Part shown: positions 1 to 35,335 of the stretch, piece by piece | Position numbering within the stretch: the stretch's first letter is position 1 | Layout: each line of letters opens with the position of its first letter | Assembly: GCA_029210625.1 (NCBI GenBank) | Contig: JARGFU010000041.1 | Span: 1 to 35,335, forward strand | Source of the DNA: Deltaproteobacteria bacterium | Lineage (GTDB): Bacteria; Myxococcota; Myxococcia; SLRQ01 | Length of the DNA: 35,335 bases | Reading direction: 5' to 3' | Translations under genes and position numbers: made by a program | The notes under the pieces: generated by a model | Database searches by the model: none | Told to the model about the DNA's origin: nothing | Seen by the model: the letters and a program-made list of their open reading frames with translations, nothing else

Positions 1-77
1 CGAAGGTCGCCGCCTGATCAAACTTTTTGATCCACGACATTTGACAATATCTCCCCTCGCGCCTTGAACAACTCGAT

Positions 78-389
78 TTGTCCTACAGATCCACGGACGA
101 TGCGCCTCCGAGAGAGGACCTCGACCGGCTTCTCCACCGAGTATCGAGGTTCTGTGAAGCATCGATAGAGGAGATCCGAACCCCCGAGAGGGGACCTCGC
201 GCCAACCCCGTGCGTCGCTTTGCAGTCTGGGCCTTGTCCCACGAGACGCCTTTCACGCGTTCGGCCGTCGCCGAGGCTCTCGCGATGCCCCCGGGTCAAG
301 CCATGCGCGTGCTCTATCGCCTACGCAAGCATGGCCCTCGAGAACCCCTGATAACCTGGATGGCCAACTGGGAGGCGGGTTCCGCCTGA
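78..389 (+). pseudogene. C-terminal remnant of a REP-associated (RAYT, IS200-like) transposase
   Basis: The 103-residue frame resembles the C-terminal helix-turn-helix tail found after the Y1 (HUH) nuclease domain in RAYT proteins. It shows an NPVRRFAVWAL segment, an SAVAEAL helix, and an MRVLYRLRKHG helix of the type that reads SQVSRVVRRLR in such tails. The HUH motif and catalytic tyrosine are absent. An in-frame stop at 42-44 closes the frame, so at most 13 more codons (45-77) could belong to it, and the TTG start at 78 has no good ribosome site. The 41 bases to the window edge cannot show whether the nuclease half lies upstream in another frame. The palindromic end just downstream supports a decayed element. 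This is inference from family resemblance; a stand-alone DNA-binding protein is possible. Confidence 0.55.
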
Positions 390-401
390 TTCACTGAGAC
401 C

Positions 402-428
402 AAGTGTCAATTGTCAGGGTCTGACCCC
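402..428. repeat. Palindromic REP/RAYT-type element end
   Basis: Two nested symmetries sit immediately after the transposase remnant. The first is TGTCAATTGTCA around the perfect palindrome CAATTG (406-417). The second is the hairpin GGGTC-T-GACCC (417-427). Sequences of this type commonly flank RAYT genes. It lies between two converging reading frames (remnant ending at 389, lipoprotein ending at 444) and may also act as a weak terminator. Confidence 0.5.
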
Positions 429-443
429 ATCTGGTCGGGCTCG

Positions 444-3400
444 CTAGCGGATCCAGTCGCAGGTCTGATCGTGCAGGCACAGCTCGTCGGAGAGCTCCGC
501 GCCGTCGGTGGCGAAGTAGTGGCTGATCTGGTGCGCCATGAAGCTGTGCACGTCGAAGGGCAGGGCCGGGTCGGGGACCAGGAAGCCGTGGTCGCCGCTC
601 GGGAGGATGGCGGGCATCCGCAGGGCGTGCTTCTTGCCCCGGGTGTCGGTGACGGTGGCCCGCAGCTCCTCGCCGGCCGGCGGATGCGGCGCGGGGACGC
701 CGTCGACCTGGAAGCCGTCGGTGCCCTGGGAGAGGTTGTCCGGATCGAAGAGGACCGGCGCCCCCCAGACGTCGGCCCGCACGTCCTCGACGGCCTCGAG
801 GACGTAGTTGTCGCGCAGGAAGGTGAGCTGCTCGAAGTTCAGGTAGCCCGCGAGGTAGGCGTTCATCACGCCGCCGCTCACCGGCACGTTCATGTCGCCG
901 AGGGTCACGACCACGTTGGTCGGCGTCCCGAACTCGAGGCCCGGCTCGGCGGCCTTGCCCTCCTCGCCCCAGCGCGCCTCCCACTCGGCGGCGTCGCGCA
1001 GGTAGAAGCGGCTGTAGGCCGCCGGGTCGCCGGCCTCGACGATGAAGCCGGCCAGGCCGCGCAGGCGGCGAAGGTCCGGGGTCTGGCGCGGGTAGCCGAA
1101 GCCCTGGCTCACGGCGATGAGGGGTGAGCCCTTGGCGTAGACGGTGCCCTGGAAGTAGACGCCCCTCACCATCTCGCCGCCGGCGGTCTGGCCGTCGTCG
1201 ACCTCGCCCTCGAAGGTGTCGAGCACCCAGCGCTTCTCGGCCGCGGAGAGGTCGTCGCCGCAGGCGCCCACGCAGGCGGAGACCCGCAGGCGATCACCCA
1301 GGGGGATGTCGCCGCAGGAGTATTCGGTGTCGGTGATCGCCAGCGGGGGCTCGGTGCCGAAGAGGGGGTTCTCCCAGTGCATCACCTCGAAGTCGAGGCA
1401 GGCCCGCTTCTCGGAGGCGTTGATGGCGTCGGCGCCGATCTGGGTGCGGAAGGTGCCGTCGGCGCGCACCAGGGTGCGGCCGGCCTTGCCGCTGCGGAGG
1501 TTCTCCACCACGACCTCGTCGCCCTCGGAGAGGGGCTCCATCGCGCCGAGGAGCAGCTTGGCGTCCTTGTTGAAGTCCGAGACGATGGTGGAGACCTCGG
1601 TCTTCGAGCCATCCCGGCTCGGCTCGCCGTAGAAGAGGGGGCCCATCAGGGGCAGCCAGACCGCCTCCTTCACGCCACCCTGCTTGGAGCGCACGGCGAC
1701 GTCGAAGAGTCCGGCGACGCCGGCGGTGGGGGCCGCGGCGGCCAGGGAGGGCTCGACGCCCGCGATGATGCCGCCGAGGATGCCGCCGAGCGACTGGCCC
1801 CAGGCGAAGTAGCTGTTGTCGGGGCCGCCGAGGTCGACCCGGCCGTCGCCGTCGAAGTCGCACATCTTCTCGGGCGTGCCGTCGCCGTTCATGTCGTGGC
1901 CCAGCCGGCCGTCGCAGGAGCGCAGGAAGCGGATCACGCTCATCCAGTCGACGATCGACTGCCGCACGATGTCGCGGGTGTGGAAGGCGTCGGCGACCCA
2001 GAAGTCGCCGCCCGAGTCGGGCACGCCGTCGTTGTTGATGTCGCGGGCGCGGCCCGGGACCATCGAGTCGACCATCGGCCCCATGCCGCCGGAGGCGAAG
2101 ACGCCCCGGATCAGGGACATCGGGAGCTCGCTGGGGGAGAAGCCCAGGCCGTGGCCGAAGGAGTCGACGGCGCAGGTGGCCACGCCGTGGCGGGCGTGGT
2201 TGCCGGCGAAGCCGAGCATCTCGAGGCGCGAGGAGGTGTAGCCGTGGCCGTAGAAGGCGACGGGGAAGGGCCCGGGGCGGGAGCGGCGATCCTGGTTGGG
2301 GATCACGCACCAGAAGGAGACCTTGCCCTCGCCCACGGTCATCCGGCCGGTGTTCATGTCGACGTCGAAGACCTCGTCGTCGTCACCGGAGATGCCCAGG
2401 CGGCAGTCGAAGTCGTCGCTGCCCGGCTCGGCGTCGCAGCCCACCGGATCCCGGGCGACGCCGTCGCGGTCGACGAGGAAGTTCGGCGCCCGCACCACGC
2501 CGGTGACGAGGTAGTCGGCGTACTTGTAGGTGTCGATGAGCGGGTCGGCGGCGCCCTCGGAGTCCAGCAGCATCCCGAAGAAGGGCCGCAGGGTCTCGAC
2601 CAGGGTGGAGACCGGCAGGACGTAGGGGTTGTCCGGCAGGGCGGTCTCGTCGTCGAAGAGATCGAAGAGGGTCACGGTCTCCGCGTCGATCGGGAAGGTC
2701 TCGGCCAGCGCCTTGAAGGGGCCGTGGCCGTACATGCCGCGCCGGATGGCGTGCAGCTCGCTGGTGGCGTCCTGCACCGTGAAGGTCCAGGCGAAGGCCA
2801 CGTCGTCCAGATCGGTGTTCAGCGGGGCGAGGGCCTCCTCGAGGTGCTCGAGGGCGGGGGTCTGCCGGCTGTGGTTGATCCAGGGGAAGGGCGAGCTGAC
2901 CGGCGCCCCGTCCTCGCCGATGAGGCGGCGGGTGAGGACCACCGCGTAGGTGTGGCGCTCCCGCAGCGTGTCCATCGGCCGCATGATGATCGTGTTGGTC
3001 TCGTGCTCGTACCAGGTGTTCTTGTCGTACTCGAAGGACACCGAGGCGTCGGCGCAGGTCGGCGGGTAGGGCACGTCCTCGGCCAGGAGCATGTTCTCGC
3101 CGCCGAGGTCGCCGGCGAAGTAGTTCCTCGACTCCAGCTGCATCGGGAAGAAGCCCCGGCCCATGTCCATCTCGATGAGCTCACCGAAGTGGTCGCCGGC
3201 GGTGACGTCCACCAGGTAGATGGCGTCGTCGTCCTTCGTCGTGTCGTTGTGGTGACGCGCGGCGAGGTTGCACAGGTCGATGGGCGCATCGAAGGTGACC
3301 GTGAGGTTCGAGAAGACGCCGAAGCCCGTCAGGGTGTCGGCCTTCTCCCGCAGGTCGCGCTCGAAGCGGGTGTCGGTGTCGAGGCTGATGTTCACCCGGC

Positions 3401-3605
3401 GGCCGGTGGGGCTGGTGGGGTCCAGCCGGGTGGCCACGTCGTTGGGGAAGGGGATCTCGGGCAGGGGCTCGGCGTCGAGGTCCCAGACCACCGTCGGGCC
3501 GCTGTCATCGTGGGCCGGGAGGATCCCCTCGGGGGGCTCGCCGGCGTCGATGCAGGAGAGCGGGAGGAAGAGGAGGGCGAGGACGAGGTGTCGAAGGTTC
3601 TTCAT
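444..3605 (-). CDS. Secreted lipoprotein with alpha/beta-hydrolase fold and Ca-binding-like loops (1053 aa)
   Basis: The start chosen is the ATG at 3605-3603, which has GGAGGAG five bases upstream; a GTG two codons earlier overlaps the upstream stop. The N-terminus is a signal peptide ending in LPLSC, a slightly atypical lipobox. An IPFPND motif near residue 55 recalls the N-terminal domain of bacterial virulence-factor lipases. The hydrolase core starts near 445 with PVAFYGHGYTSS as the oxyanion strand, and has a G-Q-S-L-G nucleophile elbow at about Ser605. A late GDHGF may supply the catalytic His. Three Asp-rich loops (near 524, 572 and 585, e.g. DINNDGVPDSGGD and DFDGDGRVDLG) resemble EF-hand or thrombospondin type-3 calcium loops and sit inside the hydrolase domain. 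The substrate is unknown; esterase or lipase is inferred. Confidence 0.75.
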   Translation of the reverse strand: MKNLRHLVLALLFLPLSCIDAGEPPEGILPAHDDSGPTVVWDLDAEPLPEIPFPNDVATRLDPTSPTGRRVNISLDTDTRFERDLREKADTLTGFGVFSNLTVTFDAPIDLCNLAARHHNDTTKDDDAIYLVDVTAGDHFGELIEMDMGRGFFPMQLESRNYFAGDLGGENMLLAEDVPYPPTCADASVSFEYDKNTWYEHETNTIIMRPMDTLRERHTYAVVLTRRLIGEDGAPVSSPFPWINHSRQTPALEHLEEALAPLNTDLDDVAFAWTFTVQDATSELHAIRRGMYGHGPFKALAETFPIDAETVTLFDLFDDETALPDNPYVLPVSTLVETLRPFFGMLLDSEGAADPLIDTYKYADYLVTGVVRAPNFLVDRDGVARDPVGCDAEPGSDDFDCRLGISGDDDEVFDVDMNTGRMTVGEGKVSFWCVIPNQDRRSRPGPFPVAFYGHGYTSSRLEMLGFAGNHARHGVATCAVDSFGHGLGFSPSELPMSLIRGVFASGGMGPMVDSMVPGRARDINNDGVPDSGGDFWVADAFHTRDIVRQSIVDWMSVIRFLRSCDGRLGHDMNGDGTPEKMCDFDGDGRVDLGGPDNSYFAWGQSLGGILGGIIAGVEPSLAAAAPTAGVAGLFDVAVRSKQGGVKEAVWLPLMGPLFYGEPSRDGSKTEVSTIVSDFNKDAKLLLGAMEPLSEGDEVVVENLRSGKAGRTLVRADGTFRTQIGADAINASEKRACLDFEVMHWENPLFGTEPPLAITDTEYSCGDIPLGDRLRVSACVGACGDDLSAAEKRWVLDTFEGEVDDGQTAGGEMVRGVYFQGTVYAKGSPLIAVSQGFGYPRQTPDLRRLRGLAGFIVEAGDPAAYSRFYLRDAAEWEARWGEEGKAAEPGLEFGTPTNVVVTLGDMNVPVSGGVMNAYLAGYLNFEQLTFLRDNYVLEAVEDVRADVWGAPVLFDPDNLSQGTDGFQVDGVPAPHPPAGEELRATVTDTRGKKHALRMPAILPSGDHGFLVPDPALPFDVHSFMAHQISHYFATDGAELSDELCLHDQTCDWIR

Positions 3606-3607
3606 GA

Positions 3608-5125
3608 TCACTCCTCCCCCCCGAAGTGCCAGGCCAGCTCGGCGCCGATCCAGGTGGAGGCGACGGGCGCCATCCTCCCCTCGGCCAGCTCGAAGGCCGC
3701 ACCCGGGAAGAGGTGGCCGTACTCCATCTCGATGGCCAGCTCGAGGTGCTTCATCAGGTGGTGGGTCCAGCGGGCGGCGATGTCGAGCTCGACCCCGAGG
3801 TTCTGCTCGGTGGCCGGGGTCTCGAAGAGGTTCACGGGCTCGCCGCCGGCGGCGAAGGTCCCGTAGGGGTCGATGAGGGGCGCGGTGGCGCGGGCGAAGA
3901 GGAGGCCCGCCTTGAGCTCGAGGCCCTCGACGAAGTGCGACTCCCAGCGCAGCTGCGGCCCGAAGAAGCTCGCGCCGCTGACGCTGCCGGTGGTGGCGAG
4001 GTACTGCGAGCCGGCCGGCGGGACGTTCACGTGCGCCGGGTCGCGGGCCCGCACGGCCCAGCGAGCGCTCGTCAGCGCCAGCACCTCCTCGAAGAGCACC
4101 ACCGAGGGGCGGAACTCCGGATCGAAGCGCATCCGGGTGAGGCGGTCGTCCTCGGCGTCGGCGTCGCCCGAGGCGTAGCCGGCCCAGAAGCCGAAGCTCA
4201 GGCCGGCGGGGGCATACTCGAGCTCGGGGAGGACGGCCCAGCCCAGGGCCCGGATGTCGACGCCCTCGGGGGCGACGTCGGTGCGCAGGCGGGAGGTGAA
4301 GCCGTGGAGGTAGGCCAGCTCGCCCTTCACCGAGACCTGCAGGTCCTCACCGAAGTGCCAGGCCCAGGCGCCGTAGAGGTCGGTGGCGAGCACCTGCAGC
4401 TTCGACTCGAGGCCGACCTCGTCGGGACGATCGGTCTGGTCGCGGTAGGCGACGTAGACGCCGAGCTCCTTCTCGCCGGCCCGCTCCCGGTAGAGGAGCG
4501 AGGCGACCCCCTGCAGCGCGAGGTCACCCTCGAGCAGGCTCGCGTTCTCGTCGCGGTAGACGAGGTCGCCGCCCACCGCGAGGAAGGTCTTCTCGGCCCA
4601 GGTGGCGCCGGTGAACCAGACCGCCGGGCGGGTCGCGAAGACCACCCGCTCGACGAGGTCGCCGTGGCGGCTCACGCCCCAGTGGGGCCGCCGGCTGCCG
4701 CTGTTCGCGACGAGGCCCAGGCCCCAGTCGCTGCCCATCTGCCCGACCCGCAGCTGGCCGATCATGGAGGTGTGGGTCAGGTACACGAAGCGGGGGTCAG
4801 CCCGCAGGGCGTGGCCGCCGAAGCCGCCGTAGGGATCGCTCCAGCCGATCTCCTCGACCTCGGGGGTGGCCGCGAAGAGATCGAAGCCGTCGAGGTCCAG
4901 CTCGGCGGTGAGGGTCAGGGAGGGGTGAGTCTCCCAGTCGGCGTGCAGCCGCAGGCGGGAGCCGCCGGCCAGCCCCCCGTGCTCGTGGCCGTGATCGAGG
5001 GTCACGTCGGTGACCACGCCGGCGCGAGCGTCGAGCTGAGCCCAGGCCGACAGCTCGTTGTCGGCGAGGGCGCCGAGGGGCGCGAGGAGAGCGAGTGCCA
5101 GGGCGGCGCGGATCCAGGAGCGCAT
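3608..5125 (-). CDS. Outer-membrane beta-barrel protein, TIGR04551-like (505 aa)
   Basis: The ATG at 5125 is chosen because GGAGG lies six bases upstream and a typical signal peptide follows (RSWIRAALALALLAPLGALA, cleaved before DNELSAW). The mature part alternates aromatic and polar residues in barrel-like strands, such as RLRLHADWETHPSLTLTAEL, YGAWAWHFGEDLQVSVKGEL and LSFGFWAGYASG. It ends in strand-like segments (STWIGAELAWHF) near the C-terminus. An HGHEHG stretch lies near the mature N-terminus. It resembles a Myxococcales-centred outer-membrane family annotated as TIGR04551. The stop codon lies within the GTGATCATG that starts the hydrolase gene, so the two are probably translationally coupled and work in the same envelope process. 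The role is unknown; a porin or receptor is possible. Confidence 0.72.
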   Translation of the reverse strand: MRSWIRAALALALLAPLGALADNELSAWAQLDARAGVVTDVTLDHGHEHGGLAGGSRLRLHADWETHPSLTLTAELDLDGFDLFAATPEVEEIGWSDPYGGFGGHALRADPRFVYLTHTSMIGQLRVGQMGSDWGLGLVANSGSRRPHWGVSRHGDLVERVVFATRPAVWFTGATWAEKTFLAVGGDLVYRDENASLLEGDLALQGVASLLYRERAGEKELGVYVAYRDQTDRPDEVGLESKLQVLATDLYGAWAWHFGEDLQVSVKGELAYLHGFTSRLRTDVAPEGVDIRALGWAVLPELEYAPAGLSFGFWAGYASGDADAEDDRLTRMRFDPEFRPSVVLFEEVLALTSARWAVRARDPAHVNVPPAGSQYLATTGSVSGASFFGPQLRWESHFVEGLELKAGLLFARATAPLIDPYGTFAAGGEPVNLFETPATEQNLGVELDIAARWTHHLMKHLELAIEMEYGHLFPGAAFELAEGRMAPVASTWIGAELAWHFGGEE

Positions 5126-5220
5126 GGAGGTCCTCCGGAAGGGGCAAGGGAGCGGAGGCATCCTAGTTCAAGCCCCTGAATTCTCTAAGAGGTCGGCTCC
5201 TTACCTGGGTGGCGGGGAGA

Positions 5221-5296
5221 GGCCGCAGAGGCTGAGGCTGAGGCGGAAGCGGAGGGAGGGCTCTCGGCCTCAGCCTCCGCGTCAGCCTCAGCGGCC
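5221..5296. terminator. Long imperfect inverted repeat (GAGGCT/AGCCTC) after modC
   Basis: The left arm at 5221-5244 begins GGCCGCAGAGGCTGAGG. It pairs with a right arm at 5267-5296 that ends CAGCCTCAGCGGCC. Pairing runs over more than 20 bp with a six-base bulge, and the arms carry tandem GAGGCT units. The element starts 10 bases after the modC stop and lies about 100 bases before the outer-membrane gene start on the same strand, so a terminator or processing hairpin between two operons fits. No T-run follows, so classic intrinsic termination is uncertain. Confidence 0.5.
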
Positions 5297-5305
5297 TTTC
5301 CTCAA

Positions 5306-6376
5306 CTAGAGCAAAGCCACTGACTTCACCTGCGCGAAGACGAGCTTGCCCTCCTCCAGACCCAGTTCGCTCGCCGAGGCCCGGGTGATCCGGGAGAGCA
5401 GGGGCACGCCGGCGCAGTCGAGGCGCACGGTCATCCGGGCCGGGGGCTCCTCGGCCAGCTCGACCACCCGCGCCTCGAAGATGTTGCGGATGCTGGTGCC
5501 CGCCTGCCGCTCGAGGGTGAGGCTCACGTCCCGGGCGTGGACCCGCAGCCTCACCGTGCTCCCGGGCGAGAGGCCGGCGCTGGCCAGCTCGAAGCGGCCC
5601 CCGGCGAACTCGAGGTGGGTCAGGCCGAAGGCCGGATCCTCCCCCTTCACCCGGGCCTCGATCACCGCGCCGGCCTCCCTCGCGTGGGAGAGGGGCAGAT
5701 CGAGGCGGGTGAGCAGCTCGGGCAGCGGCCCCACCGCCCGGATCGTCCCGCCCTCCATCAGGGCCAGGGTGTCGGCCAGGCGGGCGACCTCGTCGGACTG
5801 GTGGCTGACGTAGATCACCGGCAGCTCCAGCTGCTGCCCGAGCGCCTCGAGGTAGGGGAGGATCTCGGCGCGCGCCGCGGCGTCGAGGGCGGCGAGGGGC
5901 TCGTCGAGGAGCAGGAGGCGCGGCGAGGTGAGCAGCGCCCGGGCGATGGCCACCCGCTGCCGCTCGCCGCCGGAGAGGGAGGCCGGGTCGCGGGCGAGCA
6001 GGCCGGAGAGGCCGAGGAGGGCGATGGCCTCGGCCGGCTCGATCCTTCGCTCCCCGGCGGGCACCCGGGAGAAGCCGTAGAGGAGGTTCCGCTCCACCGA
6101 GAGGTGGGAGAAGAGGCTGGTCTCCTGGAAGACGTAGCCCAGGGGGCGCCGGTGCACCGGCAGGCAGCTCGCCTCGTCCTGCCAGACCTGATCGCCCACC
6201 CGCAGGTAGCCGCCGGGCGCCCGCTCGAGGCCGGCCATCGCCCGCAGGAGGGTGGTCTTGCCGCAGCCCGAGGGGCCGAAGAGGGCGGTGATGCCGGCGG
6301 CCGGGATCGAGAGCGCGGCGTCGAGCTGGAAGCCGCCGCGCGTGAGCCGGAAGCGGGCCTCGAGGGTGGCGCTCAT
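5306..6376 (-). CDS. modC: Molybdate ABC transporter ATP-binding protein ModC (356 aa)
   Basis: This is the cytoplasmic ATPase that powers the ModAB importer. Walker A is GPSGCGKTT near residue 33, the Q-loop is in YVFQETSLF, the signature is LSGGERQRVAIARAL, Walker B is LLLLDEP, and the switch His is in YVSHQSDEV. The C-terminal ~70 residues (from AGTSIRNIFEARV) form a single molybdate-binding TOBE/MOP domain, as expected for ModC and unlike sulfate or iron importers. Length matches the family (~350 aa). The ATG at 6376 follows the modB stop by two bases. A much longer frame continues upstream, but that part is an out-of-frame reading of modB. It is the last gene of the five-gene operon. Confidence 0.93.
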   Translation of the reverse strand: MSATLEARFRLTRGGFQLDAALSIPAAGITALFGPSGCGKTTLLRAMAGLERAPGGYLRVGDQVWQDEASCLPVHRRPLGYVFQETSLFSHLSVERNLLYGFSRVPAGERRIEPAEAIALLGLSGLLARDPASLSGGERQRVAIARALLTSPRLLLLDEPLAALDAAARAEILPYLEALGQQLELPVIYVSHQSDEVARLADTLALMEGGTIRAVGPLPELLTRLDLPLSHAREAGAVIEARVKGEDPAFGLTHLEFAGGRFELASAGLSPGSTVRLRVHARDVSLTLERQAGTSIRNIFEARVVELAEEPPARMTVRLDCAGVPLLSRITRASASELGLEEGKLVFAQVKSVALL

Positions 6377-6378
6377 CT

Positions 6379-7071
6379 TCAGCTCACCGCCTTGAGCCGG
6401 TAGCGCCGGTTCCAGGCGTAGACCGCGAAGAGGAGGAGGAAGGAGAGCAGGAGCAGGGCGCCCGAGAGGAGGTGGGCCCGGCCGTAGTCCATCGCCTCGA
6501 CGTGATCGTAGATGGCGATGGAGAGGACCTGGGTCTCCCCCGGGATGTTGCCGCCGATCATCAACACCACCCCGAACTCGCCCACCGTGTGGGCGAAGCC
6601 GAGCACGGCCGCGGTGAGGAAGCCCGCCCGCGCCTGGGGGAGGGCGACGGTGAGGAAGCGATCGAGGGGCGAGGCCCGCAGGGTGGCCGCAACCTCGAGG
6701 GGGCGCCGGCCGATGGCGGTGAAGGCGTCCTGGAGGGGCTGGACCACGAAGGGCAGGGAGTAGATCACCGAGCCGATCACCAGGCCGGTGAAGGTGAAGG
6801 CCAGGGAGCGCCCACCGAAGAGGCGGGCGAGCGCGCCCCCGGGGCCCTGGGGGCCGAGGGCGACCAGCAGGTAGAAGCCCAGCACGGTGGGGGGCAGCAC
6901 CAGGGGCAGGGCGACGATGGCCTCGACGACGAGCTTGCCCCGGAAGGCGGTACGCGAGAGCCACCAGGCCAGGGGGGTGCCCAGCAGGAGGAGGACGAGG
7001 GTCGTGATCCCCGCCAGCTGGAGGGTGATCGAGAGCGCCTGGAGGTCGCCGGGCTGGAAGGTCTCGCTCAT
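6379..7071 (-). CDS. modB: Molybdate ABC transporter permease ModB (230 aa)
   Basis: Inner-membrane permease of the molybdate importer with about five hydrophobic segments. The [17 protein letters not shown] segment is highly typical of ModB. The EAA loop that docks ModC is the stretch around [49 protein letters not shown] is the conserved permease core following it. Length matches E. coli ModB (229 aa). It sits 12 bases after modA and 2 bases before modC, so all three are co-transcribed. Confidence 0.93.
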
Positions 7072-7083
7072 CGTGGGTCGCCG

Positions 7084-7863
7084 CTAGCGCCGACCATACC
7101 CCCACCGCTGGATGATCTCCCCGGCCTCCTCTCCGAGCAGGAAGGCGAGGAAGGCGCGCGCGGCCGGCGTGTCCTCGAGGAGCACGGCCTGCTGCTCGAT
7201 GGGCCCGTGCAGGCGGGCCGGCACCTCCCAGGACGATCCCGGCGCTTCCCGCCCCGGGCGCAGCACCTGGGAGGCGGCCACCAGCCCCAGCTCGGCGTTG
7301 CCGCTCTCCACGAACTGGTGGGCCTGGGCGATGTTCTCCCCCCGCACGGTGCGGGGGGCGAGGCGCTCCCAGAGCCCCAGCGCCTCCAGGGCCTCCCGGG
7401 CCGCCCGGCCGTAGGGCGCCAGGCGGGGGTTGGCGATGGCGAGGCGCTCGAACTCGCCGCGGGCGAGGACCTCTCCGGTGGCGTCCACCCGCCCGGGCTC
7501 GGGGCTCCAGAGCACGAGGCGGCCCAGGGCGTAGGTCGCGCGGGTACCCGCCACGGCGCGGCCCGAGGCCTCGAGGCGGCGGGGCCGCTCGGCGTCCGCG
7601 GCGAGGAAGAGGGCGAAGGGCGCGCCGTGCTCGATCTGGGCGGCGTGCTTGCCGGTCGAGCCGAAGGCGAGCAGCACCCGCACGCCCTGCTTCGCCTCGA
7701 AGCGGGCGGCCAGCTCCCGGGCCGGCCCCGCGAAGTTCGAGGCCACGGCGATCCGCAGCACCGGCGGTCCGGCGGCGCTCGCCACGCCCACCCGGCAGAG
7801 CAGGGCGAGGAGGGCGAGGAGGCGGAAGATCGGGGCCGGGCGCGTCATGTCCGCGACGGGCAT
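7084..7863 (-). CDS. modA: Molybdate-binding periplasmic protein ModA (259 aa)
   Basis: Solute-binding protein that captures molybdate or tungstate and delivers it to ModB. A signal peptide is present (FRLLALLALLCRVGVASA). The mature protein starts LRIAVASNFAGPARELAARF, the typical ModA opening, and has FGSTGKHAAQIEHGAPFALFLAAD, which contributes oxyanion-binding Ser/Thr residues. Later segments (ANPRLAPYGRAAREAL, RGENIAQAHQFVESGNAELGLVA) are also ModA-like. Start choice is between ATG at 7863 and ATG at 7848; neither has a strong ribosome site. It follows the zinc-ribbon gene by 15 bases. No ModE-type regulator is seen nearby. Confidence 0.92.
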   Translation of the reverse strand: MPVADMTRPAPIFRLLALLALLCRVGVASAAGPPVLRIAVASNFAGPARELAARFEAKQGVRVLLAFGSTGKHAAQIEHGAPFALFLAADAERPRRLEASGRAVAGTRATYALGRLVLWSPEPGRVDATGEVLARGEFERLAIANPRLAPYGRAAREALEALGLWERLAPRTVRGENIAQAHQFVESGNAELGLVAASQVLRPGREAPGSSWEVPARLHGPIEQQAVLLEDTPAARAFLAFLLGEEAGEIIQRWGYGRR

Positions 7864-7878
7864 AGAACCGCGCGGCGG

Positions 7879-8397
7879 CTAGCGCAACCGCTCCATCAGG
7901 TAGGCCAGGGCCTGCGCGCGGTGGGGGTGCTCCTTCAGCGCCTCGATCAGAGCGTCGATCCGGTGGAGGACCTCCTCACCCAGGCGCTCGGCGAGGCGCT
8001 GCCGCCCGGCGCGGGCCAGGGAGGCGGCGCGCTCCATCCGGCGGGCGGAGGGGGTCCAGAGCCCGTCCAGCAGGCCGAGCAGGCCCTGGGCCGAGAGCCG
8101 CTCCCACTCGCCGCGATCGAACCAGGTGCCGCCGCAGAGCCCGCAGCGGTCGAGGAAGAAGCCCGCCTCCGGCACCTGCTCGTGCTGGAGGAGGCCGTGG
8201 CCCGCCGGGCAGAGCCCGGCCTTCCCGTCGGCCTCGGCGTCGGTCTCGAGGGGCACCCCCTCCGGCGGCGCCAGGGCATCGAAGTCCCCCAGGGCGAACC
8301 AGAGCCCCTGGCAGGCCGAGCAGTGGTGCACCGTCGAGACGCCCAGGGGCGTCCCGGTCGGCTGGAGGGTCTCTTCCCGGCACTTCGGACAGCGCAT
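7879..8397 (-). CDS. Zinc-ribbon (zf-TFIIB family) protein (172 aa)
   Basis: Two zf-TFIIB-like ribbons are visible. The first is CPKC with a partner CSACQGLWF at residues 3-34. The second is a CPAGHG knuckle with CGLCGGTWFDRGEWE near 62-98; the CxxCGGxWFDRGE signature is the hallmark of this family. The remaining ~70 residues are helical and Arg-rich (RRMERAASLARAGRQRLAERL). Function in this family is not established; metal sensing, chaperoning or protein-protein contact are guesses. Its position between a metal exporter (12 bases upstream) and modA (15 bases downstream) ties it to metal handling. Confidence 0.8.
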   Translation of the reverse strand: MRCPKCREETLQPTGTPLGVSTVHHCSACQGLWFALGDFDALAPPEGVPLETDAEADGKAGLCPAGHGLLQHEQVPEAGFFLDRCGLCGGTWFDRGEWERLSAQGLLGLLDGLWTPSARRMERAASLARAGRQRLAERLGEEVLHRIDALIEALKEHPHRAQALAYLMERLR

Positions 8398-8409
8398 CCC
8401 GATCTCCCC

Positions 8410-9147
8410 CTATCCGTGGGTCTCGGCCTTCTCTCCACAACCACAACCGGAGCCGCAGGCGGCGGGCGCCTCGGGCTCCGGCGCCGCGGGCGCCTCGGAG
8501 GCGCAGGCGTCGCCGCAGCCCGACCCGCAGGTGTCCTCCCCGGCCCGGGCCCGCTCCTCCTCGTCGGCCTCCCGGAGGATGCGCAGGCCTCCGCGCACCA
8601 CGATCGCCGAGATCGCCGCGCCGATGACCAGGTCGGGCCAGTGGCTGCCCGTCGCCAGCACGATCAACCCCGAGGCGATCACCCCGAGGTTGGCGATGGC
8701 GTCGTTGGCGGTGAAGATCCAGGAGGCGCGAAGGTGGATGCCGCCCTCCCGGTGCTTGTGCAGCAGCCCGATGCAGGCGAGGTTCGCCGCCAGAGCCAGG
8801 CCGCCGACGCCCATCATCGCCAGGCTGATCGGCTCACTGCCGAGGATCGCCCGGCGCACGACCTCCGCGAGGACCCCGAGGCCCAGGAGGAGCTGCAGCC
8901 AGCCGCTGGCCCGGGCCGCGCCGCGCTGCAGCCCGGCGGAGCGCCCCACCGCCCAGAGCGCGATGGCGTAGACCGCGGCGTCGGCGAGCATGTCGAGGCC
9001 GTCGGCGATCAGGCCGGTCGACTCGGCCCAGAGCCCCAGGCCGAGCTCGACCACGAACATCGTGGCGTTGATCGCCAGCAGCGCGCGCAGGGTGGCGCGC
9101 TCGAGGGTCTCGGCCTGATCAGCCGGGCAGCCGCATCCATCGGACAT
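8410..9147 (-). CDS. CDF-family cation transporter with cysteine-rich tail (245 aa)
   Basis: Six hydrophobic segments and the overall pattern match cation diffusion facilitators, which exchange divalent metal for protons at the inner membrane. The TM2 site reads ADGLDMLAD (residues 48-56) and the TM5 site reads TANDAIAN (146-153). These replace the usual HxxxD pairs and match a subgroup that uses Asp/Asn-based sites. The usual cytoplasmic CDF domain is missing. In its place is a 50-residue Ala/Pro/Glu tail with two Cys clusters, CGSGCGDAC and CGSGCGCG, and a CGCP lies at the N-terminus. Such tails could bind or sense soft metals (inference). First gene of the operon leading to modABC. Confidence 0.85.
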   Translation of the reverse strand: MSDGCGCPADQAETLERATLRALLAINATMFVVELGLGLWAESTGLIADGLDMLADAAVYAIALWAVGRSAGLQRGAARASGWLQLLLGLGVLAEVVRRAILGSEPISLAMMGVGGLALAANLACIGLLHKHREGGIHLRASWIFTANDAIANLGVIASGLIVLATGSHWPDLVIGAAISAIVVRGGLRILREADEEERARAGEDTCGSGCGDACASEAPAAPEPEAPAACGSGCGCGEKAETHG

Positions 9148-9152
9148 TGCCG

Positions 9153-9245
9153 CATCATGGCGCCCCCGGCCGCCTTCGTCGAGCGCCCCTCTCGCGGCCC
9201 GCGCTTGTCGCCCGCAGGGGCCGCGCCCATGATGGCGCCATGACG
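9153..9245. promoter_or_regulatory. Inverted 12-mers flanking a divergent intergenic region
   Basis: CATCATGGCGCC at 9153-9164 and its near-exact reverse complement GGCGCCATGACG at 9234-9245 (11 of 12) sit just outside the CDF start and across the start of the divergent membrane gene. A CATGATGGCGCC direct copy also lies at 9228-9239. The spacing would suit a regulator acting on both genes, but start-codon context alone could give part of the symmetry. Confidence 0.25.
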
Positions 9246-9869
9246 CCGGCCAGCCAGCAAGCCCTCGAGGTGCTGCGCAGCACCGAGAACTTCCAGTGGT
9301 ACGTCATCCCCCTCTTCGTCTTCGTGATCTACGTCTACGTGGCGGAGATCGCGGCGAGGAACTGGTCGGCGGTCCAGCTCGGCGCCGGGATGTGGGCCGC
9401 CGAGCTGATGGCCGAGCAGGTCAACGCCCTGATCCTCACGGCCACCGGGCGCTCGGCGCTCTGGACCACGCCCGGCGACTCGGCCTACGTGATCTACGCC
9501 GGCCTGAATATCGAGATCGCCTTCATGTTCATGATCTCCGGGCTGATGATCGTGAAGCTCCTCCCCGGGGACCGGGACCTGAAGATTCTGGGCGTCCCCA
9601 ACCGCCTCTTCATCCCCCTGGCTTTCGGCCTGCTGGCCTGCACGGTCGAGGTGCTGCTCAACTTCGCCGGGGTGCTGGTCTGGGAGTACGCCTTCTGGAG
9701 CTGGCCCCACGTCTACCTGGTGCTCTTCGTCTACACCGCGCCCTGGATGCTCCTGGTGCGGGTCCACGACCGCTGGAGCCCGCGGGCGAAGCAGCGGGCC
9801 GCCCTCCTCCTGCCGGCCGCCGCGATCCTCTCACACCTGATCTTCGCCACCGGCCTCGGCTGGATCTGA
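9240..9869 (+). CDS. Integral membrane protein of unknown function (209 aa)
   Basis: The start ATG at 9240 follows the intergenic symmetry element and gives a compact protein; an upstream in-frame extension is Arg-rich and unlikely to be translated. Six or so hydrophobic segments are visible, e.g. WYVIPLFVFVIYVYVAEIAA, IEIAFMFMISGLMIVKLL, LFIPLAFGLLACTVEVLL, VYLVLFVYTAPWMLLV and LLLPAAAILSHLIFATGL. Acidic and aromatic residues recur inside the membrane segments (AELMAEQVN, NIEIAF, WEYAFWSWPHVY), which suggests an enzyme or transporter pore. I recognise no named family. It is divergent from the CDF operon and overlaps the end of the convergent gene by 39 bases. Confidence 0.7.
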   Translation: MTPASQQALEVLRSTENFQWYVIPLFVFVIYVYVAEIAARNWSAVQLGAGMWAAELMAEQVNALILTATGRSALWTTPGDSAYVIYAGLNIEIAFMFMISGLMIVKLLPGDRDLKILGVPNRLFIPLAFGLLACTVEVLLNFAGVLVWEYAFWSWPHVYLVLFVYTAPWMLLVRVHDRWSPRAKQRAALLLPAAAILSHLIFATGLGWI

Positions 9870-10184
9870 GGAGACCGCCGCGCGCTTCTCCGCGGCCTCG
9901 ACGAAGGCCCGGAGCCGCTCCCCCTCGTCGGGCGCCTCGACGCCGGCGGCCTTGAAGCGCAGCCACTGCACCCAGGCGAAGAGCAGCCCCGCGACGGCGC
10001 TGACGGCCGCGATCCAGAGCGCCAGCTCGTGGAGGTCGTCGCCCAGCTTCTCGAGGGTCTCGCTGCGCAGGGTGGCGTGGTGGAAGAGCAGGCTCCCCGC
10101 GCCGCCGAGCAGGGCGAAGAGCGGGGGTGAGATCAGGAAGAGCCCGCACACCTGGGCGCGGGTGACCGGGGCCGGGAACCTCAT
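9831..10184 (-). CDS. Small two-TM membrane protein, unknown function (117 aa)
   Basis: Two membrane segments are seen: VCGLFLISPPLFALLGGAGSLL (residues 12-33) and LALWIAAVSAVAGLLFAWVQWL (54-75). A charged loop lies between them, followed by a Glu/Ala/Arg-rich cytoplasmic tail (DEGERLRAFVEAAEKRAAVS). The ATG at 10184 begins MRFPAPVTRAQVC, which looks natural. The 3' end overlaps the convergent membrane gene by 39 bases, an overlap confined to the last 13 codons. Codon use is like its neighbours. No function can be assigned. Confidence 0.6.
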   Translation of the reverse strand: MRFPAPVTRAQVCGLFLISPPLFALLGGAGSLLFHHATLRSETLEKLGDDLHELALWIAAVSAVAGLLFAWVQWLRFKAAGVEAPDEGERLRAFVEAAEKRAAVSSDPAEAGGEDQV

Positions 10185-10209
10185 CGCGCCGCCATTCTAC
10201 TTCAGGGCG

Positions 10210-10635
10210 TCAGCGGTGGAGGCCCCCGAGGTAGGCCGCCACCGCGGCCTCGAAGCGCGCGCGATCGAAGCCGGGCGTCGGCGCCACCCCCTCGTTGGCC
10301 CGCCTCGGATCGGTGCCCTTCACGAAGGGCCCGGTGCGAAGGAAGCCCTCGATCTCCGCGAGCTTCTCCTCCCGCCGCTTCAGCCGCGCCGGGCCCCCGT
10401 CAAAGAAGGCCAGGCTCTCGGCGCCGGGGACGAGCGCGCCCCCCTCGTAGCGCAGGTGCCCGGCCGCGCCGAGGCGGGCGAGGGCGCCCTCCATCTCCTG
10501 GAAGGAGAGGATGGTGCCCCCGAGCAGCTCGTCGGCCTCCCCGATGGCCGCCTCGAGGGCGACGGGCTCACCGGCGTGGACGATCAGGGCGGAGGCCAGG
10601 ACCAGCGAGTCGGACCAGAGGAAGTCGGGCGCCAT
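10210..10635 (-). CDS. Hypothetical protein (141 aa)
   Basis: A soluble acidic protein with no signal peptide. The N-terminal half (DFLWSDSLVLASALIVHAGEPVALEAAIGEADEL) followed by FQEMEGALARLGAAGHLRYEGG looks like a small winged-helix-type fold: a predicted helix, then a LxxLxxxGxLRYEGGAL hairpin. This resembles domains that bind DNA or partner proteins, but the similarity is only at pattern level. The C-terminal half is Arg/Lys-rich (RLKRREEKLAEI) and ends FEAAVAAYLGGLHR. It starts with ATG at 10635 and lies 25 bases upstream of the two-TM gene on the same strand, perhaps as one unit. Confidence 0.6.
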   Translation of the reverse strand: MAPDFLWSDSLVLASALIVHAGEPVALEAAIGEADELLGGTILSFQEMEGALARLGAAGHLRYEGGALVPGAESLAFFDGGPARLKRREEKLAEIEGFLRTGPFVKGTDPRRANEGVAPTPGFDRARFEAAVAAYLGGLHR

Positions 10636-10687
10636 GCCTCGACCCTAAGGTCGCTCACCGGCGATGGCACCGGCGGTGGGCCCGCGG

Positions 10688-11041
10688 CTACTCCTCGTCG
10701 CTGGAGGTCTGGCGCGCCGCGGCGGCCTCGCGCTGCGCCTGCCGGCGGGCGAGCTGCCCCTCGACGTGCTCTCCCAGCGGCACCGAGGTGGGCTCGAGGG
10801 CGAGGCGCTTGCCGGCCTTCTTGCCCAGCGTCTGCTGGAGCGCCTCCGCCTCGTCCTCGGAGACGGTGTGGGGGTCGATGTCGAGGGCCTGGCTGGCGGC
10901 GCGCCGGTCGGCGCGGTGCTCCATGGCCTTCGCCAGCGAGCGCTTCTTGCGATCGGCCTTGTCGCTGGACCAGGCCTTCGAGCGCCGCTCCCGGCTGTAG
11001 TCGAGCTGCTTCTCCTTGTGAGGGTCGCGTCCTTCGCTCAT
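10688..11041 (-). CDS. Hypothetical highly charged protein (117 aa)
   Basis: The start at 11041 (MSEGRDPHKEKQLDYSRERRSKAW) has a GGAG/AGAG purine stretch upstream and avoids 13 unlikely extra residues. The protein is dominated by Lys, Arg and Glu and is probably helical or disordered, with an Ala/Gln/Arg-rich C-terminus (GQLARRQAQREAAAARQ). There is no membrane segment, signal peptide or cysteine. I do not recognise a family; nucleic-acid binding is possible from the charge but unproven. It lies 52 bases upstream of the next gene on the same strand and 41 bases after the STAS-like gene. Confidence 0.6.
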   Translation of the reverse strand: MSEGRDPHKEKQLDYSRERRSKAWSSDKADRKKRSLAKAMEHRADRRAASQALDIDPHTVSEDEAEALQQTLGKKAGKRLALEPTSVPLGEHVEGQLARRQAQREAAAARQTSSDEE

Positions 11042-11082
11042 CTCTCTGGCTCCAGGAATTCCCCCGGGGTCACGAAACAAGT

Positions 11083-11493
11083 CTACTCCGGATCCCCCTC
11101 ACCGCGACGGTGCGGCACGGTCTGCTCGAGCCAGGCGCGGGCCTCCTCGACGGTGCGAAAGACATGGGTCTCGATGCCCTCGTCGCCGACGTTGGCCTCC
11201 CAGAGCCGGCTGAAGCCGAAGCCCACGTCGGTCTTCACCGCGATGGCGATCACCATGTGGGGGAAGCGCCGCGCGGCCTCGCGATCCTGCGCGGCCAGCG
11301 CCTCGGCGAACTCGCGGTTGAGGGCCACGGACTCGGCGTCCGTGAGATCCCAGAGCTGGTAGGCTAGGGTCTCGAGCGTCGCAGGCAGCTCGTAGATCCG
11401 GGCGTTGGTCCGGAAGAGCTCCTCGCCCTTCACCTCGCCCGTCCCGCGGACGATCACCCCCCCATCTTCCACGTAGCGATACTCGAGTGGCAT
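11083..11493 (-). CDS. SpoIIAA/STAS-like domain protein (136 aa)
   Basis: The pattern MPLEYRYVEDGGVIVRGTGEVKGEELFRTNARIY, then YQLWDLTDAESVAL and HMVIAIAVKTDVGFG, resembles small bacterial SpoIIAA-like proteins of the STAS-related fold: a beta-hairpin, a helix, and a strand carrying WDLTDAE. Function in these stand-alone proteins is generally unknown; lipid or partner binding has been suggested for the fold. Two starts are possible. ATG at 11493 has GGAGAGG four bases before the TCGG-ATG. ATG at 11514 has GGAG four bases upstream and adds seven residues. The gene is divergent from the phosphatase gene at 11562, leaving about 50-70 bases for both promoters. Confidence 0.6.
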   Translation of the reverse strand: MPLEYRYVEDGGVIVRGTGEVKGEELFRTNARIYELPATLETLAYQLWDLTDAESVALNREFAEALAAQDREAARRFPHMVIAIAVKTDVGFGFSRLWEANVGDEGIETHVFRTVEEARAWLEQTVPHRRGEGDPE

Positions 11494-11561
11494 CCGACCT
11501 CTCCAGACCGCCATCCTACTCCAGATCGGTTTCCCCCCGGGCGATCCGGACGGCCTGAAGC

Positions 11562-12152
11562 GTGGACGACCTCCGGCACCTCCTGCGCTCCTCGCCGGGG
11601 AGCCCCCTCCCGGTGGACTGGCTGCCCGCGCTGCCCGGAGGCCTCCCCGGAGCATTGGGGCTGACGATGCTCCCGGGGCGGCGCGGGAGGGGCGCCGCGG
11701 GCCGCGTCTGGGAGCGAGAGCTCGCCCTCGATCTGCGGCAGCTCCGGGACGATCACCGGGCCGACCGGCTGGTGAGCCTGGTGGAGGACCATGAGCTCGA
11801 CGCCTACGGCGTGCCGGGCCTGGTCGAGGCGGCGGCGGCCGCCGGGCTCACCCACACCCGCTTCCCCATCCCCGACGGCACCGTCCCCCGCGAGGGGCCG
11901 CCGGCCCTCCAGCCGCTGGTCGTGGAGCTCGTCGGCGCCCTGCGCGCCGGGGAGCGGGTGGTGGTCCACTGCGTGGCGGGCCTCGGCCGCACCGGCACGG
12001 TGAGCGGCTGCGTGCTGGTGGCGCTGGGGATGGAGCCGCCCGAGGCCCTCGCGCTCCTCGCCGAGATCCGCGGTCCCCACTGTCCGGAGACGGGCGCTCA
12101 GCGCTGGTTCGTCGGGGCCTACCTCGACGAGGTCGGCCTGATTCAGGGTTGA
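11562..12152 (+). CDS. CDKN3-like dual-specificity/tyrosine phosphatase (196 aa)
   Basis: The protein has the cysteine-phosphatase P-loop HCVAGLGRTG (Cys137 to Arg143) and an upstream general-acid loop IPDGTVP (Asp105). An N-terminal LGLTMLPGRRGR segment is typical of the CDKN3/KAP-like phosphatase family, whose P-loop also carries the GLGR core. It probably dephosphorylates phospho-Ser/Thr/Tyr proteins in the cytoplasm; the Ser/Thr kinase encoded at 26085-28388 shows that such phosphorylation exists in this organism, though a link is only a guess. Start is GTG at 11562, the first start after the divergent intergenic region. The 3' end overlaps the convergent hydrolase gene by 10 bases. Confidence 0.83.
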   Translation: MDDLRHLLRSSPGSPLPVDWLPALPGGLPGALGLTMLPGRRGRGAAGRVWERELALDLRQLRDDHRADRLVSLVEDHELDAYGVPGLVEAAAAAGLTHTRFPIPDGTVPREGPPALQPLVVELVGALRAGERVVVHCVAGLGRTGTVSGCVLVALGMEPPEALALLAEIRGPHCPETGAQRWFVGAYLDEVGLIQG

Positions 12153-13336
12153 GTGGCCGCCGGGACGGTCCGCATCAGGCCCGGCTTGATCTCCACGCCG
12201 GTGGAGATGATCGGATCCTCGCGAGCGTCGGCGTACTCGACCTCCGGCCACCAGCGCTCGAGCTCGGGCAGGCGCGCGGGCTCGAAGCTGCCGCCCGGGC
12301 GGGGCACGGCGATGGCGACCCCCGCCTTCTCGGCGGCGGCGACGCTGCGCTCGACCGGCGCGGTCCAGCCGTGCAGGGCCAGGTTGAAGAGGCCCCAGTG
12401 GATCGGCATGAAGACCTCGCCCCGCATCCAGGTGTGGGCCAGGACCGCCTGCTCCGGGCCGATGTGCCAGTCGGGCCAGGCCGCCCCGTAGGCGCCGGCC
12501 TCGATCAGGGTCAGGTCGAAGGGCCCGAGGCGCTCGCCGATGGTCTTCATCTGGGAGAAGAGCCCGGTGTCGCCGCTGAAGTAGACCCGGTGCTCGGGGC
12601 CGCCGAAGGTCCAGCCGGCCCAGAGGGTCTTGTTGCGATCGAGGACCCCGCGGCCCGAGGCGTGGCGGGCCGGCACGCAGGTCAGGGTCAGCTCGCCGAT
12701 GCGGTGCTCCTCCCACCAGTCGAGCTCGACGATGCGCTCGGGCGGCACGCCCCAGCCCTCGAGGTGGGCCCCGACGCCCAGGGGGACGAGGAAGGTGGTG
12801 TCCCAGTCCTTCATCCGCACGACGGTGGCGTGGTCGAGGTGGTCGTAGTGGTCGTGGGAGAAGAGCACCGCGTCCAGCTGCGGCACCTGATCGAGGGGCA
12901 GGGGCGGCGGATACCAGCGCTTCGGGCCCGCCCAGCTGACGGGCGAGGCCCGCTCGCCGAACATCGGGTCGGTCATGAAGCGCTTGCCGTCGATCTCGAG
13001 GAGCAGCGTCGAGTGGCCGAGCCAGGTCACCCGCAGGCCGGTCTCGGGGGCGGTCTCGAAGAGCTTCGGGTCGGTGTCGATCACCGGCAGGGGCTCCTCG
13101 GGCGAGCCCGCCGCCCGGGACTTGAAGGCGTCCTTCACCATCCGGCCCCAGTCGTTCCAGAGGGGCTCGGGGTTCTCGAACTGCTTGCCGTCCCACTGGG
13201 GGGACTTCACGAGGCGCTCGAGGCGCGGTCCGGCGGCGGCGCTACCCATGGTGGTGCAGGCCTCCAGCGAGGCGAGGGAGAGGACGAGGATGACCGCGGC
13301 GATCAGGCCGAGGAGAGATCGGAGAAGGCGTCTCAT
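12143..13336 (-). CDS. Metallo-beta-lactamase-fold hydrolase, NAPE-PLD/UlaG-like, membrane-anchored (397 aa)
   Basis: The zinc motif HDHYDHLDH spans residues 161-169, i.e. HxHxDH. It is preceded by VTWLGHSTLLLEIDGKRFMTDP, which is characteristic of N-acyl-phosphatidylethanolamine phospholipase D-like and UlaG-like lactonases. Further metal ligands are likely in the ARHASGRG segment, FSGDTG and MPIHWGLF. The N-terminus is a hydrophobic helix ending SLEAC (Cys27), an imperfect lipobox; the protein is either a lipoprotein or anchored by this helix. Family members of this layout often act on phospholipids, but the substrate here is unknown. Length agrees with the family plus anchor. It ends 10 bases inside the convergent phosphatase gene. 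Confidence 0.85.
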   Translation of the reverse strand: MRRLLRSLLGLIAAVILVLSLASLEACTTMGSAAAGPRLERLVKSPQWDGKQFENPEPLWNDWGRMVKDAFKSRAAGSPEEPLPVIDTDPKLFETAPETGLRVTWLGHSTLLLEIDGKRFMTDPMFGERASPVSWAGPKRWYPPPLPLDQVPQLDAVLFSHDHYDHLDHATVVRMKDWDTTFLVPLGVGAHLEGWGVPPERIVELDWWEEHRIGELTLTCVPARHASGRGVLDRNKTLWAGWTFGGPEHRVYFSGDTGLFSQMKTIGERLGPFDLTLIEAGAYGAAWPDWHIGPEQAVLAHTWMRGEVFMPIHWGLFNLALHGWTAPVERSVAAAEKAGVAIAVPRPGGSFEPARLPELERWWPEVEYADAREDPIISTGVEIKPGLMRTVPAATQP

Positions 13337-13380
13337 GGCGGGGCTCGGGGGCTGGAGGCTTCATTCTGGGCCCGGGTGCC

Positions 13381-14292
13381 TCAGGAGGCGAGGGACTCGT
13401 AGCGGATGCCGGTGAGCTCCTCGGAGAGCTCCCAGAGGCGCGCGGCGGCCGCGTCGTCCTTCGCCGCGTCGCTTCGATCGACGAGCACCGGGTAGCCGCG
13501 CATCTCCATCCAGCCGTCGGGGCCGACGTACTCCCCGCCGGAGAGCGCCTCGTCGGTGGCGGCCCGCAAGGTGGGCAGGGTGCCCTGCTCGACCTTCATG
13601 GCGAGGAGGGGGTTGAGCGCCCTGAAGATCCCCGACTCGTCCTGGAGGTTGGTGGCCGTCCAGCCGGGGTGAGCGGCGGTGACCTGGATCCGGGAGCCGG
13701 CCTGCGCCAGGCGGCGCTGCAGCTCGCGGGCGAAGAGGAGGTTGGCGAGCTTGGACTGGCCGTAGGAGGGCGCCCGCTTGTAGCGGCGGCGGCGCCAGTT
13801 CGGGTCCTCGAAGTCGATGGCCCCCCAGCGGTGGGCGCCGCTGGAGATCACCGTCACCCGGGCCTCGGCGGCGAGGTGCCCGAGGAGCTGGCCGGTCAGG
13901 GCGAAGTGGCCGAGGTGGTTCACCCCGAACTGCATCTCGAAGCCCTGCCGGGTCTCGCTGCGCTCGGGCGGCATCATGATGCCGGCGTTGAGGATGAGCA
14001 GGTCGATCTTCGCCTCGCCCTCGAAGGAGGCGGCGAAGGCCTCGACGCTGCGCAGGTCGGCCAGGTCGAGGGTGCGCCGGGTGGCCGTCCCCGTGGGCCC
14101 CTCGGCCCGGATCTGCTCCACCGCGGCCTCCCCCCGCTCCGGGCTGCGGCAGGCGAGGATGACCTCGGCCCCGGCGTGGGCGAGCTGCCGGGCGGCCTCG
14201 AGGCCGATCCCGCTGTTGGCGCCGGTGACGACGACGCGCTTGCCCTGCTGGCTCTTCATCTGCTCGGCGGTCCACTTCTGCTCGCTGGCCAT
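13381..14292 (-). CDS. Short-chain dehydrogenase/reductase, retinol-dehydrogenase-like (303 aa)
   Basis: Classical SDR. The cofactor motif TGANSGIG is at 23-30, NAG at 102-104, and the catalytic triad is Ser151, Tyr177 and Lys181 (YGQSK). A basic residue soon after the cofactor strand (ACRSPERG) points to NADP(H). The overall form (GFEMQFGVNHLGHFALTGQLL, SSGAHRWGAIDFEDPNW, HPGWTATNLQ) is that of the RDH/WWOX-like group acting on lipophilic alcohols or ketones; the true substrate is unknown. The ATG at 14292 has AGGGAAG six bases upstream. It is divergent from the TetR gene, and its promoter overlaps a long palindromic operator, so it is almost certainly the regulator's target. Confidence 0.9.
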   Translation of the reverse strand: MASEQKWTAEQMKSQQGKRVVVTGANSGIGLEAARQLAHAGAEVILACRSPERGEAAVEQIRAEGPTGTATRRTLDLADLRSVEAFAASFEGEAKIDLLILNAGIMMPPERSETRQGFEMQFGVNHLGHFALTGQLLGHLAAEARVTVISSGAHRWGAIDFEDPNWRRRRYKRAPSYGQSKLANLLFARELQRRLAQAGSRIQVTAAHPGWTATNLQDESGIFRALNPLLAMKVEQGTLPTLRAATDEALSGGEYVGPDGWMEMRGYPVLVDRSDAAKDDAAAARLWELSEELTGIRYESLAS

Positions 14293-14329
14293 GGGTTCTT
14301 CCCTCTCGCTCGGGTGGGTGGGTCGTTGG

Positions 14330-14365
14330 TGACCGATGGATACTTAAATAAGTAACCATCAGTCA
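14330..14365. promoter_or_regulatory. 36-bp palindromic operator between SDR and TetR genes
   Basis: Reading outward from the AA centre (14346-14347), the arms pair as TACTTA/TAAGTA, GATGG/CCATC and TGAC/GTCA, with only one mismatch between each block (15 of 17 arm positions match). This is far longer than chance symmetry and typical in size for a TetR-family operator binding one or two dimers. It covers the -10 and spacer of the SDR promoter on the minus strand and lies about 85 bases upstream of the TetR promoter. Confidence 0.8.
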
Positions 14366-14373
14366 CTCGTCAA
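14345..14373 (-). promoter_or_regulatory. Sigma-70-type promoter for the SDR gene
   Basis: On the minus strand TTGACG (14373-14368) is followed by a 17-base spacer and TATTTA (14350-14345). This predicts a transcript start near 14338 and a ~45-base leader to the SDR ATG. The palindromic operator lies over the -10 and most of the spacer, so a bound repressor would block polymerase. Confidence 0.65.
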
Positions 14374-14415
14374 GCGCCAACTTCGATCTTTTTCGGGTCA
14401 ATAGGTGCATCTGAT

Positions 14416-14452
14416 AGGTGCCTGGCACCTGGCAGGGCACCTGGCAGGGGGT
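14416..14452. repeat. GGCACCTGGCAG direct repeats with an AGGTGCC-T-GGCACCT palindrome
   Basis: A perfect 15-base palindrome AGGTGCC-T-GGCACCT occupies 14416-14430. Overlapping it are two tandem copies of the 12-mer GGCACCTGGCAG, at 14424-14435 and 14436-14447, which end just before the TetR promoter. The sequence resembles REP-like units linked to RAYT transposases in related genomes. It could also be part of TetR-gene regulation. Confidence 0.45.
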
Positions 14453-14481
14453 TGACGCTCTGGTTTTCGCACCCATATAAG
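14452..14481 (+). promoter_or_regulatory. Sigma-70-type promoter for the TetR gene
   Basis: TTGACG (14452-14457), an 18-base spacer and TATAAG (14476-14481) give a good match to the housekeeping consensus, with a predicted leader of about 13 bases before the ATG at 14501. Confidence 0.6.
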
Positions 14482-14500
14482 AGACTAAGGGTAACAAAAG

Positions 14501-15190
14501 ATGACCTTCTTCGACTGGCAGCGGGCGCGGCAGCCCGAGCAGAAAGAGCAGCGGCGGCAGGAGATCCTGAGGGCCGCGGCGAAGCTCTTCGACGAGACGG
14601 GCCTGGAGAAGGCCAGCCTCTCCAAGATCGCCTGCTCGGCCGGCCTCTCCAAGGCGGCCCTCTACCGCTACTTCGAGAGCCGCGAGGCCATCTTCCTCGA
14701 GCTCCTCGGCGGCGAGCTCACCGGCTGGGTCGCCCGCTTCGAGGCCGCCCTGGCTCCTCTCGCCGGCAGCAACGATCCGGCCCGGGTGGCCCGGGCCTTC
14801 GCCGCCTCCCTGGTGGACAGCCACCGGCTCGGCGCCCTCTCGGCGGCCACCCCGACCATCCTCGAGCACAACGTCTCCGAGGAGGTCGTCGTCGCCTTCA
14901 AGACCGGGTTGATCCCCCTCTTCCTGCGGCTGGCCAACAGCCTCCACGCCGCGCTGCCCGCCCTCTCGATGGAGCAGGTGCGCGAGCTGCTGGCCTTCGC
15001 CCACTCCGCCATCAACGGCCTGTGGCCCGCGGCCCACCCCCCGCCGGCGGTGCAGCGGGCCCTCGCGAGGCCGGAGCTCGAGCTCTTCCGGGTCCCCTGG
15101 GGCCCCACCCTCGAGCGGATGATCCAGCTGTTGCTGGAGGGGGCGCTCGCCGAGGGCGCCGGGAGCAGCGAGAAGACCGACGCGGCCTAG
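14501..15190 (+). CDS. TetR-family transcriptional regulator (229 aa)
   Basis: The N-terminal DNA-binding domain (about residues 15-65) is a clear TetR match: RRQEILRAAAKLFDETGLEKASLSKI, then AGLSKAALYRYFESREAIF, the recognition helix and its flank. The C-terminal ligand domain (70-220) is hydrophobic and helical, in the style of regulators that sense fatty-acyl or aromatic compounds, but its ligand cannot be predicted. The ATG at 14501 has AGGG nine bases upstream and a promoter close by. Divergent arrangement with the SDR gene and the 36-bp operator indicate local repression of that gene. Its last four bases overlap the end of the convergent FAD oxidase gene. Confidence 0.92.
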   Translation: MTFFDWQRARQPEQKEQRRQEILRAAAKLFDETGLEKASLSKIACSAGLSKAALYRYFESREAIFLELLGGELTGWVARFEAALAPLAGSNDPARVARAFAASLVDSHRLGALSAATPTILEHNVSEEVVVAFKTGLIPLFLRLANSLHAALPALSMEQVRELLAFAHSAINGLWPAAHPPPAVQRALARPELELFRVPWGPTLERMIQLLLEGALAEGAGSSEKTDAA

Positions 15191-16650
15191 GCGGGCCGGA
15201 CCAGGCCCCAGCGGGCCGGATCGAGGAGCGCCTCGGCGTCGAGGAGGCGGCGCAGCCGCAGGGCGAGGCGGTGCGAGCCGGGGTGCATCTTGGCGGTGAC
15301 CAGCCGGCCGAGCTCGGGCGGGTAGCGGTGCGGCACGAAGCCCAGCTCCAGGGCCTCCTCCATCCCCCGCTCCTGGGCCATCCCGATCCGCGAGAGCTGC
15401 TCCCGCTTCGACCGGTCCTCGGGGCTGTCGGTGTCGCACTCGCCCCAGGGGCAGGCGACGAAGGCGTGCACGATGCCCGAGTGCGCGCCGTGGACCGGCC
15501 GCACCAGGATCACCGCCGAGAGGCCCTGGGCCTCGAAGGCCTCCTCGACCTGCGCGGCCACGTCGACCAGCCCGGAGGTCGGCCCGTGGAAGCCCAGCCC
15601 GGAGAGGACCTCGTCGTCGCCCTCGTCGATGACCAGGCGCAGGGGCAGATCCCGGAGGCCCTCCAGGGGCTCGCCCATCGAGGCGAGGTCCTCGAGGGTG
15701 ACCGGGTGCCCGAAGGAGCCGCCGCGGCGGCTGGCCTGGGCCAGGGCGTTGGAGAGGCGCAGGCGCTTGTACTCCAGCTCGGGGAGGGTGTCGGCGGTGA
15801 AGTCGACGTGGAGGTAGCCCTCGGGCTCGCCCTGCTGGCGCTGGAAGTAGCCCCGCAAGCCCATCAGCACCCGCGGCAGGGTCCAGGGCAGCACCGAGGC
15901 CTCGTCGAAGAGCCCCTCACGGGAGAGGCGGATCGCGCCGGCCACCGCCGTGCGGCGGTGAGAGGCCGGGAAGATCAGCCGGCGCTGGTGCTTCTTGCGG
16001 GCCCGCAGGCTGATCGCCAGGCGGGTGACCAGGCCGGTGGCGCCCCGCCAGCCCAGGAAGAGCCCGGTGAGATCGGGTAGCGGCCCGCGGCCCCACCAGC
16101 CGCCCGCGGCCGAGCCGGCGCCGGTGCGGATGACCTCGCCGGAGACCAGCACGGCCTCCACGCCCCAGACCAGCCGCCCGAGGCCGCCGTGGGAGAGGGC
16201 GAGGCCCCCGGCGCCGTCCATCAGCGAGCTGGCCCAGACCGAGAGGTGGCCGGGGGCCGCCGCGGTGGGGAGCTGCAGGTCCCGGCCGTCCTCGGCCAGG
16301 CGATCGGCGAGGTGCTGCCAGGTGACCCCGGGCTCGATGACCGCGTAGCGCTCGGAGTGGTTCACCTCCAGCACGCGGTTCATGCCCATCAGGTCGATCC
16401 GCAGGCCGCCCCCCTCGGGGGCCACCAGGCCCCGCCGGGGCAGGCCGTCGGCCTTGGGCAGGCAGGGCACGCCGTTGTGCCGGGCGATGGAGAGGATCCC
16501 CTGCACGTCGCTGACGGCGTTGGCCGAGACGACCAGCACCTCGGAGAGGTCGGGGTCGGGCTGCACCCGTGCCTCGCCGAGCAGATCGACGAGTGCGGAG
16601 CGTACCTTGGGCTCCACGCCGTGACTCACGCTACGTAGTTTCCGCGCCAT
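15187..16650 (-). CDS. FAD-binding oxidase/dehydrogenase, GlcD/cresol-dehydrogenase-like (487 aa)
   Basis: The N-terminal ~220 residues follow the FAD_binding_4 (PCMH) layout: [69 protein letters not shown], and [42 protein letters not shown], split across the domain. The usual R-G-G-G-T pyrophosphate loop is changed ([12 protein letters not shown]). The C-terminal part resembles the FAD-linked oxidase domain of 4-cresol dehydrogenase and vanillyl-alcohol oxidase relatives and ends [17 protein letters not shown]. Substrate unknown. Its ATG at 16650 lies 20 bases inside the end of the upstream SCP2-like gene, implying coupled expression, and its stop overlaps that of the TetR gene. Confidence 0.78.
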
Positions 16651-17011
16651 CGTCGAAGGCCCGCAACAAAGGAAGAATCTTCATGAGGAGGAGCGGGTTA
16701 CCGCGGACTCGGACCTGTCGGCGCACGACGTTCATCACCCTCGCGCGCCCGCGGCAAAGCGCGACGAAGGCCGCCAGGGTGCCGCCGGCGCGGACGTCGA
16801 TCTTGCCGGTCTGGCTCTGGCCCAGATGGATGCGTTCACCCTCGAAGACCACCCGGGTCTCCATGCCCTCGGCCAGGAAGGCGGCCGAGCCCTTGATCTT
16901 CCGCGCGCGGCTCTGCCCCTCGGGGGTGGAGAGGGAGAGCTGGAGCCGCTCGCGCAGGAGCAGGGAGAGCAGGTGGAGCGTCTGCGGGTTCTCGGTCTCG
17001 AGGCGTACCAT
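16631..17011 (-). CDS. SCP2-like (sterol-carrier-type) small domain protein (126 aa)
   Basis: The pattern resembles the SCP-2 fold: a strand-rich middle ([48 protein letters not shown]) followed by a helix and the [28 protein letters not shown] ending in which a strand leads to a ligand-binding helix. In this family the domain carries lipids or acyl-CoA. The opening [23 protein letters not shown] is a helix. The assignment is by pattern and is moderate. Overlap with the FAD oxidase gene suggests that the two serve the same lipid or aromatic pathway; the adjacent divergent thioesterase and SDR genes fit the same theme. Confidence 0.6.
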
Positions 17012-17067
17012 CGATGAGCGATCTACATATCAGGGCCGGGGTGGCGGGTGCTATCCTCTGCAACTCC

Positions 17068-17520
17068 ATGTCCCACCGCTTCGACAGGCGCACCCTCTCG
17101 GAAGGCCGCGAGGTCCTCTACCGGCGCCCCCTCACGGTCCGCTTCCAGGACGCCGACGCCGCGGGGATCATCTTCTTCGCCCGGATCCCCGAGTACTTTC
17201 ACGACGCCTACTTCGCCTGGCTGATGGAGGAGGGGGGCTTCGATCTGCCGGAGATGATGAGGACGGCCTCGATCATGATGCCGCTGCAGCACCAGAGCTG
17301 CGATTACTTCCGGCCGCTCTCCTTCGGGGAGCGGGCCGAGGCCCAGGTGGTGGCCGTCCACCTCGAGGGCTCGTCCTTCACCGTCGGATTCCGCATGATA
17401 CGAGGAGACGAGGTCGTCGCGGTGGGCCAGCAGGTCCACGTCTGCGCCGACCGCCAGACCCTGCAGCGCCAGGCGCTGCCCGAGGACTTCGCGACCTTCC
17501 TGCGAGGAGACACCCCATGA
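17068..17520 (+). CDS. Acyl-CoA thioesterase, 4HBT/YbgC hot-dog fold (150 aa)
   Basis: The motif [24 protein letters not shown] (in part residues 25-36) matches the active-site region of 4-hydroxybenzoyl-CoA and DHNA-CoA thioesterases; Asp30 corresponds to the catalytic Asp of the Pseudomonas enzyme. The rest ([38 protein letters not shown]) is the hot-dog sheet. Length fits. The ATG at 17068 is preferred because it leaves room for a promoter between the divergent SCP2-like gene and this one; an ATG at 17014 would start two bases from that gene. Neither has a clear ribosome site. The stop overlaps the nadA ATG (ATGA). Substrate unknown. Confidence 0.85.
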
Positions 17521-18455
17521 GCAAGCACGTCGCCGGCGACATCTTCGAGGAGATCGAGGCCCTCAAGAAGGAGAAGAACGCCATCCTCCTGGCTCACTAC
17601 TACCAGGAGGACGACATCCAGGACATCGCCGACGTCATCGGCGACTCCCTCGCGCTGGCCCAGGCCGCCCAGAAGGTCGACAAGGACGTCATCGTCTTCG
17701 CCGGCGTGCACTTCATGGCCGAGACCGCGAAGATCCTGAACCCCGAGCGCACGGTGGTGGTGCCCGACCTCGAGGCCGGCTGCTCCCTGGCGGACTCCTG
17801 CCCGGCCGAGGACTTCCGCGCCTTCAAGGCGAAGCACCCCGACCACGTGGTGGTCAGCTACATCAACTGCTCGGCGGAGGTGAAGGCCGAGAGCGACTGG
17901 ATCTGCACCTCGTCCAACGCCCGGCGGGTGATCGACGCCATCCCCGCCGACACGCCGATCATCTTCGCCCCGGATCAGAACCTCGGCCGCTACCTCATCC
18001 GCGAGACCGGCCGGGAGATGAAGCTCTGGGAGGGGGTCTGCATCGTCCACGACATCTTCAGCGAACAGCGCATCCTGCAGCTCAAGGAGGAGCACCCCGA
18101 GGCCGAGATCATCGCCCACCCCGAGTGCCAGGAGGCCATCCTGCGCCACGCCGCCTTCGTCGGCTCGACCACCGGCCTGATCAAGCGGGTGGTCGACTCG
18201 CCGGCGAAGACCTTCATCGTCGCCACCGAGCCGGGGGTGATCCACCAGATGGAGCAGCAGGCGCCGGGCAAGACCTTCCTCGCCGCGCCCCCCGAGGACG
18301 AGACCTGCTCCTGCAACAAGTGCCCCTTCATGCGGCTGAACACCCTGGAGAAGATCCGGGACTGCCTGCAGTCCCTCGAACCGCGCCTGGAGATGCCCGC
18401 CGGGCTGCGCGAGCGGGCCAAGAGGCCCCTCGAGCGCATGCTCTCCCTGGGCTAG
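17517..18455 (+). CDS. nadA: Quinolinate synthase NadA (312 aa)
   Basis: Condenses iminoaspartate with dihydroxyacetone phosphate to quinolinate in de novo NAD synthesis, using a [4Fe-4S] cluster. Cluster ligands are expected at Cys89 ([11 protein letters not shown]), Cys175 ([11 protein letters not shown]) and Cys269 (CNKCPFM). Other conserved segments are [22 protein letters not shown], split at 24-44, [12 protein letters not shown], and [11 protein letters not shown]. The ~310-residue length and spacing match the short, Thermotoga-like form. The ATG lies in the ATGA overlap with the thioesterase stop, with AGGAG eight bases upstream, so translation is coupled. No nadB or nadC is nearby, so the other pathway genes must lie elsewhere. 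Confidence 0.95.
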
Positions 18456-18479
18456 CGGCCCACCTCCGGCGCTCCCCGG

Positions 18480-20375
18480 ATGACCTATCCCCTCACCTAC
18501 CTCTACCTCCTCTCCTTCGTGGTGGTCCTCGCCATGACGGTGGCGGTGGGGATGGCCGCGCCGAGCCAGCCGGCCAAGCGCAGCCTCGTGCTGGCGATGA
18601 TCACGGTGTGCCTCTGGGCGCTCGCCTCCTTCCTGATGAACCTGGCGGCGACCCCCGGACAGATGCGGGTCATCACCGACCTCTTCGCCATCGCCTGGTG
18701 CGCCTTGCCCTTCCTCACCCTGCGGGCCGCCCTCCTCTACGGGCGCAACGAGGCCTCCCTCGCCCTGGGCTACCGGCTCCTCCTCGCCGTGCCGATGGCG
18801 GTGTCCCTCTGGCTGAAGCTCACCGGCCGGCTCTCGACCGAGCTCGTCCCCGCCTGGCGAAACGGCGGCGCCTTCGACGTCGTTCCCACCGACTGGCAGC
18901 TGCTGGTCAACGTCTACTTCTTCGTCTACTTCGGCGCGGCCGGGATCGTGCTCTGGCGCAAGGGCGTGCTGATGAACGCCGAGCGGGTCCGGCGCACCGC
19001 GGGCTTCTTCCTGATGCTCGCCCTCCCGGGGGTGCTCATCGGCTCCTGGAGCTCGGACGGGCTCTCCCTGGTCAGCTGGCGCCCTTTCTTCCTCGACAGC
19101 ATCATCGCCTCCGCGGTGGTCGCCGCCCTGGGCGGCGGGATGCTGCGCGAGATCTACTTCAAGCCCTGGGCCTCGGCGGAGGAGGCGCGGCGGCGCGCCG
19201 AGGAGCAGCTGGCGACCTTCATGTCCCTCTCCCCCGACTGCCTGGCGGTCGTGGACTTCGATGGGCACTTCCGGCTGATGAACCTCCCGGCCGCCCAGAT
19301 CCTGGGCTTCGACTCGGTGGAGGCCTGCCTGGAGAGCGGGAGGGTCATCGACGACTTCGTCCCCCCCGCGGAGCGCAAGACCCTCGGCCAGATGCGCCTC
19401 GCGATTCGCGAAGGCGAGGTCCTGCGCGGCGTTCCCCTGACCCTCCAGCGCGCCTCGGGAGAGCAGATCGAGACCGAGATCAGCGTCTCGCTCCTGCGCG
19501 ACGCCGACGGCGCGCCGAGCGGCTTCGTGGCGGCGCTGCGCGACGTCAGCGAGCGACGGAGCCTCGAGGAGGGCATGCGCCAGACCCAGAAGCTCGAGAG
19601 CCTCGGCCTGCTCGCCAGCGGGATCGCCCACGACTTCAACAACCTGCTCTCGGTGGTGATCGGCAGCTCGGATCTGGCCCTCGCGGCCTCCCGGGATCAG
19701 CCCGCGATCGCCGACAACGTCCAGCAGACCCTCCGGGGCGCGAAGCAGCTCGCCGCCCTGACCCGCGAGCTGCTGGTCTACTCGGGGCGCGCCCGGCAGG
19801 TGGTCGGCCCCCTCTCCCTCTCCGAGCTGGTGCAGAACATCAGCGGCCTGATGGACGTCTCCCTGCCGCGCGGGGTGACCCTCCACACCGACCTGGGGAC
19901 GGACCTGCCCACCTTCAGCGGCGACGCCACTCAGATCCAGCAGGTGGTGCTCAACCTCATCACCAACGCCGCCGAGGCCTCCGCCGAGGCCAGCGGGGCC
20001 GATCCCGGGCGCGGCGAGGGACGGGTCCGGCTCTCGACCTCGCTGCGCACCCTGCGGCGGGGCGAGGCCCGGGACGCGGGGGCGGCGCTGGTGGTCCCGG
20101 CCGGGGAGTACCTCTGCCTGGAGGTGGAGGACGACGGCCCGGGGATCGACCCGGAGATCCGCGAGAAGATCTTCGATCCCTTCTTCACCTCCAAGGTCGC
20201 CGGCCGCGGGCTGGGGCTCTCGGCGGTGCTGGGCATCGTCCGCGAGCACGGGGGCTACACCCTCCTCTCGAGCGGGCCCCGGGGGACGACCTTCCGGGTG
20301 CTGCTGCCGCCGGGCGAGAAGGCCGCGCGCCCCGCGCCGGCGCGGCCCGGCGCCCACGCCGACATCATCGAGTAG
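18480..20375 (+). CDS. Membrane PAS sensor histidine kinase (631 aa)
   Basis: Residues 1-225 form about seven hydrophobic segments, a membrane sensor like the 7TM N-termini of some kinases (LYLLSFVVVLAMTVAVGM through SIIASAVVAALGGGM). A PAS domain follows at about 240-360 (DCLAVVDFDGHFRLMNLPAAQILGF). The dimerisation helix carries His384 in GIAHDFNNLLS, the NtrB-like HDFNN form. The ATPase domain has the N-box VVLNLITNAAEAS, G1 VEDDGPGID and G2 GRGLGLS. It ends soon after the G2 region without the receiver domain that often follows this kinase type. It starts 24 bases after nadA but has no matching response regulator beside it, so it is an orphan. Signal unknown. Confidence 0.9.
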   Translation: MTYPLTYLYLLSFVVVLAMTVAVGMAAPSQPAKRSLVLAMITVCLWALASFLMNLAATPGQMRVITDLFAIAWCALPFLTLRAALLYGRNEASLALGYRLLLAVPMAVSLWLKLTGRLSTELVPAWRNGGAFDVVPTDWQLLVNVYFFVYFGAAGIVLWRKGVLMNAERVRRTAGFFLMLALPGVLIGSWSSDGLSLVSWRPFFLDSIIASAVVAALGGGMLREIYFKPWASAEEARRRAEEQLATFMSLSPDCLAVVDFDGHFRLMNLPAAQILGFDSVEACLESGRVIDDFVPPAERKTLGQMRLAIREGEVLRGVPLTLQRASGEQIETEISVSLLRDADGAPSGFVAALRDVSERRSLEEGMRQTQKLESLGLLASGIAHDFNNLLSVVIGSSDLALAASRDQPAIADNVQQTLRGAKQLAALTRELLVYSGRARQVVGPLSLSELVQNISGLMDVSLPRGVTLHTDLGTDLPTFSGDATQIQQVVLNLITNAAEASAEASGADPGRGEGRVRLSTSLRTLRRGEARDAGAALVVPAGEYLCLEVEDDGPGIDPEIREKIFDPFFTSKVAGRGLGLSAVLGIVREHGGYTLLSSGPRGTTFRVLLPPGEKAARPAPARPGAHADIIE

Positions 20376-20402
20376 CCGGGGGGGAGCGTCCGCTCCCCCC
20401 GG
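20376..20402. terminator. Strong GC hairpin after the PAS kinase
   Basis: The hairpin begins directly after the kinase TAG. CCGGGGGGAGCG pairs with CGCTCCCCCCGG across a very short loop, with one extra G on the left. It lies between converging genes and may stop transcription in both directions, although no T-run follows. Confidence 0.65.
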
Positions 20403-20489
20403 ACCCCCCAGCTCGAGCCTCCGCACCCGGAGCTCCGCGACCCTTCACCGGCTACGCGCCGCCTCCGGGTCGCTCCGAAGCCGGGGCGC

Positions 20490-21542
20490 CTAGTCGAGCT
20501 GGCCGCCGCAGGAGGAGCCGCCGCCGGCGGTGCAGCCGAAGCAGTGGCGATGGGCGACGATGGCCCGGCCGATCAGGCGGGCGGGCTCGGCGTCGAAGAT
20601 CGTCGCCGGGGCGCCGGGAGCGAGGCCGAGCTCCAGCATCTGGTTGAAGTCGCAGTCGTGGAGGGTGCCGTCGTGGGCCACGGAGATCATCGAGCGGCAC
20701 ATCACCCCGGCCGCGGCGACCGGGTTGAAGGCCTCGACCAGGCGCTGGAGGTAGTCGTCGAGGTTCTCGGAGAGCTCCAGCCACTCCAGGTAGCGCGCGA
20801 TGGGCATGTTGGTGATCGTGAAGAGCGAGTCGAAGACGATCCCGTGCAGGCGCTCCAGCTCCCGCTTCCACTCGGCCTCGAGGCTCCCCTGCGAGGGCGG
20901 CAGGAAGGCGCCCACCGGGTTGGTGACGATCCGCAGCTTGAGGCCGCTCTCCCCGTCGCCGTAGCCCACGGCGTTGAGCGCCCGCAGGGCCGCGATGCTC
21001 CGCTCGTAGACCCCCCGGCCGCGCTGCCGGTCGGTGGAGAGCTCGCGGTAGTGGGGCAGGGAGCAGACGACCTCCACCCGGTTGCGGGCGAAGAACTCCG
21101 GCAGGTCCCGCCCGGCGCCGGTCTCGAGGATGGTCAGGTTGCAGCGGTCGATGACGTGCCGGCCGCGGGCGCGCACCTCCTCGACGAACCAGCGGAAGTG
21201 GGGGTTCAGCTCCGGCGCGCCGCCGGTGAGATCCACCGTCCGCACCTCGCTGCGGTCCAGGAAGGAGAGGCAGGCCTCCAGGGTCTCCCGGCTCATCACC
21301 TCGTCCCGATCCGGGCCGGCGTCGACGTGGCAGTGGCGGCAGGTCTGGTTGCAGAGCCGCCCGACGTTGATCTGCAGCACGTCGAGGGCGTGGGCGTCGA
21401 GGGGCCAGAGCCCGGCGGCCTCGCAGGCGTCGGCGAACTCCCGGGGGAGCTCGACCGCGTCGAGCCGCTCGAGCTGGCGCTCGGGCGAGGCGAGGGCGTG
21501 GCCCTGCGCCTTCAGGGTGGGGAGAGAGGGGGGCACCCTCAC
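20490..21542 (-). CDS. arsS: Arsenosugar biosynthesis radical SAM protein ArsS (350 aa)
   Basis: The radical SAM cluster motif CNQTCRHC is at Cys64, Cys68 and Cys71, within LQINVGRLCNQTCRHCHVDAGP (abridged), the signature of ArsS. Other typical parts are TGGAPELNPHFRW, SLPHY, ITNMPIARYLEWL and VAHDGTLHDCDFNQML. The C-terminus HCFGCTAGGGSSCGG supplies extra cysteines, probably for an auxiliary cluster. ArsS attaches a deoxyadenosyl group to methylated arsenic on the route to oxo-arsenosugars. The GTG at 21542 overlaps the upstream stop (GTGA); a second GTG lies two codons later. The frame continues upstream, but only as a shadow of the peroxidase-like gene. No arsM methyltransferase is visible here. 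Confidence 0.92.
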   Translation of the reverse strand: MRVPPSLPTLKAQGHALASPERQLERLDAVELPREFADACEAAGLWPLDAHALDVLQINVGRLCNQTCRHCHVDAGPDRDEVMSRETLEACLSFLDRSEVRTVDLTGGAPELNPHFRWFVEEVRARGRHVIDRCNLTILETGAGRDLPEFFARNRVEVVCSLPHYRELSTDRQRGRGVYERSIAALRALNAVGYGDGESGLKLRIVTNPVGAFLPPSQGSLEAEWKRELERLHGIVFDSLFTITNMPIARYLEWLELSENLDDYLQRLVEAFNPVAAAGVMCRSMISVAHDGTLHDCDFNQMLELGLAPGAPATIFDAEPARLIGRAIVAHRHCFGCTAGGGSSCGGQLD

Positions 21543-21874
21543 ATCCCCAGCTTGTCGGCCTTGTTGCGCATCTGCACCCCGTGCACCAGCGACGCCCCGC
21601 CCCGGATGGCGGCGGCCACGTGCACCGCCTCGGTCATCTGATCGAGGTCGGCGCCCTTCTCGAGGCTGGCGCTGGTGTAGGCGTCGATGCAGTAGGGGCA
21701 CTGCACGGCGTGGGCGACCGCCAGGGCGATGAGCGACTTCTCCCGCTCGGAGAGGGCGCCCTCGGCCATCACGGCCTCGTACCAGGCGAAGTACTTCTTC
21801 CCCAGCTCGGGGGCGTTCTTGGAGATGTCGCCGAACTTCTTGAGGTCGCGGGAGAAGTAGTAGTGGTCGTGCAT
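21539..21874 (-). CDS. Arsenosugar biosynthesis-associated peroxidase-like protein (CMD/AhpD family, 111 aa)
   Basis: Small carboxymuconolactone-decarboxylase/AhpD-type protein with the redox motif CPYC at Cys59-Cys62 in AHAVQCPYCIDAYT. The opening MHDHYYFSRDLKKFGDISKNAP, here in two halves, is characteristic of the subfamily that accompanies ArsS. AhpD relatives use the two cysteines and a nearby His for thiol peroxidase or reductase chemistry; the exact role in the arsenosugar route is not settled. It has AAAGGAG nine bases before ATG 21874. The 4-base overlap with arsS shows a tight two-gene unit. Confidence 0.9.
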   Translation of the reverse strand: MHDHYYFSRDLKKFGDISKNAPELGKKYFAWYEAVMAEGALSEREKSLIALAVAHAVQCPYCIDAYTSASLEKGADLDQMTEAVHVAAAIRGGASLVHGVQMRNKADKLGM

Positions 21875-21909
21875 CGCTGGGTGCTCCTTTTCCGGTCCGG
21901 GGCCGAGCT

Positions 21910-22056
21910 CTAGGGAGGCGGCGGGAGGAGGCCGATCCAGACGATCACGGCCACCCCCACCACCACGGCGATCAGGGGGGCTATGGTACGCCGCAGGTGG
22001 CTCTGGGCCACGCCCGGGGGCGCGCGGGTCTCCGGATCGTGCTGGCTCGCGCTCAT
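21910..22056 (-). CDS. 48-aa single-TM miniprotein
   Basis: The ATG at 22056 opens a 48-codon frame. It has a charged N-terminus (MSASQHDPETRAPPG), then RR and a single membrane helix (TIAPLIAVVVGVAVIVWIGLL), ending in PPPP and a TAG. It starts 15 bases after the histidine kinase stop, on the same strand, and ends 35 bases before the peroxidase-like gene. There is no strong ribosome site, so it may be translated by coupling to the kinase. Small one-TM proteins in this position can modulate sensor kinases; that is only a suggestion. It could instead be a chance frame, but the clean topology argues for a gene. Confidence 0.55.
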   Translation of the reverse strand: MSASQHDPETRAPPGVAQSHLRRTIAPLIAVVVGVAVIVWIGLLPPPP

Positions 22057-22071
22057 GGCGAGGGGAGCCTA

Positions 22072-24042
22072 TCAGCGCCCGGCCCTGAGGGTGAGCAGGA
22101 AGCTCGCCCCCTCCTCGGGATCCTCCAGCTCGAGGCTGCCGCCCATCTGCTGCGCCAGCCGGCGGCAGAGGGCCAGTCCCAGGCCCACCCCGGGGGCGGT
22201 GCCGGAGAGGTGCCGGGAGGACTTGGCGAAGGGCCGGAAGATGGTCTTGCGATCCGCCGCCGGGATGCCCGGGCCGTGGTCGCGCACCCGCAGGAGGATC
22301 CGCTCCTCGGCGGCGCCCACCATCACCTCGATCGGCCCGCCCTGCGGGCCGGCGTACTTGGCGGCGTTGTCCACCAGGTTGAAGAGCACCTGCTCCAGGG
22401 CCTGCGGATCGGCCATCACCTGCACCTCGGGCGGCTCCTTGAGCTCGAGGGTGAGGCCGGCCTGCAGCGCCCGCTCCGAGAGGCGGGGGGCGATGCGCTC
22501 GAGGAGCTCGGGCAGCGGGAGGGACTCGATCCGAGAGGCGTAGCGCCGGCCCTCGATGCGGGCGTAGGCCAGCACGTTCTCGACCAGGGCCGCGAGGCGG
22601 TCGGCCTCGCGGTGCAGGGTCTGGAAGTACTCCCCCTGGCGGTCCGGGCTCACCATCCCCTCGGAGAGCATCTCCGTGTACATCTTGAAGGTCGTCAGGG
22701 GCGTGCGCAGCTCGTGGGTCACCGAGGAGACGAAGGCGCCCCGGCGCTCGGAGAGGGAGACCGCGCCGAGCAGCAGGCCGAAGACCGCGAGGGCGGCGGC
22801 CAGCACGCAGGCCCAGGCGATGGCCAGGGAGACGGTCAGCGGCTGCAGCCCGGCGCGGGCCTCCGAGGGCAGCGCGCCGGGGACCAGCCGCACCGGGAGG
22901 GTGGCCAGCAGGCGGGGGGAGTCGTCGAGGGGCGAGCTCGCCGGCACCAGCCGCGCCTCGGGGAGCAGGTCCCGCGCCTCCTCGAGCAGGGCCGCCTCGA
23001 TGACCGGCCAGTCCAGCCAGGCCCCCTCGAGGTAGCGGCGGCCTTCGACCTGCGCCCGGCGGAGCATCAGCAGGTGCCCCTCGAACCAGAGCGGGCGCAT
23101 GGTGCCGGTGGCGACCTCCAGCAGGCGCGGCGGCGCCGCCGGGCTCCAGCCCTGCGCCGCGCCGAGGCCCAGGTTGTTGTCCAGCGCGTTGAGGTTCCCG
23201 GGCAGGGCCGCGGTGCCGCCGCCGAAGAGGTTGGAGAGGGAGCCCTGGCTGGCCTGCTGGAGGACCTGCTCGGTGGGCGCGACCAGCTTGGCGTCGGAGC
23301 CCTTCTTCTGCGCCGGCTGGGGCTCGGGCTTGGCCTTGGTCTCCTCCACCTGCTCGGTGGTCAGCGGCGGCGCCGCCTGCTGGTTGAACTCGGCGAAGTC
23401 GTCGTTGGTGGGGTTGTAGTAGTTGCCCACCTGGCGCTGCACGGCCTGGGCGCGCTTGTCGAACTCGACCCGGGTGCGCGCCTTCTCCTTGCGCACCTTG
23501 GCCAGCCGCTCGGGCTCCTCGGCGCTCAGGGTCACGAGCTGCTCCTTGCGGAAGCCCGCCCGCTTCTTGCGCAGCTCGATCTCGGCGTCGGGGATCTGCC
23601 GCGGCCGCGCGCCGGGCCTCGCCAGGGCCAGGAGCTCCCCCTGCTCCACCGGCGCCTCGGGGAAGGCGGCGTGGAGGGCCTCGGCCCCCAGGGAGACGGT
23701 CAGGGCGACGAGCTCGCCGGAGCGGCCGAGGTCGGGGGTCGAGAGCCGCCCCTCCTTCTCGTCGTAGAGGAGGTGGGCGCGCACCCAGTCCACCGGGGCC
23801 TTGCGACCCTCCTCCAGGTAGAAGCGGTGGGGGCGGCCGGTCTCCTGGGCGATGAAGGGGGTCAGGGCGCTGTCCATCCGCCAGAGGGTGAGGCGCACGG
23901 CGTCCTCGAGCTCGGCCTTGGCGGCGGCCTCGGTCTGCGCCTCGTCGAGCTCGAGGGCCGTGGCCGTGACCCAGCCCATGCCGCCGAGCACGCCGAGGAG
24001 GCAGAGGGCGAAGAGGCCCCAGGTGAAGAGGGGACGGCTCAC
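22072..24042 (-). CDS. Sensor histidine kinase with ~370-aa periplasmic domain (656 aa)
   Basis: TM1 is at about 6-27 and TM2 at about 404-427, enclosing a very large periplasmic region. This region carries a basic coiled-coil stretch (EIELRKKRAGFRKEQ, RLAKVRKEKARTRVEF), the motif NYYNPTNDDFAEFNQQ, then a Pro/Lys/Gln linker and a Gly/Asn-rich segment. It does not look like a Cache or PAS sensor. No HAMP is evident. The kinase core has His443 in THELRTPLTTF, an N-box with Asn555 (LFNLVDNAAKYAG), G1 RDHGPGIP and G2 GVGLGLA, as in PhoR/WalK-type kinases. The ATG overlaps the regulator stop (ATGA), so its partner is the PhoB-type protein just upstream. Its signal may come from the VWA protein of the same operon (inference). 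Confidence 0.9.
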   Translation of the reverse strand: MSRPLFTWGLFALCLLGVLGGMGWVTATALELDEAQTEAAAKAELEDAVRLTLWRMDSALTPFIAQETGRPHRFYLEEGRKAPVDWVRAHLLYDEKEGRLSTPDLGRSGELVALTVSLGAEALHAAFPEAPVEQGELLALARPGARPRQIPDAEIELRKKRAGFRKEQLVTLSAEEPERLAKVRKEKARTRVEFDKRAQAVQRQVGNYYNPTNDDFAEFNQQAAPPLTTEQVEETKAKPEPQPAQKKGSDAKLVAPTEQVLQQASQGSLSNLFGGGTAALPGNLNALDNNLGLGAAQGWSPAAPPRLLEVATGTMRPLWFEGHLLMLRRAQVEGRRYLEGAWLDWPVIEAALLEEARDLLPEARLVPASSPLDDSPRLLATLPVRLVPGALPSEARAGLQPLTVSLAIAWACVLAAALAVFGLLLGAVSLSERRGAFVSSVTHELRTPLTTFKMYTEMLSEGMVSPDRQGEYFQTLHREADRLAALVENVLAYARIEGRRYASRIESLPLPELLERIAPRLSERALQAGLTLELKEPPEVQVMADPQALEQVLFNLVDNAAKYAGPQGGPIEVMVGAAEERILLRVRDHGPGIPAADRKTIFRPFAKSSRHLSGTAPGVGLGLALCRRLAQQMGGSLELEDPEEGASFLLTLRAGR

Positions 24043-24743
24043 GCCTCGCTCGTCCCCTCGAAGCGGTAGCCCTTGCCGCGCACGGTGACGATCAGCCGCG
24101 GCGCGCCCTCGGGCTCGCGCAGCTTCTCCCGCAGGCGAGCGATGTGCATGTCGATGGTGCGGGTGTGGACGTGGGCGGGGTCGAGCTTCCAGACCCCCTT
24201 GAGGAGCTCGTCCCGGCTCACCGCCCTTCCGGCCCGCGCGGCGAGGAAGCGCAGCAGCTCGAGCTCGCGCTCGGAGAGCTCGGTGCGGCTGCCGTCGGTG
24301 TGGGTGATCGCCCGGGCGGCGAAGTCGACCTCCCCGCCGGGGATCGCCAGGGTCTGGATGTCGAGGGGCCGCTCGGCCGAGCGGCGCAGGACCGCCTCGA
24401 CCCGGGCGAGGAGCTCCCGCACCGAGAAGGGCTTCACCACGTAGTCGTCGGCGCCGAGCTTCAGCCCCTTCACCCGGTCGGCCTCCCGCCCCCGGGCGGT
24501 GAGGATGATCACCGGCAGCGTCGGGTGGACCTGCCGGACGGCCTCGAGGATCTCGAAGCCGTCCCCGCCCGGCAGCATCAGGTCGAGGAGGATCAGCTCG
24601 CAGGGGTTGCGCAGCGCGGCCTCCCGGCCGGCCGGGGCGTCCGCTGCCTCGAAGGGGGCGAAGCCCTCGAACTTCAGGGCGTCACAGACGCCCTGGCGGA
24701 TGGCCGGATCGTCCTCGATGACCAGGATGCGGCGGGCTGGCAT
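24039..24743 (-). CDS. PhoB/OmpR-family response regulator (234 aa)
   Basis: Receiver domain: acidic pair Asp11/Asp12, phospho-acceptor Asp54 in LILLDLMLPGGDG, Thr in ILTARG, and Lys104 in VVKPFS. The C-terminal winged helix has LSERELELLRFLAARAGRAVSRDEL and the recognition-helix region TRTIDMHIARLREKL, ending VRGKGYRFE, all standard for this family. The ATG at 24743 has GGAGAGGAG shortly upstream; the reading frame extends much further, but that part is an out-of-frame reading of the VWA gene. It is encoded between the VWA gene (32 bases upstream) and its kinase (4-base overlap). Paired GTTAC repeats upstream of the operon may be its binding site. Confidence 0.93.
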   Translation of the reverse strand: MPARRILVIEDDPAIRQGVCDALKFEGFAPFEAADAPAGREAALRNPCELILLDLMLPGGDGFEILEAVRQVHPTLPVIILTARGREADRVKGLKLGADDYVVKPFSVRELLARVEAVLRRSAERPLDIQTLAIPGGEVDFAARAITHTDGSRTELSERELELLRFLAARAGRAVSRDELLKGVWKLDPAHVHTRTIDMHIARLREKLREPEGAPRLIVTVRGKGYRFEGTSEA

Positions 24744-24775
24744 GGGCTCTCCTCTCCTCGCTTTCCTTCGAGCTA

Positions 24776-25996
24776 TCAGCTTTCGCCCGGCGCGGCGACC
24801 TGGGACCCCTCGACCTCGAAGCCCCCGGCCGCGGCCTGGTTGCGGATCGAGTCCACCAGGGAGTCGTCGAAGCTCTGGCCCTCCTGCTGCGCCTGCTTCT
24901 GGCGCTCGCTCGCGACCCAGCCCTCGCGCTCCTTCTTGAGCTTGCCGAGGCGCGCGGTGAGGGTGTCGCGCCGCTGCTGCAGCTTCTCCACCTCCACTTT
25001 CAGCTCCTCGTCGGAGAGGCCGGCGTACCGCGCGTCGAGCAGCTGCTTGTCGAGCTGCCGGATCTTGGCCTTCTTCTTCTGGATGGCGCTGACCAGGTCC
25101 CACTTGGAGTTGTCGTAGACCTTGGTGCCCTTGGTCATCGCCCGCTGGATGTTCGCGCCGCGGCCGGTGGAGAGGGCGTTGAGGTCCTGCGCCGCCACGT
25201 TGGCGAGGCCGGCGCTGCCGTGGGCGCCGAAGGCGATGGTGGTCTCGTTGATCTGCGCGCCGAGGCGGGCGATCTCCTCGTCCTGGGGCGCGGCGATCCA
25301 GGTGAGCGCCTGGTTCTGATCGATGCTGTGGAAGCGGCCACCCGCCAGGAGGGCGCCGTCGCGCCAGTGGCCGGCGATCCCCGACGCCTCGGGGCCGCAG
25401 TGGACGGTGTTCACCTTCACGCCCCTCTGCCGGGCGTCGGCGAGGGCCTGCTGGTAGTCGACCGGCCCCTGATCGAAGCCCTCGTTGCCGGCGATGAAGA
25501 TCAGCTTGAGGGTCCCGGGGTCGGGGTCCCAGGCGAGGCCCTTCAGGGCGGCGTCGATGACCTGGCCGCAGTGCTCGGAGCCGCCGTTGGTGGTCAGGGC
25601 GAAGAGGCCCTGGCTCACGTCGTCGAGATCGGTGGTGAAGGCCTGCACCTGCCGCAGGTAGCCGGTGGCGGCCTCGAGGCCGTCGTTGCCGTACTCGTAG
25701 AGGGCCACCCGCAGCTCGGGGGTGCGGCCCGCGCGCTTGAGCTCGGCCAGCTCGTTGACCACCCGCCACAGGCGGGTGCGGGCCTGATCGATGAGGCCGT
25801 CCATGCTGCTGGAGGTGTCGAGGAGGATCGCCAGCTGGACGATGGGAGGAGGAGCCGCTGGCTCCTGCGGGGCTTCGATGGGCGCGGGTTGCGGGAGGGC
25901 CACCTTCTCGGCCGCCTGGAAGTAGCGGGCCTGCACGAAGAAGGCGGTGACGAAGAGGGCGAGGGCGGCGGAGAAGATGCCGATGGTTCGATTCAT
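24776..25996 (-). CDS. Membrane-anchored VWA-domain protein with C-terminal coiled coil (406 aa)
   Basis: An N-terminal signal anchor (IGIFSAALALFVTAFFVQA) and a Pro/Ala linker lead into a von Willebrand A domain from about 53 to 235. The MIDAS metal site is D60-T-S-S-S, with a later Thr/Ser in LTTNGGSEHCG. A CGPEASGIAGHW stretch follows. Residues ~285-375 are a Lys/Glu/Gln-rich coiled coil after YDNSKWDLVSAIQKKKAKI. This arrangement, including the YDNSxWDLV junction, resembles uncharacterised VWA proteins of other phyla. The protein probably sits in the periplasm and binds a protein ligand through the metal site. It heads the operon with the response regulator and kinase. The two tandem stops lie in an AGCTGATAGCT sequence repeated at 35198. 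Confidence 0.88.
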   Translation of the reverse strand: MNRTIGIFSAALALFVTAFFVQARYFQAAEKVALPQPAPIEAPQEPAAPPPIVQLAILLDTSSSMDGLIDQARTRLWRVVNELAELKRAGRTPELRVALYEYGNDGLEAATGYLRQVQAFTTDLDDVSQGLFALTTNGGSEHCGQVIDAALKGLAWDPDPGTLKLIFIAGNEGFDQGPVDYQQALADARQRGVKVNTVHCGPEASGIAGHWRDGALLAGGRFHSIDQNQALTWIAAPQDEEIARLGAQINETTIAFGAHGSAGLANVAAQDLNALSTGRGANIQRAMTKGTKVYDNSKWDLVSAIQKKKAKIRQLDKQLLDARYAGLSDEELKVEVEKLQQRRDTLTARLGKLKKEREGWVASERQKQAQQEGQSFDDSLVDSIRNQAAAGGFEVEGSQVAAPGES

Positions 25997-26066
25997 GGGG
26001 GGCTCCCGGCCTTTGGGGGTGGAGGTGGCTTCACCTCGACCCTAGCCAGGGCCTCCCGGCGGGGGG

Positions 26067-26082
26067 GTAACGGCTCTGTAAC
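26067..26082 (-). promoter_or_regulatory. 11-bp-spaced GTTAC direct repeat upstream of the VWA/two-component operon
   Basis: On the minus strand GTTAC occurs at 26082-26078 and again at 26071-26067, exactly 11 bases apart, with a C two bases before each (CGGTTAC and CCGTTAC). PhoB/OmpR-family regulators typically bind tandem half-sites with this period. It lies about 70-85 bases upstream of the VWA start and just after the Ser/Thr kinase stop, a suitable place for autoregulation. Only two half-sites support the call. Confidence 0.35.
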
Positions 26083-26084
26083 CG

Positions 26085-28388
26085 TCAGTGCCCGGCGGCG
26101 CGCGCCCGCTCGAGCTCGGCCTGGGCCCGCAGGTCCATCAGGCGGGCGTCGATCTTGTCGAGCTCGGCGATCAGACGATCCTGCCGGCCCTGCAGCTTGT
26201 CGCGGCTCGAGCCGATCTGCCGCACCTCGCGGTCGGAGAGGATGCCGGTCTCCATCCGCTCGGTGGCCGACTGGATCAGCTCCCCGAGGCGATCGACCTC
26301 GTCCTGGAGGCCGGCCTGCCGGGACTCGAGGACGGCGACGGGATCGACCAGGCGCAGGTCGACCTTGAGCTGCTTGCCGGGCTTGGGCCCCTTCAGCTTC
26401 TTGCGGCCGATCTTTCCCTCCCGGCGCGCCTCGACGACCACGCTGCGGCGCGGCGCCACGGCGATCTTCGCCGGGGTCTGCAGGCCCAGGGCGACGCCGT
26501 CGAGGTAGAGCTCGGCCCCCGCCGGGCGGCTGCTCACCATCAGGTAGGCGGCCCGCGCCAGCTGGGTCTCCCAGGTCACCGGCTCCCGCTGCAGCTTCAG
26601 CACGATCGAGGCGGTGGCGTGGCCCTCGAGGCCGGCCAGGAGCTGGTGCTCCCCCGGGGGCAGGGTGATCGTCCCGGGGGTCTGGAGGAGCAGCACCCTC
26701 CCCTCGCTGGTCACCTGCGCGCCGGGCGGCTCGGTCGTCACGGTGACCTCCACCAGCTTCTCCAGGTGGATCCGCACCGGCCGCTCGGCCTGGGTGTAGG
26801 GGAGCTTCACGGTGGTGGGGACGTGGCCCTCGAGGGTGGCGGTGACGACGTGCTCGCGCAGGGCGAGGGTCTCCACCCGGGTCGGGCTCGGGGCGCTCAC
26901 CGGCTGGTCGTTGACGACCAGGCTCGCCCCGGGCGGGGTCGTCTCGATCTGCAGGGTGACCTTGCCGTCGGCGGGCGCGGCGACCTCGGCCTCCTCTCCG
27001 CCCAGGAGGAAGAAGCCCAGCCCGCCCACCAGGGCCAGGAGCCCCAGGGCCCCGCCGCCGATCAGCAGCCAGGGAGGCCGGCCGCTCGGGCGGGGCGCGG
27101 CCGCGGCCGCCTCGGGCCGCAGCTCGGCCGAGGGCGAGGGGGGGCGGGCCGCCGGGGTCGAGAGGTCCGGCGCGGAGGGCAGCAGATCGTCGGGGGAGGA
27201 GGGCCCGGGGGCCGCCGCCGGCACCGGCTCGTAGGCGAGATCGAGGGCGGGCTCGGAGGCCGCCGGCCGGAGGTCGTCGAAGGTCGGCGCGACGAAGGCG
27301 GGCCCCGGGCCGCCCGGATCGGCCGGGACGTACTCTCCCTCCAGGGCCGTGGCGAGGCCGGGGGCCGGGGCGCCGAAGGCGTCCTCCAGGGGAGGCAGGC
27401 TCGAGGGATCGAAGGGCGCCGGGGCCGTCGCCGTCGCGGCGGGGAGCGGCGGCGCGGTCCAGGCCGCCTCCGGGCCCGGGCCGGTGGGCGCCGGGGGAGA
27501 GGAGGGGCTGGCCGGCGGGGTGGCGCCCGCCGGCGCGCCCGGGAGGCCGAGCGGCGCGATCTCTCCGCGCAGCCAGGCCGCGACGAGCTCCTGGGGGGTC
27601 CCGGCGCGGATCCCGCTCAAGGTCCGGGAGAGCATCGCCTGGGTCGCCTGGGCGTCGGGGCGCGCGCCGGGCTCGCGCTCCAGCATCGCCATCACCGCGT
27701 CCACCGCCCCGGCGTGCAGCTCCGGGTTCACGTCGGCGAGGTGGGGCACGTCCTCGGTGACCAGCTGGGCGATGATCGCGGGCGTCTCCTCGCTGCGCCA
27801 GATCCGCCGGCCGGTGAGCGCCTCCCAGAGGATCACCCCGAGGGCGAAGACGTCCGAGCGCCCGTCGATCTCCTTGCCGCGCACCTGCTCGGGCGACATG
27901 TAGGCCGGCTTCCCCTTCACCAGCCCCAGCTGGGTGGTGGTGTCGCGGCCGGCGGCCTTCACGATCCCGAAGTCGAGGAGCTTCACCCAGCCCTGCTCGG
28001 TGACCAGGAGGTTGTCGGGGGAGATGTCGCGGTGGACGATCCCCATCGGCGCGCCCTGCTCGTCGGTGGCCGCGTGCGCGTAGGCCAGGGCCCCGGCGGC
28101 CTGGGTGCCGAGGGCCATCCCCACGGCCTCCGGGAGGCGCAGCCCCGCCTTGCGCATCTGCGCCAGGAGGCGGTGGAGGGAGTCGCCGGGGACCAGCTCC
28201 ATCACCAGGAAGACCCTCCCCTCGTCCACGCCGAAGTCGTAGACCTGCGCGATGCCGGGGTGGGTGAGGCGGGCGACGATCCGCGCCTCGTCGTGGAACA
28301 TCTTCAGGCGAAGGTCGTCGTCGTCGGTGCCGGTGAGCACGACCTTGAGCGCGACCTCCCGCCGGAAGCCCTCGGGCCCCTCGGCCAC
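26085..28388 (-). CDS. PEGA-domain Ser/Thr protein kinase, N-terminally truncated (767 aa as read)
   Basis: Kinase motifs are VALKVV (Lys15), HRDISPDN, DFGIVKA, an APE-equivalent MSPEQ and an intact C-lobe to about residue 265. A long Pro/Ala linker, a membrane helix (440-464), three PEGA repeats (TTPPGASLVVND; TTEPPGAQVTSEG; SSRPAGAELYLDG) and a C-terminal coiled coil follow. The glycine-rich ATP loop that should precede VYRA is absent. In frame, only ten codons (including QVYRA) lie between a TGA and the first usable start, GTG 28388. A plausible native start, GTG 28426, encodes SDSSQLP but is out of frame by two bases. This suggests an out-of-frame deletion of the first strand, real or from assembly. 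It could be a damaged gene. Confidence 0.8.
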   Translation of the reverse strand: MAEGPEGFRREVALKVVLTGTDDDDLRLKMFHDEARIVARLTHPGIAQVYDFGVDEGRVFLVMELVPGDSLHRLLAQMRKAGLRLPEAVGMALGTQAAGALAYAHAATDEQGAPMGIVHRDISPDNLLVTEQGWVKLLDFGIVKAAGRDTTTQLGLVKGKPAYMSPEQVRGKEIDGRSDVFALGVILWEALTGRRIWRSEETPAIIAQLVTEDVPHLADVNPELHAGAVDAVMAMLEREPGARPDAQATQAMLSRTLSGIRAGTPQELVAAWLRGEIAPLGLPGAPAGATPPASPSSPPAPTGPGPEAAWTAPPLPAATATAPAPFDPSSLPPLEDAFGAPAPGLATALEGEYVPADPGGPGPAFVAPTFDDLRPAASEPALDLAYEPVPAAAPGPSSPDDLLPSAPDLSTPAARPPSPSAELRPEAAAAAPRPSGRPPWLLIGGGALGLLALVGGLGFFLLGGEEAEVAAPADGKVTLQIETTPPGASLVVNDQPVSAPSPTRVETLALREHVVTATLEGHVPTTVKLPYTQAERPVRIHLEKLVEVTVTTEPPGAQVTSEGRVLLLQTPGTITLPPGEHQLLAGLEGHATASIVLKLQREPVTWETQLARAAYLMVSSRPAGAELYLDGVALGLQTPAKIAVAPRRSVVVEARREGKIGRKKLKGPKPGKQLKVDLRLVDPVAVLESRQAGLQDEVDRLGELIQSATERMETGILSDREVRQIGSSRDKLQGRQDRLIAELDKIDARLMDLRAQAELERARAAGH

Positions 28389-28489
28389 CGCGCGGTAGAC
28401 CTGGGGAGCTGCGAGGAGTCACTCACGCGATCCCGACCTTAGCTCAAGTCCCTCCCCGCGGGGGTAGAGAGCCAGCAGGCGCCGGACCC

Positions 28490-30070
28490 TCAGCCCAGCA
28501 GGCGATCGATGAGGGCCTGGAGCGAGAACCCCTCGCGCGCCTCGACGTAGAGGCCCATGCCTCCCCGGCGGCCGAGATCGACCCGCACCACCCGGCCGTG
28601 AGCCCTCACCGGGGGATCGCCCGGCTTGAGCCGGATCTCGATCTCGTACTCGCTCCCGGGCGGCGGCGGCGTCGCGTCGATCACGAAGAGGCCGCGGGCC
28701 GAGATGTCGCGGGTGAAGGTGTGGAGGGTCTGGTTGCGGTCGGGCAGGCGAATCAGCTTCACCGGCAGGCTCGCCTCGTGGCGCGGGTGCTGCCGCCGAT
28801 CCTGGCCGGCGGGCTCGGGCTCGGGCTCGGGGCTCGCCAGCCCGGCGCCGGGGTCGAAGCCCGCGGGCGGCGGGGGCGCCGTGATCACGGGCGGGAGCGG
28901 CGGGGGGAGCGGCTGGAAGAGGTCGGGCTCGGAGCCCGGGCCGAAGAGGGGGGTGAAGCTCTCGGCCTCGTCCACGAGCGAGGCCAGCTCGCCGTAGCCC
29001 GGCTGGATCATCTCTCCGGGGTCCGGCGCCGGGGCCACCAGCCCCTCGATGATGTCCAGCTCCACCGGGGGCAGGAGCTTCAGGAACTCGTCCGCGCCCC
29101 GGAAGCCCTCGTCCCGGGCGTAGCGGACCAGGGTGCTGATGAGGAAGAGGTTCATCTGGCGCTGCCGGGCGCCATGGACGAGGCGCCGCGCGCGCACCTG
29201 GAGGATCTCCGTGCCCTCCGAGCGCAGGACCAGATCCGAGATGCCGTGGGAGAGCGCCGCCAGCCCGTCGTGGACCGTCGGCGCCTTGGAGGTCACCAGG
29301 ATGTCGAGGAGGGGGTCGCGCTGCTTGAACTCGCGGATGAGCTCCACCGAGCGCTCGGACTCCAGGCTGACGATCGCGGTGAGGGCGCCGAGGGCGCCGA
29401 CCAGGGAGAGGGCGCCCTCCTCGTCCTGCCGCTCCTCCACCGAGATCCCCTCGAGCACCAGGGCGCCGCAGAGCACGTCGGAGATGACCTCGGACTGCTG
29501 GAAGAGCAGCACGTCGGTCTTCAGGCGCATGTCCTGCTTGTGCTCGAAGAGATCGCGCCCGATCTTCTTGACCACCGAGGCCTCACCCCGGGTCTCGACC
29601 AGCGCCGCCTTCAGCTCCTTGATGATGCGGCGGTAGACCTTGGCCTGGATGCCCGCGGCGCAGACCGAGTCGAAGCGGTTGAGCACCTGGGTGATGTCGT
29701 CGAAGGGCTTGGCGATGTAGTCGCGGGCGCCGGCCCGCAGGGCGGCGGAGATCGACGGCGCCGAGGGGTAGGCGGTGATCATCACCGAGGGGACGTCGAG
29801 GCCCTGCTGCTGCACCTCGGTGAGCAGATCGACGCCGCTGCCGCCGGGCAGGTTCTTGTCCACCAGCAGCAGATCGAAGGGCTCGGCCGAGATCGCCTCC
29901 CGGGCCTCCTCGAGGCCCTCGGCCTCGGCCACCTCGTAGCCACCGGACTCCAGGACCGCCCGGAGCAGCTCGCGGATCACCTGCTCGTCGTCGATGATCA
30001 GCGCCCGGACGTTGCGGCCCAGCGCGCGTGCGTAGGGAGCCCACCCTCCCGCTGACTGGTTGGGAACCAT
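28490..30070 (-). CDS. Receiver-PilZ protein with a degenerate second receiver-like domain (526 aa)
   Basis: An N-terminal receiver (20-140) has Asp27/28, phospho-acceptor Asp71 (LLLVDKNLPGG), Thr in MITAYP and Lys121 (YIAKPFD). A helical linker follows. Residues ~185-310 look like a second receiver lacking the acceptor (IVSLESE at the expected place). A Pro-rich linker then leads to a PilZ domain (~424-526) with both c-di-GMP motifs, RQHPR (426-430) and DISARG (455-460). It probably senses phosphorylation and c-di-GMP and controls motility or surface traits in the cytoplasm (inference). The start is ATG 30070, with AGAGG three bases upstream; the tight spacing leaves a later start possible. 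It lies six bases after the lipoprotein gene and 101 bases before the kinase gene. Confidence 0.85.
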   Translation of the reverse strand: MVPNQSAGGWAPYARALGRNVRALIIDDEQVIRELLRAVLESGGYEVAEAEGLEEAREAISAEPFDLLLVDKNLPGGSGVDLLTEVQQQGLDVPSVMITAYPSAPSISAALRAGARDYIAKPFDDITQVLNRFDSVCAAGIQAKVYRRIIKELKAALVETRGEASVVKKIGRDLFEHKQDMRLKTDVLLFQQSEVISDVLCGALVLEGISVEERQDEEGALSLVGALGALTAIVSLESERSVELIREFKQRDPLLDILVTSKAPTVHDGLAALSHGISDLVLRSEGTEILQVRARRLVHGARQRQMNLFLISTLVRYARDEGFRGADEFLKLLPPVELDIIEGLVAPAPDPGEMIQPGYGELASLVDEAESFTPLFGPGSEPDLFQPLPPPLPPVITAPPPPAGFDPGAGLASPEPEPEPAGQDRRQHPRHEASLPVKLIRLPDRNQTLHTFTRDISARGLFVIDATPPPPGSEYEIEIRLKPGDPPVRAHGRVVRVDLGRRGGMGLYVEAREGFSLQALIDRLLG

Positions 30071-30076
30071 CGTCCT

Positions 30077-31060
30077 CTAGGGCCCGACCGCGGAGGGCAG
30101 GAGGGTGAAGAGGATCCCCTCGAGGCTCCCCACGCAGTCCATCAGCTGATCGGAGAAGGTCTGGGTGGGCCAGTCGCCGCGCCCGGCGGGATCGACGAGC
30201 TCGGCGGCGCTCGCGTAGGGCACGGCCAGCTCGCAGCTCACCCGGGCCCAGTAGCCCTCGGAGGCGCGGTCGACGATCTTGTCCACCGAGACCGCGTAGG
30301 GGCCGGCCTGATCGGAGGTCGTCCCGCTGGCCTGGAGCTGGCCCGCGTCGAACTGCTCCAGCCAGGTGGTGGAGGGGAAGGCGTCCTCCTCGTAGTAGCT
30401 CTTCGCATCCCAGGCGATGGTGCAGCCGGTGCCCCAGACGCAGGAGATCGAGGCCACCCACCAGTTGAAGTCGCCCTCGCAGTAGGTGTCGCCGCAGAGG
30501 TTGTCCACGGCGTTCACCACCTGGTCCTCCTCCTCGGCCGAGAGCCCGTTGGGGGGGCCGGCCGCCGGGCAGCCGGCGCCCGCGCAGGTGCCCAAGAGGG
30601 TGAAGGTCCCCTCGACGGAGTCCTTGTAGCCCTTCACGACCAGGCGGTAGCCGCCCGCGTCCAGCCCCCGGGCGATCTGCGAGCCGATGGAGCCGCCGTG
30701 GTCGTCGTTGCGCGCCAGGTAGCTGCCCCAGCTCTCGGCGGCGGGGTCCCAGCGATAGAGGTAGGCCACGGTGTCGACGTTCGGATCGACCGGCGCGGTG
30801 GTGAGGGTCACCTCGGCCGCGCCCGAGAGGGTGAAGTCCCAGGCGTGGAACTTGTGCTGGCCGGCGGCGCCGTCGAAGGTCCCCCGATCCTCCGCCCCCC
30901 AGCGCAGCTCGCCGTGGAGGGTCGGCGCCCACCAGGTGTCGGACTTGCCGTCCGCCTGGGGCATCGGGGTCTCCTCGCCCTTCTCGGCGCCGCTGCCGCC
31001 GCAGCCAGCGGCGAGGATCACGAGCGTGAACGCGAGCGCGAGCGAGCCGAAGAACCGCAT
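30077..31060 (-). CDS. Secreted lipoprotein with PPC-like beta domain (327 aa)
   Basis: The ATG at 31060 has GGAGGGG seven bases upstream and starts a lipoprotein signal, VILAAGC with Cys20 as the lipidated residue. Residues ~70-160 (QHKFHAWDFTLSGAAEVTLTT, AYLYRWDPAAESWGSYLARND, GGYRLVVKGY) resemble a pre-peptidase C-terminal (PPC)-type jelly roll, often found on secreted proteins. The second half contains paired cysteines (NLCGDTYCEGDF, ISCVWGTGCTIAW) and ends LPSAVGP. No catalytic motif was recognised. It is divergent from the small lipoprotein gene at 31235 and directly precedes the receiver-PilZ gene, so it is the first gene of the long signalling run. Confidence 0.8.
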   Translation of the reverse strand: MRFFGSLALAFTLVILAAGCGGSGAEKGEETPMPQADGKSDTWWAPTLHGELRWGAEDRGTFDGAAGQHKFHAWDFTLSGAAEVTLTTAPVDPNVDTVAYLYRWDPAAESWGSYLARNDDHGGSIGSQIARGLDAGGYRLVVKGYKDSVEGTFTLLGTCAGAGCPAAGPPNGLSAEEEDQVVNAVDNLCGDTYCEGDFNWWVASISCVWGTGCTIAWDAKSYYEEDAFPSTTWLEQFDAGQLQASGTTSDQAGPYAVSVDKIVDRASEGYWARVSCELAVPYASAAELVDPAGRGDWPTQTFSDQLMDCVGSLEGILFTLLPSAVGP

Positions 31061-31083
31061 CCTGCTACCCCTCCTTCTGGTCA

Positions 31084-31099
31084 CCGGCGGGCCCGCCGG
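31084..31099. promoter_or_regulatory. Perfect 16-bp palindrome in the leader of the PPC lipoprotein gene
   Basis: CCGGCGGGCCCGCCGG is a complete palindrome 23 bases upstream of the lipoprotein ATG (minus strand), just beyond its ribosome site. It could be an operator or fold in the leader RNA, or be a by-product of high GC. Confidence 0.3.
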
Positions 31100-31144
31100 A
31101 CGAACCTCGATTCTTGGCACGATGCGTTGGCCGAGGCAATCGAT

Positions 31145-31170
31145 CCCCCCTCCTCGGGGGTCTTTCGTTT
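31145..31170 (+). terminator. Intrinsic-terminator-like hairpin before the GNG lipoprotein gene
   Basis: Six C and five G residues (CCCCCC-TCCTC-GGGGG) form a hairpin directly followed by TCTTTCGTTT. It reads as a rho-independent terminator on the plus strand, 65 bases ahead of the plus-strand lipoprotein start, where no gene is ending. An attenuator or the end of a short leader or small RNA is possible. Confidence 0.4.
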
Positions 31171-31234
31171 CACCGGGCACGGCCACTACGATGGCCCCGC
31201 TTCCCGCTCTTCACTCCCCGATTCGAGGTCACTC

Positions 31235-31687
31235 ATGAGAATCCTCCTGCCCCTGCTGGCCCTCCTCCTCCTGCCCGCCTGCACCATCATCTTCCAGGAC
31301 ACGACCAGCCCGGCCGAGTCGGTGGAGCTCGGCGGCGGCCGGGCCGTCCCTCCGGGCCTGACCGAGTCTGGCCCCCTCATCTGCGAGGGCAACGACGAGC
31401 TGCGGGTCGAGGGGCTCTACATCGTCGGCGACGGCCCGGGCATCCACGCCCTCGACAACTGCGATCTGTGGATCGTGGGCTCGGTCATCGACGTGCGGGG
31501 CGTCGCCCTGCGGGTGGACGGCAACGGCGACGTGCACGTGCAGGACAGCCAGCTGCTGGGAACCGACGCGGCCTTCGTGATCAACGGCAACGGCGACCTG
31601 CGCGTCTCGGGCTCGGTCTTCACCGGACGCCGGGAGATCGCCGGCAACGGCGAGCTGCACGACGACGGGAACAACACGTTCAACTAG
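31235..31687 (+). CDS. Small lipoprotein with GNG/beta-solenoid repeats (150 aa)
   Basis: The ATG at 31235 has GAGGT six bases upstream. The signal ends LLLPAC, with Cys16 as lipid anchor. The mature part repeats a short strand-turn unit rich in D-N-G: CEGNDELRVEGLYIVG, LDNCDLWIVGSVID, VDGNGDVHVQDSQLLG, INGNGDLRVSGSVFTG, IAGNGELHDDGNN. Each has the form (x)GN(G/D)-x-L-x-V followed by a small turn. This suggests a right-handed beta-solenoid similar to DUF3060-type proteins. Function is unknown; a surface-exposed structural role is likely. It is a single-gene unit on the plus strand, convergent with the next lipoprotein gene, which ends 15 bases away. Confidence 0.75.
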   Translation: MRILLPLLALLLLPACTIIFQDTTSPAESVELGGGRAVPPGLTESGPLICEGNDELRVEGLYIVGDGPGIHALDNCDLWIVGSVIDVRGVALRVDGNGDVHVQDSQLLGTDAAFVINGNGDLRVSGSVFTGRREIAGNGELHDDGNNTFN

Positions 31688-31701
31688 GCTGCGAGCTGCC
31701 C

Positions 31702-32847
31702 TCAGCGTCCCACGCGTAGCCTGCCGTCGAGATCGAGCCCGATGATCCGATAGGGCCCCGCGTGAAGGAGCACCGCCTCCCGCAGCTGCGGCACCCGCAC
31801 CGCCTCGGTGGCGTCCCCGAAGTAGGTGGTCTTCGCGGACTGCATCAGCCAGGCGCCCCGGGGGCCGGCCGAGAGGCTGCCGATGGCCGAGCGGGGGAAG
31901 GTGCCCCGCGGCCGCACCCTCTTCTTCGCCTCGGCGGCGGGCAGGGGGTTCTTCAGGCTGCGGTGGTGGAGGGCCACCGGCTCGTCGGGGGCGGGGTTCT
32001 TCGTCGAGACCAGGAGGGCCAGGGAGGCGGCCTCCTCCTCCTCGACGAGGTCGAAGGCCAGCACCCGGCGGGTGAGGCTCGCCTCGCCCACCGGCATCGG
32101 ATCGAAGCCCCCGCCCTCGCGGCCGGTCGACACCGCCAGCCCCCCGGTCTCGGTGGCGTGCGCGACGACGGGCAGGCCGTCCCGCAGCACCAGGGCCGGC
32201 GCGACCTTCGGTGAGAGGCCGACGATCTCCCGGCCGAGGGCGGCGCCCTCCACCTTCAGGTAGTTGACCTGGAAGAGCTTGCCGTAGGGCTGGAGGAAGA
32301 CGAGGTGGATCGCGCCCTCCGGCGAGACCGCCATCTGCACCTCGAGCGCCCGGTCGGCCAGCAGCTCGCCCCGCCAGAGCTCCTCGCCCCGGCGGTGGAG
32401 CAGGCGCAGGGCGCCCTCCCCGTCCACCGCCTCCCGGGGGGCCTCGGGCGGCGGCGGGATGCGCGCCTTCTCGCCGATGGTCGGCGCGGTGATCGCCGCG
32501 ATCACCGGGGCCCCGGCGGCGGTGAGGCCCAGGGCCGGGCGGCCAGGCAGCGCGCCCGGGGTGACCTCCTCGACCTGGAAGCGGGTGGCCGAGAGGCGCA
32601 GGTAGACGAGGCGGCCGCCGCGGCGCCGCGCCGCCAGGGAGATCTCCTCCCCGGAGGTGGCGAGGGCCGCGAGGTGCGTGAGCTGCAGCTCGTAGGCGGC
32701 GGCCACCGGCTCGGTGAAGCCGTCCGCCGCCCGGGAGAGGTCGGGCGGGCCTCGCCGCTCGGTCCCGGCGCACCCCCGGGCCTGACAGCCGCCGAGGGCC
32801 ACGAGGCCCCCGACGATCAGCAGCCCGAGGAGGTGACGCACGCTCAC
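31702..32847 (-). CDS. Hypothetical lipoprotein, possibly beta-propeller (381 aa)
   Basis: The GTG at 32847 overlaps the upstream Fe-S oxidoreductase stop (GTGA); a second GTG two codons later is also possible. A lipoprotein signal is seen (LLGLLIVGGLVALGGC, Cys21). The mature protein is made of repeated strand pairs (EISLAARRRGGRLVYLRLSA, EVQMAVSPEGAIHLVFLQPYGK, PALVLRDGLPVVAHATETGG, AIGSLSAGPRGAWLMQSAK, YRIIGLDLDGRLRVG; each partly quoted). These look like propeller blades that report values, but no family is named with confidence. It probably lies in the outer membrane or periplasm. Translation coupling links it to the electron-transfer protein, though a functional tie is not obvious. Confidence 0.72.
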   Translation of the reverse strand: MSVRHLLGLLIVGGLVALGGCQARGCAGTERRGPPDLSRAADGFTEPVAAAYELQLTHLAALATSGEEISLAARRRGGRLVYLRLSATRFQVEEVTPGALPGRPALGLTAAGAPVIAAITAPTIGEKARIPPPPEAPREAVDGEGALRLLHRRGEELWRGELLADRALEVQMAVSPEGAIHLVFLQPYGKLFQVNYLKVEGAALGREIVGLSPKVAPALVLRDGLPVVAHATETGGLAVSTGREGGGFDPMPVGEASLTRRVLAFDLVEEEEAASLALLVSTKNPAPDEPVALHHRSLKNPLPAAEAKKRVRPRGTFPRSAIGSLSAGPRGAWLMQSAKTTYFGDATEAVRVPQLREAVLLHAGPYRIIGLDLDGRLRVGR

Positions 32848-34970
32848 GCCTCGGCCGGCGTCTCGCTGGCCTCGGCGACGGGCTCCACGGCCGGCTCGGC
32901 GGCGGCGCCGGAGGGGGTGGCCGCGGGCAGCTCGGCCTTCTTCTCCACCACCATCGCCTCGGCCACCAGCTCCGCGATGTCCTTGGTCGTCATCTCCTCG
33001 TCGTAGCCGAGCTCGGAGATGCCGTCCTTCACCATCGTCTGGCAGAAGGGGCAGGAGGTCGCGACCAGGTCGGCGCCGCAGGCCTTCGCCTCCTCGACGC
33101 GGTTCTGGTTCACCCGCTCGCCGATGTGCTCCTCCATCCACATGCGGGCGCCGCCGGCGCCGCAGCAGAAGCCCTCCTGGCGGTTGCGGGGCATCTCGGT
33201 CAGCTCGGCGCCGGTGGCGCGCACCACCGTGTTGCGGGGCGCCTCGTAGACGTCGTTGTGGCGGCCGAGGTAGCAGGCGTCGTGGTAGGTGATCGAGAGG
33301 CCCTCGTGGACCCTGGGGTCGAGCTTCACCCGGTGATCCTTGAGCAGCTCCTCGATGAGCTGGCTGTGGTGGATCACCTCGTAGCTCCCGCCGAGGTCCG
33401 GGTACTCGTTGGCGATGGTGTTGAAGCAGTGGGGGCAGCCGGTGACGATCTTCTTCACCCCGTAGCCGTTCATCGTCTCGATGAGGCCCATCGCCATCAT
33501 CTGGTAGAGGTACTCGTTGCCGGCCCGGCGGGCCTGGTCGCCGTTGCAGGTCTCCTCGTTGCCCAGGATGGCGAACTTCACCCCGGCCTCGTGGAGGATC
33601 TTGGCGATGGCGAGGGTGTTCTTCTTGGCCCGGTCGTCGAAGGAGCCGGCGCAGCCCACGTAGAAGAGGTACTCGAAGTCGCCGCCCTCGGAGGCCCGGG
33701 GGATCTCGAAGTCGAGGCCCTTGGTCCAGGCGTCGCGGTCGCCCGCGGCCACGCCCCAGGGGTTGGACTGGTTCTCCATCCCCTTGAAGGTGCCGGTGAG
33801 CTCCTGCGGGAAGCGGCTCTCCACCATGACGAGGTTGCGGCGCATCTCGACGATGCGGGGCACCTGCTCGATGAAGAGCGGGCAGGCCTGCTCGCACCAG
33901 CCGCAGGTGGTGCAGGCCCAGACGGTCTCGTCGGGGATCACGCTCGGGTTGAGCTCGGGCAGCTCGCGGCTCTCCTTGTCGGTGACCAGGGGCTTGCCCG
34001 GCTTCCAGAGCTTCTCGCCGATGAGCTGCTCGCTGACCTCGTAGGCGTGGTGCTTGAGGGTCTGGTTGAGGCCCTTGAGGGTCAGGGGCTTGGCGGTGAC
34101 GTAGGTCGGGCAGTGGGTCAGGCAGCGCCCGCACTCGGTGCAGGAGTAGGCGTCCCAGAGGGTCTTCCAGCCCAGATCGTCGAGCTTGGCCGCGCCGAAG
34201 TAGGGGTTCTCCTCGTCCTCGAGATCGAGGGTCGTCAGCTTCGCCTTGGGGCCGAGCTTCTTGAAGTAGACGTTGGCGAGGCCGGTGACGACGTGGAAGT
34301 GCTTGCCCACCGGCAGCAGGTTCAGGAAGACCAGCAGCACGGCGACGTGGGTCCAGAACCAGAAGTGGTTGAGGGCCGCGAGCGCCCCCTCACCGACGTT
34401 GGCGTAGACGCCCGCGAGCGAGGCGGCCAGGGGGGTGTGGGCCTCCACCAGCTTCTGGGACACCCAGCCGCCGTCCAGCGCCATGTCCGAGAGCATCAGG
34501 TAGGAGATCATCGCCAGGATCCCCAGCGCCTCCCGGGAGAGGTTGGGCTCGGAGCGCTCGGACTTGAGGATCAGCCGGCGGTAGAGCACCAGGCTCACCC
34601 CGACCAGCACGCCGATCGAGAAGATGTCCTTGGCCCAGGCGTAGGCGACCCCCAGGGCGCCCTCGGCGCCGACCAGGGGCAGGTCGAAGCCGATGGCGAA
34701 GCCCTTGCCCACCAGGGTGATGGTGCGGATGGAGACGACCAGGAAGCCGAAGAAGATCAGGACGTGGGCGATGCCGGCCCGGATGTCGGGACGCTGCACC
34801 AGGCGCCGCTGGCCGAAGCCGAAGCGCACCAGGGCGTCGGCGCGCTCGGCGCCCTTGTCGAAGCGGTTCTCCTTGCGGAGCGCGAGCACCAGCCGCAGGC
34901 GGTGCTGCATCGTGTAGGCAAAGAAGCCGAGGGCCAGGAGCAGCATGACTCCCATGACGATTGGGTTCAT
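32844..34970 (-). CDS. Membrane HdrD-like Fe-S oxidoreductase, ETF:menaquinone oxidoreductase type (708 aa)
   Basis: The ATG at 34970 has GGAGG seven bases upstream. Residues 1-235 form a NarI-like membrane domain; His69, His202, His208, His224 and His226 are candidate heme b ligands. Two [4Fe-4S] motifs follow: CTECGRCLTHCP (Cys277, 280, 283, 287) and CTTCGWCEQACP (353, 356, 359, 363). Two CCG-type domains end the core. The first has CN instead of CC at 475-476 and CPHC (512-515). The second is complete, with CCGAGG (602-603) and CPFC (640-643). This layout matches the membrane Fe-S proteins shown in Geobacter and syntrophs to pass electrons from ETF to menaquinone during fatty-acid oxidation. 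No etfAB is in the window. A Pro/Ala/Glu tail is added at the C-terminus. Confidence 0.87.
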   Translation of the reverse strand: MNPIVMGVMLLLALGFFAYTMQHRLRLVLALRKENRFDKGAERADALVRFGFGQRRLVQRPDIRAGIAHVLIFFGFLVVSIRTITLVGKGFAIGFDLPLVGAEGALGVAYAWAKDIFSIGVLVGVSLVLYRRLILKSERSEPNLSREALGILAMISYLMLSDMALDGGWVSQKLVEAHTPLAASLAGVYANVGEGALAALNHFWFWTHVAVLLVFLNLLPVGKHFHVVTGLANVYFKKLGPKAKLTTLDLEDEENPYFGAAKLDDLGWKTLWDAYSCTECGRCLTHCPTYVTAKPLTLKGLNQTLKHHAYEVSEQLIGEKLWKPGKPLVTDKESRELPELNPSVIPDETVWACTTCGWCEQACPLFIEQVPRIVEMRRNLVMVESRFPQELTGTFKGMENQSNPWGVAAGDRDAWTKGLDFEIPRASEGGDFEYLFYVGCAGSFDDRAKKNTLAIAKILHEAGVKFAILGNEETCNGDQARRAGNEYLYQMMAMGLIETMNGYGVKKIVTGCPHCFNTIANEYPDLGGSYEVIHHSQLIEELLKDHRVKLDPRVHEGLSITYHDACYLGRHNDVYEAPRNTVVRATGAELTEMPRNRQEGFCCGAGGARMWMEEHIGERVNQNRVEEAKACGADLVATSCPFCQTMVKDGISELGYDEEMTTKDIAELVAEAMVVEKKAELPAATPSGAAAEPAVEPVAEASETPAEA

Positions 34971-34986
34971 CCGGATGCCTCCACGA

Positions 34987-35009
34987 CCGGGCGCGTCAAA
35001 AGCGCCCGG
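34987..35009 (-). promoter_or_regulatory. Perfect 8-bp hairpin in the leader of the Fe-S oxidoreductase gene
   Basis: CCGGGCGC and GCGCCCGG enclose a seven-base loop, 16 bases before the ATG and just beyond the ribosome site. In the RNA it could influence translation or stability; it could also be a protein-binding site. Confidence 0.4.
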
Positions 35010-35197
35010 CAAAGCTGCAAATTCAAGGGGATGCGTCGCCCACCGTCCCTCGACTGCGACGCGCTGCGACATTAGCCGCCCGCTGCGCCGCCGACAAGAC
35101 GGCCTGAAGCTGTGAGCCGTGAGCTTCGAGCTACGGGTTCGCTCCTCGCTGGCTCGACCGCTCCTGCTCATTCACTACCCGGCACCTGGTTGCTGAG

Positions 35198-35215
35198 AGC
35201 TGATAGCTGATAGCT
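35198..35215. repeat. Two overlapping copies of AGCTGATAGCT
   Basis: Copies lie at 35198-35208 and 35205-35215. The same 11-mer occurs inverted at 24771-24781, over the stop codon of the VWA gene. Neighbouring GTGAGC and GAGCT units make the region repeat-rich, as in intergenic repeat families of this lineage. Confidence 0.4.
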
Positions 35216-35250
35216 CAGAGCTCGACGGCACTCTCCCCACCGAGCTCCCC

Positions 35251-35335
35251 GTGACCGACCAAGCCTCAACCAGCGCGCCCGAGCAGCGTTCTCTCGCCGC
35301 GATCCTCTTCTCCGACATCAAGGGCTACTCGCGGC
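35251..35335 (+). CDS. Class III adenylate/guanylate cyclase, N-terminal fragment
   Basis: The GTG at 35251 opens a frame that runs off the window after 28 codons. The segment RSLAAILFSDIKGYSR matches the start of bacterial class III nucleotide cyclase domains, which typically read RxLAAIxFxDxxGYS. The Asp in FSDIKGY is the first metal-binding residue. The short lead-in (TDQASTSAPEQ) suggests that the catalytic domain is at the very N-terminus, often followed in this lineage by TPR or other sensor domains, which cannot be seen here. No clear ribosome site precedes the GTG. Product would be cAMP or cGMP; which one cannot be told from this fragment. Confidence 0.75.
   Translation, partial: MTDQASTSAPEQRSLAAILFSDIKGYSR

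Follow-up and report, generated by a model that had tools for sequence, protein, structure and literature searches.

A VWA protein, a PhoB-type response regulator and a sensor kinase with a predicted dCACHE-like sensor form a conserved operon with a candidate self-regulatory promoter box

The window, that is, the whole stretch of 35,335 nucleotides analysed here, represents a single contig from a genome of 6.1 Mb, in which two further relatives of the VWA protein described below occur. Four co-directional open reading frames (ORFs) lie on the minus strand of the window, in the order VWA protein, response regulator (RR), histidine kinase (HK) and a 48-aa ORF:

24776..25996, minus strand: VWA protein, 406 aa (PF00092, E 3e-6; AF2 model with pLDDT 92)
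24039..24743, minus strand: OmpR/PhoB-family RR, 234 aa (PF00072 and PF00486)
22072..24042, minus strand: sensor HK, 656 aa, GTG start (PF00512 and PF02518)
21910..22056, minus strand: hydrophobic ORF of 48 aa, a possible gene, outside the conserved unit

The gap between the VWA and RR genes is 32 nt, the stop of the RR gene overlaps the start of the HK gene by 4 nt (GTGA), and 15 nt separate the HK gene from the miniprotein ORF; these spacings and the ORF coordinates agree with an earlier sequence-only reading of the window. The Pfam matches were VWA for the first protein, Response_reg and Trans_reg_C for the RR, and HisKA and HATPase_c for the HK, so that a receiver and winged-helix RR adjoins a HisKA/HATPase HK, as in an OmpR/PhoB-type two-component pair.

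A genome-wide scan with an alignment of the HK sensor region yielded 79 loci in Myxococcota, Planctomycetota, Verrucomicrobiota, Omnitrophota, Acidobacteriota, Muiribacteriota and others. An RR gene adjoined the HK gene in 78 of them, the exception (L142) carrying a partial RR at a contig edge. In a few of these 78 loci, RR and HK are separated by an additional gene of about 1.5 kb. Among the 60 loci with room, a VWA gene was found upstream on the same strand in 28 and a VIT-VWA gene in 25, and 32 had no VWA nearby. Some HK-RR loci have neither a VWA nor a VIT-VWA gene, and some encode instead a protein of 550-760 aa with weak similarity to MuiA/DUF4139. Since 21 of the 35 HK genomes that were searched whole gave no VWA-family match, the VWA protein is a non-obligatory member of the unit. 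In the 195 genomes of the phylum (Myxococcota), the sensor region was detected in 32 and VWA relatives in 113, and match coordinates placed the VWA gene beside the HK gene in 24 of the 32. Gene maps of Myxococcus and its relatives showed VWA, RR and HK on one strand with 9-nt gaps and the 4-nt overlap. VWA, RR and HK are therefore a conserved operon across at least six phyla, and the co-occurrence of VWA and kinase homologues in other genomes, raised earlier as a check, was borne out. The sequence-only reading had taken all four genes as one envelope-sensing unit; this stands for VWA-RR-HK, which keep their order, strand and close packing from phylum to phylum, but not for the miniprotein. The 48-aa ORF gave no family match and, although hydrophobic, has no similar ORF behind the HK gene in 68 other loci, so its suggested role as a one-TM modulator was dropped.

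The VWA protein consists of a signal peptide or signal anchor, a VWA fold and a helical C-terminal part, within which two features were mapped:

25805..25819, minus strand: DTSSS, residues 60-64, the DxSxS part of the MIDAS (translation and alignment)
24890..25012, minus strand: long helix or coiled coil, about residues 329-369 (DSSP of the AF2 model, H305-345 in model numbering)

The AF2 model is clearly a predicted VWA fold, and its best structural neighbour was BatB (3ibs; Z 19.9, rmsd 2.5, 173 aligned residues). Judged by range ends alone, the regions aligned to BatB span about residues 27-366 of the model, which suggests that the last helix may be the closing element of the VWA fold, separated from the rest by a helical insertion of about 150 residues. 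The coiled coil read earlier from the letters corresponds to the long modelled helix, whereas the claim of an intact MIDAS holds in part. The DxSxS motif is near-invariant in the alignment of the VWA family, but the strand that should end in the MIDAS Asp reads IAGNEPF in the family (AGNEG in the window), where related VGDAPPH-type VWAs carry D, and the MIDAS Thr site is variable, with GGxExCG in the alignment; by alignment, the MIDAS does not keep the canonical Thr and Asp. Likewise, the proposed membrane anchoring is uncertain, since relatives have cleavable-looking signal peptides and the window protein has a VQA-like site. The operon VWAs come from two separate subfamilies. HK-linked VWAs were also considered as one clade, and this was rejected because linked and orphan VWAs interleave. 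The fold and export are shared with the BatA/BatB aerotolerance VWAs; unlike these, the present protein has no Bat operon around it, carries the extra C-terminal helical part and an altered MIDAS, and has a two-component partner.

We then consider the kinase, of which the following parts are relevant:

22837..23964, minus strand: periplasmic sensor region, residues 27-402 (alignment of 64 relatives, AF2 model, structural neighbours)
23143..23445, minus strand: variable low-complexity insert, about residues 200-300 (gap in myxococcal relatives; low pLDDT)

In the 64 aligned sensors, a conserved N-terminal half (RLALWRMDS...) and a conserved C-terminal half (QGxWLDWP...DLLPxAxL) flank a variable middle, which in the window sensor is longer by an insert of about 100 residues. 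The motif NYYNPTNDDF, singled out in the sequence-only reading, lies in this low-complexity insert, which is missing from relatives, and it was rejected as a conserved motif. The long periplasmic region had no Pfam or NCBIfam match; profile search gave no Cache family match for any of the 64 relatives, and querying PDB sequences with the sensor profile yielded spurious matches only. The AlphaFold model of the sensor, of moderate confidence (pLDDT 72), combines a long initial helix with a mixed domain. Foldseek with this model gave no match at E <= 0.001, and the best 21 rows in VIA were all dCACHE, LuxQ or CHASE4 structures with Z from 7.9 to 4.3, all below 8 (Mlp24, Z 7.9, rmsd 4.2, 177 aligned; KinD, 7.8; LuxQ, 5.9; CHASE4, 5.0), unrelated folds appearing from Z 3.5 downward. 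We read the sensor as a divergent, predicted dCACHE-like domain that differs from dCACHE, CHASE4 and LuxQ in the lack of any sequence match in the 64 relatives and in its long variable insert. "Unlike Cache", as first described, is true of the sequence but probably not of the predicted fold, which comes closest to double-Cache/CHASE4, and the question of whether this is a known sensor family receives the same divided answer. On the regulator side, the recognition helix TRTiDMHiArLReKL is conserved over the 78 RRs.

PhoB-type regulators use direct repeats with an 11-bp period, and one such repeat was first seen once in the window, in the promoter region of the VWA gene, and then tested at other loci:

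26067..26082, minus strand: candidate RR box GTTACAGAGCCGTTAC, a direct repeat with 11-bp period

The box lies in the 88-nt space between the VWA gene and its upstream neighbour, a Ser/Thr kinase with PEGA repeats, 2 nt past the stop of the Ser/Thr kinase gene and with 70 nt between it and the VWA start codon. The Ser/Thr kinase was rejected as a member of the operon because it is not beside the VWA gene in other linked loci and the box begins 2 nt after its stop. Myxococcus VWA operons have the box at the equivalent position, and it also precedes homologous operons in other phyla. We counted the repeat in 286 kb of DNA upstream of RRs from non-redundant loci of many phyla. GTTAC-N6-GTTAC occurred 18 times in the forward and once in the reverse orientation, with 0-1 occurrences at 12 other spacings, and no permuted version of the word occurred more than 4 times. 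When loci without the GTTAC box were searched for 11-bp repeats in an unbiased way, TTTAC/TTACA emerged, and the relaxed form KTTAC-N6-KTTAC occurred 45 times forward, once in reverse, and at most twice at any other spacing. The 11-bp-period repeat is thus found in candidate target promoters with spacer 6 only and on one strand, with the consensus KTTACA-N5-KTTACA; under the strict pattern, a box near a start is missing from about half of the non-redundant loci that have room. These promoter sequences suggest that the RR turns on its own operon via the shared box.

The box was also found in trans. Specifically, six of nine distant VWA genes in non-myxococcal HK genomes (L173, L174, L175, L178, L180 and L187) have it upstream on the right strand, counting boxes upstream of the VWA gene or of a VIT-VWA gene just before it, while the background rate for this upstream DNA predicts about 0.03. 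A Fisher test of the boxed distant VWAs against orphans (6/9 vs 1/18) gave p 0.002 with myxococcal genomes left out post hoc, and two of the 18 orphans (L065 and L073) are actually from HK genomes; because of this exclusion and misassignment, and because the contrast is weak once all HK genomes are pooled, we prefer the background rate. VWA paralogues located far from the HK in myxococcal HK genomes, the two in the window's own genome among them, had no box. Instead, in two of the three HK-RR loci that were fetched from such genomes (L043 and L045), the box precedes a MuiA-like gene adjoining the RR gene, and L044 has a box in the equivalent place. One boxed VWA gene (L058) comes from a genome in which no such HK was found.

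Across 31 genomes, 62 strict boxes were found vs 21 for reversed-pattern controls. Of the 40 distant sites that were fetched, one is followed by a VIT-VWA gene (L197) and two by MuiA-like genes (L194 and L200, at 35-53 nt), and most of the 40 precede unrelated genes, some surely by chance. Other GTTAC repeats in the window's own genome (C1, three on C7 and one on C15) are without the flanking A and were set aside as probably chance; four of these, on C1 and C7, were examined in context and precede unrelated genes. For complete Myxococcus genomes (10-13 Mb), the operon box is the sole strict match or one of two, and the regulon therefore looks very small. The regulon question is approachable in cultivable Myxococcus species. 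With a conserved gene order, a box placed in cis and in trans before VWA, VIT-VWA or MuiA-like genes, and few sites per genome, the VWA genes are proposed to be outputs of the RR, tied to it by the box at both kinds of site.

The closest known designs are CreBC of E. coli and BlrAB of Aeromonas with their cre/blr-tag, and the class GN sortase set, and the present unit falls outside both. The cre/blr-tag of CreBC/BlrAB target promoters is a direct repeat of a 5-mer with an 11-bp period, TTCACnnnnnnTTCAC (PMC3660660). A PhoB-like RR, an HK with a periplasmic sensor, an 11-bp-period repeat and a link to the cell envelope are common to those systems and ours, whereas the word (KTTACA), the sensor and the VWA-type targets differ; in addition, the window RR scored 162 bits vs a CreB equivalog cut-off of 273 and the HK 121 vs a CreC cut-off of 356, both below. 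Few envelope-response systems are known from Planctomycetota, Verrucomicrobiota and Myxococcota, and the CreB-type box logic would in this way extend to these phyla. The other design is a dedicated sortase set, in which a class GN sortase (TIGR03784) and its VIT-VWA target (TIGR03788) come with their own HK and RR. It likewise encodes a VIT-VWA protein with a two-component pair, but the sensor region here matches no NCBIfam model, the partner VIT-VWAs scored 214-228 bits against TIGR03788, below its 551-bit cut-off, and the sortase was missing from eight of nine genomes, the window's included, and in the ninth was on another contig. We found no description of a VWA-RR-HK system in the open-access literature.

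Taken together, VWA-RR-HK is probably a self-regulated envelope-response operon, with an RR-box switch and exported VWA-type proteins as outputs. The dCACHE-like periplasmic sensor would detect a cue, either a small molecule or a state of the envelope, and the HK would phosphorylate the PhoB-type RR, which would bind the KTTACA-N5-KTTACA repeats and turn on its own operon. The main outputs would be the exported VWA protein here and VIT-VWA or MuiA/DUF4139-like proteins in other lineages, encoded in cis or at a distance; their site of action would be the periplasm or the surface. We infer the phosphotransfer, the binding of RR to the box, the activation and the periplasmic or surface role of the VWA-type proteins from the arrangement described above. 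A broader statement, that a dCACHE-like HK, a PhoB-type RR and the KTTACA box in at least six phyla control almost only exported VWA, VIT-VWA or MuiA-like proteins, and that the VWA protein may be an integrin-like switch reporting to the HK, seems to us evenly balanced. Most of the many VWA and VIT-VWA proteins of bacteria have no assigned function, and a sensor pair dedicated to them, together with a promoter box that can be read, offers a handle on when they are expressed and on the limits of the regulon.

The sequence-only reading had placed the VWA protein at the input, as a metal-dependent domain feeding the kinase. As a co-sensor, it would bind a ligand or partner through that domain, contact the periplasmic region of the HK and set kinase activity in a manner similar to LuxP-LuxQ. 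The tight VWA-RR-HK linkage, the presence among the sensor's structural neighbours of LuxQ, a kinase controlled by a periplasmic partner, and the general use of VWA domains as interaction modules are all consistent with it. We nevertheless consider it unlikely, since a nearby VWA gene is missing from 32 of the 60 loci with room, no VWA of this family was found in 21 of the 35 HK genomes searched whole, the operon VWAs come from two subfamilies, the MIDAS is non-canonical, and the box marks the VWA gene as a probable target. Output and input could also be combined, with RR-induced VWA or VIT-VWA protein binding the sensor and shutting it down as CpxP does. Feedback via an exported product is a common design in envelope stress systems (e.g., CpxP in Cpx), and a self-regulated operon with an exported first gene product would suit it, but genomes that lack a VWA protein still retain the HK, leaving such feedback a tentative possibility.

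Two further explanations concern the gene neighbourhood itself. Downstream of the miniprotein ORF lie an arsenosugar-associated AhpD-like gene (TIGR04169) and then a gene for the radical SAM protein ArsS, and these are on the same strand with short gaps, so that HK, miniprotein, AhpD-like protein and ArsS of arsenosugar synthesis might belong to one arsenic response. This is very improbable, because arsenosugar genes are not beside the HK gene in the other myxococcal loci or the 79 wider ones that were examined, and the AhpD-like gene carries a ribosome-binding site of its own. Finally, VWA genes might have become linked by chance or hitch-hiking and be functionally untied to the two-component pair, as the many orphan homologues (VWA in 113 of 195 genomes vs the sensor in 32 of 195) could suggest; this is hardly credible given that the gene order is conserved over six phyla and the same box is common to the cis and trans sites.

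At the comparison loci L098, L105 and L113, the operon's VWA protein carries a VGDAPPH-like motif and is of another VWA subfamily, which suggests separate recruitment to the same signalling pair. VWA genes were also found apart from the sensor histidine kinase. At L058 (5820-7395), the box, a KTTACA-N5-KTTACA direct repeat and putative response regulator site, precedes a VWA gene and, ahead of it, a truncated VIT-like start, and no sensor histidine kinase was found in the genome; this boxed stretch is perhaps a decaying copy. The window's own genome encodes two further VWA paralogues, on contigs C18 and C26 (loci L051 and L052), neither with a box or an adjacent histidine kinase.

At L120, the box (1919, minus strand) lies on the strand opposite to the response regulator-kinase pair and possibly serves a divergent gene. 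The same genome also has a boxed MuiA-like gene at another locus (L200).

Around the operon, the window encodes the following:

18480-20375, plus strand: second histidine kinase, N-terminal 7TM region and PAS domains
20490-21874, minus strand: arsenosugar genes, ArsS radical SAM and AhpD-like (TIGR04167, TIGR04169)
26085-28388, minus strand: Ser/Thr kinase, PknB-like and containing PEGA repeats, immediately upstream of the VWA operon
28490-30070, minus strand: 526-aa receiver domain-PilZ fusion with a long central region

The window's putative box starts 2 nt after the stop codon of the PknB-like kinase gene. At the other end, the small hydrophobic ORF is followed directly downstream by the AhpD-like (TIGR04169) and ArsS genes, the latter matching TIGR04167 with 422 bits. 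The second histidine kinase is encoded on the strand opposite to the VWA operon.
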